From: Marinigracilibium pacificum
GTDB taxonomy: Bacteria; Bacteroidota; Bacteroidia; Cytophagales; Cyclobacteriaceae
NCBI RefSeq assembly: GCF_012926615.1
Contig: NZ_JABBNU010000007.1
Coordinates: 1-64,000 of the forward strand
DNA: 64,000 bases
Direction of reading: 5' to 3'
Each line of letters begins with the position of its first letter. Position 1 is the first letter of the stretch. Below, piece after piece: positions 1-64,000 of this stretch. The translations under genes were made by a program, and so were the position numbers. Under the pieces are notes generated by a model. The model was not told where the DNA came from. It saw only the letters and a list, made by a program, of their open reading frames with translations, and made no database searches.

Positions 1-149
1 TTTAAGACTTCACCTCTGATGTCTTCGCTCTTTTTTAATAGCTCAGCTTTTTCATCAAGAGGTCGTTGAGGTTCAATGTTTTCTGATTCACAAGCCAAAG
101 TGGAAGTGATAAAAGTCAGGATGATCAGTGCTTTGTAAAAGTTTCTCAT
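1..149 (-). CDS. Lipoprotein, N-terminal part only (truncated by window edge)
   Basis: The first 49 codons of a minus-strand gene are visible; the rest lies outside the window. The start is an ATG at 147-149. Residues 1-20 form a lipoprotein signal peptide: a basic start (MRNFYK), a hydrophobic stretch, then TLAC with the modifiable cysteine at position 20. The residues after it (ESENIEPQRPLDEKAELLKK) are charged and probably helical. It should be exported and lipid-anchored. No family is recognisable from this fragment. It is divergent from the sensor kinase at 712. Confidence 0.6.
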   Translation of the reverse strand, partial: MRNFYKALIILTFITSTLACESENIEPQRPLDEKAELLKKSEDIRGEVL

Positions 150-711
150 TTTGTAAAAGTTGAAATTTTAAAAAAAATAAATTTTAGATATTTATGTGTT
201 TATTATATTCAGAATAAATTGGTTAAGACTGAATATAAAATTTGCTGATTTACAGTTAGTTGTGGTTTGATAGTTTATATATTAGGTACTAAATATTAAT
301 TAATCCCACTATGTTATTGTTACACTTTTATTACAAATGTTTATAAAGAGTAATTATTAGTTTTAATTATTTTATTGAATATCGGTAAAATCATTTTTAT
401 TATAACTTGATGTTCTTTGCTTAGAATTTTCCATTGTAATTCATATATTCACATGAATTATAGAACATTTATTCAATTGGCTTTTATTTATTATAAAGTA
501 TTATAATTTCTTCTGCTTTCAATTGAATAGCAGTCTTAAGATAGGAGCTCCAATTTTAATAATATCAAGAAGTTTGCTTCTAAACGTTTACTAAAATGTA
601 AGCGAATATATGAGATTAAATTTAAAAAGTAAACTATATTTTATTTATTATAAGTGATTAATAATGAGTTCGTTGTAGAAGCAAATAATCTTTAGGCATT
701 TTTTATATTAT
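150..711. other. Intergenic region between divergent genes
   Basis: This is 562 bases of very AT-rich DNA with stops in all frames and no recognisable gene. A perfect 8-bp inverted repeat (TAATTCAT/ATGAATTA) lies at 437-460. The 12-mer TTTGTAAAAGTT occurs twice around the start of the minus-strand lipoprotein (about 132-162). No full TAnnTTTG box was found close to either flanking start. I see nothing else in it. Confidence 0.5.
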
Positions 712-2835
712 ATGAAGAATAAATTATACAGGTCCAATATTTTTTTTATAATTATTTGTGTTTTCTTGATTTTTAATTTTAAATCATTTACGCAAGACAG
801 TTTTAAAATTGAAAGTTCAGCAAAGATACAAGAATTAAAAAAAGACCTATCAAATTCATCAACTGAAAAAAGAATTCAAGTACTTTATGATTTGGCATAT
901 GAGTATTGGGGAATTAATTATGACTCTGCTTTATATTATGATTTTCAGGCACTTGAGATAGCGAAAAATCTGAATGATACTGAATGGGAAGCTAAAGTGA
1001 TTAATGATATTGCATTAGTGTATAAGAAAAAGGGATCCTTTAAACTTTCTTTGGAATATTCTAAAAAAGCGTTATCAGTTGCTCAGGAAAGTGGTAATCA
1101 ATTTCAAATTAGAAGTTATCTAAATAATTTAGCTAATTTATATAGAAGGTTTGGTGACTTTGAGTCTTCATTAGAATATCATTTTAAGGCTTTAGTACTT
1201 ATGGAAGAATTAAATGATTCTTCCGGAATGGCAATTTCAAATAATAATATTGGGCTTGTATATGATGAAATAAAAGATAATTTAACAGCACTTGAATACT
1301 ATCAAAAAGCTTTAAGAATAAATAGGGATATCAAGAGGTATGAGGGTATTATCGTTTCATTAAACAATATTGGTCATATATATATAGATTTAAAAGAGTA
1401 CGATGACGCAATTAGATATTTTCTTGAATCTCAGGAATTAGCGCTTTCTAATAATGATTCATCTTCTTTAGCCAACAGTTATATAGGATTAGCTCAAACT
1501 CTTTTAAATGAAGGGAATTATGATAGTTCTGATGTATATATTCAAAATGCTTATAAGGTAGAAATCAGAGCTAGTGATAGATTATATCTTCCTAGTATTT
1601 TCAGAATAATGGCTGAAGTTCAAATGAATAAGTTGAACCTTGATCAATCATTAGCATATCTCGATTCTGCACTTTATTATTCAGATGTTTTAAATGTTGA
1701 ACAGGAACTATTAACCATTTACAAGTTAAAGGCTGATGTTTTTGAAAAGAAAGGTGATTATAAAAATGCATTATATTTTCAAGAGCAACATGATAGTATA
1801 AGGGAGAAGATTCTTGGGGAGGATGTTTATAATAAAATTTCACGAGTACAAAAGGAATATCTTGAAGAGCAAAAGCAAAATGAAATATCAGTAAGGGATC
1901 AAAAGATAAAACAAAATAAATTAATCATTTTTCTTTTAGGAGCGATAGTTCTGATTTTAATTCTTTCTGCGATGATTATTTACAGAAGTAAATTGAGAAT
2001 GAAAAGAATTAATAAACAACTAGAAGAGGCAAATCTTAAGCTTGAAGCTGCAAAAAACACAATTCAACAACAAAATGAGCAACTTAGCAATGTTAATGCC
2101 TTTCAAGAGGAAATGATAAAAGAAAGGACAAAAGAGCTTCAAAAAGCAAACAAAGACCTGACTGATACCAATAAAGAATTAGATTTATTTATTTATAAAG
2201 CATCTCACGATTTAAGAGGTCCCCTGGCTAGAATAAATGGATTAAGTTATCTTGGATTGCTTGAAGCAGATGAAGGGCCGTCTAAAAATTATTTTCAATT
2301 GGTTTCTGATGAAACAAAAGAATTAGAATTTGTGCTTAGCAGATTAATGGTTATACATACCATTTATAAACATAAATTAAAAAAGGATAGTGTTTATCTT
2401 GAAAGTCTTGTCAAGGAAGTTTTTGAAAAAATATCTGAGAGTAATGCAGGTATTGATATTGTATATGATTTCGATGTTGAAAAGGGGACAGTTTGGAATA
2501 GAGATATTCACCTACTAAGGTTAATCCTGGAAAATATGCTTGAAAATGCCCTTAATTATAAAGGAGATGAGCTTTTAAAGGTGAGTATGAGCGTTTCATC
2601 TATAAATGAAAATGTGGTGAAAATTGTTGTTACTGATAGTGGACTTCAAGTACCTGAAAGGTACCGGGAAGATATTTTTGATATGTTTTTTAGAGTTGCT
2701 CCAATTGCCTATAAAACCGGACTTGAGCTTAATATTGCTAAAAAGGCAACATTAAGATTAGGAGGTGAGATTACATACAGCCCATGTGGTGATGGAAATA
2801 AATTTGATATCATATTACCATCTGTTGAAGAATAG
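712..2835 (+). CDS. TPR-domain membrane sensor histidine kinase (degenerate ATP site)
   Basis: A 707-residue sensor kinase. Residues 1-27 are a signal peptide or anchor. Residues 50-365 are a run of tetratricopeptide repeats, which should lie outside the membrane and bind proteins. A transmembrane helix spans about 404-424, followed by a coiled coil to 490. A HisKA domain has the H-box ASHDLRGPLARI with phosphoacceptor His499, and a HATPase-like domain ends the protein. The N-box (ENMLENALNYK) is intact, but the G1 box reads DSGLQV instead of DxGxGI and the G2 box reads KTGLEL instead of GxGLGL. Autophosphorylation may therefore be weak or lost. It has no receiver or DNA-binding domain and no adjacent response regulator. 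The domain order is clear; the signal sensed is unknown. Confidence 0.85.
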   Translation: MKNKLYRSNIFFIIICVFLIFNFKSFTQDSFKIESSAKIQELKKDLSNSSTEKRIQVLYDLAYEYWGINYDSALYYDFQALEIAKNLNDTEWEAKVINDIALVYKKKGSFKLSLEYSKKALSVAQESGNQFQIRSYLNNLANLYRRFGDFESSLEYHFKALVLMEELNDSSGMAISNNNIGLVYDEIKDNLTALEYYQKALRINRDIKRYEGIIVSLNNIGHIYIDLKEYDDAIRYFLESQELALSNNDSSSLANSYIGLAQTLLNEGNYDSSDVYIQNAYKVEIRASDRLYLPSIFRIMAEVQMNKLNLDQSLAYLDSALYYSDVLNVEQELLTIYKLKADVFEKKGDYKNALYFQEQHDSIREKILGEDVYNKISRVQKEYLEEQKQNEISVRDQKIKQNKLIIFLLGAIVLILILSAMIIYRSKLRMKRINKQLEEANLKLEAAKNTIQQQNEQLSNVNAFQEEMIKERTKELQKANKDLTDTNKELDLFIYKASHDLRGPLARINGLSYLGLLEADEGPSKNYFQLVSDETKELEFVLSRLMVIHTIYKHKLKKDSVYLESLVKEVFEKISESNAGIDIVYDFDVEKGTVWNRDIHLLRLILENMLENALNYKGDELLKVSMSVSSINENVVKIVVTDSGLQVPERYREDIFDMFFRVAPIAYKTGLELNIAKKATLRLGGEITYSPCGDGNKFDIILPSVEE

Positions 2836-2875
2836 TGAAAGTCGATCAATAGGAAGTAAAATTCTTATAAAAAGT

Positions 2876-2883
2876 TATCTTTG
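2876..2883 (+). promoter_or_regulatory. Putative -7 box of metG promoter
   Basis: TATCTTTG matches the Bacteroidetes primary-sigma consensus TAnnTTTG exactly and ends 17 nt before the metG ATG. No convincing TTG -33 element was seen. The same core (TTATCTTTG) precedes dnaE. Confidence 0.5.
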
Positions 2884-2900
2884 CATTCAAAGATATTGAT

Positions 2901-4961
2901 ATGACTAAGACACCTAAAAGGTATACTATAACTTCAGCACTCACATACGCCAATGGTCCAATCCACATAGGGCATTTGGCTGGTGTATTTGTTCCATCAG
3001 ATATTTATGCAAGATACTTGAGGCTTGCTGGCCATGATGTTCATTTCCTTGGAGGAAGTGACGAACATGGAGTTCCAATAACCATAAGAGCGAAAAAAGA
3101 AGGTAAAACTCCGCAGCATGTAGTTGATAAGTATCATAAAATGATCGAGGATTCATTGAGGTCATTTGGTGTCAGTTTTGATGTTTACTCAAGAACTAGT
3201 AGTGAAATTCATCATGAAACCGCCTCTAATTTTTTCAGAAAGTTGTATGAAGAAGGCAAGTTTATAGAACAAACTTCCGAACAATATTATGATCCGAAGG
3301 AAAAGCAGTTTCTTTCAGACAGGTATATTGTTGGAACATGTCCAAAATGTGGGAATGAAAATGCTTATGGAGATCAATGTGAAAAATGTGGGTCAAGTTT
3401 AAGCCCTAATGAATTAATAGATCCAAGATCAACATTAAGTGGAGAGAAGCCTGTCTTAAAAGAAACTAAGCACTGGTATTTGCCATTGAATGAATATGAG
3501 CCATGGTTAAAAGAATGGATTCTTGAAGGTCACAAGGAATGGAAGTCAAATGTTTATGGGCAATGTAAAAGCTGGATAGAAGGTGGTCTGCAGCCTCGTG
3601 CAGTAACCAGAGATCTTGATTGGGGGATTCCTGTTCCGGTTGAGGGTGCCGAAGGTAAAGTTTTATACGTTTGGTTTGATGCTCCAATTGGTTATATAAG
3701 CGCATCTAAAGAGTGGTCAGAAAATACAGGTAAAGACTGGGAGCCTTATTGGAAAAACGATGACACTAAACTAGTGCATTTTATAGGGAAGGATAATATT
3801 GTTTTTCATTGTATAATTTTCCCTTCCATGCTAAAGGCAAATGGTGAGTATATACTTCCTGAAAATGTTCCTGCAAATGAATTTTTAAATCTTGAAGGTG
3901 ATAAAATTAGTACTTCAAGAAACTGGGCAATTTGGTTACATGAATATCTTGAAGATTTTAGTGGAAAAGAAGATGTTCTACGTTATGTGATTTGTGCAAA
4001 TGCCCCTGAAACTAAAGATAATAATTTTACCTGGAATGATTTTCAGGCTAGAAATAACAATGAATTAGTTGCGATTCTGGGTAATTTCGTTAATAGAGCG
4101 GCTGTATTAACTCAAAAATACTATGAAGGAGAAATCCCTGCTAAAGGAGAATTGTCAGATTTTGATAAGGAAGTTATAGAAGGGTTAAAAAGCATACCTT
4201 ATCAAATAGGTTCGTTAATTGAATCTTATAAATTTAGAGAAGCAACTCAAAAATTAATGGATCTTGCCCGTCTTGGTAATAAGTATTTAGCTGATACTGA
4301 GCCATGGAAATTAATTAAAGAGGATCCTGAAAGAGTGAAAACCATAATGAATATTGCATTGCAAATCACCGCGTCTCTTGCAGTTGTTATGGAACCTTTT
4401 CTTCCTTTTTCTTCAGATAAGCTAAAGGAGATTTTAAATATAAAAGATGGCAAATTCTCATGGGCTAATGCTGGGGATAGTGAATTTCTAAAAGCGGGTC
4501 ATAAATTAAATAAACCATCTTTACTTTTTGAAAAAATAGAGGATAAGATTATTGAAGAGCAAATGTCAAAATTAGAAGCAATCAGAGAAGAAAACCAAAA
4601 AGAAAATGCTCCTGTTACTGTTGAGCCATTAAAATCTGAAATAGAATTTGATGATTTTATGAAGCTTGATATTAGAGTAGGGACAGTTTTAGAAGCAGAA
4701 AAAATGCCGAAATCAAAGAAGCTGCTAAAGTTAAAAATTGATACAGGTGTGGATACTAGAATTGTTCTTTCTGGTATTGCTCAGCATTTTACTCCAGAAG
4801 AGGTGATTGGTAAGCAAGTTTGCGTTTTAGCTAATCTTAAGCCTAGAAATATGATGGGGATTGAAAGTAACGGAATGGTGTTAATGGCTGAAGATTCTGA
4901 AGGTAATTTGAGATTTATACAACCTGGTGAAGAAGTTAATCCAGGTAGTACTGTAAGTTAA
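2901..4961 (+). CDS. metG: Methionyl-tRNA synthetase with C-terminal tRNA-binding domain
   Basis: MetG charges tRNA-Met with methionine in the cytoplasm using ATP. The 686-residue protein has the class I signature HIGH at residues 22-25 and the KMSKS-equivalent KISTS at 335-339. A zinc knuckle is formed by Cys147, Cys150, Cys160 and Cys163. The anticodon-binding helical region follows. The last 110 residues or so (from [12 protein letters not shown]) are an EMAP/Arc1-type tRNA-binding domain, which dimeric MetG enzymes carry at the C terminus. Length and motifs are normal for the long bacterial form. It is probably transcribed alone: it has its own -7 box and a palindromic terminator shared with pth. 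Confidence 0.97.
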
Positions 4962-4990
4962 TTCTGTGTAGAATAACAGATAAATATTTT

Positions 4991-5018
4991 AAAAAGGGCT
5001 TTAATTAAAGCCCTTTTT
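4991..5018. terminator. Palindromic bidirectional terminator between metG and pth
   Basis: A perfect 28-base palindrome: A5, GGGCTTTAA, its complement, then T5. It serves metG on the plus strand and pth on the minus strand. The pth stop codon (5017-5019) starts inside its T/A tract. Confidence 0.85.
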
Positions 5019-5577
5019 AATTGTTGAATTGACTCATGGTATGGTTAATGCCAATGGTTCCAAAGCTTAATGACATATCACATGATTTGTCAATTAAAAA
5101 TGGCAGTTCATCTTTTTCTTCCTTACTAAATTCTCCCAATACAAAGTCAATTTGCCTACCTTTAGGGAAGTCATCCCCAATACCAAATCTTAGTCTGGGG
5201 TAATTACTTCCGCCACATAATTGCTCAATGTTTTTTAATCCATTATGGCCTGCTGCAGATCCTTTGCCCCTCATTCTCAAAGTACCAAACGGTAGAGCTA
5301 AATCATCAACAATCACTAATATATTGCTGATGGGAATGTTTTCTTTTTGCATCCAGTGTTTAACTGCCTTGCCACTTAAATTCATATAGGTAGTAGGCTT
5401 GATTACAAAAAATGTTCTTCCTTTATGTTTAAATTCAGCCTTGTATGATTGTTTGTCAAGAGCAAATGTAACATTGAATTTTTTTGCCAATTCATCAGCA
5501 ACCATGAACCCAATGTTATGCCTTGTTTGTTCATATTCTGCACCAATATTTCCTAATCCAACAATTAAATACTTCAT
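5017..5577 (-). CDS. pth: Peptidyl-tRNA hydrolase
   Basis: Pth cleaves the ester bond of peptidyl-tRNAs that drop off ribosomes, recycling tRNA in the cytoplasm. At 186 residues it has the usual length. Asn10 and His20 (VGLGNIG and TRHNIGF) are the substrate-binding and catalytic residues, Asn66 lies in TYMNLSG, and the general-acid partner Asp91 is in VDDLALPFG. The AAGHNGLKNI loop is also present. It is the third gene of the widely conserved prs-rplY-pth order, but a terminator follows rplY. It therefore probably uses the -7 box that ends only 2 nt before its ATG. Confidence 0.96.
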   Translation of the reverse strand: MKYLIVGLGNIGAEYEQTRHNIGFMVADELAKKFNVTFALDKQSYKAEFKHKGRTFFVIKPTTYMNLSGKAVKHWMQKENIPISNILVIVDDLALPFGTLRMRGKGSAAGHNGLKNIEQLCGGSNYPRLRFGIGDDFPKGRQIDFVLGEFSKEEKDELPFLIDKSCDMSLSFGTIGINHTMSQFNN

Positions 5578-5579
5578 AT

Positions 5580-5587
5580 CAAATATA
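5580..5587 (-). promoter_or_regulatory. Putative -7 box of pth, almost touching the start codon
   Basis: On the minus strand TATATTTG ends 2 nt before the pth ATG. If used, the mRNA would be leaderless or nearly so. Only about 20 nt separate the rplY terminator from the pth start, so there is little room for another promoter. Confidence 0.4.
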
Positions 5588-5593
5588 GATTAT

Positions 5594-5621
5594 AAAAAAA
5601 GGCTGCAATGTAGCAGCCTTT
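5594..5621 (-). terminator. Intrinsic terminator after rplY
   Basis: On the minus strand a 9-bp stem (AAAGGCTGC/GCAGCCTTT) with a 6-nt loop is followed by an uninterrupted T tract. Confidence 0.8.
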
Positions 5622-5649
5622 AAAATTAAATAAATAAGAGATATTTTGC

Positions 5650-6255
5650 TTATGCTTCTTCCTCTTCGGTAGCAGTAGCAGCATCAATTTCTTCTTTTGA
5701 TTTACCTCTAAGAGCTCTAGGAATCTCAACTACTGCAACAGAAAGTCTGTCAGCATCAAGAATTTCATATTTCTCAGTTGCGATATCCTTAACTTTAATA
5801 GAGCTATGGAAATCAAGATCTGTAATGTCAACATTTAAATGCTCAGGCATGTTCTTAGGAAGGGCTTTGATTTTAAGAGAACGTCTCTTTTGTACCAAAG
5901 TACCACCTTTTTCAACACCTTTTGCACGTCCGATAAGGTGAACAGGAATGTCCATTTTAATTGGTTTTCCATCATGAATCATGAAGAAATCTGCGTGAAG
6001 AATGATGTCACTTACCGGATGGAACTGAATGTCCTGAAGAATAGCCTTATATTCTTTTCCTTCAATGTTAATGTGAGCAAAGTGTGCTTCAGAAGTATAA
6101 ACTAACTCTCTGAACAAATATGCAGGAGTGTAGAAGTGTACTTGCTCATCGCCACCGTAAAGAACGCAAGGAACGTTACCTTCAATTCTAAGGTCTCTTG
6201 CATCCTTCTTGCCGAGATTTGCTCTTTGATACCCTATAATCTCAACTGTTTTCAT
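5650..6255 (-). CDS. rplY: Ribosomal protein L25/TL5/CTC family, long form
   Basis: L25 binds 5S rRNA in the large ribosomal subunit. At 201 residues this is the long form, with an N-terminal L25 beta-barrel (about 1-90; MKTVEIIGYQRANLGKKDAR) and a C-terminal TL5/CTC domain (to about 185). It ends in an acidic tail rich in Glu and Ala (ATATEEEEA). A consensus -7 box overlaps the end of prs, so it probably has its own promoter as well as read-through from prs. It is followed by a clear terminator. Confidence 0.95.
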   Translation of the reverse strand: MKTVEIIGYQRANLGKKDARDLRIEGNVPCVLYGGDEQVHFYTPAYLFRELVYTSEAHFAHINIEGKEYKAILQDIQFHPVSDIILHADFFMIHDGKPIKMDIPVHLIGRAKGVEKGGTLVQKRRSLKIKALPKNMPEHLNVDITDLDFHSSIKVKDIATEKYEILDADRLSVAVVEIPRALRGKSKEEIDAATATEEEEA

Positions 6256-6288
6256 AACTATATATTTTGTTAATTTTTAAAATGAGTG

Positions 6289-6296
6289 CAAAGTTA
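6289..6296 (-). promoter_or_regulatory. Putative -7 box of rplY
   Basis: On the minus strand TAACTTTG matches TAnnTTTG. It lies over the prs stop codon, with 33 nt between it and the rplY ATG. No clear -33 TTG was seen. Confidence 0.45.
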
Positions 6297-7220
6297 AATA
6301 AAAAGAGAACTAATTGACTCATGATCGTGAATTTTTCTTATTGCTTTCGCAAAAAGATCTGATACAGTCAATACTTTTATCTTATCACTTTCCTTTTTTA
6401 ACGGAATAGTATCAGTAACTACCATTTCTTCTAAAACACTGTTTTCAATGTTTTCGTAAGCTTTTCCACTTAGTACCGGGTGGGTAATAACTGCTCTGAC
6501 AGATTTTGCTCCTTTATCTTTCAGGATACTTGCAGCTTTGCATATGGTTCCTGCAGTATCTACAATGTCATCAACCAGAATTACATCTGCATCGTTAACA
6601 TCTCCAATAACCTGCATGCTTGCGATCTCATTAGCTCTCTTTCTGTGCTTGTCGCAAATTACCATTTCAGCATTAAAGTGCTGAGCATATCTTCTAGCTC
6701 TGCCAGTACTTCCTACATCTGGTGCAGCAAATACCACATTATCTAATTTTAAGCTTCTTAGATAGGGTACAAAAATAGATGAAGCGTCAAGGTGATCTAG
6801 TGGGATGTCAAAAAATCCTTGAATCTGCCCGGCGTGAAGATCACAAGTCATGATTCTGTCAGCACCAGCAGCAGTAAGTAGGTTTGCCATCAATTTAGCT
6901 CCTACACCAACTCTTGGCTTGTCTTTTCTGTCTTGTCTGGCATAACCAAAATATGGAATAACTACTGTGACATACTTTGCACTTGCTCTTCTTGCAGCGT
7001 CAATCATTAGAAGTAATTCCATGATATTGTCAGAAGGAGGGCAGGTAGATTGAATAAGAAAAACATCGCATCCACGAACACTTTCGTTGAAAGATGCTGA
7101 TATTTCACCATCGCTAAATTTTTGATGAGTGATAGACCCCAGTGGCTTACCGTAAAAATGTGAGATTTTTTCGGATAATTCTGCAGATCCTGATCCGGGA
7201 AAGAATTTTACTGATGACAT
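6294..7220 (-). CDS. prs: Ribose-phosphate pyrophosphokinase (PRPP synthetase)
   Basis: Prs makes phosphoribosyl pyrophosphate from ribose 5-phosphate and ATP for nucleotide, histidine and tryptophan synthesis. I place the start at the ATG at 7218-7220 (MSSVKFFPGSGS), giving 308 residues, the usual length. The frame stays open upstream to a TTG, but family members begin near here. Visible motifs are the ATP-binding loop with YARQDRK, DLHAGQIQGFF, and the PRPP-binding loop VDDIVDTAGT. It heads the prs-rplY-pth group. The tRNA-Gln terminator sits only about 33 nt upstream. Confidence 0.96.
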   Translation of the reverse strand: MSSVKFFPGSGSAELSEKISHFYGKPLGSITHQKFSDGEISASFNESVRGCDVFLIQSTCPPSDNIMELLLMIDAARRASAKYVTVVIPYFGYARQDRKDKPRVGVGAKLMANLLTAAGADRIMTCDLHAGQIQGFFDIPLDHLDASSIFVPYLRSLKLDNVVFAAPDVGSTGRARRYAQHFNAEMVICDKHRKRANEIASMQVIGDVNDADVILVDDIVDTAGTICKAASILKDKGAKSVRAVITHPVLSGKAYENIENSVLEEMVVTDTIPLKKESDKIKVLTVSDLFAKAIRKIHDHESISSLFI

Positions 7221-7252
7221 GTTATAGGGCGATCTGATTTTTAACAATAAAT

Positions 7253-7293
7253 AAAAAATCCCGAAAAATACTTAGTTTTTCCGGGATTTTTTT
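7253..7293 (-). terminator. Intrinsic terminator after tRNA-Gln
   Basis: A long hairpin (AAAAAATCCCG-AAAAA pairing with TTTTTCCGGGATTTTTT, one bulged base) lies immediately 3' of the tRNA on the minus strand. The stem is flanked by A/T tracts on both sides. Confidence 0.8.
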
Positions 7294-7294
7294 G

Positions 7295-7367
7295 TTGCCC
7301 GACTAGGGCTCGAACCTAGACTCTTCTGAACCAAAATCAGACGTGTTGCCAGTTACACCATCGGGCA
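7295..7367 (-). tRNA. tRNA-Gln (anticodon TTG)
   Basis: The 73-nt sequence folds as a cloverleaf. The acceptor TGCCCGA pairs with TCGGGCA, with A as discriminator. The anticodon stem TCTGA/TCAGA encloses loop TTTTGGT, giving anticodon TTG, which reads CAA and by wobble CAG. The T loop is GGTTCGAGCC. The terminal CCA is not encoded, so it must be added after transcription. It has its own promoter upstream and a terminator directly after it. Confidence 0.95.
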
Positions 7368-7395
7368 TTCTTGTTTTCCCATCGTTTTGGGATGA

Positions 7396-7426
7396 CAAAA
7401 GTAGAAAGGAATTTTAAAATCCCCAA
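7396..7426 (-). promoter_or_regulatory. Promoter of tRNA-Gln (-33 TTG and -7 TACTTTTG)
   Basis: On the minus strand TTG (7424-7426), a 20-nt spacer and TACTTTTG (7403-7396) fit the Bacteroidetes promoter pattern. The tRNA 5' end is 28 nt beyond the box. This is the best two-part promoter in the window. Confidence 0.65.
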
Positions 7427-7460
7427 CTTTGGAAAGAAAAAAAATTAATTTTTTTTTATC

Positions 7461-7895
7461 CTATTTTATAAGTTTTTGATTTACAAAATATTGTATTGCT
7501 AAAAAATATCCTTGCAATCCAAGTCCTGATATCATACCGATGCATTCTTTGCTTATAATACTTTTATGCCTGAAATTCTCTCTTTTGTAAATGTTGCTTA
7601 TATGAACTTCCATTACCGGATTTTTAATTCCTGCAATAGCATCTGAAATTGCTACACTAGTATGAGTATACCCACCTGCATTTAGGATTATAGCTGTGTT
7701 ATCAATAAATCCGTACTCATGGATTTTATTTATTATTTCACCTTCAATATTTGATTGATAGTATTCAATGTTTTGATCCTGAAATTCATTTTGTAGGTTT
7801 TTCAAAAAAGTTTCAAATCCTTCATTGCCATATATTTCAGGCTCTCGTTTACCTAATAAATTTAAATTGGGCCCATTGAGAATAAGAATGTTCAT
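7461..7895 (-). CDS. aroQ: 3-dehydroquinate dehydratase, type II
   Basis: AroQ performs the third step of the shikimate pathway, dehydrating 3-dehydroquinate to 3-dehydroshikimate. The start is the ATG at 7893-7895 (MNILILNGPNLNLLG); the frame also opens one codon earlier on a TTG. At 144 residues it matches type II enzymes, which form dodecamers. Catalytic Arg17 and Tyr22 lie in the mobile loop GKREPEIYG. The NAGGYTHTS substrate loop and VHISNIYKRE with the catalytic histidine are intact. It is divergent from xerD and stands alone. Confidence 0.96.
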   Translation of the reverse strand: MNILILNGPNLNLLGKREPEIYGNEGFETFLKNLQNEFQDQNIEYYQSNIEGEIINKIHEYGFIDNTAIILNAGGYTHTSVAISDAIAGIKNPVMEVHISNIYKRENFRHKSIISKECIGMISGLGLQGYFLAIQYFVNQKLIK

Positions 7896-7965
7896 CAAGT
7901 CTTTTTTTTCGCAAACTAATATAATGATTGTATTTTATGAATAAATTAGGTCATTTTTGAATTCA

Positions 7966-8880
7966 ATGAACTGGTTGCATTATATCAAATCATTTAAAGC
8001 TTACCTCAAGCTTGAAAGGAGTGTTTCTGAAAATACTCAACTGGCATATGAGAGAGATGTGAAGAATTTAGCTGTTTTTGCTACTGATAAAAACTTGTCA
8101 GTACAAAATATTAAGTTGAATGATATTGAAGAATTTGTTGAAGAACTTTCCAAGTTAGGGTATTCACCATACTCTCAAGCTCGAATGATTTCAGGTATAA
8201 AGTCCTTTTTTACATATCTTCTTTTTGAAAATATAATTGAAAATGATCCATCTCAATTATTAGAAACTCCACGTATTCCAAGAAAACTCCCCGATGTATT
8301 GGATGTATTTGAAATCGATGCAATTCTTGAATCAATAGAGATGAACACCTTTGATGGAGCAAGGTCAAGGGCTTTGATTGAACTTTTATATGGTAGTGGG
8401 TTGAGAGTTAGTGAAGCTGTTGATCTTCGAATTAGTGATGTATTTATTGATCAGGGTTTTTTAAGAGTTATTGGAAAAGGGAATAAGGAGAGATTAGTTC
8501 CTGTAGGTAGGTCAGCAAAAAAACACCTTAAGATTTACTTAAAAGAGTGGAGACAGCAATTAGTTAATAATGATCGTGTGAAACAAGATGCCTCTGACCT
8601 TATTTTTTTAAATCAAAAAGGAGGGAAGTTGTCTAGAATTAGTGCTTTTACTAAGGTGAAAGAATTAACAAGGAAGGCAGGAATCAAAAAGCAGGTAAGT
8701 CCTCACACTTTTCGACATTCATTTGCAACACACCTAATTGAGGGGGGAGCTGACCTTAGGGCTGTTCAGGAAATGCTCGGTCATAAATCAATTACAACAA
8801 CTGAGGTTTATACTCACATTGATAGAGACTTTTTACAACAGGTTGTAAATGATTTTTTACCCAAAAGGAAAAAAGACTGA
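7966..8880 (+). CDS. xerD: Site-specific tyrosine recombinase XerD-type
   Basis: This is a housekeeping tyrosine recombinase that resolves chromosome dimers at the dif site during division, working with FtsK, which is encoded 2 kb downstream. I choose the ATG at 7966 (MNWLHYIKSF; 304 residues); the frame opens three codons earlier on a TTG. An N-terminal SAM-like core-binding domain (about 5-90) is followed by the catalytic domain with Arg147 (GLRVSE), Lys171, His247 and Arg250 (HTFRH), His273 (LGH) and nucleophile Tyr282 (VYTH). No attachment site or phage gene is nearby, so this is not an integrase of a mobile element. A TTG-N21-CATTTTTG promoter-like pair lies at 7928-7959. Confidence 0.93.
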   Translation: MNWLHYIKSFKAYLKLERSVSENTQLAYERDVKNLAVFATDKNLSVQNIKLNDIEEFVEELSKLGYSPYSQARMISGIKSFFTYLLFENIIENDPSQLLETPRIPRKLPDVLDVFEIDAILESIEMNTFDGARSRALIELLYGSGLRVSEAVDLRISDVFIDQGFLRVIGKGNKERLVPVGRSAKKHLKIYLKEWRQQLVNNDRVKQDASDLIFLNQKGGKLSRISAFTKVKELTRKAGIKKQVSPHTFRHSFATHLIEGGADLRAVQEMLGHKSITTTEVYTHIDRDFLQQVVNDFLPKRKKD

Positions 8881-8881
8881 A

Positions 8882-9457
8882 TCAATCACTTAAGTGAATA
8901 AGGTTCTTTTTTTTAATTATAGAACTATCTATATGTAATGGCAAGCTAAAAACGCCCATTAGTCCCAAAGCCAATGTACAAAATCCAATAAAAAAATACA
9001 GGTAAATGTTTAACTCGAGGTTAAAGTGAGAAATTATAGATTGCTGGTAGCTGGCAAAAGATTTACCTACTATTAACATAATAAGAATAAAAATAAACCC
9101 TTTTTTACTAATAGTTAGCTTGTATATACAGCAACTGGCCAATCCTAAAAATATCCCTGAAACTATTTGAAGACAATAATTTACAATGTTTATCTCTGAA
9201 CAAAGGAACTGCATGGTTAATGCAATAAAAACTATCTTTATTGAATGTTTGAATATAGGTTTAAAATCTTCTATGTGACTATTCCATACATAACTCAGAG
9301 AAAACGGGATAGATACAATGAAGGAATAAATTATGATTAAATGGTTTAATGTATTTTCAACTTGAATATTATTGAAAATAAAAATGAGGAATTGAATCGA
9401 ATATCCAAAGGCAAAAAAACATGAATAAATAAATGGCGAAATACACTTGTTTCTCAT
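8882..9457 (-). CDS. Hypothetical multi-pass membrane protein
   Basis: A 191-residue protein of unknown family. About six hydrophobic segments fill most of its length (near 10-28, 38-58, 75-90, 97-112, 118-135 and 150-172). Loops are short and a basic cytoplasmic-looking tail (IIKKKN) ends it. Cysteines are unusually frequent for this genome, including a CC pair near 108. The stop codons of this gene and xerD are one base apart. No signal peptide, enzyme motif or operon partner points to a role. It could be a half-size transporter-like protein, but that is a guess. Confidence 0.6.
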   Translation of the reverse strand: MRNKCISPFIYSCFFAFGYSIQFLIFIFNNIQVENTLNHLIIIYSFIVSIPFSLSYVWNSHIEDFKPIFKHSIKIVFIALTMQFLCSEINIVNYCLQIVSGIFLGLASCCIYKLTISKKGFIFILIMLIVGKSFASYQQSIISHFNLELNIYLYFFIGFCTLALGLMGVFSLPLHIDSSIIKKKNLIHLSD

Positions 9458-9596
9458 GTTTTAAATTTCATCACTAATAGTTATCTAGGTGTTTATTTCA
9501 TGTCAAAATTTTGTTAAATTAATGATTGTAATATGATATCGGAATTAAATTTTGCTTTTTGAAAAAATTCTTAATAATTTTTTAATATTAAAAATG

Positions 9597-9627
9597 TTGT
9601 GATATCGCCAGTTTATAGGCAGTTTTG
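9597..9627 (+). promoter_or_regulatory. Possible promoter for a small RNA upstream of pyrD
   Basis: TTG (9597-9599), 20 nt, then CAGTTTTG (9620-9627), which matches TAnnTTTG at all fixed bases except the first. The spacing is the same as in the tRNA-Gln promoter. Confidence 0.35.
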
Positions 9628-9633
9628 CATCGT

Positions 9634-9801
9634 TGAACGAAATTCGTTTATTAAAATAAGTTAAAAACATAACGAAGTAGTCATAACGATCGTTATTAGT
9701 TTATAAATTGATATTAAAGCATATAGCTTACAGATATAAAAAATTAGGTTTAGGTTTAGGTTTAATGGGGGCTGTTCTATTTGGACAGTCTCTTTTTTTT
9801 T
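9634..9801 (+). ncRNA. Candidate small RNA or pyrD leader ending in a strong terminator
   Basis: The 378-base gap 9458-9835 holds no clear gene, but its right half looks like a short transcription unit of about 165 nt. It starts after a plausible promoter and ends in an intrinsic terminator. Inside are the inverted repeat AACGAA-A-TTCGTT (9636-9648), the direct repeat CATAACGA (two copies, near 9669 and 9682), the perfect palindrome ATAACGATCGTTAT (9683-9696) and three tandem TTAGGT units (9744-9761). A reading frame through the repeat ends [13 protein letters not shown]... at a TAG near 9802 and resembles a signal peptide, but has no upstream ATG. It may be an sRNA, a regulated leader of pyrD, or a decayed gene start. 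The left half, 9458-9596, holds nothing I recognise. Confidence 0.35.
9768..9801 (+). terminator. Intrinsic terminator upstream of pyrD
   Basis: A 10-bp stem with three G-T pairs (GGGGCTGTTC/GGACAGTCTC) and loop TATTT is followed by nine T. It lies 35 nt before pyrD on the same strand, with no upstream plus-strand gene since xerD. Confidence 0.75.
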
Positions 9802-9835
9802 AGTTAAACAACATTTATTTTTACCAAAAAAAACT

Positions 9836-10876
9836 GTGATCTATAAAATTTTAATCCGCCCTATTTTTTTTCTGTTTGATCCGGAATCTATTCATCATTT
9901 TACCTTCTCTGCTATCAGGTTGATTTCTAAAATCCCTGGAATACCTGCACTGTTCCGACTAATTTATAATTACAAGGATAAAAAGCTTGAACGAGAGGTG
10001 TTTGGGATAAAATTCCCTAATCCGGTTGGCCTTGCTGCTGGATTTGATAAGGATGCTAAACTCGTTGATGAGTTAGGTAATTTTGGCTTTGGCTTTGTTG
10101 AAATTGGAACGTTGACTCCGGTTGGTCAGCCTGGAAATGATAAACCTAGATTATTCAGGTTGCCCAAAGATAAAGCGGTTATCAACAGAATGGGATTCAA
10201 TAATGAGGGAGTTGATGACGCCGTTGAAAGATTAAAAAATAGAAAGTCAAAAATTATAGTAGGGGGTAACATTGGTAAAAATAAAGTTACTCCGAATAAA
10301 GATGCTGTTTCAGATTATATAAAATCTTTTAAGGCTCTGTATGACCATGTTGATTATTTTGTTGTTAATGTCAGTTCTCCAAATACACCAAATTTGAGAG
10401 AATTACAGGAAAAGGAACCTCTTAAAGAATTACTCTCAGAGATTCAACATGTTAACTATCATATGCCTGAGAAAAAGCCACTGCTTTTAAAGATTGCACC
10501 AGATTTAAGCGATCATCAATTAGATGATATTGTTGATATTGTTCAATCTGTAAAACTTTCAGGTATAATAGCAACTAATACAACAATATCTCGAATGAAT
10601 CTCAAAACAGATTCTTCTAAGGTTGAGTCTATAGGAGCCGGAGGACTTAGTGGCAGACCATTGAAAGACAGGGCAACCGAAGTAATAACCTATTTAAATA
10701 CTAAGCTTAATGGAGAGGTTCCAATAATAGCTGTAGGAGGAATCTTCACTGGAGAGGATGCAGTAGAAAAACTTAAAGCTGGAGCATCTCTGGTACAGGT
10801 ATATACAGGGTTTATCTATGAAGGTCCTGCGATAATTAAAAACATTAATAAAAGGATTCTTAAGGAAAATCTGTAA
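9836..10876 (+). CDS. pyrD: Dihydroorotate dehydrogenase (quinone), class 2
   Basis: PyrD oxidises dihydroorotate to orotate and passes electrons to quinone at the inner membrane, the fourth step of pyrimidine synthesis. The start is a GTG ([20 protein letters not shown]); the N-terminal amphipathic helix is the membrane and quinone-binding part that defines class 2. At 346 residues it is normal. FMN-binding [11 protein letters not shown] and the active-site segment [12 protein letters not shown], with catalytic Ser181, are intact, as are GAGGLSGRP and the C-terminal AVGGI loop. It stands behind a terminator, so it either has its own promoter in 9802-9835 or depends on read-through. Confidence 0.96.
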
Positions 10877-10972
10877 TTTCGCTACTGCTTAAAAATTTAA
10901 TTAAATACTTTATTTTAGTTTTTAGCGTTATTAATATTTGTAAATTTATAAAGAGGGATTTGATTTTTTAAC

Positions 10973-13498
10973 ATGGCATCTAACACCTATAAGTCAAATA
11001 ATTTTAAAAAGAAGAAATCAAAAGAATCCGGGAAGAAGAAAATCAATTTGAATTTTTCGTTTTTTTCTGACCGCAGGCTTCATCTGGTATTTGGGTTTTT
11101 CTTTTTAATAGCCTCACTGTTTCTTTTAATAGCATTTATTTCATATCTGTTTACTGGAAAAGCTGATCAGAGTATTGTAGAATCTTTAGGAGATACTTCA
11201 ATGCTAACAGAAGGTCGTGAAGCAGAAAACTGGATGAAGCTTACAGGTGCTGTTGCTTCTTATTACTTTATATTTAAATGGATTGGTATTGGAGCGTTTC
11301 TTATACCACCTTTGATGTTTAACTGGGGTTACTCAATTGTATTTAAAAGAACCTTACTTCCGGTAAAAAGCTCTACCTCTTTTGTTATTTTCACAAGTTT
11401 CTGGTTAAGTGTTCTTTTAGGATATCTTGTGGTTAAAGCTGATGGCCAGAGTTCTTTAGATTTTATATGCGGAGGAATTGGTTTTGAGCTCGCTAGTGTG
11501 TTTGAAAATCTTATGGGGTGGGGAACATTGTTGTTTCTTTTCTTTTCTTTAGTAGCTTTTATAATTTACTTTTTTAATGTCACCACAATTGGTGGTTTAA
11601 CTTCATCAGTTGAAAAAGGGATTAAAGATGTTGAAGATCACCTTCAAGATGAATGGTCTGAAATGAAAAGATCTGTTTCAGGCGACTCAAAAATTGAAAA
11701 TGATACGGATAATGAAAATCAATCAGACCTAACAGATTATGAGGAAGAAGTAATTAATGCACATCAAAATTCGGATGAAGACGAGCTAAATGCATGGGAG
11801 ATTACTTCAAATGAAAAAAAGGAAAAAATCAGAAAGGCTGAAGAAACCGATAAATTAGAGTTAGAAGTTGAAGACCCTCTGGATACTTCTTCATTGGAAG
11901 ATGATTTATTGAGTGATGATGAAGATGAGTTAAGCCTTGAAATAGAAGATTCTGTAAAGTCTGAAAAAACAGTTGCTCAACTGGAAAATTATGATCCTAC
12001 ATTAGATCTTTCTTCTTACAAATATCCGCCTCTAGATATACTAAAATCACATGATTCTGGCCAGGTAAAAGTTTCGAAGGAAGAACTTGAGCAAAATAAG
12101 GATAAGATTGTTGAAACCCTTGTAAACTTTAAAATTGGCATTTCTAGTATAAAAGCTACAATCGGACCAACTGTTACTTTATATGAGATTGTTCCTGAGG
12201 CAGGGGTGAAAATTTCAAAGATTAAAAATCTTGAAGATGATATTGCTCTGTCATTGGCTGCATTAGGAATAAGGATTATCGCACCTATTCCGGGACGTGG
12301 AACAATTGGTATCGAAGTGCCAAATAAAAACAGGGAAATGGTTTCTTTAAAATCTCTGCTTTCAACTGAGAAATTCACGAAAGCCGGGTATGAGCTACCA
12401 ATAGCACTTGGGAAAACTATTTCTAATGAAGTTTTTATTTCCGACCTGGCAAAAATGCCCCATTTATTGATGGCTGGTGCTACCGGACAAGGTAAGTCAG
12501 TAGGGTTAAATGTAATTCTGGCTTCATTGATTTATAAAAAACACCCTTCTCAACTCAAGTTTGTTTTGGTTGATCCCAAAAAGGTTGAGTTGACTTTATT
12601 TAATAAAATAGAGAGACACTTTTTAGCAATGCTTCCTAATAGCGAAGAGGCTATTATTACAGACACCAAGAAGGTTGTTTATACATTAAATTCACTCTGT
12701 GAGGAAATGGATACCCGATATGACCTGTTAAAAGATGCAGGTTGTAGAAATCTTAAGGAGTATAATAATAAATTTGTTAATAGAAGACTAAACCCTGAAA
12801 ATGGGCATAGATTTTTACCTTACATTGTGGTTGTTATTGACGAGTTGGCAGATCTTATGATGACAGCAGGTAAGGAAGTTGAAACACCAATTGCCAGATT
12901 AGCACAGCTAGCTCGTGCTGTAGGACTTCATTTGGTGATTGCAACTCAAAGACCTTCTGTAAATGTGATTACAGGTACTATTAAAGCAAACTTCCCTGCC
13001 AGATTGAGTTTTAGGGTAACTTCTAAAATTGACTCCAGAACTATCTTAGATACTGGAGGAGCCGAGCAGTTGGTTGGAATGGGAGATATGCTTTTAAGCA
13101 CTGGCTCTGATATGCTTAGGCTTCAATGTGCTTTTGTAGATACACCTGAAGTTGAAGAATTATGTGAATTTGTTGGTAGCCAAAGAGGGTATCCTTCTGC
13201 ATATATGTTGCCTGAATATGAAGGTGATGAAGATTCTGGAATAGGAGATGTTGATCTTTCGGAAAGGGATGTATTATTTGATGATGCAGCTAGACTTATA
13301 GTTATGCATCAGCAGGGAAGTACTTCGTTAATTCAACGTAAACTTAAATTAGGATATAATAGAGCTGGACGTCTTATTGATCAATTAGAGGCTGCTGGAG
13401 TCGTAGGTGGGTTTGAAGGAAGTAAAGCAAGAGAAGTTTTGATCCAGGATGAATCAAGTTTGGAACAATTATTGAATGACCTCAATAACAAAAAGTAA
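10973..13498 (+). CDS. ftsK: DNA translocase FtsK
   Basis: FtsK is a septum-bound ATPase that pumps DNA during division and activates XerD at dif. The 841-residue protein has four N-terminal membrane helices (about 37-60, 95-118, 137-155 and 184-202), a strongly acidic linker (about 220-335, rich in Asp and Glu), and an alpha-beta motor with Walker A GATGQGKS at 502-509 and Walker B VVVIDELAD near 620. A C-terminal winged-helix gamma domain (about 770-841) reads the orienting sequences. The linker is short compared with Proteobacteria. It is followed after 24 nt by lolA, an arrangement that suggests co-transcription. Confidence 0.95.
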   Translation: MASNTYKSNNFKKKKSKESGKKKINLNFSFFSDRRLHLVFGFFFLIASLFLLIAFISYLFTGKADQSIVESLGDTSMLTEGREAENWMKLTGAVASYYFIFKWIGIGAFLIPPLMFNWGYSIVFKRTLLPVKSSTSFVIFTSFWLSVLLGYLVVKADGQSSLDFICGGIGFELASVFENLMGWGTLLFLFFSLVAFIIYFFNVTTIGGLTSSVEKGIKDVEDHLQDEWSEMKRSVSGDSKIENDTDNENQSDLTDYEEEVINAHQNSDEDELNAWEITSNEKKEKIRKAEETDKLELEVEDPLDTSSLEDDLLSDDEDELSLEIEDSVKSEKTVAQLENYDPTLDLSSYKYPPLDILKSHDSGQVKVSKEELEQNKDKIVETLVNFKIGISSIKATIGPTVTLYEIVPEAGVKISKIKNLEDDIALSLAALGIRIIAPIPGRGTIGIEVPNKNREMVSLKSLLSTEKFTKAGYELPIALGKTISNEVFISDLAKMPHLLMAGATGQGKSVGLNVILASLIYKKHPSQLKFVLVDPKKVELTLFNKIERHFLAMLPNSEEAIITDTKKVVYTLNSLCEEMDTRYDLLKDAGCRNLKEYNNKFVNRRLNPENGHRFLPYIVVVIDELADLMMTAGKEVETPIARLAQLARAVGLHLVIATQRPSVNVITGTIKANFPARLSFRVTSKIDSRTILDTGGAEQLVGMGDMLLSTGSDMLRLQCAFVDTPEVEELCEFVGSQRGYPSAYMLPEYEGDEDSGIGDVDLSERDVLFDDAARLIVMHQQGSTSLIQRKLKLGYNRAGRLIDQLEAAGVVGGFEGSKAREVLIQDESSLEQLLNDLNNKK

Positions 13499-13510
13499 AC
13501 AAAACTTTTA

Positions 13511-13518
13511 TACTTTTG
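13511..13518 (+). promoter_or_regulatory. Putative -7 box of lolA, 4 nt before the ATG
   Basis: TACTTTTG is an exact TAnnTTTG match ending 4 nt before the lolA start codon. Use of it would give an almost leaderless mRNA. No -33 TTG is at the right distance. Confidence 0.3.
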
Positions 13519-13522
13519 CATT

Positions 13523-14161
13523 ATGAAGAAATTATTATCACTCATTTTATGTTTAACTGTATTTGCGGTACAGGCACAAAAAGATCCGCAGGCAATGCGT
13601 ATACTCGATGCGATGAGCAAAAAATACAAGAGTTACGAAACCTATAAGGCTGACTTTACTTATTCACTAATTAATGACGTTGAAGATATTCGCGATGATT
13701 TTAGCGGTAGTATTCTTGTTAAAGGTGATCAATATAAGTTGGATTTAGGAAATCAGGTGATCTATAATAATGGTGAAACAGTTTGGACATACCTTCCGGA
13801 AGTAAATGAAGTAAATATTAGCAACGCTAATGAGGGGCAAATGGAAATGTCTCCTTCTACAATTTACACTGTTTATAAAAAGGGCTTCAAGGTTGTTTAT
13901 TATAACTCTACCACAATAAGTGGTAAGAAATATCATCTTATTGATTTGATCCCTGAAGATCGAAGAGAAAAGCCTTATTGGGTGAGATTGTCCATTCAAG
14001 ATGGAACTAATGATTTGAAGAGTTATACAATTTCAGAAGATAGTGGTAATAAATATGTTTATGACATAAAAAGCTTTAAGCCAAATGCTTCTGCTTCTTC
14101 ATCAGAGTTTGCATTTAATAAATCAAAATACCCGGGGGTTGAAATTATCGACCTTAGATAA
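13523..14161 (+). CDS. lolA: LolA-like outer-membrane lipoprotein carrier
   Basis: LolA is the periplasmic chaperone that takes lipoproteins from the LolCDE exporter to the outer membrane. This 212-residue protein starts with a signal peptide (about 1-19, ending VQAQ). The mature part has the alternating strands of the half-open beta-barrel: FSGSILVKGDQYKLDL, then a YNNGETVWTYLPEVNEV segment. It lies just after ftsK and before a terminator. The family assignment rests on length, signal peptide and strand pattern. Confidence 0.85.
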   Translation: MKKLLSLILCLTVFAVQAQKDPQAMRILDAMSKKYKSYETYKADFTYSLINDVEDIRDDFSGSILVKGDQYKLDLGNQVIYNNGETVWTYLPEVNEVNISNANEGQMEMSPSTIYTVYKKGFKVVYYNSTTISGKKYHLIDLIPEDRREKPYWVRLSIQDGTNDLKSYTISEDSGNKYVYDIKSFKPNASASSSEFAFNKSKYPGVEIIDLR

Positions 14162-14167
14162 AAAATT

Positions 14168-14191
14168 AAAGCCGTGTTAACGGCTTTTTTT
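14168..14191 (+). terminator. Intrinsic terminator after lolA
   Basis: Stem AAAGCCGT/ACGGCTTT with loop GTTA, followed by a T tract. It ends the ftsK-lolA unit 10 nt before pyrF. Confidence 0.85.
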
Positions 14192-14201
14192 ATACAATAA
14201 T

Positions 14202-15005
14202 ATGAACAGATCTACCCTAATAGAACAAATTAAGGAAAAGAAATCCTTTCTCTGTGTTGGTCTTGATACTGATATCAGAAAAATACCTCAACATTTACTT
14301 GATCTTGATGATCCAATATTTGAATTCAACAAACAAATAATTGATGCAACTAAAGATTATTGTGTTGCATATAAACCAAATATTGCATTTTATGAAGCTC
14401 ATGGGCCCAAAGGGTGGGAGAGTCTGAAAAAAACGATTGACTATATTCCTTCAACACACTTTACTATTGCTGATGCTAAAAGAGGTGATATTGGAAATAC
14501 TTCGGGGCTTTATGCAAGAGCTTTTTTTGAAGAGATGAATTTTGATAGTATTACTGTAGCACCTTATATGGGTGCTGATTCGGTAACTCCTTTTTTGGAA
14601 TTTGAAGGCAAGTGGGTTATTCTTCTGGGACTTACAAGTAATCCCGGAGCTGAAGATTTTCAACAACTTGAATTGGTTAATGGTAACAAGGTATATCAAG
14701 AAGTAATCTCAGGGTCATCAAAATGGGGAACAAAAGATAATTTGATGTATGTGGTCGGAGCAACCAGAGCTGAAGCGTTGGCTGACATTCGAGAAATTAT
14801 ACCTGATAGCTTTTTGCTAATACCTGGGGTTGGAGCTCAAGGGGGAAGTTTAGAAGATGTTATAAAATATGGAATGAATGATGATATTGGATTATTAGTT
14901 AATTCTACACGTGGAATTATATATGCCGATATGTCACCCTCCTTTGCTGAGTCAGCGGCAAATGAAGCAAAGAAAATTCAACAACAAATGGCAGCTTTTT
15001 TATAA
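14202..15005 (+). CDS. pyrF: Orotidine 5'-phosphate decarboxylase, long (type 2) form
   Basis: PyrF decarboxylates OMP to UMP, the last step of UMP synthesis. The 267-residue length and the motif [10 protein letters not shown] (91-100) are typical of the type 2 family. Lys93 is the proton donor, flanked by Asp91 and Asp96. The phosphate-binding end (GVGAQGGS and NSTRGI) is intact. Its stop codon lies inside the loop of its own terminator hairpin. It is near pyrD but not in one operon with it. Confidence 0.95.
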
Positions 15006-15017
15006 GCTGCTTTTTTT
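14991..15017 (+). terminator. Intrinsic terminator overlapping the pyrF stop codon
   Basis: Stem GCAGCTT/AAGCTGC with a 6-nt loop, then seven T. The TAA of pyrF (15003-15005) lies at the loop edge, so translating ribosomes reach the hairpin. Confidence 0.8.
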
Positions 15018-15073
15018 ATTTCCCTCTTTTTGTTTTCTTCATAGAATCTTTCAACTATCCAAGTTAATCAACT

Positions 15074-16381
15074 ATGCAAGAAGACCTAATCCATTATTTA
15101 TGGAAGTATCAATCTTTTGATAAAACCGAACTCAAAACTACTGCTAACAACCCTTTGAAAGTGTTTAAAACAGGAAATCACAATTATAATGATGGCCCTG
15201 ATTTTAGTGAAGGACTTATTGAAATTGAAGGGATAAAATGGTTTGGTAATATAGAAATTCATATCAATGCCTCAGAATGGTACAATCATAATCATCATAA
15301 AGATCCATTGTATGATAATGTAATTCTGCATGTAGTATGGAATAATGATATGGATGTCTATAATGCTGATGGACAAATTATTCCATGTTTAGAGTTAAAA
15401 GAACTCACAAGCCCATTATTAGTCCGTAAATACAAGCAATTTCTGCAACCTCCCGGAGCAATTCCTTGTGCCGTTTTTGAGTCTTCAAAACTTTTTGATT
15501 CGATAAGGATTCGACAGGCATTTGATTTGGCTATGACAGTTAGAATGGATGAAAAATGTCTCGGAATTTTAAATGACTTGAAATATTTCCAAAATGACTG
15601 GAACAAAATAGCATACAAATTATTGCTTAAAGCTTTTGGGTTTAAGATTAATCAGGAAGCATTTGAGCAGATGGCATTTTTGCTCGATGAAGTAATTATT
15701 CAGAAAAATAGACATAACCTGCAAACGGTAGAAGCCTATTTATTTGGTATTGGTGGATTTTTAAATGGAGAGCCTATGGATTTATATCATGAAAATCTGA
15801 CTAATGAATTTAAATATTTAAAACATAAGTATAATATAAGGGAAATTGTTGATCCGGGATATTGGCGGTTTATGAGGCTTAGACCGGTTAATTTTCCCAC
15901 TGTAAGAATTGCACAGTTTGCAGCAATAATTTGTAATGTGAGTAATTTATTCAATGAGCTTACAGAAGACCCTACCTTTAACTCCATTAAAAGATTGTTA
16001 TCCATTCAACCGTCTGATTATTGGCTTGATCATTACCGGTTTGGACAAGTTTCCAATTCAAGAAAGAAAGCACCAGGAAAAACTACAATAGACTTAATAA
16101 TAATGAATGTAATAGTTCCTTTGCTATTTACTTATTCAAAATATATTGGCGATGATTCGATTAAAGCAAAAGCTTTAGATATTTTAGAGTCTTTAAAACC
16201 CGAAAATAATAGAATAACTCGAAGCTTTAAGGAAATTGGGTTTCCTATTATGAATGCTTACGATTCACAAGCTTCAATTGGTTTATATAAAAATTATTGC
16301 CAGAATAAGAAATGCTTATCTTGTCCGATTGGTGTTTCTATTCTTAAACATGATGCCGCGAATGAAATCGAAATCTCTTAA
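15074..16381 (+). CDS. DUF2851 family protein
   Basis: A 435-residue protein of a Bacteroidetes-centred family without known function. The N-terminal third carries the most conserved block: NDGPDFSEG, then GNIEIHINASEWYNHNHH. A PDF...EIH spacing followed by a histidine-rich stretch recalls PD-(D/E)XK nuclease folds; that is my inference. The C terminus has CQNKKCLSCPIG, a three-cysteine cluster that could bind metal or an Fe-S centre. No signal peptide or membrane helix is present, so it is cytoplasmic. The next gene starts inside its last 20 bases, which suggests coupling. Confidence 0.85.
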   Translation: MQEDLIHYLWKYQSFDKTELKTTANNPLKVFKTGNHNYNDGPDFSEGLIEIEGIKWFGNIEIHINASEWYNHNHHKDPLYDNVILHVVWNNDMDVYNADGQIIPCLELKELTSPLLVRKYKQFLQPPGAIPCAVFESSKLFDSIRIRQAFDLAMTVRMDEKCLGILNDLKYFQNDWNKIAYKLLLKAFGFKINQEAFEQMAFLLDEVIIQKNRHNLQTVEAYLFGIGGFLNGEPMDLYHENLTNEFKYLKHKYNIREIVDPGYWRFMRLRPVNFPTVRIAQFAAIICNVSNLFNELTEDPTFNSIKRLLSIQPSDYWLDHYRFGQVSNSRKKAPGKTTIDLIIMNVIVPLLFTYSKYIGDDSIKAKALDILESLKPENNRITRSFKEIGFPIMNAYDSQASIGLYKNYCQNKKCLSCPIGVSILKHDAANEIEIS

Positions 16382-17510
16382 GTTCTTTTTACTGATTTTT
16401 TCGATAAAATTTATTTTAGCCAGCCTGGTTTCATCTTATTATCTTTTTTATTCAAAAGGAGATTTGAATAGTTATCTTTTTGATTTACAGGTTATAAGTA
16501 ATGAATTGGGTTGGTCATTCAATAAAACATTTGAATTTTATATAAATAATGGTTTGCTGAACTCCAAGCTGATTTATGGCAATGATTTTAGAGCATTGAC
16601 TTTTGAGAAGGTATTGTATCCATTTTATAGATTGTCATTTAAGTCTATCTGGATTTTAAATGCAATAATTGCCTTATCACAGTCTTATTTGTTCACCAGG
16701 ATTAAATTTGGGAGAAAAATTAACAGATATATTTATTTTGTTCTTTTATCTATGTTTTTTGTACCGGGGTTAGCTTTTTGGACTTCAGGAGTGTTAAAGG
16801 AAAGTGTTTATTTAATCCTGATTTTATATATCATCTGGGTCACATATAATAAACAGAAATTTGTTTTTATTTCATTTTCTATATTGGCTGCTTACATAGC
16901 ATTCCTTATCAAGCCTTATAATTCAGTGTTTTTATGTGGGTTCCTTTTTGTCTTCTTCTTGTTTGGTACTTCCTATAATTTAGTTCTGAAGTTAGTTTTG
17001 ACCGGAATGTTGATTATTGGCTCAATTTTTATTCTGCCAAGTTTGAATCCCAATTTTAGTTTTGATAGAGTATCAGCGGTTATTGAAGAAAACAGCTCAA
17101 TTTATTTAAGTCAATGTAATGATGATAATTGTATTCCAATTGATACGGAACAGTCAGTTTTGGCAAGTAAGAATATTCTGATTTCATTCTTTTACGGGCT
17201 TTATGGTCCTATATCATTTTTATCTGAAAACATATTTATTAAAGTGTCTTCAATTAATAGTTTAATGTTTTTATTCATTTCGCTGGCAACCATTTATTTG
17301 ATAATAAAACAAAAGACTTATAATTTCAATGTTGCGATAACGATAACATATATTATTTTTGTATCCATTTTGACTTCGTTGACTACCTTGAATTATGGGA
17401 CACTAATGAGGTATTCTATATATTATTCTTCTTTTGTATGGGGAGGTTTTTTTCTGTTTTTTGAGCAGGAAATGTGGTCAGGTAGAAATAAAAACCATAG
17501 ACTTTGGTAG
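16362..17510 (+). CDS. Hypothetical polytopic membrane protein
   Basis: About 382 residues with roughly ten membrane helices. I choose the ATG at 16362 (MKSKSLKFFLLIF), which overlaps the end of the DUF2851 gene by 20 nt. ATGs at 16350 and 16353 are also possible, and the frame is open further upstream. Conserved-looking features are FWTSGVLKES between helices, and an extracytoplasmic loop after about residue 220 with two cysteines (QCNDDNCIP). The shape resembles polysaccharide polymerases or other envelope glycan proteins. The next gene, a sugar acyltransferase, fits that, but the sequence alone does not prove it. Confidence 0.65.
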   Translation: MKSKSLKFFLLIFSIKFILASLVSSYYLFYSKGDLNSYLFDLQVISNELGWSFNKTFEFYINNGLLNSKLIYGNDFRALTFEKVLYPFYRLSFKSIWILNAIIALSQSYLFTRIKFGRKINRYIYFVLLSMFFVPGLAFWTSGVLKESVYLILILYIIWVTYNKQKFVFISFSILAAYIAFLIKPYNSVFLCGFLFVFFLFGTSYNLVLKLVLTGMLIIGSIFILPSLNPNFSFDRVSAVIEENSSIYLSQCNDDNCIPIDTEQSVLASKNILISFFYGLYGPISFLSENIFIKVSSINSLMFLFISLATIYLIIKQKTYNFNVAITITYIIFVSILTSLTTLNYGTLMRYSIYYSSFVWGGFFLFFEQEMWSGRNKNHRLW

Positions 17511-17515
17511 TTTTG
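17508..17515 (+). promoter_or_regulatory. Putative -7 box before the sugar acyltransferase gene
   Basis: TAGTTTTG matches TAnnTTTG and reuses the TAG stop codon of the upstream membrane protein. The ATG follows after 21 nt. Confidence 0.4.
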
Positions 17516-17536
17516 TGTAAATAAAAATATTGATAG

Positions 17537-18169
17537 ATGGATAAGCCGGTAATAATATTTGGTGCAGGTTCACTTGGAAAAGCTGCTTTAGAGGTATTAA
17601 ATAAAAACAATATCATTGTTTATTGCTTTTTAGATGATAGAGAAGAGCTTCATGGCACTGAAATTAATGATATAAGTGTTTTAGGAGCTACCGATGATGA
17701 TGGTTATTTAAAGTATATCGGCAAAAAATGTGAAGCGTTTATTGCAGAAGAAGAAAATACTATAAGAAAGGGTTTGGTTAAGTTGCTAAAAGAACGTCGA
17801 AAGGTGATGCCAATTAACCTGATTCACCCTGAAACGTCTATCTCTGAACATGCTGAAATGGGGCATGGGAATTTTCTTAATGCAAAGGTAACTTTAGGAA
17901 CTTCTGTTTCAATTGGAAATCATTGTATATTTAATACCAATTCTACGATAGATCATCTAGTTAAAATAGGTGACTTTGTTCAAATTGGGGCTGGTTCTGT
18001 ACTGGGCACAGGAGTTGAAGTTGCTAATGATGTGTTTATTGGTACCGGGGCTGTTATTGTGCCTGGAGTGAAAATTGGAAAGGGTGCCAGAATTGGAGCA
18101 GGGTCAGTTGTAGTAGGTAATGTAGAAAAAGGACAAACAGTATTTGGAAATCCAGCAAAGCCAGTTTAA
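17537..18169 (+). CDS. NeuD/PglD-family sugar O-acyltransferase
   Basis: A 210-residue enzyme of the family that acetylates sialic or bacillosamine-type sugars from acetyl-CoA. The N-terminal half (1-90) is a Rossmann-like sugar-nucleotide domain starting KPVIIFGAGSLGK. The C-terminal half is a left-handed beta helix of hexapeptide repeats (for example IGNHCIFNTNSTIDH and VFIGTGAVIVPGV), with the catalytic His in STIDH. It ends with the normal NPAKPV cap. The likely role is decoration of a cell-surface glycan. Which sugar cannot be told, and no sugar-synthesis genes are adjacent. Confidence 0.85.
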   Translation: MDKPVIIFGAGSLGKAALEVLNKNNIIVYCFLDDREELHGTEINDISVLGATDDDGYLKYIGKKCEAFIAEEENTIRKGLVKLLKERRKVMPINLIHPETSISEHAEMGHGNFLNAKVTLGTSVSIGNHCIFNTNSTIDHLVKIGDFVQIGAGSVLGTGVEVANDVFIGTGAVIVPGVKIGKGARIGAGSVVVGNVEKGQTVFGNPAKPV

Positions 18170-18217
18170 TTCAAATAAATAGAAAGATACTATATTCATT
18201 CAAAATACCAGCCAGTT

Positions 18218-19093
18218 ATGCCAATCCATGAATCAGAATTAATCCTGAACAAAGATAAAAGTGTCTATCATTTAAGTTTACGCCCTGAAAATATTGCCGA
18301 TACAGTTTTAACTGTAGGTGATCCAAGTAGAGTTCATATGGTCAGCAAATACTTTGATGATATTGAATTTGAAATGAATAAAAGGGAGTTTATTACTCAT
18401 ACAGGAAGGATAGGAGATAAGCGGTTAACAGTTATGAGTACTGGTATGGGTACAGAAAATATAGAAATAGTCATAACTGAATTGGATGCTCTGGTAAATA
18501 TTGATTTTAAAACTCGCGAGGTAAAAAAAGAAACTCGATCACTTAATATTATCAGAATTGGAACAAGTGGTGCATTGCAAGAGGATATTCCCATTGGGAG
18601 TTGTCTGGTGTCAGAATATGGTGTAGGTCTTGATAATCTTATGATTTTCTATGATCTCTCTCAAACACCTTTTGAGCAAGAGATATGTGCAAAATTGAAA
18701 GAAGATATCCCATTACCAATCACACCATATTGTGTGAAGGCGGATGAAGGGTTATTGAGAAGTTTTGACAAGGAAGGGTTTATTAAGGGGAATACAGTGA
18801 CTTCTCCTGGTTTTTATGCCCCACAGGGTAGAGCTCTTAGAGTTAACCTGGCTTATGGTGGTTTTATGGATAAGTTAGTCTATTTTCATAAAGATAATTT
18901 TTGGCTGACTAATTTTGAAATGGAAACTTCTGGTTATTATGCGATGTCAAGAATGTTAGGGCATAAAGCAATTTCTACTAATGCAATTCTTGCAAATCGA
19001 ATACAGAACAAATTTGCAAATGACAGCATTAAAATCGTAGACCAGCTTATAAAGCAGGTCATTGAAGTAGTGACTGATGAAAACTTTAATTAA
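18218..19093 (+). CDS. Nucleoside phosphorylase (uridine phosphorylase-like)
   Basis: A 291-residue PNP/UDP-family enzyme that splits nucleosides with phosphate to give base and ribose 1-phosphate. The phosphate-site motif GDPSR, the MGTENIEI strand, the base-site motif RIGTSGALQ and the ribose-binding FEMETSGYY (Glu-Met-Glu) are all visible. These patterns favour uridine phosphorylase over hexameric PNP, but specificity is not certain. It feeds salvage together with the adenine deaminase at 22-23.7 kb. Its stop overlaps the stop of the convergent ABC-F gene. Confidence 0.88.
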   Translation: MPIHESELILNKDKSVYHLSLRPENIADTVLTVGDPSRVHMVSKYFDDIEFEMNKREFITHTGRIGDKRLTVMSTGMGTENIEIVITELDALVNIDFKTREVKKETRSLNIIRIGTSGALQEDIPIGSCLVSEYGVGLDNLMIFYDLSQTPFEQEICAKLKEDIPLPITPYCVKADEGLLRSFDKEGFIKGNTVTSPGFYAPQGRALRVNLAYGGFMDKLVYFHKDNFWLTNFEMETSGYYAMSRMLGHKAISTNAILANRIQNKFANDSIKIVDQLIKQVIEVVTDENFN

Positions 19094-20958
19094 TTATTGT
19101 TAAGTTCTTCAAGCTCCATCCATCTAAGGGTGATTTCTTCAAGGTCATTGTCAATTTGTTCTACTATTTTGCCTAATTCAGTTAATCGATTGTGATCTGA
19201 GATTCCGGAATTCATTTCTGTAATTGCTTCAGATTTTTTGGACTCAAGTTCCTCGATTTTCTTTTCAAGATCTTCAAGCTCTCTTTTCTCCTTAAAAGTC
19301 AGTTTTCGGGTGATTTCCTTTTGTCTATAGTTTTCGGTTTCTTTTTTCTCAGTTTTTTTAATTTCTTTTTCTTCCTGTTTGTTCTCTTCTTCTTTTATTT
19401 GTCTGAAATCATCATAACTTCCAGGGAAATATCTTATTTGTTGATTGTCAATAACAAACAGATGGTCAGCAAGTGTGTCTAGTAAATACCGGTCGTGAGA
19501 AACTATTAAAATACAACCATCATAATGACTTAAAAATAACCCTAATGCATCCAGTGTTTGCAAATCCAGGTCATTAGTCGGCTCATCAAGAATCAGGAAA
19601 TTCGGTCGTTTTACTAAAACTTCCAGAAGTTGTAATCTCTTTTTCTCACCACCACTTAACTTATAGGCATATTCATGCTGCCTTTTTGGTTCGAATTGAA
19701 AAAGCTGAAGTACCTGAGTTGCAGATAAAGTTTGCTTTTCATTAACCTTAATCATTTCAGCGATATTAGTAATCCTGTCAATTACTTTTTCATCCTGTTT
19801 ATAAATTGGATCCTCTTGTTTGAAATATCCGAAATTGGTGTTTTGACCTTTTATTATTTCTCCTGAATCCGGTCTTTGTTCTCCTGTGATAATTTTTAGA
19901 AAAGTTGACTTTCCTGATCCGTTAGGCCCTACCAGTCCTATGCGATCATTTTTTTTGAAGATATATGAAAATGAATTGAACAAAGTTTTATCTGAAAAGG
20001 ATTTCGAAATTTCATTTAATTCAAGAATTTTCTTTCCTTTTAATGAAGGATCAAAGTCAATCTTAACTTGCTCTCTTACCTTAGGTTGGCGGGCTTTATT
20101 TTTTAAGTCATCAATTGCGTCTAACCTATATTTTGCTTTGGTTGTTCTTGCTTTCGGTTGCCTTCTTGACCATTCTAATTCTTTCTTTAGTAAATTAGCT
20201 GCTTTTTCGGCATCATTTGCAGCTTGAATTAGTAATTCCTCTTTCTTTTGAATGAAATTATCATAAGGACCTTCAAATTTCCTTATACCTCCATGGTCAA
20301 GATCAAGAATATTCTTGCAAACGGAGTCTAAAAAATACCTGTCGTGAGTAACTAAAAATAAAGCTGACTTCGAAGTTTTTAGATGATTCTCCAACCAGAC
20401 TATTGCATCAATATCCAAGTGATTGGTTGGTTCATCAAGAATCATCAGGTCAGGGTCTTCAAGTATTACTTTTGAAAGAGCCGCTCTCCGTTTTAAACCA
20501 CCTGAAAGTTTACCCATTTCTTTATCAAAGTCGGTAATGCCTAAATAGGTCATCACTTCTTTAACTTCATTGTCATAGTTCCAGGCTTGTAATCTATCAA
20601 CCTCAGACATAAATTTTTCAATCTGATCATGATCTCCTTTTTCTAATGCTTTATTGTACGAAATAAAAGCCTTCGATGATGGCGATCCATTGTCCGAAAC
20701 ATATTCAAATGCTGTTAGATGTCCTGGTACTTCAGGTTGCTGAGGAAGATAGCTAATGGTTAAATTATTTTTTTTTCTTATTTCTCCATTTTCTTTTCCT
20801 TCAATACCGTTAAGTATTTTCATCAATGTTGATTTACCAGTACCATTAGCCCCGACAAGAGCAATTTTTTCACCAGGATTTATTTCAAAGCTAACCCCGC
20901 TAAATAGTTTTCGCTCCCCGTAATACTTTTCAAGATTTTCAACACTGATTAGACTCAT
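19090..20958 (-). CDS. uup: ABC-F family ATPase, Uup-like
   Basis: A soluble twin-ATPase of the ABC-F class that acts on ribosomes rather than in transport. Domain 1 has Walker A GANGTGKST (36-44) and signature LSGGLKRRAAL. Domain 2 has GPNGSGKST and LSGGEKKRLQL. An interdomain linker of basic helices (RRQPKARTTKAKYR) reaches the tRNA exit region. The last 110 residues or so are a Lys/Glu-rich coiled coil, the Uup-type C-terminal domain. There is no membrane segment. At 622 residues it is the normal length. Antibiotic-resistance ABC-F proteins share the fold, but the C-terminal coiled coil favours Uup. Confidence 0.9.
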   Translation of the reverse strand: MSLISVENLEKYYGERKLFSGVSFEINPGEKIALVGANGTGKSTLMKILNGIEGKENGEIRKKNNLTISYLPQQPEVPGHLTAFEYVSDNGSPSSKAFISYNKALEKGDHDQIEKFMSEVDRLQAWNYDNEVKEVMTYLGITDFDKEMGKLSGGLKRRAALSKVILEDPDLMILDEPTNHLDIDAIVWLENHLKTSKSALFLVTHDRYFLDSVCKNILDLDHGGIRKFEGPYDNFIQKKEELLIQAANDAEKAANLLKKELEWSRRQPKARTTKAKYRLDAIDDLKNKARQPKVREQVKIDFDPSLKGKKILELNEISKSFSDKTLFNSFSYIFKKNDRIGLVGPNGSGKSTFLKIITGEQRPDSGEIIKGQNTNFGYFKQEDPIYKQDEKVIDRITNIAEMIKVNEKQTLSATQVLQLFQFEPKRQHEYAYKLSGGEKKRLQLLEVLVKRPNFLILDEPTNDLDLQTLDALGLFLSHYDGCILIVSHDRYLLDTLADHLFVIDNQQIRYFPGSYDDFRQIKEEENKQEEKEIKKTEKKETENYRQKEITRKLTFKEKRELEDLEKKIEELESKKSEAITEMNSGISDHNRLTELGKIVEQIDNDLEEITLRWMELEELNNN

Positions 20959-20980
20959 ATTATTTTTAATTATTTAACAG

Positions 20981-20988
20981 CAAAAGTA
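20981..20988 (-). promoter_or_regulatory. Putative -7 box of uup
   Basis: On the minus strand TACTTTTG matches TAnnTTTG and ends 22 nt before the uup ATG. A TTG lies upstream, but too near to be a -33 element. Confidence 0.45.
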
Positions 20989-21091
20989 ATTAATTCAACG
21001 GCTAAATTTTATTAAAAGAAAATATTGTAATTGTAATTTTTTTATTTTAAATTGAATTATTCATTAAAGAATAAGGCAAATATACGATCTT

Positions 21092-21119
21092 GGTCACCTA
21101 ATTAGGTGGCCATTTTTTT
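21092..21119 (+). terminator. Orphan intrinsic terminator between divergent genes
   Basis: Stem GGTCACCT/AGGTGGCC with loop AATT and one G-T pair, followed by a run of seven T. It reads on the plus strand, yet the gene to its left (uup) is on the minus strand and starts at 20958. It could end a short unannotated RNA or form the leader hairpin of the SRPBCC gene. Confidence 0.65.
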
Positions 21120-21204
21120 CTGACCAGAGATTAAAGAGAGTTAAGAATAAGTAGGAGATTATCTGAGGGAATTTCTGAGCGGGTAATTAAAATTAATCCA
21201 AATC

Positions 21205-21735
21205 ATGAAAATTGTTAAAATATTAGGAATAGTCTCTATTTCATTAATTGTAATACTAGGCTTAATTGTCTTGTTTGCTCCTTCTCATGTTGAGTTGGAA
21301 AGAAGTATTTCTATTAATGCTTCACCTGAAGAGATATATCCTTATCTAAATGATTTAAAAGAATTTAATAAGTGGTCACCATGGTACGACCTGGATCCGG
21401 AAGCAAAATATTCATTTATCGGACCGGAAGAAGGGGTAGGCTCTGTTATGGAGTGGAAGTCAGAGCAAGATAATGTTGGGAATGGAAAGATGGAGATAAT
21501 TGAAACCGTGCCAAATCAATCTGTAACTATGGAGATGTTTTTTGGGCAAGATGATGTTCCTGCATATGCAAAACTTGTTATGGAGCCAGATCAACAATCT
21601 ACAAAAGTGACATGGAGTTTTGAAACAGAGATGTCTGGTGTGGCTAAAGTATTTGGATTGATGATGGAACAAATGTTGGGTCCCAGTTACGAAAAGGGGC
21701 TCACTAACCTAAAGAATACTGTCGAAGCTAAATAA
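21205..21735 (+). CDS. SRPBCC (START/Bet v1-like) family protein, membrane-anchored
   Basis: A 176-residue protein with one N-terminal hydrophobic helix (about 5-27) and a helix-grip fold behind it. Typical marks are SISINASPEEIYPYLNDLKEFNKWSPW near 30-56 and the long C-terminal helix. This fold binds hydrophobic ligands in a deep cavity; members are annotated as polyketide cyclase or dehydrase-like. The ligand is unknown. It is a single-gene unit ending in a two-way terminator. Confidence 0.82.
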   Translation: MKIVKILGIVSISLIVILGLIVLFAPSHVELERSISINASPEEIYPYLNDLKEFNKWSPWYDLDPEAKYSFIGPEEGVGSVMEWKSEQDNVGNGKMEIIETVPNQSVTMEMFFGQDDVPAYAKLVMEPDQQSTKVTWSFETEMSGVAKVFGLMMEQMLGPSYEKGLTNLKNTVEAK

Positions 21736-21737
21736 TA

Positions 21738-21766
21738 AAAAAGACTCCTTTATTGGGAGTCTTTTT
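21738..21766. terminator. Bidirectional terminator
   Basis: Stem AAAAAGACTCC/GGAGTCTTTTT with a 7-nt loop between convergent genes. The stop codon of the minus-strand gene (21750-21752) lies in the loop. Confidence 0.85.
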
Positions 21767-22040
21767 GGTTATTTGTTTTTTTCATAAAACTTTCAAATCT
21801 TTCCTTAATTTCTTCGGAAATGTCCTTTCCTTCTTGTTTCCATTTAGAAAAATTTGATTCATTTTCTTTAACAAAATTACTGAAGTGTTTTTCCAAAATC
21901 CCACTAGTCTCTTTCAATTCATCTTTCTTATCATCAATCTCCTTATTTATCCGTGAGATAACATCCTTGTTTTCTTCCAGCCAATTATCTATTTTTTTTC
22001 CAAGGCTTGAAAAGAAATCGGTTTTGTCTGATTCTTGCAT
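21750..22040 (-). CDS. Small charged helical protein
   Basis: A 96-residue protein made almost entirely of charged residues with a heptad-like pattern (for example DDKKDELKETSG), predicted as one long amphipathic helix or helical hairpin. It has no signal peptide and no cysteine. It lies 13 nt after adenine deaminase on the same strand, so the two are probably co-transcribed. I know no function. It loosely resembles YtxH or apolipoprotein-like stress proteins, but the match is only compositional. Confidence 0.65.
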   Translation of the reverse strand: MQESDKTDFFSSLGKKIDNWLEENKDVISRINKEIDDKKDELKETSGILEKHFSNFVKENESNFSKWKQEGKDISEEIKERFESFMKKTNNQKDSQ

Positions 22041-22053
22041 GGTGTATTATATT

Positions 22054-23670
22054 TTAATTATAAAACGTAAAGTTTTCAGCATCAAATAGCCCTTTATCAC
22101 TCAGCTTTATTTTTGGGATAACCAATAAAGCCATAAAACTGATTGACATAAACGGTGCAGTTAATGTGCTTCCTAATTCTTTTACGAATTTATCTATTCT
22201 TTGATACTTATTTCCTATTTCAAAACCATTTTCAGTAGTCATTAGTCCGGCAACAGGTAGTGGCAGGTCATAGGTTTCATCATTATTTGCTGCGGCAAGC
22301 CCACCTTTTGAGTTCATCAGGATATTTATAGTCTTGATTATATCTTTATCATTAGTACCTGCTACAATTATGTTATGAGAGTCATGAGCCACGGTACCTC
22401 CAAATGCACCATTTTTAAGCCCTACACCTTCAATAAAACAAACTGCTGGAGGTGCCTTTTCATATCTATTTACGACTACTAACTTGCAAAGGTCTTTATC
22501 TACTAAATCTCTTTCAGAAAGGCTATAAACTGAATCCGAGTGAAATGTTTTTTCAGTTATCAAGGATCCATCGATTACCTTTATAACCGGTACTTCTTTA
22601 AATTTAGAAGGCATCTTTATATCCCTCTCTGTAACTTCATAAGAATAAAAATTATTTATAATTGTTGGTAATGGAGCCGAGAAAGAAATATTATTATCAC
22701 TAAAAACGGGCTTGCCGTCAATCCATGTTTCCAGAATAACGAAATCTTTAATATTATTTATTTTTATGAAGTCAGCCTGATCTCCTGGATTTAAAGTTCC
22801 CACAGATAAATTGTAGTGGTCTACTGGCTTAATACAAGCTGCATTTAAAACATCAAATAAGTTATATCCTAACCTTAATGCACGTGTTACTAGTTGGTTT
22901 ATGTGACCTACTGCTAAGTCATCAGGATGTTTATCATCAGAACAAAACATTATTTGATCTGGGTATTTATTGAAGATTTCAATTAGCGCATCAAAATTTT
23001 TAGCCGCAGAACCTTCTCTTATTATTATATTCATTCCGAGGTTAGCTTTATCTAAAGCCTCTTCCAGACTAAAACATTCATGGTCAGTAGATATTCCGGC
23101 AGAGATGTATTTTTCAGCATCTTTCCCTTTTAATCCGGGAGCATGACCATCGACAGGTTTACCAACAGAGATTGCAGCTTCAATTTTGGCCATGACATCT
23201 TTATCTCTATGAAGGACACCTGGCCAATTCATCATTTCTGCTAAATAATGAAGGTCCGGATCCTGAATAAGCTTTTTAGTTAATTCAACATCAATAATTG
23301 CTCCTGCTGTTTCAAAAGAAGTTGCAGGTACACAACTTGGAAGTCCGAAGAAAAACTTAAAAGGGACACTTTTGCCATTTTCAATCATATATTTAATACC
23401 TTCTTCACCCATTACGTTGGCTATTTCATGCGGATCAGATATTGTTGCCACGGTGCCATGCTTTACCGCCATTTCAGCAAATCGTCCCGGTACCAGCATG
23501 CTACTCTCAATGTGTATGTGAGAATCTATAAATCCGGGCATGTAATAAGGTTGGTCTTTTTTCTCTGGGGATATGATATTAATATCTCTAATTTTGTCCT
23601 GGTGAATTATAATTTCACCAAAACCAATGGTTTGTTGTCGGATATTGATAATATTGCCCGTTAATATCAT
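22054..23670 (-). CDS. ade: Adenine deaminase
   Basis: Ade converts adenine to hypoxanthine and ammonia in purine salvage. The 538-residue protein is an amidohydrolase: the metal-binding DSHIHIESS (His-x-His) and the SDPHEIANV segment lie in the first 90 residues, GHAPG and STDHECFS follow, and CSDDKHPDD holds the metal-binding aspartate. The C-terminal domain contains GGTVAHDSHNIIVAG, typical of bacterial Ade. Length is normal. A small helical protein follows in the same unit. It is divergent from the small lipoprotein at 23698. Confidence 0.95.
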   Translation of the reverse strand: MILTGNIINIRQQTIGFGEIIIHQDKIRDINIISPEKKDQPYYMPGFIDSHIHIESSMLVPGRFAEMAVKHGTVATISDPHEIANVMGEEGIKYMIENGKSVPFKFFFGLPSCVPATSFETAGAIIDVELTKKLIQDPDLHYLAEMMNWPGVLHRDKDVMAKIEAAISVGKPVDGHAPGLKGKDAEKYISAGISTDHECFSLEEALDKANLGMNIIIREGSAAKNFDALIEIFNKYPDQIMFCSDDKHPDDLAVGHINQLVTRALRLGYNLFDVLNAACIKPVDHYNLSVGTLNPGDQADFIKINNIKDFVILETWIDGKPVFSDNNISFSAPLPTIINNFYSYEVTERDIKMPSKFKEVPVIKVIDGSLITEKTFHSDSVYSLSERDLVDKDLCKLVVVNRYEKAPPAVCFIEGVGLKNGAFGGTVAHDSHNIIVAGTNDKDIIKTINILMNSKGGLAAANNDETYDLPLPVAGLMTTENGFEIGNKYQRIDKFVKELGSTLTAPFMSISFMALLVIPKIKLSDKGLFDAENFTFYN

Positions 23671-23697
23671 ATTGATCTTTTTTTTTAACTTTAACTA

Positions 23698-23865
23698 ATG
23701 GTGAACAATAGTTCTAAAATAATAAACTTCAACAGTATTGTGCGGAAAGCATTGTATTTATTAATTGTATTTACTTTAGTACTTGGTTCTTGTAAGTCCA
23801 CTCAAAAGCGAAACAAGGCACCTAAGCCAGGGAAACCAATTCCATGCCCAATTAAAGACTGTTGA
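23698..23865 (+). CDS. Small lipoprotein of 55 residues
   Basis: A short gene read directly from the sequence. ATG at 23698 and TGA at 23863-23865 enclose 55 codons. Residues 1-31 form a lipoprotein signal peptide with a basic patch (VRKALYLL), a hydrophobic core and LGSC with Cys32 as the lipidation site. The mature peptide is only 24 residues, very basic and proline-rich (KRNKAPKPGKP), ending PIPCPIKDC with two more cysteines. The cmk ATG follows after 7 nt, so the genes are probably one transcript. No family is known to me. The lipobox and tight spacing make it more than a chance frame. Confidence 0.65.
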   Translation: MVNNSSKIINFNSIVRKALYLLIVFTLVLGSCKSTQKRNKAPKPGKPIPCPIKDC

Positions 23866-23872
23866 TTATAAA

Positions 23873-24559
23873 ATGAAGAAGATTAACATAGCAATCGATG
23901 GATACTCTGCATGCGGCAAAAGCAGCACAGCTAAAATTGTGGCTAGCAGGTTAGAATATAAATACATCGATAGCGGTGCAATGTATCGTGCGGTAACACT
24001 CTATTTTATTGATAATTACGTTGATCTGACTAATGATAAAAAAGTAGATCAAGCTCTTGAAAACATTAATATTGATTTCCGATTTAATAGTAAAAAAGAA
24101 AAAAGTGAGACCTATCTAAATGGTTTGAACGTTGAGGACGAGATACGAACCATGAAGGTTACTAACATGGTAAGTGAAGTAAGTGCATTGCCAAAGGTGC
24201 GTAAGGTTTTGGTCGAACTTCAACAAAAGCTTGGAAAGAAGAAAGGTGTCGTGATGGATGGACGAGACATAGGGTCGGTTGTATTGCCTGATGCAGAATT
24301 GAAAGTTTTCATGACTGCTGACAAGCGTGTGAGAGCTTTGAGAAGACAACAAGAATTGCTAGAAAAAGAGCAATTGGTGGATCTTGACGAGATAATTGAA
24401 AATTTAACCAAGAGAGATAATATCGATACATCAAGAGAAGTTGGTCCGCTAATCAAGGTAGATGAAGCCATAGAAATTGATACTACTCACATTACTTTAG
24501 AAGAACAAGTAGAGGAAATATTAAATGAAGCGACTTCAAGGATGGTTGAAAATCAATAA
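23873..24559 (+). CDS. cmk: Cytidylate kinase
   Basis: Cmk phosphorylates CMP and dCMP with ATP. I place the start at 23873 (MKKINIAIDGYSACGKSS), which puts the P-loop GYSACGKSS at residues 10-18 as in the family; the frame is open 30 codons further upstream over the small lipoprotein gene. At 228 residues it has normal length. SGAMYRAVTLY and MDGRDIGSVVLPDA are the substrate-binding marks. It lies 128 nt before the NQR operon, which has its own -7 box. Confidence 0.95.
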   Translation: MKKINIAIDGYSACGKSSTAKIVASRLEYKYIDSGAMYRAVTLYFIDNYVDLTNDKKVDQALENINIDFRFNSKKEKSETYLNGLNVEDEIRTMKVTNMVSEVSALPKVRKVLVELQQKLGKKKGVVMDGRDIGSVVLPDAELKVFMTADKRVRALRRQQELLEKEQLVDLDEIIENLTKRDNIDTSREVGPLIKVDEAIEIDTTHITLEEQVEEILNEATSRMVENQ

Positions 24560-24646
24560 AAAATATAATTTAACATAGTTATTTAAAATAATTCTAAATA
24601 ATATATAATACCTATTTTTATACCCTTTTATTGGTGAAAAAATTTT

Positions 24647-24654
24647 TATTTTTG
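24647..24654 (+). promoter_or_regulatory. Putative -7 box of the nqr operon
   Basis: TATTTTTG matches TAnnTTTG and lies 33 nt before the nqrA ATG. A TTG lies 13 nt upstream, closer than the usual -33 spacing. Confidence 0.5.
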
Positions 24655-24687
24655 CACCGTTTGTATAGAAAATGACCTGTTATAGCA

Positions 24688-26058
24688 ATGTCAAAAACTA
24701 TTAAGCTTAAACGAGGATTCGATATAAATCTTGCCGGAAAGGCTGAGAAAAAACTCGTAGAGAACATCAGATCGGCTACATATGCCTTTAAGCCAACTGA
24801 CTTTGAAGGGATTGTGCGTCCAAAAGTGTTAGTAAAAGAGGGAGATACAGTTAAGGCTGGTACACCTGTTTTATTTGACAAGAAGAATGACGCTATCAAA
24901 TTTACTTCACCAGTAAGTGGAGAGGTTGTAGAGATCGTGAGAGGAAAGAAGAGAAAACTTCTTGAAATTAAAATTCTGGCTGATTCAGAGATGCAGTTTG
25001 AGGAATTCGATAAATTTTCGATTTCTGAAATTGAATCATTGGATGCAGAAAAAGTTAAAGAGCAGATGCTGAAAAGTGGGGTATGGCCAAATATTGTCCA
25101 GCGTCCTTATGGTATTCTTGCTAATCCGGAAGAAACTCCAAAATCAATTTTCATTTCTGGTTTTGATACCAACCCATTGGCTCCGGATACAGACTTTTTA
25201 TTAAAAGGTCAGGAACAATATTTTCAGGCGGGTATCAATATCCTTAAGAAATTAACATCAGGTCAGATTCATTTGAACTTGAATGCTTCAGGAGAAGTGT
25301 CTTCAGTATTTTCACAAATTCAAAATATTGAAGTAAATAAGTTCAGTGGTCCACACCCTGCAGGTAACGTAGGAGTTCAGATACATCATATTGACCCGAT
25401 CAATAAAGGCGATGTTGTTTGGACTGTTAAGCCTTTTGGAGTTGCTCAGATTGGTAAGCTTTTCCTTGAAGGAAAATATGACACCAGCAGAGTAATTGCT
25501 TTAGCAGGATCAGAAGTTAAGCAACCTCAGTATTATTCAGTTTATACTGGCGCATGCATTGATAAGTTAATCGAAAACAACTTGAACAGCGAAAATGTTA
25601 GGGTTGTTAGTGGTAACGTATTAACTGGTGAATCAATCGGAAAAACTGGCTACATCGGATATTTTGATGATTTGGTTAGTGTTATTCCTGAAGGAAATGA
25701 ATATGAATTTCTAGGTTGGATTTTACCAACTACTAATAAATTAAGTTTCCACAGAGCTTTTGGATTATTAGCACCATTCTTTGCTGGTAAGAGTAAGGAG
25801 TATGTTGTTGACACTAACCTTCATGGTGAGCCGAGAGCATTTGTTGAAACTGGTTCTTTCGAGAAAGTTACCCCGATGGATATATATCCTGAGTTCTTAA
25901 TTAAGGCTATCTTGGCTGAGGATTTTGATGAAATGGAAGCATTGGGTATTTATGAAGTAATTGAAGAAGATCTTGCGTTGTGCGAATTTGTAGATGTATC
26001 AAAGCATGATATTCAAAAGATTCTTCGAGAAGGTATTAATTTATTGCAATTTAGCTGA
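24688..26058 (+). CDS. nqrA: Na+-translocating NADH:quinone reductase subunit A
   Basis: NqrA is the cytoplasmic, quinone-associated subunit of the sodium-pumping NADH dehydrogenase. The 456-residue protein begins MSKTIKLKRGFDINLAGKAE and shows the expected barrel-sandwich part (VLVKEGDTVKAGTPVLFD), then PHPAGNVGVQIHHIDPI and a C-terminal CEFVDVSKHDIQKILREG. It has no membrane helix, as expected. It is the first gene of nqrABCDE; nqrB follows after 11 nt. Confidence 0.96.
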   Translation: MSKTIKLKRGFDINLAGKAEKKLVENIRSATYAFKPTDFEGIVRPKVLVKEGDTVKAGTPVLFDKKNDAIKFTSPVSGEVVEIVRGKKRKLLEIKILADSEMQFEEFDKFSISEIESLDAEKVKEQMLKSGVWPNIVQRPYGILANPEETPKSIFISGFDTNPLAPDTDFLLKGQEQYFQAGINILKKLTSGQIHLNLNASGEVSSVFSQIQNIEVNKFSGPHPAGNVGVQIHHIDPINKGDVVWTVKPFGVAQIGKLFLEGKYDTSRVIALAGSEVKQPQYYSVYTGACIDKLIENNLNSENVRVVSGNVLTGESIGKTGYIGYFDDLVSVIPEGNEYEFLGWILPTTNKLSFHRAFGLLAPFFAGKSKEYVVDTNLHGEPRAFVETGSFEKVTPMDIYPEFLIKAILAEDFDEMEALGIYEVIEEDLALCEFVDVSKHDIQKILREGINLLQFS

Positions 26059-26069
26059 TAAAACTGTCT

Positions 26070-27431
26070 ATGAAGTTTTTACAAGACATATTTGAAAAAC
26101 AAAAGCCACACTTTGAAAAAGGTGGGAAGTGGGAGAAATTCTATTACATTTTTGAAGCTCACTATACTCTGTTTTTTGCTCCTAAAGATGTAACGAGCAA
26201 AAAAGGAGTTCAGATTCGTGATGCTGTAGATATGAAACGTATGATGATGACTGTTATCATCGCGATGCTTCCAGCATTAATATTTGGAATTTGGAATGTT
26301 GGTCACCAACATTTTCTAGCAACCGGTGAAGCAGGAACATTACTTAATAAGTTTGCAATTGGTGCTTATGCAGTTCTTCCAATTGTTGTTGTTTCATATG
26401 CAACAGGACTTGGTATTGAGTTTACATTTGCAACTCTAAGAAGGCACGCCGTAAACGAAGGATTCCTTGTTTCAGGAATGTTAATACCTTTAGTTATGCC
26501 AGCAACAATTCCTTTATGGCAAGTTGCATTAGCTACAGCATTTGCTGTAATTATTGGTAAAGAAGTATTCGGTGGTACTGGTATGAATATCTTGAACGTT
26601 GCATTAACGGCAAGAGCATTCTTATATTTTGCATACCCAGGTGATATTTCCGGAGATGGTGTTTGGACATACTTTGGTGATAGTTTAATCGGAATGTCAG
26701 AGCCTGTAGCTGCTTTTTCAGGAGCAACTCCTTTAGCTCTTGCTGCAGCTGATGGTATTAGTTCATTCTCGAACTTCTGGGTAAGTGATGCATATACATT
26801 CTCTAATATGTTTATTGGAATAATTCCAGGTTCAATTGGTGAGACATCAACTTTAATGGCTCTTATTGGAGCTGTTGTGTTGATTACTACAGGAGTAGGT
26901 AGCTGGAGAATCATATTAAGTGTATTTGGAGGAGCCTTCCTTATGGGATACCTTTTTAACTTCATCTATGATATGAATTATACTGGTCAATTAGGGACTG
27001 GTGTTAAGGTAGCATTCCTATTAGGTTCTATAATCTTATTTACTGTAAATCAAAAGTTTGCAAAAGGTGAAATTAAAGCCGTAATTGGTGTGTTAGCAGG
27101 TATGTTAATATTTACTGCTATGATGTTATTCTCTGGAGCAGCTAGTGAATTCATGAAAGTTCCGGCACAATTCCATTTAGTTATGGGAGGTTTAGCTTTC
27201 GGAGCTGTTTTCATGGCTACTGACCCAGTAACAGCTTCACATACATTCCAGGGTAAATGGATATACGGTCTAATGATCGGAGCATTAACAGTATTGATCA
27301 GGGTATTTAACCCGGCATATCCGGAAGGAATTATGCTAGCAATACTTCTGATGAACGTATTTGCTCCACTTATTGATATTTATGTAATTAAAGCTAATAA
27401 GAAAAGGAGGTTGAGCCGTGCGACAGTCTAA
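26070..27431 (+). CDS. nqrB: Na+-translocating NADH:quinone reductase subunit B
   Basis: NqrB is an integral membrane subunit that carries covalent FMN and takes part in sodium transport. The 453-residue protein has about ten helices after a soluble N terminus. The flavinylation motif SGAT is at residues 217-220, with Thr220 the expected FMN-bound residue. The segment GTGMNILNVALTARAF and the late MATDPVTAS are typical. The last 14 nt overlap nqrC. Confidence 0.96.
   Translation: MKFLQDIFEKQKPHFEKGGKWEKFYYIFEAHYTLFFAPKDVTSKKGVQIRDAVDMKRMMMTVIIAMLPALIFGIWNVGHQHFLATGEAGTLLNKFAIGAYAVLPIVVVSYATGLGIEFTFATLRRHAVNEGFLVSGMLIPLVMPATIPLWQVALATAFAVIIGKEVFGGTGMNILNVALTARAFLYFAYPGDISGDGVWTYFGDSLIGMSEPVAAFSGATPLALAAADGISSFSNFWVSDAYTFSNMFIGIIPGSIGETSTLMALIGAVVLITTGVGSWRIILSVFGGAFLMGYLFNFIYDMNYTGQLGTGVKVAFLLGSIILFTVNQKFAKGEIKAVIGVLAGMLIFTAMMLFSGAASEFMKVPAQFHLVMGGLAFGAVFMATDPVTASHTFQGKWIYGLMIGALTVLIRVFNPAYPEGIMLAILLMNVFAPLIDIYVIKANKKRRLSRATV
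27404..27410 (+). promoter_or_regulatory. Shine-Dalgarno sequence of nqrC
   Basis: AAGGAGG lies 7 nt before the GTG start of nqrC, inside the end of nqrB. Strong Shine-Dalgarno sites are rare here, so this one supports the GTG start and suggests re-initiation within the operon. Confidence 0.6.
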
Positions 27432-28275
27432 CGGATACGTAATATTTTTCACCGCAATATTAACAGTTGTTGTTGGCGGTGCAATGGCATTGACATCTGT
27501 AGCCTTAAGACCGGCACAGCAAAAGTCAATCGAATTAGATACAAAATCTCAGATTTTGGGAGCAGTAACAGATGTTTCTGCAATGAAAAATAAAGAAGTA
27601 CTTTCTTTTTATGATGAGCACATTTCTTCTTTGGTAGTTAATATTAAAGGAGATGAAGTTGAAGGAGAAGTTGCTGAAAAAGTAAATGTTAATAAACAAT
27701 TCAGAAATCTTTTCAAAGCTCAAAAGAAAAGGAGAGAGGCTGGTAAACTGACTCAATTAGCAGATAGAACTGGTGATGAAGAAGCAAAGGCAGAAGCTGC
27801 CAAATTGATTGAAGAAGCAGAGGCCATTGAAGCAGATGCTCTTTTTCCAGTGTTTAAATATAGTGCAGAAAGTGGAGATGCAATTGATGCCTATATTTTT
27901 CCAGTATATGGTAACGGGCTTTGGAATAATATTTTTGGTTACGTAGCATTAGAAAATAACCTTAATGAAATTAAAGGTGTGTCTTTTGGTCACGTAGGTG
28001 AAACTCCAGGTCTTGGTGCTCGAATTACAACAGAGGAAGTTAAAGCTAGATTTGCTGGTAAGACTATCTTTGATGAGTCGGGTGATCTAGTTTCGGTTAC
28101 CATGGTTAAAGGTGAAGGAAATCCTGAATCAGCTCTTGGACCACATAAAGTTGATGGTATGTCTGGTGCAACTTTAACGGCAAATGGATTAAACGAAATG
28201 CTTGATGCATACCTTCATTACTATTTAAATTACATTGGTAAAAACAAGTCGGGCGAAGTTCAAGCTGCGCTCTAA
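27418..28275 (+). CDS. nqrC: Na+-translocating NADH:quinone reductase subunit C
   Basis: NqrC carries the second covalent FMN, on the outer face of the membrane. The GTG start overlaps nqrB and is backed by an AAGGAGG site. One N-terminal helix (about 8-30) anchors it. The motif SGATLT at 249-254 predicts FMN on Thr254. At 285 residues it is a little long: residues about 100-140 are a charged, Ala/Glu/Lys-rich helix not needed for the fold. No flavin transferase gene (apbE) is in the window; it must act from elsewhere. Confidence 0.95.
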   Translation: MRQSNGYVIFFTAILTVVVGGAMALTSVALRPAQQKSIELDTKSQILGAVTDVSAMKNKEVLSFYDEHISSLVVNIKGDEVEGEVAEKVNVNKQFRNLFKAQKKRREAGKLTQLADRTGDEEAKAEAAKLIEEAEAIEADALFPVFKYSAESGDAIDAYIFPVYGNGLWNNIFGYVALENNLNEIKGVSFGHVGETPGLGARITTEEVKARFAGKTIFDESGDLVSVTMVKGEGNPESALGPHKVDGMSGATLTANGLNEMLDAYLHYYLNYIGKNKSGEVQAAL

Positions 28276-28298
28276 TTAAAATACTAAAAACTGTAATT

Positions 28299-28976
28299 AT
28301 GAGTACAGAAACTACTGAAGTACAAAACGAGGTTAAAGAGCAGAAAGCTGCTTCTGAGCCATTATTGTCGAAACGTAGAAAAGCAATTTTAACTGATCCT
28401 TTGAATGAAGATAACCCGATTACTGTTCAAGTATTAGGTATTTGTTCTGCATTGGCTGTTACTGTAAAATTACAACCAACACTTATCATGTCAATTGCGG
28501 TGGTGTTTGTAATTGTGTTTTCGAACCTTATCATTTCTTTGATGAGGAATTTGATTCCTACAAGGGTTCGTATTATCGTTCAGCTTGCTATTGTTGCTTC
28601 TCTTGTTACAATTGTAAGTGAGGTCTTAAAAGCTTACAGTTACCCAATGTATAAAGTATTAGGAGCTTTTGTTGGTCTTATCATTACTAACTGTATTGTA
28701 ATGGGACGTCTTGAAGCTTTTGCTATGGGTAACAAACCATATGATTCTGTATTAGATGGTTTTGGTTCTGGTTTCGGTTATGCCTGGATCATCCTTACTG
28801 TAGCATTCTTTAGAGAATTGTTAGGTTCTGGATCAATATTTAATTTTAAGATTTTCGAAGAATTAGGTATTGCATATCAGGCTAATTCAATGATGGTTGA
28901 CTCTGTAGGTGCATTTATGATCCTTGGTATTATTATCTGGGTTCAGCGCTCTATAACTGGATATGTAGAACATTAA
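28299..28976 (+). CDS. nqrD: Na+-translocating NADH:quinone reductase subunit D
   Basis: NqrD is a six-helix membrane subunit, paired with NqrE in inverted topology around a shared iron centre. The 225-residue protein has about 35 extra N-terminal soluble residues (STETTEVQNEVKEQ), then NPITVQVLGICSALAVT and the conserved LIITNCIVMGRLEAFA, which contains the iron-ligand cysteine. The end (WVQRSITGYVEH) is slightly longer than in enterobacteria. The family also covers RnfE, but the operon settles it as NqrD. Confidence 0.96.
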   Translation: MSTETTEVQNEVKEQKAASEPLLSKRRKAILTDPLNEDNPITVQVLGICSALAVTVKLQPTLIMSIAVVFVIVFSNLIISLMRNLIPTRVRIIVQLAIVASLVTIVSEVLKAYSYPMYKVLGAFVGLIITNCIVMGRLEAFAMGNKPYDSVLDGFGSGFGYAWIILTVAFFRELLGSGSIFNFKIFEELGIAYQANSMMVDSVGAFMILGIIIWVQRSITGYVEH

Positions 28977-28989
28977 AAATATTATATAA

Positions 28990-29601
28990 ATGGATTTAGT
29001 AAGCTTAGCAGTCCGTTCGATTTTTATCGATAACATGATTTTCGCCTACTTCCTGGGTATGTGTTCTTTCCTTGCTGTTTCTAAAAAGGTAAGTACCGCT
29101 CTTGGATTAGGTTTGGCAGTAGTGTTCGTACTATCGATCACTGCACCTGTAAACTGGTTATTACAGGAATATGTTCTTAAAGAAGGAGCATTGACTTGGA
29201 TCAGCCCTCAATTTTCTGATTTAAGCCTGGAATTTCTTCAGTTTATAATGTTCATCGCAGTTATTGCTGGTATGGTTCAGCTTGTAGAGATGGTTATTGA
29301 AAAATTCTCTCCTGCATTATATGGATCATTAGGTATCTTCCTTCCATTGATTGCTGTAAACTGTTCAATTCTTGGTGGATCATTATTTATGGTTCAACGT
29401 GATTATACGTTATCTCAAGCATCAGTTTACGGATTCGGATCAGGTATGGGATTTGCTTTAGCAATTGTTGCTTTAGCAGCTGTTAGAGAAAAATTAAAAT
29501 ACAGTAATGTTCCTAAACCTCTAAAGGGGATTGGTATTACAATGCTAATCACTGGTCTTATGGCAATTGCATTTAAATCTTTTATTGGAATTGCAGTATA
29601 A
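28990..29601 (+). CDS. nqrE: Na+-translocating NADH:quinone reductase subunit E
   Basis: NqrE is the membrane partner of NqrD. The 203-residue protein has six helices and the typical [18 protein letters not shown] and [17 protein letters not shown], each with the conserved cysteine that binds iron. It is the last gene of the operon here. A strong terminator begins about 20 nt after its stop, and the expected nqrF (the NADH-oxidising FAD/2Fe-2S subunit) does not follow. Confidence 0.96.
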
Positions 29602-29621
29602 GGAATATTGTTATAGAATAT

Positions 29622-29650
29622 AAAAGCCTCTCTTATGAGAGGCTTTTTTT
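29622..29650. terminator. Terminator of the nqr operon, shared with the convergent aminotransferase
   Basis: Stem AAAAGCCTCTC/GAGAGGCTTTT with loop TTAT and seven T. The aminotransferase stop codon (29649-29651) lies at the end of the T tract. It can work in both directions, though the minus-strand T run is shorter. Confidence 0.85.
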
Positions 29651-30965
29651 ATGCGTATTGATTAATTCTAAGGTATTCTAGCAACGCTTTACGGAGATTT
29701 GAGTAAATGTATTCACATGTCTCTTCATTGTCCTCTAACAGTGTTATTCTAAACCCATTCAGGTCACTGCAAAAACTACTTATTGGAACAACACATATGC
29801 CATAGGCTCCAAGTAAATAATAAACAAAACGCTGGTCATTTTTAATACCAGGTTGGGAAACCCATTTCTCAATCATTTTTCTAATATCAGAATTTTCTAT
29901 CCTTAGAGTACTACGTTGATCAATTACATTTTCTTCAAAAATAATTGAGTTATAAAAAGCTCCATTTGTACGATTAAATTTAATTCCCGGAATTCCGGAT
30001 AAATACGATTCTAATAACCTGCTTTTTTGACCAATTTTGGCATTTTCATCAACTCTATATTGCTTGAAATTCGTATTCTCATAGATTTTTGGAATTGCCA
30101 ATTGAGGTAGTTTTGTTGCGCATACCTCAATCATTTTTGCATTAATTAAGGCTTTAGCAAATTTATCAAACTCTGAATTCTTACTTCTATTGTAAAACTC
30201 TATCCACCCACATCTGCTTCCTGGCCATGGCATTTCTTTCGAAATTCCCTTCATCGAGATGCCAGGGTGATCTCCGATTATTTGTGAAAGTTTAGAAGTT
30301 TTAGCATTGTTATATGTTATATTCTCATAAATCTCATCCGCTATAATCAACAGGTCAAATTCCTTTGCAATTTCTATCATCTGCATTAGAATTTCAGTAG
30401 GGTAGACCATTCCTGTTGGGTTATCAGGATTGATTATTAAAATCCCGGTAATAGCAGGGTTATATTTGACTTTATTATATAAATCGTCAATGTCCGGATA
30501 CCAATTATTGTCAGGATCTAGTAAATAAGTTACCGGACTCTGACTTGCATGAGCAGCCTCTGCAGAACTATGTGTACTATAAGATGGTGATGGACCTATA
30601 ATACGACTAGATGTTTCTATAAATTGATAAACTGTCGAAATCGCATCGCCTAAACCATTAAAAAACAGGATGTCTTCTGAGGTTATCAGGCATCCACCTA
30701 ATGAATTTGTTTTTTCAGCTAAGTATTCTCTTGTTGCCAAAACTCCCATACTGTGGCAGTATCCATATGTATTATCCTCTTGGATCAATCTGCCAATTTC
30801 ATCCTTCATCCAGGTAGGAATTTTATGGTTCTTCTGAATTGGGTCACCAATATTTTCCCAGTAGATTTTTCTTCCTAGTTTATTAAGCTGTTCAGCTTTA
30901 GAGACTATGCCTCTTATTTCATAGTTTAATTCTTTTGAGCCGTCACTTAGTAATTTTTGTCTCAT
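29649..30965 (-). CDS. Aminotransferase class I/II (PLP-dependent)
   Basis: A 438-residue fold-type I aminotransferase. I take the ATG at 30963-30965 (MRQKLLSDGSKELNYEIRGI); an upstream in-frame ATG at 31010 lies inside a hairpin and would add 15 hydrophobic residues. Visible landmarks are NPDNPTG (cofactor asparagine), IADEIYENITY (Asp and Tyr) and the PLP lysine in KGISKEMPWPGSRCGW. It resembles alanine/valine-type transaminases. The EMPWPGSR version of the lysine loop is unusual, and substrate specificity is not predictable. It is transcribed toward the nqr operon. Confidence 0.88.
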   Translation of the reverse strand: MRQKLLSDGSKELNYEIRGIVSKAEQLNKLGRKIYWENIGDPIQKNHKIPTWMKDEIGRLIQEDNTYGYCHSMGVLATREYLAEKTNSLGGCLITSEDILFFNGLGDAISTVYQFIETSSRIIGPSPSYSTHSSAEAAHASQSPVTYLLDPDNNWYPDIDDLYNKVKYNPAITGILIINPDNPTGMVYPTEILMQMIEIAKEFDLLIIADEIYENITYNNAKTSKLSQIIGDHPGISMKGISKEMPWPGSRCGWIEFYNRSKNSEFDKFAKALINAKMIEVCATKLPQLAIPKIYENTNFKQYRVDENAKIGQKSRLLESYLSGIPGIKFNRTNGAFYNSIIFEENVIDQRSTLRIENSDIRKMIEKWVSQPGIKNDQRFVYYLLGAYGICVVPISSFCSDLNGFRITLLEDNEETCEYIYSNLRKALLEYLRINQYA

Positions 30966-30977
30966 AGCTATTTTGGT

Positions 30978-31010
30978 AAAAAAAAAATGAATACAAAATT
31001 TTGTATTCAT
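30978..31010 (-). terminator. Perfect palindromic hairpin with T tract before the aminotransferase
   Basis: On the minus strand a 24-base perfect palindrome (ATGAATACAAAA and its complement) is followed by nine T. It ends 12 nt before the aminotransferase ATG. It should terminate the DUF502 transcript, or act as an attenuator in the aminotransferase leader. Confidence 0.65.
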
Positions 31011-31056
31011 TCAAATTTCAGAGCTATGTTTTACAAATAAAAGTAAATGCAGGATA

Positions 31057-31656
31057 TTATTTTATGAATTCATTATTCCACCCGCTAATTCCACCAGACA
31101 CTAAAAATTTCATGGCTTCAGATGAAGATACGTCAACTCTAGTTATCCAGTCTTTTGGGTAAAAGAATATATTTCCGGATACATTATATGAATGTGGAAA
31201 GTAAACTGCAACCTTGTTTTCCAATCCTAAAATTGTAAGATCTGTTCTGGTAATAAAACCTAGTCGTTGTATATCCTGACTGCCATTTATATTAACCAAA
31301 ACAGGGTATTTGAATTTCTTTTTTTCACCAACAAAAGCTTCAGTTAAATCTTTAATAGAAGTAAATAATAAGCTGATAAGTGGGATTTTTACAATTGTTT
31401 TTTCAAACAGGTCAATTATGGGCTTTGATATAAAAGTTGAGCCTATATATCCAATAATGGTTATAATGGCTAGTATAGATATAAACCCAATGCCCGGAAT
31501 ATTTATAGGTAATAAATTATCAAGCCAGTCAATGACAGAATATATCACATAAATTGTAACAGCTACTGGTGCAATGAATAAAAGACCATTGAAAAAATAT
31601 CTTATTATCTTCTTTTGGGGGTGCTTATTGCTTGATGGCTGTTGAATATTTGTCAT
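31057..31656 (-). CDS. DUF502 family membrane protein
   Basis: A 199-residue protein with two N-terminal membrane helices (about 20-45 and 58-80) and a soluble domain after them. Matching family marks are the FFNGLLFIAPVAVTIYV start, DLFEKTIVKIPLISLLFTSIKDL, and a C-terminal LVSGGISG. Function is not established. It is divergent from the next gene and followed by the hairpin at 30978-31010. Confidence 0.85.
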   Translation of the reverse strand: MTNIQQPSSNKHPQKKIIRYFFNGLLFIAPVAVTIYVIYSVIDWLDNLLPINIPGIGFISILAIITIIGYIGSTFISKPIIDLFEKTIVKIPLISLLFTSIKDLTEAFVGEKKKFKYPVLVNINGSQDIQRLGFITRTDLTILGLENKVAVYFPHSYNVSGNIFFYPKDWITRVDVSSSEAMKFLVSGGISGWNNEFIK

Positions 31657-31777
31657 TATCTATGATTTATTTATCTATTTTAAAGTAATGTAATCTCAAT
31701 TTACTATAAAATAAAAACTTGTTTAAACATTAATTGTTATTAATAGATCAGTAACAAAACAAAATGAGAAATTTTTT

Positions 31778-32218
31778 ATGGCTGAAGAAGTAGAAAACGA
31801 ACAATTGGAGCTTATAGAGTCTTTTGATCATGCTGATCTATTTTTGGTAAAAACAAAATCAGATACTCTGATAGTAAAATCTAAAAGCAATTATATACCT
31901 GAAAATAAATTTCGGGAAATTTTTGGTTTCATAACCACTAATATTATGACTTCAAAGGTTATTAAAAAGTTGATTTTTGATAAAAGGTCATTATCTGTGT
32001 TTAATCAAAATTCTATGGAGTGGTATTATACCGAATGGAAAAATGAAGCTGCTTCACTTGGACTGGATAAACATAGGAAGATTTTACCTGAAAATGAGCT
32101 TTTTAATAAAAGTGTAAAAATAGGTAAGGAAAAGATTGAAAAGGAATTTCCGAATGCAGTTTATAAAAAATTAGATATCCAATATTGTGATTCAGTTGAA
32201 ACAGCAATAACAATTTGA
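31778..32218 (+). CDS. Small conserved protein, SpoIIAA/STAS-like
   Basis: A 146-residue cytoplasmic protein without signal or membrane segments. The layout (strand, FDKRSLSVF, then NSMEWYYTEWKNEAASLGLDKHRKILP) resembles the SpoIIAA-like fold found in small STAS-type proteins, in which a helix follows a VF-x-W stretch. This is a fold guess from pattern only. It is monocistronic, has a terminator 20 nt after the stop, and lies divergent from DUF502. Compare the protein at 60904. Confidence 0.6.
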   Translation: MAEEVENEQLELIESFDHADLFLVKTKSDTLIVKSKSNYIPENKFREIFGFITTNIMTSKVIKKLIFDKRSLSVFNQNSMEWYYTEWKNEAASLGLDKHRKILPENELFNKSVKIGKEKIEKEFPNAVYKKLDIQYCDSVETAITI

Positions 32219-32239
32219 TTCTGGATATTGATAGAGAAA

Positions 32240-32271
32240 AGTGTTATGACTTTGGTTATAGCACTTTTTTT
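32240..32271 (+). terminator. Intrinsic terminator after the SpoIIAA-like gene
   Basis: Stem AGTGTTAT/ATAGCACT (one G-T pair) with a 10-nt loop, then seven T. Confidence 0.7.
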
Positions 32272-32718
32272 ATGATAACACCAATTGGTTTTAAAAGGGC
32301 ATTATGTAAGTAAATATTTGTGTTTACTAATAAAAGGGGGGTGATAATTTATGACGTCCTGAATATTTGTCTGGTATTCTTTTACTTTGATTACTAAAGG
32401 ACCTTCATAAAGTATTTAAAGCTACTTTTATCAATTATGAATTTAATCTACAAATTATAATTTTAATTAAAATTATTACATGGATGCTACATGTGGGTTA
32501 TAGGAATCAATTGCCTTACATTAGTTTCTTTCCTAGTATTTCCATATCTAATAATATCAATTCTTGTTTTAGTATAACTAACTATTATTGATTAGTGAAT
32601 GATTGTTACATAACTGCTATTTTACTCGTTTATTTGAAAATTTGAGGTTTTTGAATGTTTTATAGAGATTAATTTTGGCGAATATACTTTTTATATCAAA
32701 CTATATACATAACCAAAT
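32272..32718. other. Intergenic region before the CarboxypepD-type lipoprotein
   Basis: About 450 bases of AT-rich DNA with no open frame worth calling. Near the right end TACTTTTT (about 32683-32690) matches the -7 consensus at all but the last base and could be the promoter of the next gene. I see no repeat or RNA structure of note. Confidence 0.4.
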
Positions 32719-34023
32719 ATGGATCGATTTTTAAACAAATTCAAAACGCTTCTAGCAGTGTTTTTTGCTATTGCAATGCTAGCATCTTGTGGAAATGATG
32801 ATGATGAAGCTCCAACTATCGGAACGCTAGCCGGAATGGTTACAAATGGTAGTGATGATACTGCAATTGAAGGAGCTTCAGTTGTTATTTTTGATGCAAA
32901 TAGCAACTCACCTGTATTAACACTTACTACAGATGTTGATGGGAACTTCACAACTGAACTTGACCCGGGAAGTTACTTCGTGAAAGTTTCGGCTCAAGGA
33001 TTTCTTTCAAATCCTCCTGCTGGTATTTCTGCAATTCCATTTGACATAACTGCAGGTGTAGAAACTTCAAATGATGTTATTTTATTCCCTAATGATCAGC
33101 AAGGTCTAGGGTTGATTTCTGGTACAGTTACTGAGAATGGTAATGGTGTTGCCGGTGTATTAGTTATTGCAGAGGCCGGTGATAAAGCTTATTCTGCAAT
33201 TACTGATGAAGATGGTAATTATGTAATTTTCAATGTTGAAGCTGGTGAATATTCTGTAAAAGGATGGTTAGCAGGTTATAATTCTCAAGGTGTAGCAGTT
33301 TCAGTAACCTCAGATACTGGATCTGTAGATACTGACGTGACTGTAGTATCTGGAGCAAATGGTTCTCTATCTGGAATGGTTAGTAACCTGGCAGCTGAAA
33401 ATATCGATGTAGATGTTGCATTGATTCACCCTGTAACAAAAGAAACTATTCCTGGGCTAGTAAGTTTTACTGAGGCAGGTCAATATTTGATTTCTGACAT
33501 TCCAAATGGAACATACATCGCAAGAGCAACATATGCTAATGATGAGCGAGTGATGGATCCGGATAGAATTTTTAAGTTCGGAGAACCATATGTTACAATG
33601 ACTGGTACCTTACAGGAATTAGATTTTGATATCACTGGTTCTGTTAAGCTAACTTCTCCTACAAATGAGGCTACTTCTACAATTCCAGTTGAAATTACAA
33701 GTGTAACACCTGAATTTTCTTGGGTAGCTTATTCTTCTACTTCTGACTATGTGATTGAGGTAACTGATGCAGCAACAGGTAATGTTATTTGGGGTGGTTT
33801 TGATACTTCAGGAGAGCTACCTGTTAAAAATATTGTAATCCCTTCTTCTCAGACTTCAATTACTTTTAATTCTGATAACAATGCATCGATTGCAGCTTTA
33901 GAAGTTGGTAAAGTTTACAGATGGAGAGTTTATGCAAGTAAGGATGATCAAAAAGCAACTACCGGATGGACTTTGATTTCTGCTAGTGAGGATCAAATGG
34001 GATTGATCAAAATAGTAGAATAA
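32719..34023 (+). CDS. Lipoprotein with carboxypeptidase-regulatory-like repeats
   Basis: A 434-residue exported lipoprotein. The signal peptide ends LASC with Cys24, and the next residues are GNDDDEAPT, an acidic stretch like the surface-export signal known from Bacteroidetes lipoproteins. Three carboxypeptidase-regulatory-like (transthyretin-fold) repeats follow: GTLAGMVTNGSDDTAIEGA, LISGTVTENGNGVAGV, and NGSLSGMVSNLAAEN. The last third, from about 310, is a fibronectin-like domain (FSWVAYSSTSDYVIEV). It has no catalytic residues and is probably a structural or binding protein on the outer membrane. It converges with the large sensor kinase. Confidence 0.82.
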   Translation: MDRFLNKFKTLLAVFFAIAMLASCGNDDDEAPTIGTLAGMVTNGSDDTAIEGASVVIFDANSNSPVLTLTTDVDGNFTTELDPGSYFVKVSAQGFLSNPPAGISAIPFDITAGVETSNDVILFPNDQQGLGLISGTVTENGNGVAGVLVIAEAGDKAYSAITDEDGNYVIFNVEAGEYSVKGWLAGYNSQGVAVSVTSDTGSVDTDVTVVSGANGSLSGMVSNLAAENIDVDVALIHPVTKETIPGLVSFTEAGQYLISDIPNGTYIARATYANDERVMDPDRIFKFGEPYVTMTGTLQELDFDITGSVKLTSPTNEATSTIPVEITSVTPEFSWVAYSSTSDYVIEVTDAATGNVIWGGFDTSGELPVKNIVIPSSQTSITFNSDNNASIAALEVGKVYRWRVYASKDDQKATTGWTLISASEDQMGLIKIVE

Positions 34024-34044
34024 TTTGAATATTATTATACATAT

Positions 34045-34073
34045 AAAAAAGGCAGCATTTAGCTGCCTTTTTT
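34045..34073. terminator. Bidirectional terminator
   Basis: Stem AAAAAAGGCAGC/GCTGCCTTTTTT with loop ATTTA. The kinase stop codon (34059-34061) lies in the loop. Confidence 0.85.
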
Positions 34074-37070
34074 ATTATTTGGGATTGTAACAATAAACTC
34101 AGATCCTTTTCCTAGATTGGATGACACTGAAATTTTGCCATTTAGTTTTTCAACCGCTTCCTTCACAATGTACAAACCGAGCCCAGAGCCTGGAGATTTA
34201 TCCGTTGCCCTGTAAAACATTTTAAATATATTATTTAGATGTTCTTCATGAATACCCAGTCCATTATCTTTTACTTTTATTTTACCATACTTTTTATTAC
34301 AATCAACTTCAATTTGTATAGTTGGGGAATCTTGTTTTAGATTATGATATTTATATGCATTTGAAATTAAATTGCTAAGAATAATCGATAGTCTTTTAGG
34401 GTCAGTATAAAAGTCTTCATGACAAGAGTTATCAATTTTTAAGGTGATTTTCTTTGATTCATCAAGGTATTTGATATTGTTTACAATATCAGAAATCATG
34501 TTGTCAGGGTTGATATTTTCTGAAATCACTTCTGTTCGAGCATTTCTGCTATAGTCTATAATATCTTTGGTAAACCCATCTAACTTTTCTATACTTTCTT
34601 CAATTTTACTAAAGTAGAATTCGGGTTCAGTTTGTTTGTCAATCTTTGCTAATTTGACAATTCCCAATATTGAAGCTAAAGGTGCTCTGAGATCATGAGA
34701 GGCACTATATACAAATTTATCAAGCTCACTATTTAGCTTCCTTAGTTTTTTATTTGTGTTTTCAATATCCTTTATTCTCCACTTATAGATAGCAAGTAGC
34801 ATTAAACCACCAACAATGATACTTATGAAGAAAAACCATTTTGTTTCATAAAAATGAGGTTTAACTGAGAAACTAAATGTTGCCTTATTGGTACCCCATT
34901 CGCCCATAGCGTTTGATGGGATAATTTCAAATACATAGTTTCCTGGTTTTAAATTAGTATATTGAATTTGTCTTTTATTATTTATTATTGTCCAATTCTC
35001 TTCACTACCATGTAGTTTATATTTAAAATTTATCGCCTCAGGAGAGGAGAATTGTGGAGCAGAAAAGTTTATAATATATCTCATATTTCCCGGCCCTATT
35101 GATATTCCATTTTCTTTATAAATCTGTCCGTCAGATTCAAAAGATTTAATATAAATATTGGGAAACTTTTTATTTAAGTTAATTTCTTCCGGAGTAATAA
35201 TACATACTCCACCTATGGTAGGGATGGCCAACTTATTATTATATACTAAGCTTGCTCTTGTGGCACCGGTACATTCTTTATCGATCATACCATTATTTTC
35301 ATTAATGAGTATGGTGCTTATCTTAAAAGGATTGTTGATACTATTTAAGGCATCAATCTTTTTGAACTTCAAAATTCCTTGACTTGTTGTCAGATAAAGA
35401 TTCTCATTATTGTCTTCTATTAAATCAAAAAAGCTAACTCCATGTAGGGAGTGATTAAGATTTATTTTTTCTGGTTTCCTATTTTTTAAAAGGTATAATC
35501 CAAGATTAGTTACGACAAAAACGTTATCGTTTTTGTCAATATGGGTGTTAAATATAAGTACACCCGAGTCATTATCTTTAAAACTTATCTTTTGAGCATT
35601 GAGATTTTTGTTGAAAATATATAGTCCGCCACTATGTGTGCCTACATAGATATTACCTTTACTATCTTGTTCAAGAGATAAAATGAAATTGGTTTCAAGG
35701 ACATTAGTTTTATTTAATACTGTGTCAACGGCTTTATCTTTTAAAATTATTATTCCGCTAGTTCTTGATGCAACCCATATTTCATTATCGGAAACCTGAA
35801 GAATTCTTCTGGAGTCAGTAGTAGGAAGGCCATTTTCTTTGTCTAGATTAATGACTGAGTTTTCCGTGATTATTTGAATTCCATCATAGGAGGCAATCCA
35901 CATTTCATTATTAATAAATTGAATGTCTCTAATCCCACTTCTAATTGGATATTTTGGTTTAAAAGTAGTTATTTCATCCGCATTTATAACATTGATTCGC
36001 CCATCATCAGTACCTACAAATAACTTGTTTCCATTTTGAGTAATAATATTTATATTATCTGTAGACAATCCATCACTAGTTGTATAATTACTTATCCCTG
36101 TCTTTTTTAAATGTAAAAGCCCATCTCTTCCAGTTGAAACCCAAATATTATTATCATTTTCAATGTCAATTCTGTTTAGACGAGTGTAAGTCAATCCACT
36201 ATTTCGTTTTTGAAATTCATATTTGGATAAATCTTTAGAGAACTTGGCAATCCCGGATTCAGTTGCTACCCAGATGTGATCTATAGAATCGTTTGAGGTA
36301 ATATGATTAATGTGCAATGAATCATAAATTACTCTTTCAAAGGATCCTGATGTGTTTAAAATTTGAATTCCAGATTGAGTTCCTATGTACAGTCTTTTTC
36401 CAGATAAATAAATTGTTCTTGGATAATTGTTTATCAGACCTGCAGAGGTGTCATATTGAATTAATTCATTATCAATTATTGAAAATATTCCATTACTTTC
36501 AGTGGCAACCCACAAATTATTCTTTTCATCTATTTCAATATCTGAAATTGTATAGGTGTCTGGAATAATGTCAATTCTGAAAATTGAATCATTTTTTACT
36601 TTAAATAAACCTTGATTGTAAGTCCCAACATAATAGCTTTTATTATCTGAAAATTTAATACACGTTACAGTTTGGGGTGGACTTCCATTTTTATACTGAA
36701 CCTGGCTGAATTTATTATTAGAATACTTAACAATTCCAGAACCTTGAGAGGCAAAGTAAAGAGTGCTATCTGAAGTTTCATATACTTTATAAAATGCGTC
36801 AGTTTCAAGGAAAGGGATGGATCTTCGGTCGTAAATATCTACATTAACCCCATCAAATCGCATTATTCCATTATAGGATGTAATCCAAATATAGCCTGAA
36901 GTAGTTTTTAACGAGGAAGTGACATTGTTGGATACCAGGCTATTATCGCCTGACCACTGTTGAATGGAAATTTTTGAAATGGTACTACCTTCAATAGTAT
37001 TATCTTGAGCATACCCTTTGAATAGGCAAATTAAAATAAAAACCGAGGTAATAAAGAGACGAAAAAGCAT
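34059..37070 (-). CDS. Two-component sensor kinase with beta-propeller and Y_Y_Y sensor
   Basis: A 1003-residue envelope sensor kinase. Residues 1-21 are a signal peptide. About 30-640 are repeated 40-50-residue blades (typical pieces: GYIWITSYNGIMRFDG, NNLWVATESNGIF), forming the two-component regulator propellers. A Y_Y_Y domain (about 660-745) precedes a single membrane helix (about 750-770). HisKA has ASHDLRAPLASI with His792. The HATPase has NLISNAYKYHN, DNGLGI and GSGLGL, all intact. Unlike the hybrid two-component systems of Bacteroides it lacks receiver and AraC domains, so it must signal to a separate partner not seen here. The likely stimulus is a polymer or its fragments, by analogy. 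Confidence 0.92.
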   Translation of the reverse strand: MLFRLFITSVFILICLFKGYAQDNTIEGSTISKISIQQWSGDNSLVSNNVTSSLKTTSGYIWITSYNGIMRFDGVNVDIYDRRSIPFLETDAFYKVYETSDSTLYFASQGSGIVKYSNNKFSQVQYKNGSPPQTVTCIKFSDNKSYYVGTYNQGLFKVKNDSIFRIDIIPDTYTISDIEIDEKNNLWVATESNGIFSIIDNELIQYDTSAGLINNYPRTIYLSGKRLYIGTQSGIQILNTSGSFERVIYDSLHINHITSNDSIDHIWVATESGIAKFSKDLSKYEFQKRNSGLTYTRLNRIDIENDNNIWVSTGRDGLLHLKKTGISNYTTSDGLSTDNINIITQNGNKLFVGTDDGRINVINADEITTFKPKYPIRSGIRDIQFINNEMWIASYDGIQIITENSVINLDKENGLPTTDSRRILQVSDNEIWVASRTSGIIILKDKAVDTVLNKTNVLETNFILSLEQDSKGNIYVGTHSGGLYIFNKNLNAQKISFKDNDSGVLIFNTHIDKNDNVFVVTNLGLYLLKNRKPEKINLNHSLHGVSFFDLIEDNNENLYLTTSQGILKFKKIDALNSINNPFKISTILINENNGMIDKECTGATRASLVYNNKLAIPTIGGVCIITPEEINLNKKFPNIYIKSFESDGQIYKENGISIGPGNMRYIINFSAPQFSSPEAINFKYKLHGSEENWTIINNKRQIQYTNLKPGNYVFEIIPSNAMGEWGTNKATFSFSVKPHFYETKWFFFISIIVGGLMLLAIYKWRIKDIENTNKKLRKLNSELDKFVYSASHDLRAPLASILGIVKLAKIDKQTEPEFYFSKIEESIEKLDGFTKDIIDYSRNARTEVISENINPDNMISDIVNNIKYLDESKKITLKIDNSCHEDFYTDPKRLSIILSNLISNAYKYHNLKQDSPTIQIEVDCNKKYGKIKVKDNGLGIHEEHLNNIFKMFYRATDKSPGSGLGLYIVKEAVEKLNGKISVSSNLGKGSEFIVTIPNNKKGS

Positions 37071-37169
37071 TTTACATTTATATCACTTTCTTCAAAATAC
37101 AAACCTTAATTAATAAAATTATGTATTTTAGAAAGAAAGTGATGTAAATGTTATAGAAATTGTTTTCAA

Positions 37170-38126
37170 TTATACTTTCTCTGTAAGAGCTTCTAGTTTT
37201 CGCAATGATTTTAGCAGATAATCAGTTATATAATTTCTTAATGGTTCTGGACTGATTATTTCAACTTCATTTGAAATCCCTAATATAAACCTTCCTATTC
37301 CTTCAAAGCCATTTATTTCTGCTCTGAACCTGTAAAATTCTTCTTGAGATGTGAAATCTCGAGTTATGAATTTTTTTGTTTGAGGAAAGTTTTCTTGTAA
37401 TAGGTTTTTAGCCATTACTGTTAGCCTCAGGTCTACTTCCAGCTTTTGCCCTGAAAACATTCCAAATGGATCAGGTTTTAGATGGGTGTGATGATCTTGG
37501 TGCTTAATATCTTTATCCAATATCACAATACTCTCAGCCCTTGATATATGGAATACCTTTGTTTCTTTAACTTCAGGTTCATAGGCAACAAGATAATGAC
37601 CGTTTATAATATTGATTGGCTCCAGGTATCTATCGAAAAATCCTTTAGATGTATTAGACCTGTATTTAATTAAAGAGATAGCCTTTTGATCTAATATAGC
37701 TTTTCTAATAGCTTCAATTCTATCAGAAAAATTATCAGACTCCTCTTCATATTCATAATTCAATTCTGGAATTTTAGCTGCTAGTTTTTCCTTCAGCGAA
37801 TGTGATAATGGTGAACTTTCATTAATACTCTGGTATACCAGGTTGAGTTCATCCTCAGTTAGGCTCACTAAAAAATTATCATTATCCCGATCGCTTACTA
37901 TAAAATACCTGTTATGGTAATCCATATCAATTGGAAAGAACTTTTCAAGACTTTTAATATCTCTTCGAATTTGTCTTTCACTTTTATCTAAAGAATTAGC
38001 TAACTGACTAAGCGTTCTTGGCTTTCTATATTTAAGCATAATAATAAGCTTCAGAATTTTTTCCAGCCGATCTTGCGCATTTAATACCCCGTCACCTTTT
38101 TCAAGATAACCATCAAAGTAATCCAT
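37170..38126 (-). CDS. WYL-domain transcriptional regulator
   Basis: A 318-residue DNA-binding regulator. Residues 15-75 are a winged helix-turn-helix (TLSQLANSLDKSERQIRRDI). A WYL-type domain lies around 145-215 (SLIKYRSN, then HYLVAYEPE in place of the classic WYL triad), followed by a C-terminal extension. Such proteins sense nucleic acid or other ligands and control DNA repair or defence genes in other bacteria. It is downstream of sbcDC on the same strand with a 258-nt gap, so it may have its own promoter. The target is unknown. Confidence 0.85.
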   Translation of the reverse strand: MDYFDGYLEKGDGVLNAQDRLEKILKLIIMLKYRKPRTLSQLANSLDKSERQIRRDIKSLEKFFPIDMDYHNRYFIVSDRDNDNFLVSLTEDELNLVYQSINESSPLSHSLKEKLAAKIPELNYEYEEESDNFSDRIEAIRKAILDQKAISLIKYRSNTSKGFFDRYLEPINIINGHYLVAYEPEVKETKVFHISRAESIVILDKDIKHQDHHTHLKPDPFGMFSGQKLEVDLRLTVMAKNLLQENFPQTKKFITRDFTSQEEFYRFRAEINGFEGIGRFILGISNEVEIISPEPLRNYITDYLLKSLRKLEALTEKV

Positions 38127-38384
38127 AGTTACTACTAATTTGAACTCTCTACCTCTATACTTAACTTTTATGCTCTTGTGTAATTAAGTTTTTTGGCTCT
38201 TAATTAACATTCTAATAAAGTGAAAATTATTGACAATACTAATAATAAACAATAAGTAAATGTTAGTGAGGTGTAACTTTCAGATTTTCAGTTATTTATT
38301 AACAAAAAAATAACCTTTTTTATTTTTTTACGTACAGGCAGTTTGATTCTTATTGAGTAAAGAAATGTCTTTTTTGGATAAAAT

Positions 38385-41300
38385 CTAGTTTTTGATTTTT
38401 ATTCTACTATGGCCATTATTGTTCTTTTCTACCCTTATTTGTGCGTTAATTCGCTCTTTAAGAAGAGGAACGTGAGAAATTAATCCAATCATCTTCCCTG
38501 AATTTGCTTGAAGTGTTTCAAGAGTGGATATAACTATATCAAGAGTTTGTTCATCTAAAGTGCCAAAACCTTCATCAATAAATAGGGTGTTTAACCGGAT
38601 ATTTTTTGAATTCATATCCGCCAGACTCAGCGCTAAGGCAAGTGATAGAATAAATGACTCACCTCCTGATAAACTGTGTACCGAGCGTCTTAAGTCTCCT
38701 TGCCACCTATCTACAATATACAGGTCATTGTCATCTTCGTCACCTTCTTCAAACCTGGCAAACCTATATCGATCGGTTAATTTTGTAAGCCTGTTATTTG
38801 CGAAATCGAGTAAATGATAAAGAATCATATCCTGAGCATACCTGACAAATTTGTCGCCTTCTGCTGAGCCAATCAGATTATTGAGTAATTTCCAATTGTT
38901 TACCTCTTGCCGAATTTTATCAATCTTTATCAGCGTGTCTTCAAGTTGCTTTCTTTTTTGAGTATCAATCAATAGTGATTGTTCCTTGGCTCCCTGTTCT
39001 TTTGATGTTTCCAGAATTTGTTTTTGAACTTCATTGAGGTTTAGTTCGAGGGATCCCATTTGATCAATTAATGCATCAACCCTAGATGAATCTTTAATTT
39101 TCCCCTCAATTGAACTTATCATATCCTCTTTTGATTCCTTTTGTGCAAATAGCCTGGTTTTCACAGCCATTATTTGCTGATATTGTTCCTCAGGAATAAG
39201 GTGTTTTTCTAAATCATAAACATTTTCTACAAATGGAGGGAGGCTTTCTTTCAATTCCTTATTCAATTGTAAGAGTAATTCTTCTTCGTCTTTTATGTTT
39301 TTAGTTGTTTCTATTATTGATTGTAAGGTGTTTTCTAGTTTATCTTTAAGAGACGATAAATCTTTGTCTTTTTGTATTATATTATTTTTGAGATTTTCAA
39401 TATCAGATTCATAAAAGTGCTCTAATTCATCTGCAGTTTTATTTTTTAGTAAACACTTAACCGAATTCTCTTTTTCATCGATTTCGTTACTAATTGATTC
39501 TATATTGGTTAAATGCTTTTGAATTATATCTTCGAATCTTTTTAAATCACTTGTTAAAATTTCTTCCTTCGAATTTAACGTATTGATTTCTTCCCTGAAT
39601 TTTTCCAAGTCAGCAGATTCACTTTTATATCGTGATACCTGTGAGTGTATTTCATTTATATCAAAATCACCTGAAATTAGATTCTTGATTTGGTTGGCAA
39701 ATTTGATTTTACTTGATAACAGTGAAATTAGATGATCACAAGTTGGTAGTCCGTTTTTAATAGTTACTAACCTGTTAGCCTTCTTGATTTTTTGATCAAT
39801 TACTAGTAGCCATTCATCAATATTATCATACTTTTTATGATCTTCGCCTAAATTGGTAGCTGCCTCGATTTGAGTTAAATACCTATTATTTAACTTAATT
39901 AAATCTGGTTCAATTTCATTTATGCTTTCTGAAAGTGATTTTAATTTCGAATTTGTTTCGGTAGATTCTAAAAACAGGTTATCTCGGTTTGTGATTTTTG
40001 TTTCCCTCAGTTTCTTTTTTGATTCAATATGCTCTAGTAAACCGTTGAATATTTTTTCCTCATCACTATTAGAAATCGGGTTAGGGTGTTTTTCACTTCC
40101 ACATAACGGACATGGTTTTCCCTCTATTAAAGCATCTGAATAAGCACTTAAGCCTAATTTTGTTTTTACTTCTTCTATTTCATTTTCAATTGTATGAATA
40201 GTATTGTCAAGAGTAGAGATTTCCTCTCTTTCTTTTTCTAACCTAGTAGTTAAAGATGCTAACTTTTCCTCTAATTGGTTGGCTTCTGTTTTTTGCTGGT
40301 TAAGCCTTGATTCAGATTTAGATATAGTATCGGTAAGCGACTTTAATTCAAGAATTATGCTTTTTAATTCTTGATATTGTTCAAGATCAATTTGATTATT
40401 TAACTCTTTTTCAAGATCATTGATTCCCTTGATAGTTTTCTCTCGTATATCCTGAATATATTCTAGAATGTGCTGGGAAGTCCACTCTTCCTTTATGTCA
40501 TTTTTGAATTTCGGTTGTCTATCAAAAACACTGTTTATTTCTATTTCAATTTGTTCGATTGACTGGAGGTTGTTTTCAATAACCGAAATGTTATCTGCGG
40601 CAGATTTTAGATGTTCTTTTTTAGCTAATTCTGTTTCCAGATTACTAACTAATGAAGACAGTTTTCCCTTGCGGTCGACAAATTCACTAACCTTGTTTTC
40701 AACCCCATAATATTCATTTTTAACCTGTGAAAGTTCTTGATTTTCAATGTTTAATGTTTTTTTGAGATATTCAATGTTATTTAAAAGTTCCCTTGATTTA
40801 GCAATATCTGGTTTTATGGTTTTATATTCTTTTAATCTTTCTTCTAACTGCTTTTTGACTGAAGCGAATTCATCTGTCAGTTTAGCTATGTTTTCCTTCA
40901 GATTTATTTCAAGAGTTTGTTTATTTGAAAAAGCCTCCTTATGCTGAGATATAGACTGATTAAGGGATTTGAAACTAGAATATTTCTCCTTGATTGGAAT
41001 TATTTTTTTATACTTTTCTGCTTTCTCAAATGATTCAGTGTTTTGTTCTATTTGCTTTTTAACATCACCAAGCTCATTGATGGTATTCTCAAGGTCTTTC
41101 TTTAATTGCTTGAAATTTTGAGCTTGTTTTAGATTTTCAGAAAAGTCGCTTTCCTTGATTTTTAATTCAGCAATTTTGTTTGATAAATCTGAAAGATCTT
41201 GCTGTAAAGTATCTCTTTCTTCTACTGATAAAAGTTGGATTTTATCCTTTCCTGATTCTTCAATTGCTAATTTATTCTCACTTTCTTTGAATAATTCATA

Positions 41301-41873
41301 TACCTTTTGACTTATGGCACGAAATGATGTCAAACCGGTTATTTTTTCTAATAAATTGGATCTTTCATCTCGATTAGCTTTTAAGAGCTTAGCAAAATCT
41401 CCTTGAGATAATAATATCGCTTTAATAAACTGATCATATGACAAACCTATGAATTTTTCGTTTTCATCCGGGATTTCACTTTTTTTAAGGTCCAGTATTT
41501 CTCCCTTTGTAAGATCAGTGATTTCCATTTCATAATCTTTCAGATTGCCTTTATTGCTATAGGCGATCTTCCAACTTGATCTATATCGGTTTCCGTGGGC
41601 TTCGTATTCTACTTCTGCCAAAGCTTCCTTTTCGCCTCTTGTGATTAATATACCCTTTTGCTGAATAATCTTTTTAGAAATGGATTTATCAATTCTCGGG
41701 ACCTTGTTATACAGTGCCAAAGTTATACTATCAAGCAGAGTGGTTTTGCCTGCACCTGTCGGGCCGGAAATTAAAAAAAATCCCGTTGAAGTGAGGTTTG
41801 AATTCTCGAAATCAACTTGGTGTTCTCCTTTGAAGGAATTGATATTTTGTATTTTAATTTTTAATATTTTCAT
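38385..41873 (-). CDS. sbcC: Exonuclease subunit SbcC (Rad50-like)
   Basis: SbcC is the ATPase and coiled-coil arm of the SbcCD nuclease, which opens hairpin DNA and trims blocked ends. The 1162-residue protein has Walker A GPTGAGKTT near residue 36-44, two long coiled coils, a zinc-hook CPLCGSEKHP near residue 588 (the CxxC that joins two arms), and a C-terminal lobe with signature HSLSGGESF and Walker B LFIDEGFGTLD. One base separates it from the sbcD stop, so the two are translated from one message. Length is at the normal high end. Confidence 0.95.
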   Translation of the reverse strand: MKILKIKIQNINSFKGEHQVDFENSNLTSTGFFLISGPTGAGKTTLLDSITLALYNKVPRIDKSISKKIIQQKGILITRGEKEALAEVEYEAHGNRYRSSWKIAYSNKGNLKDYEMEITDLTKGEILDLKKSEIPDENEKFIGLSYDQFIKAILLSQGDFAKLLKANRDERSNLLEKITGLTSFRAISQKVYELFKESENKLAIEESGKDKIQLLSVEERDTLQQDLSDLSNKIAELKIKESDFSENLKQAQNFKQLKKDLENTINELGDVKKQIEQNTESFEKAEKYKKIIPIKEKYSSFKSLNQSISQHKEAFSNKQTLEINLKENIAKLTDEFASVKKQLEERLKEYKTIKPDIAKSRELLNNIEYLKKTLNIENQELSQVKNEYYGVENKVSEFVDRKGKLSSLVSNLETELAKKEHLKSAADNISVIENNLQSIEQIEIEINSVFDRQPKFKNDIKEEWTSQHILEYIQDIREKTIKGINDLEKELNNQIDLEQYQELKSIILELKSLTDTISKSESRLNQQKTEANQLEEKLASLTTRLEKEREEISTLDNTIHTIENEIEEVKTKLGLSAYSDALIEGKPCPLCGSEKHPNPISNSDEEKIFNGLLEHIESKKKLRETKITNRDNLFLESTETNSKLKSLSESINEIEPDLIKLNNRYLTQIEAATNLGEDHKKYDNIDEWLLVIDQKIKKANRLVTIKNGLPTCDHLISLLSSKIKFANQIKNLISGDFDINEIHSQVSRYKSESADLEKFREEINTLNSKEEILTSDLKRFEDIIQKHLTNIESISNEIDEKENSVKCLLKNKTADELEHFYESDIENLKNNIIQKDKDLSSLKDKLENTLQSIIETTKNIKDEEELLLQLNKELKESLPPFVENVYDLEKHLIPEEQYQQIMAVKTRLFAQKESKEDMISSIEGKIKDSSRVDALIDQMGSLELNLNEVQKQILETSKEQGAKEQSLLIDTQKRKQLEDTLIKIDKIRQEVNNWKLLNNLIGSAEGDKFVRYAQDMILYHLLDFANNRLTKLTDRYRFARFEEGDEDDNDLYIVDRWQGDLRRSVHSLSGGESFILSLALALSLADMNSKNIRLNTLFIDEGFGTLDEQTLDIVISTLETLQANSGKMIGLISHVPLLKERINAQIRVEKNNNGHSRIKIKN

Positions 41874-41874
41874 T

Positions 41875-43095
41875 CTATTGTTGATCTTCCTGATTCAAAA
41901 TTTCTTCGGTTTTATTAAAAAGATCTTTGATAATAGGAATTTGATCTTCCTCAATATTCTGGGATTTTATTAATGATTCGAAAATCAATTTGGGAGAAAA
42001 CTGGTCTAAGTCCGGAATTTCTTCTTTCCTTAATTCAGAAACTCCAGTGAAATTTGTACGATATTTAACTAGTTTAATATGTTTTAACTCTTCGGAAATT
42101 GAGCTCATTTTATGAGGGATGTCCAAATCAGATTTTTCCTGAGTGATAATTACTTCGACCAAATTGTTTTTATTTTCCTCAGTGTCTAATTCATTGAGTT
42201 TGTCAATCACCGAAATAAGATCGTCATTAATGGTAATCAGTTTTCTATATGTTGGAATAGAAATTTTTTCCGGTTGCTCGAATATTCCTTCTTCATTAAG
42301 TGAGGTAACCAGGATGCTATGCTCATAATTACGTTCTGTAAAACTTAGAGGTAGGGGAGATCCACAATACCAGGTATTGGGGTGCCCTTTAAGTCTTTGT
42401 TGCCTGTGGATATGTCCTAAGGCTATATATCCGAATCTTTCTGGCAAACTTGAAGCTGCTATTCCTGCAAGATTTCCTATTTGAATATCCCTTACAGCAT
42501 CAGAATTTTCTTCTACGCCTGAAGCAAATAAATGTCCTGTGGCCAGAGCGGGAACCTCTTTACCATATTTGTTATCTACCGCTTCAGCTATAGACTTATA
42601 ATGGTTTATAATTCCTTGTGACACTTCAGTCATACGGTCCGAATATGTCTTTCCTGAGTTTATTTTCAATAGATCACGGTCTCTTAAAAAAGGAACTGCT
42701 GCAACTACGAATTTTAAATCCCCATTATCATTTTTGATTTCTATTAAATCATTATCAGGATGTTCAGAGATTGAGCCAATTACTTCAACATTTAGAAGTT
42801 TGAGAATTTCTTTGGGAGCTTCAATAGATTGAATTCCATCATGGTTTCCGGCGGTAATGATAATATTTTTGCAAGATGTTTCTTTCAGCCTGATTAAAAA
42901 TTCATAATAGAGTTTCTCGGCACTTTTAGGCGGATTGCTAAAGTCAAAAATATCACCTGCGACAACAAGTACTTCAATGTTTTCTTCAATTATAATATTA
43001 TAAAGGGAATTGAAAAAGAACTTATGATCTTCTTCAAAATCAGTCTCATGAAGTTTTTTTCCTAAATGCCAGTCTCCTGTATGAAGTATTTTCAT
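41875..43095 (-). CDS. sbcD: Exonuclease subunit SbcD (Mre11-like)
   Basis: SbcD is the metal-dependent nuclease subunit. I use the ATG at 43093-43095 (MKILHTGDWHLGKKL; 406 residues); the frame is open 18 codons further upstream, but family members begin at this motif. The phosphodiesterase motifs are DWHLG, VVAGDIFD, TAGNHD, ATGHLF and GHIHRQQ, all intact. The C-terminal cap follows from about 290. It is first in the sbcD-sbcC unit. Confidence 0.95.
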   Translation of the reverse strand: MKILHTGDWHLGKKLHETDFEEDHKFFFNSLYNIIIEENIEVLVVAGDIFDFSNPPKSAEKLYYEFLIRLKETSCKNIIITAGNHDGIQSIEAPKEILKLLNVEVIGSISEHPDNDLIEIKNDNGDLKFVVAAVPFLRDRDLLKINSGKTYSDRMTEVSQGIINHYKSIAEAVDNKYGKEVPALATGHLFASGVEENSDAVRDIQIGNLAGIAASSLPERFGYIALGHIHRQQRLKGHPNTWYCGSPLPLSFTERNYEHSILVTSLNEEGIFEQPEKISIPTYRKLITINDDLISVIDKLNELDTEENKNNLVEVIITQEKSDLDIPHKMSSISEELKHIKLVKYRTNFTGVSELRKEEIPDLDQFSPKLIFESLIKSQNIEEDQIPIIKDLFNKTEEILNQEDQQ

Positions 43096-43174
43096 CCGCC
43101 TTGATTTTTTATAAAGATGAGGATTGTTTGTGACAAAAGATGTCACCATCCTGGATTAATCAAGTGATAAAAAT

Positions 43175-43201
43175 AAAAAAAGCGAACCTTAAGTCCGCTT
43201 T
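43175..43201 (-). terminator. Intrinsic terminator after the GAF-PAS protein gene
   Basis: On the minus strand AAAGCGGAC/GTTCGCTTT with a 5-nt loop, followed by seven T. It separates this gene from sbcDC. Confidence 0.75.
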
Positions 43202-43218
43202 AAATTGAATCAGTTTTT

Positions 43219-45150
43219 TTAAAAGTTCTCCATTTGCTTGTCGAAGAGTTTCTGGGCATATTCATGGTCTTCGATTACATATCTTGCACCTATATATTTT
43301 TCAGGCTTTCCATCCTTGTCAAGTTCAGGTGAGATCACTGCATCTACCCAGTAAATTGAACCGTCTTTTGCTCTGTTTTTTATAATTCCCCTAAATGTTT
43401 CGCCAGATTGAATTGTCTCCCACATCTTTTTGAAGAGCTTTGAAGGCATATCCGGGTGTCTGAAAATCTTATGAGGACTTCCAACCAATTCTTCTTCAGA
43501 ATATTTACTTACTTCACAAAGCTTTTTATTTGCAAAAAGGATAGTGCCATAAAGGTCAGATTCTGATAAAATTGTTGACAATGCAAGGACTCTTTGTCTG
43601 CTTTCCAGATTCTGCTTTAGAGATTCATTTCTTTTATAATAAAGCTCCATCTCTTCTTTTTGGGCCTCGAGTTCTTCAAGTTGCTGATGCATCATTTCTT
43701 CTTGCATTCGAAGCTGGTTATTCTGCTCCTCGATTTCCTGAGCTTTTTTATCCATTTCTTCTTGAGAAGCCTGAAGCTCTTCCATGTTTTGCCTCATAAC
43801 TTCTTCTTGCATCTTCAACTGGTTGTTTTGTTCTTCAACCTCTCTGGCTTTTCTGGCAATTTCTTCCTGAGTAGCTTGAAGCTCTTCCATATTTTGTTGA
43901 AGTTCCTCAGCCTGGCTTCTCATTTCTTCTTCCTGTTGTTTTGATAGTTCAAGAAGATATTTTGTCTGGTAATTTATTTTACTCAGGTTAAAAGTAGAAG
44001 CAAGGCTTTCTCCAAGACCTTCGAGATAATTCATTTTGTGATCTTCTAATTCATCAAATGAAGCAATCTCCAAAATACCTTCTACAACCTCATTATTTAT
44101 CAATGGGTAAATAACAAGAAAGCCAGGGGTTGTACCACCCAATCCACTTGTTATTGTAACATAATTTTGAGGAATATCTTTTAGAATAATCGGTTCTTTC
44201 TCTAAAAAACTCTGGCCAACAAGCCCTTCACCTACAGAAATCTTTTTGTCTACGAATTTCTTACGGTCAAAAGCATAAGTACCATTTAATTCAAGGTATT
44301 TCTCATTAGTTTCTTCGTCTTCCTCTAATAAAAATATCGAGCCTTGGTTTGCTCCGATATAAGTTACAATTTCACTGATAACTTCAGAGGCAAGTTTTTT
44401 AGGGTCATCGTGTTTACGTATTAATGAGTTAATTCGACCGAGGCCTTCTATTACCCAAGCACGATTTTTTTCTTTTAATTGAACTGTATGAGCTTCTTCA
44501 AGCTGGTTTTTCAATTCTTCCTGTGACTTTTCCAGATCTTTATTATGCTCTTCAACTACAGCCCGCAAATTGGAATTGTTTTCTTCTGTAAGCGAGAGAC
44601 TTCTACTCATTGCAAATAAAAACATGAAAATGAGAATTGAGCCAATAAAAAAGCCGCCCATTTTAACTATGTTGTCATTTGCCAACTGCTCAAGGTTATC
44701 TCCAAAGGAAATGCCATTGAAGATAAATGGAGAAGCAATGGTGATTATTGTTAAAACTATAGCAATTATAAGTCCGGTTTTCTTTTCAAAGCTGTATAAA
44801 CCAAAAGGAAGTACCGCATAAGCTAGAAGAATAGATATTTGACTACTGACAAGACTTTCTGTACCGGCATTTAGATTTATTAACCAAAGGAGAAATGGAA
44901 TAAATGAACCAAAAATCGTGATAATTTTTGCTACGGAATGATTTCGAAATTTGGCAAGGGCCAATCCAATTATTGAATTAACAATTAGCAGAATTGGTAA
45001 GATTATTAAACTTTGATACTTAATTGAAGCAATTAAATTTAGTGGTCCAATCAAGAAAAAATTTATAATATTAATTGTATTTCCTAGGTACACCCTACGA
45101 TTAAATTCAAATGTATATTTTTGATCCTGTCCGAATTTAAATGGATTCAT
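43219..45150 (-). CDS. Membrane protein with GAF, coiled-coil repeats and PAS domain
   Basis: A 643-residue protein. I choose the ATG at 45148-45150 (MNPFKFGQDQKYTF); a TTG seven codons upstream is the alternative. Residues 1-185 hold about six membrane helices. A GAF domain follows (about 240-400), then a long coiled coil with two near-identical 35-residue units (NMEELQATQEE, NMEELQASQEE) and a third partial one. The PAS domain (about 525-640) carries FRHPDMPSKLF and RAKDGSIYWV, close to the PAS of the Aer aerotaxis receptor. No kinase, cyclase, phosphodiesterase or methyl-accepting domain is present, so its output is unknown. It may pass signals by protein contact. Confidence 0.85.
   Translation of the reverse strand: MNPFKFGQDQKYTFEFNRRVYLGNTINIINFFLIGPLNLIASIKYQSLIILPILLIVNSIIGLALAKFRNHSVAKIITIFGSFIPFLLWLINLNAGTESLVSSQISILLAYAVLPFGLYSFEKKTGLIIAIVLTIITIASPFIFNGISFGDNLEQLANDNIVKMGGFFIGSILIFMFLFAMSRSLSLTEENNSNLRAVVEEHNKDLEKSQEELKNQLEEAHTVQLKEKNRAWVIEGLGRINSLIRKHDDPKKLASEVISEIVTYIGANQGSIFLLEEDEETNEKYLELNGTYAFDRKKFVDKKISVGEGLVGQSFLEKEPIILKDIPQNYVTITSGLGGTTPGFLVIYPLINNEVVEGILEIASFDELEDHKMNYLEGLGESLASTFNLSKINYQTKYLLELSKQQEEEMRSQAEELQQNMEELQATQEEIARKAREVEEQNNQLKMQEEVMRQNMEELQASQEEMDKKAQEIEEQNNQLRMQEEMMHQQLEELEAQKEEMELYYKRNESLKQNLESRQRVLALSTILSESDLYGTILFANKKLCEVSKYSEEELVGSPHKIFRHPDMPSKLFKKMWETIQSGETFRGIIKNRAKDGSIYWVDAVISPELDKDGKPEKYIGARYVIEDHEYAQKLFDKQMENF
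43645..43893 (-). repeat. Tandem 105-bp coding repeat in the coiled coil
   Basis: Two 105-base units (43789-43893 and 43684-43788) and a partial third (to about 43645) encode 35-residue, five-heptad blocks ending NNQLKMQEE and NNQLRMQEE. The unit length keeps the heptad register exactly. This is a coding repeat, not a CRISPR. Confidence 0.85.
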
Positions 45151-45178
45151 AAACAATTTTATTTGTTTCAATACAATA

Positions 45179-45186
45179 CAAATTTA
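45179..45186 (-). promoter_or_regulatory. Putative -7 box of the GAF-PAS gene
   Basis: On the minus strand TAAATTTG matches TAnnTTTG, with 28 nt to the ATG I chose. It also argues for the internal ATG over the TTG at 45171. Confidence 0.45.
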
Positions 45187-45217
45187 TCCAAGGTCTTACT
45201 TATTATTTAGTTGATGT

Positions 45218-45225
45218 TAGATTTG
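45218..45225 (+). promoter_or_regulatory. Possible -7 box for addA, far upstream
   Basis: TAGATTTG matches TAnnTTTG but lies 139 nt before the addA ATG. The long leader would contain the hairpin ATGACA/TGTCAT at 45310-45326. It may be coincidental. Confidence 0.3.
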
Positions 45226-45364
45226 AATAATTATTAAGGATTTCACTAATTCAATTCATGTAATAAAACAATAAACATTTAACGATAAGTAAATCTTAAA
45301 AGTCTATGTATGACATGTTTTGTCATTATGAAGGGTTATTTTTAATCAAATTTTAAACTTGATA

Positions 45365-48300
45365 ATGGGTCAATTTTTAACAATTTATAAAGCTTCAGCC
45401 GGGTCAGGTAAAACCTTTACACTGACTTTTAATTATTTAAAACTCTTATTATCCAGTTCTGACCCATTTCAGTACCAAAAAATATTAGCTATTACATTTA
45501 CCAATAAGGCTACTCAGGAAATGAAGTCAAGGATTATTGAATCACTTCATTTACTTGCTACTGGAGGCAAAACTGAATATCTGGAAATGCTTGAAAAGGA
45601 TTTAGAACTTGATAGGAAGGAAATAGTTAAAAGAGCGACCAGATCATTGTCAAATATTTTGCATGATTATAGCCATTTTTCTGTCTCCACCATAGATGCA
45701 TTTGTTCAAAGGGTAATCAGAAGTTTTAGTAGAGAACTAGGCCATAGGGGTAACTACGGCATAGAAATGGATGTTGCCGGAGTTATGGATACCCTTGTTA
45801 GAAGACAAATCAGTAAAACAGGGAAAGACAAGTTTCTAACAGACTGGATAAATGACCTCATTAGAGATAGAATCAGAGACTCAAAAAGTATCAGAATAAC
45901 AAAAATGCTCAAGGAATTGGGGCAGGAATTGTTTTCTGAACAATATATGCTTCTTACTCAGGATGATACCAAAGAGATTGAAGAAGAAACTTTTGCTACT
46001 GTAAAAGGTAAATTGCTTCATATTGTAACTGATTTTGAAGAAAATATACATCAAATAGGTAAAGAGGCAGAAGATCAAGCCAGGTCTCGAGGGTTTGAAT
46101 TATCAGATTTTAATTATGGAAAATCTGGTGGGGCCATGTATTTGAATAAAATACAAAAACCAGTAAATAAAACTGATGATTATGAACCAGGTACTCGTGC
46201 TTTAACTGCTATTGATAATTATGAATCTTTAGTTAAAAAAACTGAACTTAAAAATTCAGAAAAAGTAGGTATTGCAGAACAAGTAATCTCTCCTGCAATA
46301 AAAAAGGCAATTCAATTTAAAGAATTAGAATTTCCTAAATATGTAACAGCTACTTTAATTTTAAGATCTCTCCATGCTTTTGGGCTGATACACAGGTTAG
46401 AAGCTGCATTGTCTGACTATCGTGAAGAAGAGGAGGTGATGATGATATCGGATGCTTCACAGCTTTTAAATGAAATTGTCACTAAGACCCATGCTCCATT
46501 TATTTATGAAAAGATTGGTACGCGATATGACCATTACCTTATTGATGAATTTCAGGATACCTCAACTTTACAATGGCAAAACCTGGAGCCATTGGTGTCT
46601 GATAGTATTGCTTCGGGGAGACAAAATTTATTAGTAGGTGATGTTAAGCAATCGATATATAGATTTCGTGGAGGTAACTGGCGGTTAATGCATGAGCATT
46701 TAAATCGTCAATTCGAGCTTACGGCCAATACGATTAATCTGGAGAGTAATTATAGAAGTAAAAAGGAAATTATAGACTTTAATAATGCTGTTTTTCCAAA
46801 GCTAAGTAAGTTATTGTCATCAAGTCTTTCTTCTCAAATATCCGGATATATTTCAGATCAATCTATTATTGAGGAGGTTGAATCCATCGATGAAATCTAC
46901 AAAGATGTAGCTCAATTATGGTCTGGTAAGGAAAGTAAATCTGGTGGCTATGTGGAAGTTCAATTAATTGAAGGAAGATCCGGCGGATTTGGTGAATCAG
47001 ATTATGAAGAAGATGCCAAATTTGAAGAAATTGTATTAAATAAAATTCCTGAATTGCTCGAATCGCTCCAAGATAAGGGTATTGACCTTTCTGATGTTGC
47101 TTTTTTAGTTAAAACTAAAAGCCAGGGAAATAAAATTGCTGACTTCCTTAGGCGATTTGAAAATTCACCTGAAGCTAAACCTGATTATTCATATAAAGCT
47201 GCTTCTTCTGAGGCATTTAAGCTTTCTGAAAGTGCTTGCCTGAACGTATTCTTTTACCTTCTAAAGTGGTTATTGTATGAAAAGGATACTTTTTCTCTTT
47301 ATAGAGCAGTCTATAACTGGAAAAGTAGATTAAATAACGAGGATCCGGGGATAATGATGGACGAAATCAAGCGTGAATCATTGATTGATGATCTGAAGAA
47401 AAAACTTCCGGCTGATTTCATTAATGATTATCACAACTGGTTGCATAATGATCTTTACAGCCTCTTTCAGGAGTTTAAACGCGTGTTTGAGCTGGATAAA
47501 TATCCCGGTGAATTTGCATATATTTCTACATTTGAAGATGAGTTGCTAAATTTTATTCAACGTAGATATAGTCTTTCCGGACTGGGTGCTATTCAGGCAA
47601 TCTGCGAATGGTGGGACGAACGTGGTGGTGAAATAAAAATTGATGGTTCGAGTTCTCCAGGTGCAGCAAATATTTTAACAATACATAAATCTAAAGGCCT
47701 TGAATTTAGAATAGTAATTATTCCATTTTTGATTGGTGAGTTTCAATCTGCATCTGGCTTTATAAAGAATTACCTTTGGTTAAATAGCCTGCCAGAGATT
47801 CCACAAGACCTTCCTTTTTACCCATTTGAAATTAGCTCCAGACTTAAAGAGTCTTTATATGCAAAAGATTATGCAGAGGAAAGCATATTATCATATATAG
47901 ATACTTTTAACACTGTTTATGTGGCTTTGACAAGAGCAGAGGAAGGGCTATATATTTTTAGCGAACAGTCTATTCCAAAATCAGGTGAAATAAAAAGAAT
48001 TGAACACCTTGTTTCCAGGTTATTTGAAGAGTTCCCGGAGCAGTTACCAGGTGAGTTTGATGTTGAAAATAAAATTTACAGACAAGGGGAACTAAAAAGC
48101 TATCCGGAAAAACCAGCAGGATATTCAGGGAGTTATTTAAATCCATTACCAGTTTCTACCTGGAATAACAAGTTGTTGATCAGGCAGAGTAGGGCATTAG
48201 TTTTCGAGAAAAGTGAAGAGAAGCTTGAAAGAATAAATTTGGGTATTGCGGCTCATAATTTCCTGGCCAGACTCGAAAATCTAAATGAAGTAGATTCCCA

Positions 48301-48661
48301 ATTAGAGGAGTTTGCAAATGAAACTGGTCTTCGATCAGAAGAGTATATCAAAATCAAAGAAATGGTGTCTGGAGCACTATCAAATCAACAAATAAGAAGC
48401 TGGTTTGATAGTAATAAAAGAATTCTCTCTGAGCGTCCGCTAATTTTAACTAACGGATCTCAGGTGAGACCTGATAAATTGCTTTTTGATGATGAAAAGA
48501 ATGAGGTTGAAATTATTGATTTTAAAACCGGAGAAGAGAAATCAGAGGATGAAAATCAGGTAAGGAAGTATGCATCGTATCTGGAAAATGCAGGATATAA
48601 AGTGGCAGGAATTTCACTTTGCTATATCGGTGAAGGAGTAAAAATAAAGGAAGTCAAATGA
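45365..48661 (+). CDS. addA: AddA-like helicase-nuclease subunit
   Basis: A 1098-residue UvrD-type helicase joined to a nuclease, the A subunit of the AddAB double-strand break resection complex. The ATG at 45365 puts Walker A ASAGSGKT at residues 10-17. Helicase motifs follow in order: TFTNKATQEM, IDEFQDTS, GDVKQSIYRFRGG, NYRSKKEI, TIHKSKGLEF and VALTRAEEGLY. The C-terminal PD-(D/E)XK nuclease is seen in RPDKLLFDDEKNEVEIIDFKTG. A TTG two codons upstream is less likely as a start. The next gene overlaps it by 4 nt. The family is also called RexA or UvrD-helicase-domain protein. Confidence 0.9.
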   Translation: MGQFLTIYKASAGSGKTFTLTFNYLKLLLSSSDPFQYQKILAITFTNKATQEMKSRIIESLHLLATGGKTEYLEMLEKDLELDRKEIVKRATRSLSNILHDYSHFSVSTIDAFVQRVIRSFSRELGHRGNYGIEMDVAGVMDTLVRRQISKTGKDKFLTDWINDLIRDRIRDSKSIRITKMLKELGQELFSEQYMLLTQDDTKEIEEETFATVKGKLLHIVTDFEENIHQIGKEAEDQARSRGFELSDFNYGKSGGAMYLNKIQKPVNKTDDYEPGTRALTAIDNYESLVKKTELKNSEKVGIAEQVISPAIKKAIQFKELEFPKYVTATLILRSLHAFGLIHRLEAALSDYREEEEVMMISDASQLLNEIVTKTHAPFIYEKIGTRYDHYLIDEFQDTSTLQWQNLEPLVSDSIASGRQNLLVGDVKQSIYRFRGGNWRLMHEHLNRQFELTANTINLESNYRSKKEIIDFNNAVFPKLSKLLSSSLSSQISGYISDQSIIEEVESIDEIYKDVAQLWSGKESKSGGYVEVQLIEGRSGGFGESDYEEDAKFEEIVLNKIPELLESLQDKGIDLSDVAFLVKTKSQGNKIADFLRRFENSPEAKPDYSYKAASSEAFKLSESACLNVFFYLLKWLLYEKDTFSLYRAVYNWKSRLNNEDPGIMMDEIKRESLIDDLKKKLPADFINDYHNWLHNDLYSLFQEFKRVFELDKYPGEFAYISTFEDELLNFIQRRYSLSGLGAIQAICEWWDERGGEIKIDGSSSPGAANILTIHKSKGLEFRIVIIPFLIGEFQSASGFIKNYLWLNSLPEIPQDLPFYPFEISSRLKESLYAKDYAEESILSYIDTFNTVYVALTRAEEGLYIFSEQSIPKSGEIKRIEHLVSRLFEEFPEQLPGEFDVENKIYRQGELKSYPEKPAGYSGSYLNPLPVSTWNNKLLIRQSRALVFEKSEEKLERINLGIAAHNFLARLENLNEVDSQLEEFANETGLRSEEYIKIKEMVSGALSNQQIRSWFDSNKRILSERPLILTNGSQVRPDKLLFDDEKNEVEIIDFKTGEEKSEDENQVRKYASYLENAGYKVAGISLCYIGEGVKIKEVK

Positions 48662-51453
48662 TTACATTTTTAGAGGAAACAGCTAAGGAGATTATTGAAT
48701 TAACAAAGGGTGACTTACGAGATGTAACCATTGTATTTCCAGGAAAGCGTGCCGGGGTGTTTTTTCAGCGTGCTCTGGGTATGATGAGCGATAAGCCAAT
48801 ATTATCGCCCCAGATTTATAGTATCGAGGAGTTTTTTGGCTCTTTTACAAATGATGTTGTTATTAGTCCGCTTCAGGCATTAATTTATTTGCATCAATCA
48901 TGGAATGAAAAAATAGGAGAAGAGTCATTTGATAATTTTTTCTATTGGGGTGAGTTATTGCTTAAGGATTTTGAAGATATCGATAAATATCTCGTTCCGG
49001 TACACGACCTTTTTAAAAGTGTTGAATATCAGAAAGAAGTAGAAACCGGACTTACCTACCTGGACGAAGAACAGATTAAGATATTAAGGAAATTCTGGAA
49101 ATCATTTGAAGGAAGAGATGAGGATTACGTAGAAAAATTCAGGGAACTGTGGGTGAAATTACCATCAGTTTATAACGATTTTGTCCAAAGAATAACATCA
49201 AAAGGTTATTCTACAACAGGGTTGATACAACGGAAAGTCGGTCAAACTGTGATTGATGGTGAGTTTACATCTCATCTGGATAATATATATTTTGTAGGAT
49301 TCAATGCGTTAACAGCAGCCGAAGAAAAGCTGATTTCGTGGTTTAGGAGCCATAAAAATTCCCGAATGTTCTGGGATACAGATAAGTTTTTTATCAATGA
49401 TGCCAGGCAAGAAGGAGGTAGATTCCATCGTGAGTATTATAACAGTCAGGTGCTTGGCCAGGACTTTCCAAAAGAATTACCTGATGAGATTATTGGTGAG
49501 GATAAAAGTATTATCGTTACGCAATTACCAGGCTCACATGCGCAACTAACCCAGATGTCTGTAGATATCGGAAATACAATTTTTGAATCGGCTTTTCAAC
49601 GTGAGAAAATTGCTGTTATCCTTCCGGATGAATCATTGCTTTTTCCAGCTTTATATAAACTTCCGGATTCAATTGATAAGATTAATGTCACAATGGGCGT
49701 TGGGGTTAATCAATCTGATATTTATGGTCTTTTTGAAGATATAATTTCTTTGTACCGGGAAAACTCCCCAGGGAGTGAAGGGTATTTTTATAGGGCAGTG
49801 TTATCGATTATGGGGCATGCCCTCTGGAAAACCTCTGAAAGTGCCAATAATTTCTCAAGGAAAATATTAAATGAAGGAAGGATATATTATACTATCGATG
49901 AGATTCCTGAAGATATACCTCATTTAAAATCTATTCTGGAATTAAAATCTGATTCAGGAGATTTAAACCTGCTGTTTCTTGAAATAGCGGATTCCTGGAT
50001 TGAAAGTCCTGATATCCATAATCATGAAAAAGAAATGGCTTTCAGGCTTAGAAATGCATTGAGATTATTAGAGTCTGAGTTTAGCAAAGAATTAAGTAAT
50101 ATCAATGTAACGATATATTCAAGGTTATTAAGAAAACTTGTTAAGAGCGAAAAAGCGTCTTTTGAGGGCGAGCCGGTTGAGGGATTACAGATCATGGGTA
50201 TGCTTGAGACACGTGGACTTGATTTTGAAGCTATTTTTATTCCCAGCTTAAATGAAGATATCTTTCCTTCGGCACCTAATTTACATTCTTTTATTCCATA
50301 TAACCTTCGTCGGGCATTTGCAATGCCTACCTTCGAACACCTACATGCTATTTATGCATATTATTTCTACAGATTACTTAAGAAAGCCAGGAAGGTTTAC
50401 TTGTACTGTAATAATTCTACCATCAGTAATACCCCTTCTGAAGTAAGCAGGTTTATTAGGCAGCTTGACCTTGAAACTAGGCTAAAGCTGGATTTCAGAA
50501 AGGTAAATATGTCAACAGATGTGTATCAAGGACACGATGGTGTAATTGATAAAAGTAGCGGCATAAATGAAATGTTATTCAGGTTTACCGAAGAGAGTGG
50601 TAGTGATGAAAAGTTTGCTTTATCCCCTTCAGCTATAAAGGAGTATCTGGTCAATCCGGAATTATTTTATACGAGGTATGTATTAAAAGTGCAGGATGAG
50701 AATCTTAAAAAGGAAGATATAGCTCCAAATATTCATGGTTTGCTTTTTCACAGAGCTGCAGAATTGTTTTATGAAGATTTTATTAATGAGGAATTAACTC
50801 AGGAAAAACTGGAAGAATTATCGAAGGATAATCATAAAATAGAACAGATTCTCAGTAAGACTTTTGAGGAGCAATTTACCGGATTGAAGGATTATAAAGG
50901 TGAGCATTTGATATATAGAAATGCCATAAAGGATCATTTGATGAAACTCATCCAGAATGATATGGAGTATGCTCCCTTTACAATTATAGGTTTGGAAAGA
51001 AATGTCAGGTCTAATATGCCGGTTGAAATTAACGGAAAAACCTATCATGTTAGAATCAAAGGAAATATAGATAGGATAGATGTAAAAGATGGAGTTTTTA
51101 GAATACTGGATTACAAGACAGGAAAAGATAAAGCTGATTTTGAATCAATCGAATCCTTGTTTGACAGGGAGAATGAAGGTAAATTTGGTGCCGCCCTTCA
51201 GGTGTTGATTTATGGATGGTTATTTGCTCGTTCTGAAGGTGTAGATGAGAGCAATCTTCGAGGTGGGGTCATCAAAGTAAACGAATTATTCAAAAATGAA
51301 GATCCTTTAATAAAAATGGGAAAGGGTAGGGGAAAGACAGTCTTTTCATTTTTACCTGATGCCATGACAGATTTTGAAATCAGGTTAAAAGAACTTATTC
51401 ATGAAATGCTCAATCCAGAAATTGCTTTTCCCGAGGCTACTATTCAGCGATAA
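48658..51453 (+). CDS. addB: AddB-like nuclease/recombination subunit
   Basis: A 931-residue partner of AddA. The N-terminal part is an inactivated helicase-like domain (IVFPGKRAGVFFQ, then ETRGLDFEAIFIPSLNED, the equivalent of motif V). The C terminus is a PD-(D/E)XK nuclease: LLFHRAAELFYED, NIDRIDVKD, ILDYKTGK and a QVLIYG helix. I see almost no cysteines around the nuclease, so the Fe-S cluster found in Bacillus AddB seems absent. The ATGA overlap with addA shows translational coupling. Both nuclease sites look intact, so the complex should cut both strands. Confidence 0.87.
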   Translation: MITFLEETAKEIIELTKGDLRDVTIVFPGKRAGVFFQRALGMMSDKPILSPQIYSIEEFFGSFTNDVVISPLQALIYLHQSWNEKIGEESFDNFFYWGELLLKDFEDIDKYLVPVHDLFKSVEYQKEVETGLTYLDEEQIKILRKFWKSFEGRDEDYVEKFRELWVKLPSVYNDFVQRITSKGYSTTGLIQRKVGQTVIDGEFTSHLDNIYFVGFNALTAAEEKLISWFRSHKNSRMFWDTDKFFINDARQEGGRFHREYYNSQVLGQDFPKELPDEIIGEDKSIIVTQLPGSHAQLTQMSVDIGNTIFESAFQREKIAVILPDESLLFPALYKLPDSIDKINVTMGVGVNQSDIYGLFEDIISLYRENSPGSEGYFYRAVLSIMGHALWKTSESANNFSRKILNEGRIYYTIDEIPEDIPHLKSILELKSDSGDLNLLFLEIADSWIESPDIHNHEKEMAFRLRNALRLLESEFSKELSNINVTIYSRLLRKLVKSEKASFEGEPVEGLQIMGMLETRGLDFEAIFIPSLNEDIFPSAPNLHSFIPYNLRRAFAMPTFEHLHAIYAYYFYRLLKKARKVYLYCNNSTISNTPSEVSRFIRQLDLETRLKLDFRKVNMSTDVYQGHDGVIDKSSGINEMLFRFTEESGSDEKFALSPSAIKEYLVNPELFYTRYVLKVQDENLKKEDIAPNIHGLLFHRAAELFYEDFINEELTQEKLEELSKDNHKIEQILSKTFEEQFTGLKDYKGEHLIYRNAIKDHLMKLIQNDMEYAPFTIIGLERNVRSNMPVEINGKTYHVRIKGNIDRIDVKDGVFRILDYKTGKDKADFESIESLFDRENEGKFGAALQVLIYGWLFARSEGVDESNLRGGVIKVNELFKNEDPLIKMGKGRGKTVFSFLPDAMTDFEIRLKELIHEMLNPEIAFPEATIQR

Positions 51454-52102
51454 AACCTTTTGATTGAAACTTTCGCCAGATAATAAATTCGGCGATTAAT
51501 ATATTAATTAGCCAGCCTGCCCAGGCTACAATTTTATATGTATCCATGGGTGGCAGTTGAATGGTGCTTACAATCAGCCATTTAATTAATCTCAAGCTAA
51601 CAGCTGAAAGAGTTAGAGCATAACTTCTAATCATGAATTTTTCATGTTCCTGCCATTGCTTTTTACGGATGAAATAGAATGCAAGTGATGTAAAGGCCAT
51701 CCATAGAATTGCCTGTAAGACAAATGAAATTTTGGCGCTTAATCCACCGTTTGCATGGACTCCCATGATTAACCCTGAAGGACCTGCAATAAAGATTATC
51801 AGGAATATATATGCCTTACCTAAAAATTTATGCAGAGCCTGATAGCTTCTTCTAATTGTAGTAGAAAATTGTGGTATGCCTGTTATCAGTATGATAAAAC
51901 TGGTGTAAACATGACTGAAAAATGAAATCTGGTAATATTTATGTGTGATTTCACTTTGCTTAATACTTAAGAATGCAGTATCGAAATTAACTGGTATATA
52001 TTGTAGCGTAATAAGAATCATCAGGATTGAAAAATATCCTAATGATACATAAAAAGTAAATTTTAATACTCTGTTGAAATGTTGAGTATTCAAGTTTGCC
52101 AT
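51440..52102 (-). CDS. DUF2306 family membrane protein
   Basis: A 220-residue protein with about six membrane helices. The family pattern is visible: a histidine in FSHVYTSFIILITGIPQF, an arginine-rich IRRSYQALHKFLGKAY segment, then GLIMGVHANGG and HEKFMIRSYALTLSAVSLR. Conserved histidines in the helices suggest heme or metal binding, but that is unproven. Its ATG overlaps the stop of the YARHG gene by one base (TAATG), and its own end overlaps addB by 14 nt on the opposite strand. Confidence 0.82.
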   Translation of the reverse strand: MANLNTQHFNRVLKFTFYVSLGYFSILMILITLQYIPVNFDTAFLSIKQSEITHKYYQISFFSHVYTSFIILITGIPQFSTTIRRSYQALHKFLGKAYIFLIIFIAGPSGLIMGVHANGGLSAKISFVLQAILWMAFTSLAFYFIRKKQWQEHEKFMIRSYALTLSAVSLRLIKWLIVSTIQLPPMDTYKIVAWAGWLINILIAEFIIWRKFQSKGFIAE

Positions 52103-53094
52103 TACCCTCGTCCAAAAGAATCATAGTACTCAGCAGCATTCTTTTCATAACGTAAAAGCAACTCAATATTTTGCTTTTCAATTTCTGTGAAATCAGATCT
52201 TATATCAGTATGAACAGGAATATACCAATCCTGAGCATCAAAAAAGACTCTTAATGGACGATTTTTGAAAGAGTATCCATGTCTTGCATATATGGTATTT
52301 CTAATGATTAGGAGGTCTCCTCTTTTCAGGTTTTCGACATCTGATTTATTCAGGATTGTATTGGAGGCATTTATATCATAAATTTTTTGTGTTGTAGTCG
52401 CAAATTCTCTTGTTACCCATTCTTCAAAAACACCATCATCAATTTCAACAGTGTCCTTATATTCAATATATTTTTTCCATTCTACATATGAACCTGATTG
52501 TTTTAACATGATTTCGGGGTCATATTTAAACTCTTTTTTGTCCAGGGTATATTTTCTGTATTTAATTTCAAGGTTTCCATACGCTTCCCAGGTACCTGTG
52601 AGTTGATTTCCAGCGATAGTAAAAGCAAATTCACCATCGTACTTGTCATCACCAGGCTCACTTACGATAAATTCAAACTTATTTTTTTCCGGATTTCTCA
52701 TAGTTCCCTTAAAAGGCCTGTCATTACCGGCTACAACACTATGACCTATTACAATTGAATCCTGAATTTTATCTATAGAAATGTTTATTTTATTATCTCT
52801 GTTCCAATAGAAACCCTCATCTGCAAAGACTCTTTCATAAGACTCATTTTTATCTTCGTCTGGCTTAAAGTACCCCACATAATTTCCAATAAGGGAAGAT
52901 GTATCCGCAATAACTTCAGCCTCTTCAATTACTAAAGGTTTCGGCTGTTTATTAATCCTGGAGATTGTATTAGTATCACTTACCTCAGTACCCTGCTCAA
53001 CAATAACTTCATTATCGCTGTTTTTCACAGGGTTTCCACAACTAAGAAATAATAGAATAACTAGTGAAAGAGAAATTTTATAGATTGTATTCAT
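52102..53094 (-). CDS. YARHG-domain lipoprotein
   Basis: A 330-residue exported lipoprotein. The start is the ATG at 53092-53094 (MNTIYKISLSLVILL); the frame runs 12 codons further upstream. The lipobox is FLSC. A middle region of strands (YVGYFKPDEDK, SEPGDDKYDGEFAF) resembles a small barrel that reports mass or charge changes, without a known name. The C-terminal 75 residues or so contain TIYARHGYSF, the signature of the YARHG domain, with the usual WYIP and DIRSDFTEIEKQNIELL. YARHG domains are extracellular and of unknown role. It is coupled to the DUF2306 gene. Confidence 0.85.
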   Translation of the reverse strand: MNTIYKISLSLVILLFLSCGNPVKNSDNEVIVEQGTEVSDTNTISRINKQPKPLVIEEAEVIADTSSLIGNYVGYFKPDEDKNESYERVFADEGFYWNRDNKINISIDKIQDSIVIGHSVVAGNDRPFKGTMRNPEKNKFEFIVSEPGDDKYDGEFAFTIAGNQLTGTWEAYGNLEIKYRKYTLDKKEFKYDPEIMLKQSGSYVEWKKYIEYKDTVEIDDGVFEEWVTREFATTTQKIYDINASNTILNKSDVENLKRGDLLIIRNTIYARHGYSFKNRPLRVFFDAQDWYIPVHTDIRSDFTEIEKQNIELLLRYEKNAAEYYDSFGRG

Positions 53095-53150
53095 TGAAAA
53101 ATATCCTGATTCAAAAAAATAATGGTACAAGATAAATTAATGAAATCAAT

Positions 53151-53747
53151 TTATGAATATCTGGACATACTAAGTTTCAGGTTTTTTTCAACTCCATGCC
53201 ATTCATTATTAGTAATTGAAAAAACAACAGTATCTCGATAAGAGCCATCTTTATTAAGCCTGTCATTTCTTAAAATACCATCTTGTTTGGCTCCAAGCCT
53301 TGCTATTGCATTTCTTGAATTTATGTTAAACCAGTCTGTTTTAAATTGAACACAGATGCAATCCAGAGTTTCAAATGCGTGCTTTAGCAGAAGATATTTG
53401 CATTCTGTATTTACACCGGTTCGCTGGAAGCTGGCTGCATACCATGTATATCCGATTTCAAGTCGTCTGTGCTCGGAAGCTACATTGCAATACCTTGTGC
53501 AACCGATTATTTTCTGTGTTTCCTTATGAATTACCACAAATGCAAGAGCAGAACCATTCTTTTCCTGATTAAGAGCAAAATTTATATAATCATCAATTTG
53601 TTCTTCCGAAGGAACCGAGGTAAACCAGAGCTCAGATAGGTTGCCATCATTACTGGCTTCAATTAATCCTTCACGATGAGATTTTGTTAATGGGACAAGC
53701 TTTATAATTTTGCCTTCTAATTCGATATTTTTTAACCAATTACTCAT
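53151..53747 (-). CDS. GNAT-family N-acetyltransferase (RimJ/RimL-like)
   Basis: A 198-residue acetyl-CoA-dependent transferase. The RimL-type pattern is seen: KLVPLTKSHREGLIEASN at the start, IGCTRYCNVASEHRRLEIGYTWYAASFQRTGVNTEC across the acetyl-CoA site, and FNINSRNAIARLGAKQDGILRND at the end. The acetyl-CoA loop reads QRTGVN rather than QrxGxG/A. The substrate may be a ribosomal protein N terminus or a small molecule. It is on the same strand as its neighbours but spaced from them. Confidence 0.85.
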   Translation of the reverse strand: MSNWLKNIELEGKIIKLVPLTKSHREGLIEASNDGNLSELWFTSVPSEEQIDDYINFALNQEKNGSALAFVVIHKETQKIIGCTRYCNVASEHRRLEIGYTWYAASFQRTGVNTECKYLLLKHAFETLDCICVQFKTDWFNINSRNAIARLGAKQDGILRNDRLNKDGSYRDTVVFSITNNEWHGVEKNLKLSMSRYS

Positions 53748-53817
53748 CTTTAAATTAGATATGATTTGAATTCAATATTAGTTAAAAATATTATTGTGTC
53801 GGGACAAAAAATAAAAT

Positions 53818-53848
53818 AAAAATGGGGTGCTTAAAAAAATTGCACCCC
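53818..53848 (-). terminator. Intrinsic terminator after the MuiA-like gene
   Basis: On the minus strand a GC-rich 7-bp stem GGGGTGC/GCACCCC with an AT-rich 11-nt loop is followed by a T-rich tract. Confidence 0.75.
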
Positions 53849-53856
53849 GATAATGA

Positions 53857-55737
53857 CTATTCAAGAATTACACTTTCGCGCTTTGGATATTTTACTTTAT
53901 AGGCAAGTTTAAGTTCTTCTTGTTGCTGTGCTGGAATAGTTAGTTCCCAGGTCACTTTTCCATTGATTGCGTTTAGTGATGCGTTAGATAATTCCACAGG
54001 TTCAACCTCAATACTATTTATTACCGGTACGGGAATTTGATCATAGAGCGTGATTTTAACAGGCTGGGATTTTTTATTTCTTACAAGAATTTTATGATAC
54101 CTGCTATCTACTTTGTTTGATGCGAATATCTTTTCTTTGGAGAAATCTTCTATCTTTTCCCTACCAATTATGATACTTTTATCTCTGCCAAGAGAAATAT
54201 TCAGGGTGTCATTAAGTGATTTTGCATCTAGTATTGATCGACCAACAAAGGTCCCTTCGAAATATAGGTTTGCTTCTCCTTCAAGAAAATTATATTGATC
54301 CCAATTAGTGATTCTCGCAATAAGAAACGCATCTCTGTCTAGTTTTGGTACTGCATAATACTCATAATCAGCGTCTATATTGTATGTTTTTACCTCAACC
54401 GAAATTTTATCACTATTTGATTTGACTGTATAGGGTTCATCAATTTCAAATTCTACTGTTGTCTGGTTTTCAATAACCGTTGTTGTTATTGACTCTGCAT
54501 CTATAAAATCATTAGCATTTACAGAACTGGCTCCACGAATTCTTACTCCAGCAGCACTACCACTAAGTGCTTTAGTAACCACCACTTCACTCAGTTCGTT
54601 GATATCTTCATTTAATACGATATTAAGCATTCTTGAATTAACAGGTCGGGTTTGAGTTATATAGCCAACTGAAGAAAATGTCAGACTTTGTCTTCCATTG
54701 GGTAATGAAATAGAATATTCGCCAAGTATGTTAGTTGTAGTCCCTATGGTACTTCCTGAAACCATGACATTAACCCCCGGGATTCCTTCTCCATTTTGAT
54801 CAGTAACTTTACCTGATACTGATGAAATATCTCCATTCATGTAGCCATTGCTATAAGATGACAGTACAGAAAACCTCTTATAGTTTAAATGCCATGGGTT
54901 TAAAACAGGTGCTGTACCACTTTGTTGAGGGTTACCATTTGACAGTTTTATTTTTACATCTTTCCAGTCTACTCCTGTATTTTGATAAACATCAGCTTTG
55001 TATGTCAATTTTAATGGTTGGTTAATACTTTCAGACCTGATGTCATAACTTGGAAACCAGCCTGCATTCGCAACAATATAGTTTACTTTAAATTGACCTG
55101 TTGTTGCATTTTTAGATTCAATTTTTATTTCTATTGTTCCGGATGGAGAATTTTCCATTGCAGAATACTTTTGGATTTCCCTGGCTATCGAATTTTGACT
55201 GGATTCCAGTTCTTTAATCTCACTATTTATCTTTATTTCTTCTGACTTGATTTGAGTTAATTCCTTATCATAAAATTCAATCGCATTTTTGATTTCTGTC
55301 AAAGAGGTGTTTACATTTTGCCCTCCAAGCTTTTTGTTTTCATTCAGGATACTTTGCTTTTCATGTAAAATTTCGATTCTTGATTTTCTTTTAATGATTG
55401 TAGATTCAATTTTTTCACTAGCTTCTCTTAGACTATCCAGTCGGTTATTTTTTATAAGGTCTTCCAGAAAATTTAATTTATGGTTAACTGAAAGTATAGT
55501 GAAATCACCATCTCCTTTAACCTGTATACTTTTTTCATCGATATAAGGAGAAAGTCTGTTTATTGAGATTATCGATTTTCCTTTTGGAATGCTAATCTTT
55601 CCGGAACGTGAAATCTGGGCATTCTGAAGATAGATAGTCACATTATCTATTGAACTTTTAAGTTTAAGTTCTTTTAATTCTTGTGCCTGGGCAGGTAGAA
55701 TTGTTATTAGAAGTAAAAAAGTAAATAGTCTCATCAT
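53857..55737 (-). CDS. MuiA-family (DUF4139) protein with SusC-like insert
   Basis: A 626-residue exported protein. Residues 1-18 are a signal peptide (ending AQAQ). A DUF4140-like domain (about 25-110: VTIYLQNAQISRSG) and a coiled coil (about 90-190) lead into the DUF4139 core, split in two. Between about 303 and 415 a carboxypeptidase-regulatory-like domain (SGKVTDQNGEGIPGVNVMV) is followed by LSEVVVTKALSG and VRIRGASS, the two marks that open SusC-type TonB receptors. There is no barrel after it; the DUF4139 core resumes (FEIDEPYTVKSNSDKISV). The family name mucoidy inhibitor A comes from distant relatives; the role here is unknown. An ATG three bases downstream is an equal start. Confidence 0.82.
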   Translation of the reverse strand: MMRLFTFLLLITILPAQAQELKELKLKSSIDNVTIYLQNAQISRSGKISIPKGKSIISINRLSPYIDEKSIQVKGDGDFTILSVNHKLNFLEDLIKNNRLDSLREASEKIESTIIKRKSRIEILHEKQSILNENKKLGGQNVNTSLTEIKNAIEFYDKELTQIKSEEIKINSEIKELESSQNSIAREIQKYSAMENSPSGTIEIKIESKNATTGQFKVNYIVANAGWFPSYDIRSESINQPLKLTYKADVYQNTGVDWKDVKIKLSNGNPQQSGTAPVLNPWHLNYKRFSVLSSYSNGYMNGDISSVSGKVTDQNGEGIPGVNVMVSGSTIGTTTNILGEYSISLPNGRQSLTFSSVGYITQTRPVNSRMLNIVLNEDINELSEVVVTKALSGSAAGVRIRGASSVNANDFIDAESITTTVIENQTTVEFEIDEPYTVKSNSDKISVEVKTYNIDADYEYYAVPKLDRDAFLIARITNWDQYNFLEGEANLYFEGTFVGRSILDAKSLNDTLNISLGRDKSIIIGREKIEDFSKEKIFASNKVDSRYHKILVRNKKSQPVKITLYDQIPVPVINSIEVEPVELSNASLNAINGKVTWELTIPAQQQEELKLAYKVKYPKRESVILE

Positions 55738-55805
55738 GTTGTTTTTATTTCATGATGACAGGACTACCTGAATTCCATAAAAAAAGAATAATAATTTTAA
55801 GGCAT

Positions 55806-55834
55806 AAAAAAAGCTGCCTTGATTAAGGCAGCTT
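55806..55834 (-). terminator. Intrinsic terminator after trxA
   Basis: On the minus strand a 10-bp stem AAGCTGCCTT/AAGGCAGCTT with loop AATC is followed by a T tract. Confidence 0.85.
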
Positions 55835-55859
55835 CAATGTTATATTTTATGGCTAAAAA

Positions 55860-56183
55860 TTAAGCCATTTGAGCTTCTAACTTATCTGCTAAAACACTTT
55901 TAGGTACAGCTCCGATTTGTTTGTCAACAATCTCACCACCTTTGAAAACCAATAACGTAGGGATGCTTCTGATTCCGTACTTTGCAGATAAAGTAGGGTT
56001 TGAATCAACATCAACCTTTCCGATAACTGCTTTTCCTTCATATTCTCCAGCAAGTTCTTCAACAACTGGACCAATCATTTTACAAGGTCCACACCACTCA
56101 GCCCAAAAGTCTACCAATACTGGCTTATCACCATTTATGATTTCTTCAAAGTTACCGTCAGTTAATTCTATTGCTTTTGCCAT
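55860..56183 (-). CDS. trxA: Thioredoxin
   Basis: TrxA is the general cytoplasmic disulfide reductant. The start is the ATG at 56181-56183 (MAKAIELTDGNF), giving 107 residues, the usual length; the open frame upstream is not coding. The active site WCGPC is at residues 30-34 with Cys31 and Cys34, the buried Asp25 is in VDFWAEW, and the cis-proline is in GIRSIPTLLVF. It has its own -7 box and terminator. Confidence 0.97.
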   Translation of the reverse strand: MAKAIELTDGNFEEIINGDKPVLVDFWAEWCGPCKMIGPVVEELAGEYEGKAVIGKVDVDSNPTLSAKYGIRSIPTLLVFKGGEIVDKQIGAVPKSVLADKLEAQMA

Positions 56184-56232
56184 GATTATTAATTTATGTA
56201 TTTCTATAGTTTCTATTTTGTTCTTGTTTACA

Positions 56233-56240
56233 CAAAAATA
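56233..56240 (-). promoter_or_regulatory. Putative -7 box of trxA
   Basis: On the minus strand TATTTTTG matches TAnnTTTG and lies 49 nt before the trxA ATG, giving a leader of about 40 nt. Confidence 0.45.
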
Positions 56241-56339
56241 GTGCAAAATCAGATATTTAAAATATTATTCGACTTTATGTCAGTATTTTGTATCCCATGC
56301 GACAAATTGACTTATGATACAGGTCAAAACGACGCCTTA

Positions 56340-59300
56340 CTAAGTAACGATTTTCATTCTAACTTGTTCCAGATTTTTTAATTCTTCTATTAATTCATTG
56401 TCTGGGGCAACCTGATATTTTCTTGAATAGACAGGTACCTGAACTGTACCGTGTTCTTTATTACTATAGTTTAGAACCAGCTTTAAGGCACATGTTCCTT
56501 TTCTGGTAACGACTATCTCTTCAAGCTTTTCTATAAGATCCGGAGTAAGCTGATTAAGATCTACATGAAGCAAAACCTCTTTGGCTTTTTTATCACGAAT
56601 GTCATTTAACAAGGTCATATTATTCACCTTGAACTCTTTACCTTCTCTCCATCGCTGATCTTGTGCCCGACCTTCAATATACAGAAACCAGCCATTCATG
56701 AAATATTCTTTGAACCGTAGGTAATCATCGCCGAATAAAAAGAAAGTGTGAGACCCACCATAATCTTCAATAGTCAAGGTGCCAAACGGTTTTCCATTTT
56801 TAGTCGTACGGTGTGCATATTCTGTAACTATACCACCAAGTCTGCATTCTCCTTTTCCCTGTAACCTATCTAAATCTGTCAGTTCGCTGAATGAAGTATT
56901 ACATAAATGCTCTAACTCAAACTTGAATTGGTCAAGCGGGTGACCTGAAAGGTAGAGTCCTACAACTTCCTTTTCGATATTGAGTCTTTCTAACTGACCA
57001 TAAGGTTCAAGATCAGGAACTTTAGGCTTTGGAACCTCAACAGCACTATCGCCACCGAAAAGTGAGTGCTGATTTGATGATTCTTCCTGAATTCTTTTCT
57101 GCGCATACTTAACTACTTTTTCAATTAAAGTTTGCTCACCTTCAGGGGCCTCAAGATATTGTCTTCTGTGATAATCTTCAAAACAGTCAAATCCACCAGC
57201 CATAGCAAGGCTTTCAAAGGTCTTTTTGTTTACAGTTCTCAGATTTATTCTTTCTGCAAAATCAAATATGTCTTTGAATTTGCCATTTTCTTCTCTTTCC
57301 TGGATAATATGCTCTACAGCTGCCTCACCAGAACCTTTAATAGCACCTAATCCGAATCTGATATGACCATCTTCATTTACTGTGAATTTGGTTTTAGATT
57401 CATTAACATCCGGTCCGAGTACCTGAAGTCCCATACGTTTACACTCCTCCATGAAGAATGTGACATCGGCGATGTTGTTCATGTTGTTACTCAACACCGA
57501 TGCCATATACTCGGCAGGGTAGTGGGCCTTAAAGTAAGCCGTCTGATATGCTACCCATGCATAACATGTAGAGTGTGATTTGTTAAATGCATAAGAGGCA
57601 AATGCTTCCCAGTCCTTCCATACTTTTTCGAGTTTATCTTTAGCATGTCCTCTTTCAACACCTCCATCGATAAACTTTGGTTTAAGCTTTTCTAGAAGGG
57701 CAAATATCTTCTTACCCATTGCCTTTCGAAGCATATCTGCCTCACCTTTGGTAAAGCCGGCAAGACTTTGCGAAAGTAGCATTACCTGCTCCTGATATAC
57801 AGTAATACCATAAGTTTCCTCAAGGTATTCCTTCATATCATCGAGATCGTAAACAATCTCTTCCAGACCATGTTTTCTTTTAATAAAGCTTGGGATATAT
57901 TCTAGTGGACCCGGACGATACAGGGCGTTCATAGCAATCAGGTCGGCAAAAGCAGTCGGTTTCAGATCCCTGAGGTGTTTCTGCATACCGGGAGATTCGT
58001 ACTGGAATATCCCGACAGTTTCTCCTCTCTGGAATAATGCATAAGTCTCCTCATCTTCAAGCGAAATGCTGTCCGGATCTATTTCAATGCCATGGCGTTC
58101 TTTTACTATTTTGACCGTATCTTTAATCAGGGTCAGGGTTTTTAAACCGAGGAAGTCCATTTTTAGAAGACCGGCATCTTCCACAACGGAGTTATCAAAC
58201 TGGGTACATACCATGTCCGAGTCCTTAGCAACAGCAACAGGTACGAACTTGGTGATATCGTCTGGAGTAATGATTACACCACAAGCATGAATTCCGGTAT
58301 TTCTTACAGACCCCTCAAGAACGGTGGCTTGTTTTACTATTTGTGCGGGAAGGTCCGAACCTTCAGCTATGGATTTTAGCTCATTGGCTTTATCCATATT
58401 TTCCGCATTTTTAAGCTTTTCTTTTAGAGACTTTTCATCCAGAGTAAATAGCTTGCCAAGTTTTATGTCTGGTACCAGCTTGGCAATTCTATCAGCTTCG
58501 GATAAGGGTAATTCCAGTACCCTTGAAGTATCTCTAATAGAAGATTTGGCTGCCATTGTACCATATGTGATAATCTGGGCAACCTGGTTTTTTCCATATT
58601 TATCAATTACGTAATCGATTACTCGTCCTCTACCTTCATCATCGAAGTCAATATCAATATCGGGCATGGATACACGATCAGGATTCAAGAAACGCTCAAA
58701 TAGGAGATCATACTTAATTGGGTCAACATTTGTAATACCAATACAGTATGCAACGGCAGATCCTGCTGCTGATCCACGGCCAGGGCCTACCGAAACTCCC
58801 ATTTCACGGGCAGCAGTGGTGAAATCTTGTACAATCAGGAAGTAACCCGGATAACCGGTTTTACGAATAACTTCTAATTCGAAGTCCAGACGCTCCTGGA
58901 TTTCTTCAGTAATAACGCCATATCTCTTTTTTGCACCTTCATAGGTAAGATGCCTTAAGAAATTGTTTTCTCCGTTTTTTAATGTCGGATCATCATTATC
59001 CGCCGGATCTTTAAACTCATCAGGAATTTCGAAAGCCGGAAGAAGTACATCCCTGGCAAGTTCATATTGTTCAATTTTCTGGTATATCTCGTAGGTATTG
59101 GTGACAGCCTCAGGAATGTCAGCAAATAAAGCTTTCATTTCATCAGGAGTCTTGATGTAAAATTCATCATTCGGGAACCCAAATCTGAATTCACGCCCTC
59201 GCTTACCTATATATTTTTTCGGCTTGCTTTGTGTTTCACCATCCTTTACACATAATAATATATCGTGAGCTTTGGCATCTGCTTTTGCACTATAATATGT

Positions 59301-60632
59301 GTTGTTGGCAGCAAAGTATTTAACGCCATATTTATTAGCAAATCTAATTAGTACTTCATTGACTACATTTTCTTCTTCCAGACCATGGCGATTAAGCTCT
59401 ACATAAAAATCATCACCGAATTGTTCATGCCACCACTTAAACGCTTCTTCAGCTGCTTCTTCACCTTCATTTAGAATTTTGAATGGCACTTCGCCCCAAA
59501 GTCCACCAGTTGTAGCTATTACCTCGCCTTTATGCTGAACCAGAATATCTTTGTCAATCCTAGGAACATAATAGAATCCATCCATGTAGGCAGTAGATGC
59601 TAATTTTGCCAGGTTGTGATACCCTTGTTTGTTTTTAGCAATCAATACTGTCTGGAAACCATTATCCATTCTGGATTTGTCCATACGGTTGCCACAGACA
59701 TAAAACTCACAGCCAACAATTGGTTTTATCTCAGCTTTTATAGCAGCTCTTACGAAATGGAAAGCTGCCATCATGTTACCATGATCAGTCAGAGCTATTG
59801 CAGGCATGCCATTTTGTTTAGCCACAGAAACCATATCATTGATTTCTGATGTAGCCTGAAGAATGGAATACTGCGAATGACAGTGTAAATGGATGAAAGG
59901 AACGTCCTCAAGTTTTTCGAGTGCTTCCTTCTTTTCCTGCTTGGTTAACTCAGGAGTGTCAACTTCTGCTGACTCTTTCTTCAGATGCTCAAAGTTAGCT
60001 GCTTCAAGCTCCGGTGGTTCATAGTTTACTTGCTCAACGTCAATGTCGTTAAGTGTCGGAACAACCTTTTCTTTGATTAATCCGAAAAAACATTTTGCAG
60101 TTGCATCAACATCATATGCAGCATCGTGAGCATCGCCAAAGCCTACTCCAAAAAGTTTTTGATGTAGCTCAGTTAATGTTGGCCACTTATATTTACCACC
60201 TTTACCTCCTGGAATAGCACAAAAATCAGTTCCTTCATCTTTTGTGTCTATAGATTCAAGGTCGAGCAGATTTGACTCAACTTCTTTCCGAAGGTATTCA
60301 GCACCCATAATATTGATATCAAAACCAATATTATGACCAACCACATGGGTGGCTCTTTTTAAGTCTTCCCCAAAAATTTGTAGTACCTCTTCAAGATCTT
60401 TACCTTCTTCAATAGCTCTTTCGGTAGTAATACCGTGAACTTTTGTTGAGTTATAAGGAATAGAAAATCCATCAGGTTTGACTATGAAATTCCCGTTATT
60501 GATCAGCTTTCCGCTTGGATCATGTAATTGCCATGCTAGCTGAACAAGTCTGGGCCAGTTGTCAAGGTCTGAAAGGGGTGCATTCCAGTTCTTTGGCAAT
60601 CCGGTAGTCTCTGTATCAAATATTAAGTACAT
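56340..60632 (-). CDS. dnaE: DNA polymerase III alpha subunit with fused DnaQ-type exonuclease
   Basis: The main replicative polymerase, 1430 residues, larger than a standard DnaE by an N-terminal proofreading domain. Residues 1-175 are a DEDDh exonuclease: Exo I FDTETTG, Exo II GHNIGFDINI and Exo III HDAAYDVDAT. The PHP domain starts near 245 (FIHLHCHSQYSIL, LTDHGNMM). The polymerase core contains GPGRGSAAGS and PDIDIDFDD with the catalytic aspartates. Tandem helix-hairpin-helix, an OB fold (CRLGGIVTEYAHRT) and a C-terminal segment follow. The proofreader is therefore covalently attached. It is transcribed alone from a box matching that of metG. Confidence 0.95.
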   Translation of the reverse strand: MYLIFDTETTGLPKNWNAPLSDLDNWPRLVQLAWQLHDPSGKLINNGNFIVKPDGFSIPYNSTKVHGITTERAIEEGKDLEEVLQIFGEDLKRATHVVGHNIGFDINIMGAEYLRKEVESNLLDLESIDTKDEGTDFCAIPGGKGGKYKWPTLTELHQKLFGVGFGDAHDAAYDVDATAKCFFGLIKEKVVPTLNDIDVEQVNYEPPELEAANFEHLKKESAEVDTPELTKQEKKEALEKLEDVPFIHLHCHSQYSILQATSEINDMVSVAKQNGMPAIALTDHGNMMAAFHFVRAAIKAEIKPIVGCEFYVCGNRMDKSRMDNGFQTVLIAKNKQGYHNLAKLASTAYMDGFYYVPRIDKDILVQHKGEVIATTGGLWGEVPFKILNEGEEAAEEAFKWWHEQFGDDFYVELNRHGLEEENVVNEVLIRFANKYGVKYFAANNTYYSAKADAKAHDILLCVKDGETQSKPKKYIGKRGREFRFGFPNDEFYIKTPDEMKALFADIPEAVTNTYEIYQKIEQYELARDVLLPAFEIPDEFKDPADNDDPTLKNGENNFLRHLTYEGAKKRYGVITEEIQERLDFELEVIRKTGYPGYFLIVQDFTTAAREMGVSVGPGRGSAAGSAVAYCIGITNVDPIKYDLLFERFLNPDRVSMPDIDIDFDDEGRGRVIDYVIDKYGKNQVAQIITYGTMAAKSSIRDTSRVLELPLSEADRIAKLVPDIKLGKLFTLDEKSLKEKLKNAENMDKANELKSIAEGSDLPAQIVKQATVLEGSVRNTGIHACGVIITPDDITKFVPVAVAKDSDMVCTQFDNSVVEDAGLLKMDFLGLKTLTLIKDTVKIVKERHGIEIDPDSISLEDEETYALFQRGETVGIFQYESPGMQKHLRDLKPTAFADLIAMNALYRPGPLEYIPSFIKRKHGLEEIVYDLDDMKEYLEETYGITVYQEQVMLLSQSLAGFTKGEADMLRKAMGKKIFALLEKLKPKFIDGGVERGHAKDKLEKVWKDWEAFASYAFNKSHSTCYAWVAYQTAYFKAHYPAEYMASVLSNNMNNIADVTFFMEECKRMGLQVLGPDVNESKTKFTVNEDGHIRFGLGAIKGSGEAAVEHIIQEREENGKFKDIFDFAERINLRTVNKKTFESLAMAGGFDCFEDYHRRQYLEAPEGEQTLIEKVVKYAQKRIQEESSNQHSLFGGDSAVEVPKPKVPDLEPYGQLERLNIEKEVVGLYLSGHPLDQFKFELEHLCNTSFSELTDLDRLQGKGECRLGGIVTEYAHRTTKNGKPFGTLTIEDYGGSHTFFLFGDDYLRFKEYFMNGWFLYIEGRAQDQRWREGKEFKVNNMTLLNDIRDKKAKEVLLHVDLNQLTPDLIEKLEEIVVTRKGTCALKLVLNYSNKEHGTVQVPVYSRKYQVAPDNELIEELKNLEQVRMKIVT

Positions 60633-60667
60633 ATAATTTCAGGTAAATGTGGTCCAGGAACTAACTT

Positions 60668-60675
60668 CAAAGATA
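60668..60675 (-). promoter_or_regulatory. Putative -7 box of dnaE
   Basis: On the minus strand TATCTTTG, identical to the metG box, lies 35 nt before the dnaE ATG. Confidence 0.5.
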
Positions 60676-60903
60676 ACCTTTTTTGACTTCGAAGGAAATT
60701 AAAATGTAACCTGATTTTTTAGAATTCCGAAACCAAAAATAACGGCTATTTTTTAAAGGTCATTAATTCAGTTAGTTATGAAGAGGAGGTTACATTTTAA
60801 AAGGTAAACGGATAAAATAAAGAGTGGATTTTTTGATTTTTGATGAGCAAATTATTTTATTAGATTTTTTAAGGAATTAAAACTAACCAATAGAAAACCG
60901 ATA

Positions 60904-61293
60904 ATGGAAACAAATATTTCTGCAATTGACGTAAAGCCTTCTTGCGAAATTATTGATTATAAGGGTATCAAAATTGTTTATACAAATATAGCAGGGTCAT
61001 TACCTGAAGATGCTATTCCTGCTTTTGAGAGAACAAGAGTTTTAGTACCAACATTTGGAGAGAAGGAAGCATTGTCGCTTGTAAATGCAAAAGATGCCCG
61101 TTTTAATACTGATTTAATTAGTAAAATTAAGGAAGTGGTTAAAATGAATAACTTCCACGTTAAAGCCACAGCTGTTTGTGGTTTAAGTACGCTGACTTCC
61201 TTAATGGTAAATAGTATTATCAGTTTCACTGGTAGAAAAATGAAACTTTTTGATACTGTTGAGGAAGCTAAAGAATGGTTAATTAATCAGTAA
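60904..61293 (+). CDS. Small SpoIIAA/STAS-like protein
   Basis: A 129-residue cytoplasmic protein with alternating strands and helices: CEIIDYKGIKIVYTNIAG, ALSLVNAKDARFNTDLISKI, HVKATAVCGLSTLTSLMV, and a final LFDTVEEAKEWL. The strand-helix order and the closing EEAKEWL helix fit the SpoIIAA/STAS-like fold. No conserved serine is obvious, so it may not be phosphorylated. Function is unknown. It converges with rsmG with a 1-nt gap between stops. Confidence 0.62.
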   Translation: METNISAIDVKPSCEIIDYKGIKIVYTNIAGSLPEDAIPAFERTRVLVPTFGEKEALSLVNAKDARFNTDLISKIKEVVKMNNFHVKATAVCGLSTLTSLMVNSIISFTGRKMKLFDTVEEAKEWLINQ

Positions 61294-61294
61294 A

Positions 61295-61924
61295 TCAGAA
61301 TGGAACATGAACCACTTTTTTGGTTTCAAAGAATGGTTCTGTGTACATATCAGAAATATTAAATTCCTGGTAAGACTTATTTAATTCATCCATTTCTTCA
61401 CTGATATCACCTCCTTTAAGATAAATAATACCATGGTCTACATCTTTATGTGGACCTGGTTCAATCTTATTTTGAATCCATGAATAAAATGGCTTCATTC
61501 GGGTAACTGCCCTGCTTATTACGTAGTCAAACTTTCCTTTAACCTTTTCTGCCCGAGCATGCTCGTAAGTGACATTTTTGATGCCCGTTGCATTAACAAC
61601 TTCTTCAACAACCTTTATTTTTTTTGCTATACTATCTACAAGGTGAAACTTTACTTCAGGAAACATAATTGCTAGTGGAATCCCAGGGAAACCACCGCCT
61701 GTGCCTACATCCATAATCTTGGTGCCATTATCAAATTTAATAACCTTGGCAATGGCTAAGGAGTGAAGGAAATGTTTTTCTTCCAGATTTTCAATGTCCT
61801 TTCTGGAAATAACATTGATTTTCTGATTCCATTCTCTGTAGGTATCAAGAGCCTTTTTATATTGGCTTTGCTGTAATTCCGTTAATTCCTGGAAGTACTT
61901 GTTAATTAAAAAAAGGTCGGACAT
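61295..61924 (-). CDS. rsmG: 16S rRNA (guanine527-N7)-methyltransferase
   Basis: RsmG methylates G527 in the 530 loop of 16S rRNA with S-adenosylmethionine. The 209-residue protein has the SAM-binding DVGTGGGFPGIPLA, the acidic loop LVDSIAKKIKV and the late catalytic-site stretch YVISRAVTRMKPF. Length is normal. It lies 4 nt after the ECF sigma gene on the same strand and is probably co-transcribed with it. Confidence 0.95.
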   Translation of the reverse strand: MSDLFLINKYFQELTELQQSQYKKALDTYREWNQKINVISRKDIENLEEKHFLHSLAIAKVIKFDNGTKIMDVGTGGGFPGIPLAIMFPEVKFHLVDSIAKKIKVVEEVVNATGIKNVTYEHARAEKVKGKFDYVISRAVTRMKPFYSWIQNKIEPGPHKDVDHGIIYLKGGDISEEMDELNKSYQEFNISDMYTEPFFETKKVVHVPF

Positions 61925-61928
61925 CCGA

Positions 61929-62537
61929 TTAAATATGTTCTTTTTTGTTTTTTACCAGATCATACATTAATTCTCTTGCCCTGTGTAATTGTGCTTTAAC
62001 AGTCCCAAGAGGTGCGTCAAGTTCTTTGGCTATCTCTTCATAAGAATACTCTTTAAAATAGCGCAGTTTTACCAGACGTTTGTATTTGGTTGGCAATTTG
62101 TCAACAAACAGTCTAACAAGCTCTATCTTCTGGCTTTTAATTGCTTCTTCCATCGGATCAAGGGTATTGTCCTTGACATCTATTTGAACAGCTTCACCAT
62201 CATCGTCAGTATATCCTGTTTGCAGACTGTAGGTTTCCAGTTTCTTTTTTCGAATGAAATCTATAGCGTTATTCGTGGCAATTCTGAATAACCAGGTACT
62301 AAATGTATAGTCCTTCTTAAATCTATGAAGATTTTTGAAAGCTTTAGCAAATGCTTCTATTGTAAGGTCTTCTGCATCATCGACGTTTCTAACCATTTTT
62401 AGAATCATGTGGTAAACAGGATTCTTATATCGCTTCATTAAGTCAGCAAAGGCTTGCTGATCTCCGTTATCAACTGCTTCATCGATAAGACGGAAGTCCT
62501 CAAGTGCTTTCTTAGAAAATTGTCTTTTTAATTCCAT
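61929..62537 (-). CDS. RNA polymerase sigma factor, ECF type
   Basis: A 202-residue ECF sigma factor. Region 2 (about 33-105) contains DAEDLTIEAFAKAFKN and STWLFRIATNNAIDFIR for -10 recognition. Region 4 (about 140-195) ends in the helix-turn-helix YSYEEIAKELDAPLGTVKAQLHRAR. No anti-sigma factor gene is adjacent; neighbours are a glycosyltransferase upstream, overlapping by 10 nt, and rsmG downstream. That setting suggests a stable housekeeping-like role or control from elsewhere. Confidence 0.92.
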   Translation of the reverse strand: MELKRQFSKKALEDFRLIDEAVDNGDQQAFADLMKRYKNPVYHMILKMVRNVDDAEDLTIEAFAKAFKNLHRFKKDYTFSTWLFRIATNNAIDFIRKKKLETYSLQTGYTDDDGEAVQIDVKDNTLDPMEEAIKSQKIELVRLFVDKLPTKYKRLVKLRYFKEYSYEEIAKELDAPLGTVKAQLHRARELMYDLVKNKKEHI

Positions 62538-63640
62538 TTAATTTTTTTCGAATACAATGATGCAGTTCCCAATGAAACTACATAGAATATAAATAAAATT
62601 TCCAGTACTGACAACATGACAGTGGATAATGGTAGCCGTAATAATCTCTTAGCCTTATAATACACTATCATAGCTATTATTAGCCTAAAAGTATAAAGAC
62701 TAATAATGAATGCTAGTAACTCAGGAAGCCAAATTATCAAAATTAATCCTGCGTACTGGACAATTAATGACAACCAATATGATGCCGAAAATATTTTGTC
62801 TGCCAAATTGTACTTTTTACCAACCGAAAGGTGTCGTTTTTTCTGCTTTATATACGATCTTAAATCTTTCTTGGCAAATGTATAAACAGCTGATTCAGGA
62901 TTAGTATTAACTTTTGTTTTTTCCTTAATAGCATACTTATTTATTATAATGTCATCATCACCACCTGTTACATTTATAAACGAACCAAATCCGTCACATT
63001 GTTTAAAAAATGTTTTTGTATATGACATATTTCTCCCCACCGCCATATATGGTTTGCTTTTTTTTGCTTTACCTAAATAGGTTAATAATGTTGTGGCTGT
63101 CTCAAATTCAATGAATTTACCTAGTATTCCTTTTGATTTGTAATGGGGAGAATACCCAATTATAACTTCTGTTTCAGGCGATGATGAATATATCTTACCA
63201 TATTCTAATAACCAGTTGGATGAGGCTGGTCTGCAATCGGCATCAGTAAACACCAAATGTTCAAAATTGGCATGTTGTATACCTATGGTGATTGCATTTT
63301 TTTTGGCATCTCTTCCTTCAGGAACTTGTTTTATGACAATTTCATTTATTCTAATATCATCAAACTCCAATAGAACTTTTGAAGAATTATCAGCAGACCT
63401 GTCATTTACTATTATGATTTCAAATTGAGGATAATTCTGATTTAATAATATAGGAATTAATTTTTTAAGATTTTCTGCCTCATTCCTTGAAGCAATGATT
63501 ATAGATATTGGTGGTAATGATGAACTTTTGGGATGATTTTTGTGACTTAGTACTGAACTAAAGTAATACAAGTAAAACCACATCAATACCAATGTGCAAA
63601 TTATATAGATAATGAGTATTGATGTTTGAATAGTCATCAT
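62528..63640 (-). CDS. Glycosyltransferase family 2, membrane-bound
   Basis: A 370-residue GT2 enzyme. One N-terminal helix (about 7-27) is followed by the catalytic domain: ISIIIASRNEAENLKKLI, VNDRSADNSS, the DxD site FTDADCRPAS, and VTGGDDDIII for the acceptor. Two or three C-terminal helices (about 285-365) complete the membrane part. The sugar and acceptor are unknown. It overlaps the sigma factor start by 10 nt, so they are coupled. The ATG at 63637 is an equal start. Confidence 0.88.
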   Translation of the reverse strand: MMTIQTSILIIYIICTLVLMWFYLYYFSSVLSHKNHPKSSSLPPISIIIASRNEAENLKKLIPILLNQNYPQFEIIIVNDRSADNSSKVLLEFDDIRINEIVIKQVPEGRDAKKNAITIGIQHANFEHLVFTDADCRPASSNWLLEYGKIYSSSPETEVIIGYSPHYKSKGILGKFIEFETATTLLTYLGKAKKSKPYMAVGRNMSYTKTFFKQCDGFGSFINVTGGDDDIIINKYAIKEKTKVNTNPESAVYTFAKKDLRSYIKQKKRHLSVGKKYNLADKIFSASYWLSLIVQYAGLILIIWLPELLAFIISLYTFRLIIAMIVYYKAKRLLRLPLSTVMLSVLEILFIFYVVSLGTASLYSKKIKWN

Positions 63641-63736
63641 GTCAGCTAAAATATGATTTCAATCCTTGTTTAACCACAATTTTTTGATATTTGGTGTTAT
63701 ATAGGAATATTTTGAGACATTCTGAGTCTGATAGGC

Positions 63737-63744
63737 TATTTTTG
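63737..63744 (+). promoter_or_regulatory. Putative promoter of tgt
   Basis: TATTTTTG matches TAnnTTTG with 22 nt to the ATG. TTTG at 63711-63714 stands 22 nt upstream as a possible -33 element. Confidence 0.5.
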
Positions 63745-63766
63745 CAGATTCGAATTTAAGCGTATT

Positions 63767-64000
63767 ATGGATTTTAATATTACCGGAAAAGACCTCAATT
63801 CATCTGCAAGAGCAGGTATTCTTAAAACTGATCATGGCGAAATTCCAACGCCTATTTTTATGCCTGTAGGTACTGCAGGTACCGTTAAAGCAGTTCATCA
63901 ACGAGAACTGCAGAATGATATTGAGGCTAAAATAATATTGGGTAATACTTATCATTTATACCTGAGACCCGGACTGGATGTATTGGAAGCAGCTGGGGGA
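63767..64000 (+). CDS. tgt: Queuine tRNA-ribosyltransferase, N-terminal part (cut by window edge)
   Basis: Tgt swaps guanine 34 for the queuosine precursor in tRNAs with GUN anticodons. The first 78 codons are visible and read in frame to the window end. Family motifs are [29 protein letters not shown] and [12 protein letters not shown]. The zinc and active-site aspartate regions lie outside the window. The start ATG at 63767 fits the family. Confidence 0.92.

Follow-up and report, generated by a model that had tools for sequence, protein, structure and literature searches.

A candidate antisense small RNA gene upstream of pyrD in Marinigracilibium pacificum with predicted pairing to susC translation starts

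In a 64,000-nucleotide stretch of Marinigracilibium pacificum DNA (contig NZ_JABBNU010000007.1, positions 1 to 64,000 of the forward strand; here called the window), the segment directly upstream of pyrD appears to be the gene of a trans-acting antisense small RNA of about 165 nt, which would block translation of susC in a way resembling the FopS RNAs of Bacteroides. We consider this reading likely and put its probability at roughly 0.7, on the basis of sequence comparison and predicted pairing. The preliminary description of this segment, made from the letters of the window, had an independent RNA among its readings. This reading is strengthened by conservation of the upstream block, the repeat, and the terminator around a stretch that drifts, by a probable sister RNA elsewhere in the genome, and by long complementarity to an mRNA start. 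That the repeat can be read as a seed, with a predicted link to susC, had been missed.

The xerD gene ends at position 8880, and the GTG start codon of pyrD lies at 9836. On the plus strand from xerD to pyrD there follow an AT-rich block, CAGTTTTGCAT, AACGA repeats, a palindrome, three TTAGGT units, a hairpin, and nine T. The AACGA repeats, the 14-bp palindrome, the three TTAGGT units, and the terminator with nine T were all found as described, and the promoter-like combination of TTG at 9597-9599, 20 nt, and CAGTTTTG can be read directly from the sequence, with a TTG that is not conserved. It was also correct that there is no gene to terminate on this strand after xerD, as the list of open reading frames (ORFs) holds no plus-strand ORF of at least 100 aa between xerD and the hairpin. 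An ORF of 191 aa on the minus strand (8882-9457), convergent with xerD and rich in hydrophobic residues, gave no NCBIfam match at 1e-5. The features of the segment are the following.

9569-9590, plus strand: AT-rich stretch with 19/22 columns invariant, perhaps an upstream promoter element
9597-9599, plus strand: TTG, taken as a -33 element in the preliminary description; present here, GAG and GAA in the relatives
9620-9627, plus strand: CAGTTTTG, 7/8 match to the -7 element TANNTTTG, 20 nt after the TTG and followed by a conserved GCAT
9634-9801, plus strand: proposed small RNA, about 165 nt, delimited by the promoter-like sequence and the terminator
9683-9696, no strand: 14-bp perfect palindrome ATAACGATCGTTAT, not conserved
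9744-9761, plus strand: three tandem TTAGGT units, read directly
9744-9766, plus strand: putative seed, three TTAGGT units and TTAAT, complement of susC leaders (23/23 columns invariant)
9767-9801, plus strand: intrinsic terminator, 11-pair hairpin (9767-9793) and nine T (9793-9801)
9816-9823, plus strand: TATTTTTA, located after the terminator and probably the -7 element of pyrD (TATTTTTG in both relatives)
9836-10876, plus strand: pyrD, quinone-dependent dihydroorotate dehydrogenase (NF003652, 503.9 bits; TIGR01036, 425.3 bits)

The folding of 9597-9835 has a z score of -3.04, and 2 of 200 shuffled sequences folded equally well. When up to three mismatches were allowed, GGTTTAGGTTTAGGTTTAA occurred once, as an exact copy, against a mean of 0.06 in shuffles. 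A sigma-70 promoter scan was uninformative (29 found, 24.7 expected), and terminator-like sites were not in excess in the region 7000-12500 (3 found, 2.2 expected). Searching 9480-9900 against Rfam to an E value of 10 gave nine weak matches, all far under their cut-offs. At gathering score, the sole Rfam match of the window is a tRNA gene at 7295-7367 on the minus strand.

We compared the segment between the window genome (G000) and the two other genomes of its genus, Mangrovivirga (G001 and G002). The block was found in all three, each time ahead of pyrD, the three being relatives and not independent samples. Invariant alignment columns among these three species make up 19/22 of the AT-rich block, 21/23 of CAGTTTTGCATCGTTGAACGAAA at 9620-9642, all 23 of the repeat block TTAGGTTTAGGTTTAGGTTTAAT (TTAGGT3-TTAAT), and 29/36 of the hairpin and T tract, but just 13/29 of the TTG and its spacer, 7/27 of the palindrome region (9677-9697), and 24/48 of the columns at 9698-9743. 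Because conservation is low at the TTG and the palindrome and high in other parts, these two are probably incidental. The conserved unit thus consists of a promoter-side block, the repeat, and the terminator, a layout expected of a small RNA gene.

The expectation that stem pairing is kept in relatives was borne out in the terminator, where 8 of 10 consensus pairs are unchanged in the three species and 2 exchange G-C and G-U, but not convincingly elsewhere. Outside the terminator, the three-species consensus fold lacks convincing support (covariation term, +2.24); two-sided changes are seen in 4 of its 66 pairs, none of them inside the terminator. We tentatively place the start site of the proposed RNA near 9630-9634. 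In both relatives an exact TANNTTTG stops 41 nt short of the seed, from which an RNA of only about 95 nt might be made. The window copy has no exact TANNTTTG, and the -33 element is not conserved. The length of about 165 nt is thus provisional.

The seed is not confined to this locus. A search of the window genome with its 19-mer, allowing one mismatch, gave four sites, three of which are RNA-like, while the remaining one lies in the opposite sense directly before the ATG of a susC gene. In the three genomes, the exact 15-mer AAACCTAAACCTAAA is limited to the RNA upstream of pyrD, the 3' untranslated region (3'UTR) of rimM, and the susC leader, each in 3/3 genomes, and to a third RNA-like site in G000 only, and the RNA copies with an exact seed number three in G000, two in G001, and two in G002. 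In the rimM (TIGR02273) 3'UTR (L006:1501-1620, L005, and L004), the seed is located 60-odd bases past the stop codon in all three genomes and is followed by AACGGGCC, a stretch resembling a hairpin, which is imperfect in G000, and a run of eight T; this copy is probably a 3'UTR-derived sister RNA. The third site is intergenic (L366, G000:C10 near 8268), with a strong terminator after the seed and an exact TATATTTG upstream. The pyrD and rimM RNAs share about 31 to 34 bases around the seed and little else that is visible, which is the appearance expected of a common seed. Folded alone, the window RNA has a partly open seed, with a mean unpaired probability of 0.34.

The complement of the seed was found just before the ATG of the orthologous susC in all three genomes, as 21 nt ending 3 nt before the AUG. 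All seven seed RNAs are predicted to pair, over 21 bases without interruption, with the susC leader of their own genome, with duplex energies of -32.6 to -34.7 kcal/mol and no or one G-U pair. The predicted pairing passes the repeat, on the AACGG side in the rimM RNAs and on the ACTG side in the third RNA; in the pyrD RNAs it passes into AATGG by a G-U, and the seed bases run from inside the repeat to TGG. The susC leader CCGTTAAACCTAAACCTAAACAGT-ATG is identical in the three orthologues, and the sequence further upstream differs. In G000, the target belongs to a cluster on contig C36 of three susC genes, three susD genes, and one sortilin-type gene; the leaders of these three susC genes are the top three of 20 for seed pairing. 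The link came to light by searching for the motif, and hence its strongest target is no independent prediction.

The RNA would be made from the conserved upstream block and end at the terminator, and its UUUAGG stretch would pair with the susC leader to within 3 nt of the AUG. With the nucleotides ahead of the AUG occupied, the ribosome would be blocked, and SusC, along with SusD downstream, would be lowered. Bacteroidota mRNAs are described as lacking Shine-Dalgarno sequences, with initiation tuned by mRNA structure and bases (PMC6847099). Pairing in the leader should block the ribosome because initiation in this phylum works without Shine-Dalgarno contact.

Across susC leaders in general, a weaker excess of complementarity to the seed is seen. 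The 45-nt leaders of the 20 SusC genes of G000 (TIGR04056 above cut-off) gave -11.4 kcal/mol, versus -7.4 kcal/mol for a background of 294 gene starts, at least one being a susC, that were taken from the window and 20 sampled stretches (p = 6e-5). Not one of 100 leader shuffles reached the observed mean in G000, G001, or G002, where the test used 20/20, 15/16, and 13/13 of the genes above cut-off, respectively. When the most complementary susC cluster was left out, the comparison with 292 starts gave p values of 0.0014, 0.0069, and 0.0038. Shuffles of the whole RNA never paired as well with the 20 susC leaders (0/300); when the RNA is taken at full length, susC leaders stand out less clearly from the others (p = 0.005). 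The word AACCTAA is present in 6/20 susC leaders versus 5/294 background leaders, one of the five being itself a susC, and in 5/15 susC leaders of G001 and 2/13 of G002; a longer word, AAACCTAAA, was found in just 1/13 susC leaders of G002 (p = 0.12). Several of the best background leaders belong, as judged by eye, to secreted proteins, and the excess may therefore not be peculiar to susC.

We claim the predicted link between RNA and susC for Mangrovivirga and regard a wider network as a lead. In other Cytophagales, leaders of the CCTAAACC type precede TIGR04056 (SusC) proteins. Those at L016, L017, L281, L282, L286, and L290 are partial and score 238 to 331 bits, where a full-length match needs 368; the second gene of L155 encodes a full-length one (566 bits) behind such a leader. 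Of the 49 susC genes listed for G181, the top 21 show only a mild excess of pairing, reached by 2/100 shuffles; comparing them with the G000 background does not give a fair p value. Family-wide, the leader pattern AACCTAAACC-N0-14-ATGA was counted 590 times versus 425 for the reversed control (192 genomes) and is concentrated in g37 (54/8), g16 (53/6), g34 (38/1), and g84 (31/3); the exact pattern is not in excess in Mangrovivirga (12 versus 14 in the control). About 25 AACCTAAACCTATGA sites were among the matches listed, and 20 were fetched. Four of the 20 start TIGR04056 proteins (238 to 263 bits), two lie at the start of additional TonB-receptor proteins (135 and 143 bits), five stand ahead of other long ORFs, and nine have no ORF longer than 120 codons behind them; seven of these nine may be seeds on the other strand.

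The RNA side of such a network was sought as the seed followed by T6. This combination is not enriched family-wide (214 versus 307 in the reversed control, 196 genomes), in counts to which overlapping T runs and leaders read on the opposite strand contribute. Twenty such sites were fetched as illustrations, selected by eye mostly for terminator hairpins, and several of them lie in 3'UTRs. In L295, L299, and L302, from two other genera, what by eye seems to be the same gene, with a protein ending in VLEAGRSR or similar, has a seed-like (TTTAGG)n ahead of the terminator in its 3'UTR. The exact 21-mer was found in 62 stretches of genome contigs from many phyla. Of the 17 examined, several resemble, by eye, runs of a hexamer or repeats in coding sequence, and one (L155) looks like a susC leader; by itself the motif is therefore not diagnostic.

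A stretch of the opposite kind was found behind a sodium:alanine symporter gene (agcS). In all three genomes, its 3'UTR (L368, G000:C32:76163-76423; L369; L370) contains TTAAACCTAAACCT followed by a hairpin-like stretch and a T run, and thus has the form of a susC leader and not that of the seed. The G000 protein matches TIGR00835 (agcS, 500 bits) and PF01235 (423 bits). The CCUAAACCU stretch in the agcS-type 3'UTR may soak up the RNA and keep it away from susC; the 3'UTR would then bind the RNA as a decoy. The 3'UTRs of a glutamine synthetase gene (L009 in G035; PF18318 and PF00120) and of a DUF2911 gene (L008 in G085; PF11138) have CCTAAACCTAAACC ahead of hairpins, as in the symporter case. 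We tentatively propose, while rating it below an even chance, a post-transcriptional network across the Cytophagales, with UUUAGG repeats before the terminators of unrelated RNAs, CCUAAA at many susC start codons, and CCUAAA before the terminators of some 3'UTRs (agcS type) as decoys. It would follow the logic of FopS with another architecture and seed position, the seed moving between host RNAs.

The repeat itself can be explained in other ways. A conserved small RNA could be present that acts on other targets or in its own right, its complementarity to susC being a by-product of an AAACC-rich leader style. AAACC is indeed common in susC leaders (11/20 versus 22/294 other starts), and folding leaves the seed partly paired. 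Such a by-product would hardly account for a 21-bp complementarity that is kept in three genomes and common to three otherwise unlike RNAs, nor for leader shuffles that fall short of the observed mean, and we find this explanation unlikely. Still less probably, the repeat serves as DNA to which a transcription regulator binds, and not as an RNA seed. The TTTAGG hexamer is tandem and is inverted at susC starts relative to the RNAs, as might suit a regulator; however, the repeat stands directly before terminators or within 3 nt of an ATG, places that are both presumably transcribed, and the matches enter non-repeat bases and use G-U, which would not be predicted for a DNA site.

The preliminary description had also offered an attenuator or leader of pyrD, in which transcription begins at about 9634 and the hairpin governs read-through into the gene. 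The element TANNTTTG, which we take to be the consensus of the Bacteroidota -7 element, was found between the terminator and the pyrD start, exactly in both relatives (TATTTTTG) and with one mismatch in the window (TATTTTTA). It occurs within 50 nt of the pyrD start in 18/28 family loci (17/26 outside the genus) and at none of the 28 in the reversed control, two loci cut by contig or length being left out of the count. A -7/-33 promoter motif has been reported for Bacteroides thetaiotaomicron (PMC7366714). Transcription of pyrD most likely starts after the terminator, and because this promoter element sits 3' of it, attenuation is disfavoured, even though the T tract ends 34 nt ahead of the GTG and the same order is kept in two relatives. 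Moreover, 92 genomes of other genera have a pyrD match, and at the 28 of these loci examined no seed was found next to the gene; the seed recurs beside rimM and at the third site without a pyrimidine link, and no Rfam family reaches its cut-off at the block. We consider an attenuator very unlikely; an upstream promoter reading through into pyrD is possible, and we do not think that pyrD, as a neighbour of the RNA, is under its regulation. Least probable by far is the decayed start of an exported protein, for which a 31-codon ORF with a GLGLGL frame exists at 9708-9803. In the relatives this frame differs in its upstream ends, in its length, and in the residues after the repeat.

If the antisense reading is true, marine Cytophagales too have the strategy of a small RNA acting at susC starts, built on a different RNA layout. 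It would then become testable whether start-codon antisense repression of glycan importers is ancient in the phylum or has more than one origin, and whether such repression is tuned by decoys. In the literature searched (subscription papers and preprints excepted), small RNA control of susC starts was found in a single paper, on Bacteroides (PMC11697453), and nothing joined Cytophagales, SusC, and a small RNA.

Three known systems resemble the proposed RNA. GibS of B. thetaiotaomicron is likewise intergenic and AT-rich, has 145 nt and a long seed, and pairs with mRNA start regions; its seed, however, is in the 5' portion, and its direct targets are BT_0771 (glucan-branching enzyme) and BT_3893 (hypothetical), not susC (PMC7366714). 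Rfp18 of Flavobacterium psychrophilum is a conserved Bacteroidota small RNA with several predicted targets and one pairing region, but this region is in a stem-loop, and the predicted targets are metalloproteases and an adhesin (PMC9723704). The FopS RNAs of B. thetaiotaomicron have 65 to 70 nt, a single-stranded seed in the 5' stretch, and 12 to 15 copies per Bacteroides genome, and FopS-10 was shown in vitro to block the ribosome at the susC gene BT_3983 (PMC11697453). No FopS was among the Rfam matches (window at gathering score; 9480-9900 to E 10), with a FopS model unconfirmed in the Rfam copy used. FopS RNAs are bound by RbpB, an RRM-1 protein (PMC11697453), and G000 encodes one RRM_1 protein (86.4 bits) of the RbpB class, which matches NF058537 (113.1 bits; cut-off, 100). 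As with FopS, there are several terminator-ended candidate small RNAs per genome, and one of 14 FopS RNAs comes from a 3'UTR; FopS RNAs pair at the translation starts of susC-like mRNAs, where 21 uninterrupted pairs are predicted here in 3/3 genomes (PMC11697453). In contrast to FopS, the seed is internal and just before the terminator, about 110 nt past the inferred start of an RNA of about 165 nt, and the exact-seed copies are three, two, and two per genome, sharing little but the seed, instead of 12 to 15 (PMC11697453). The RNA is predicted to work like FopS, from which it differs in copy number and seed position, and we do not assign it to the FopS family.
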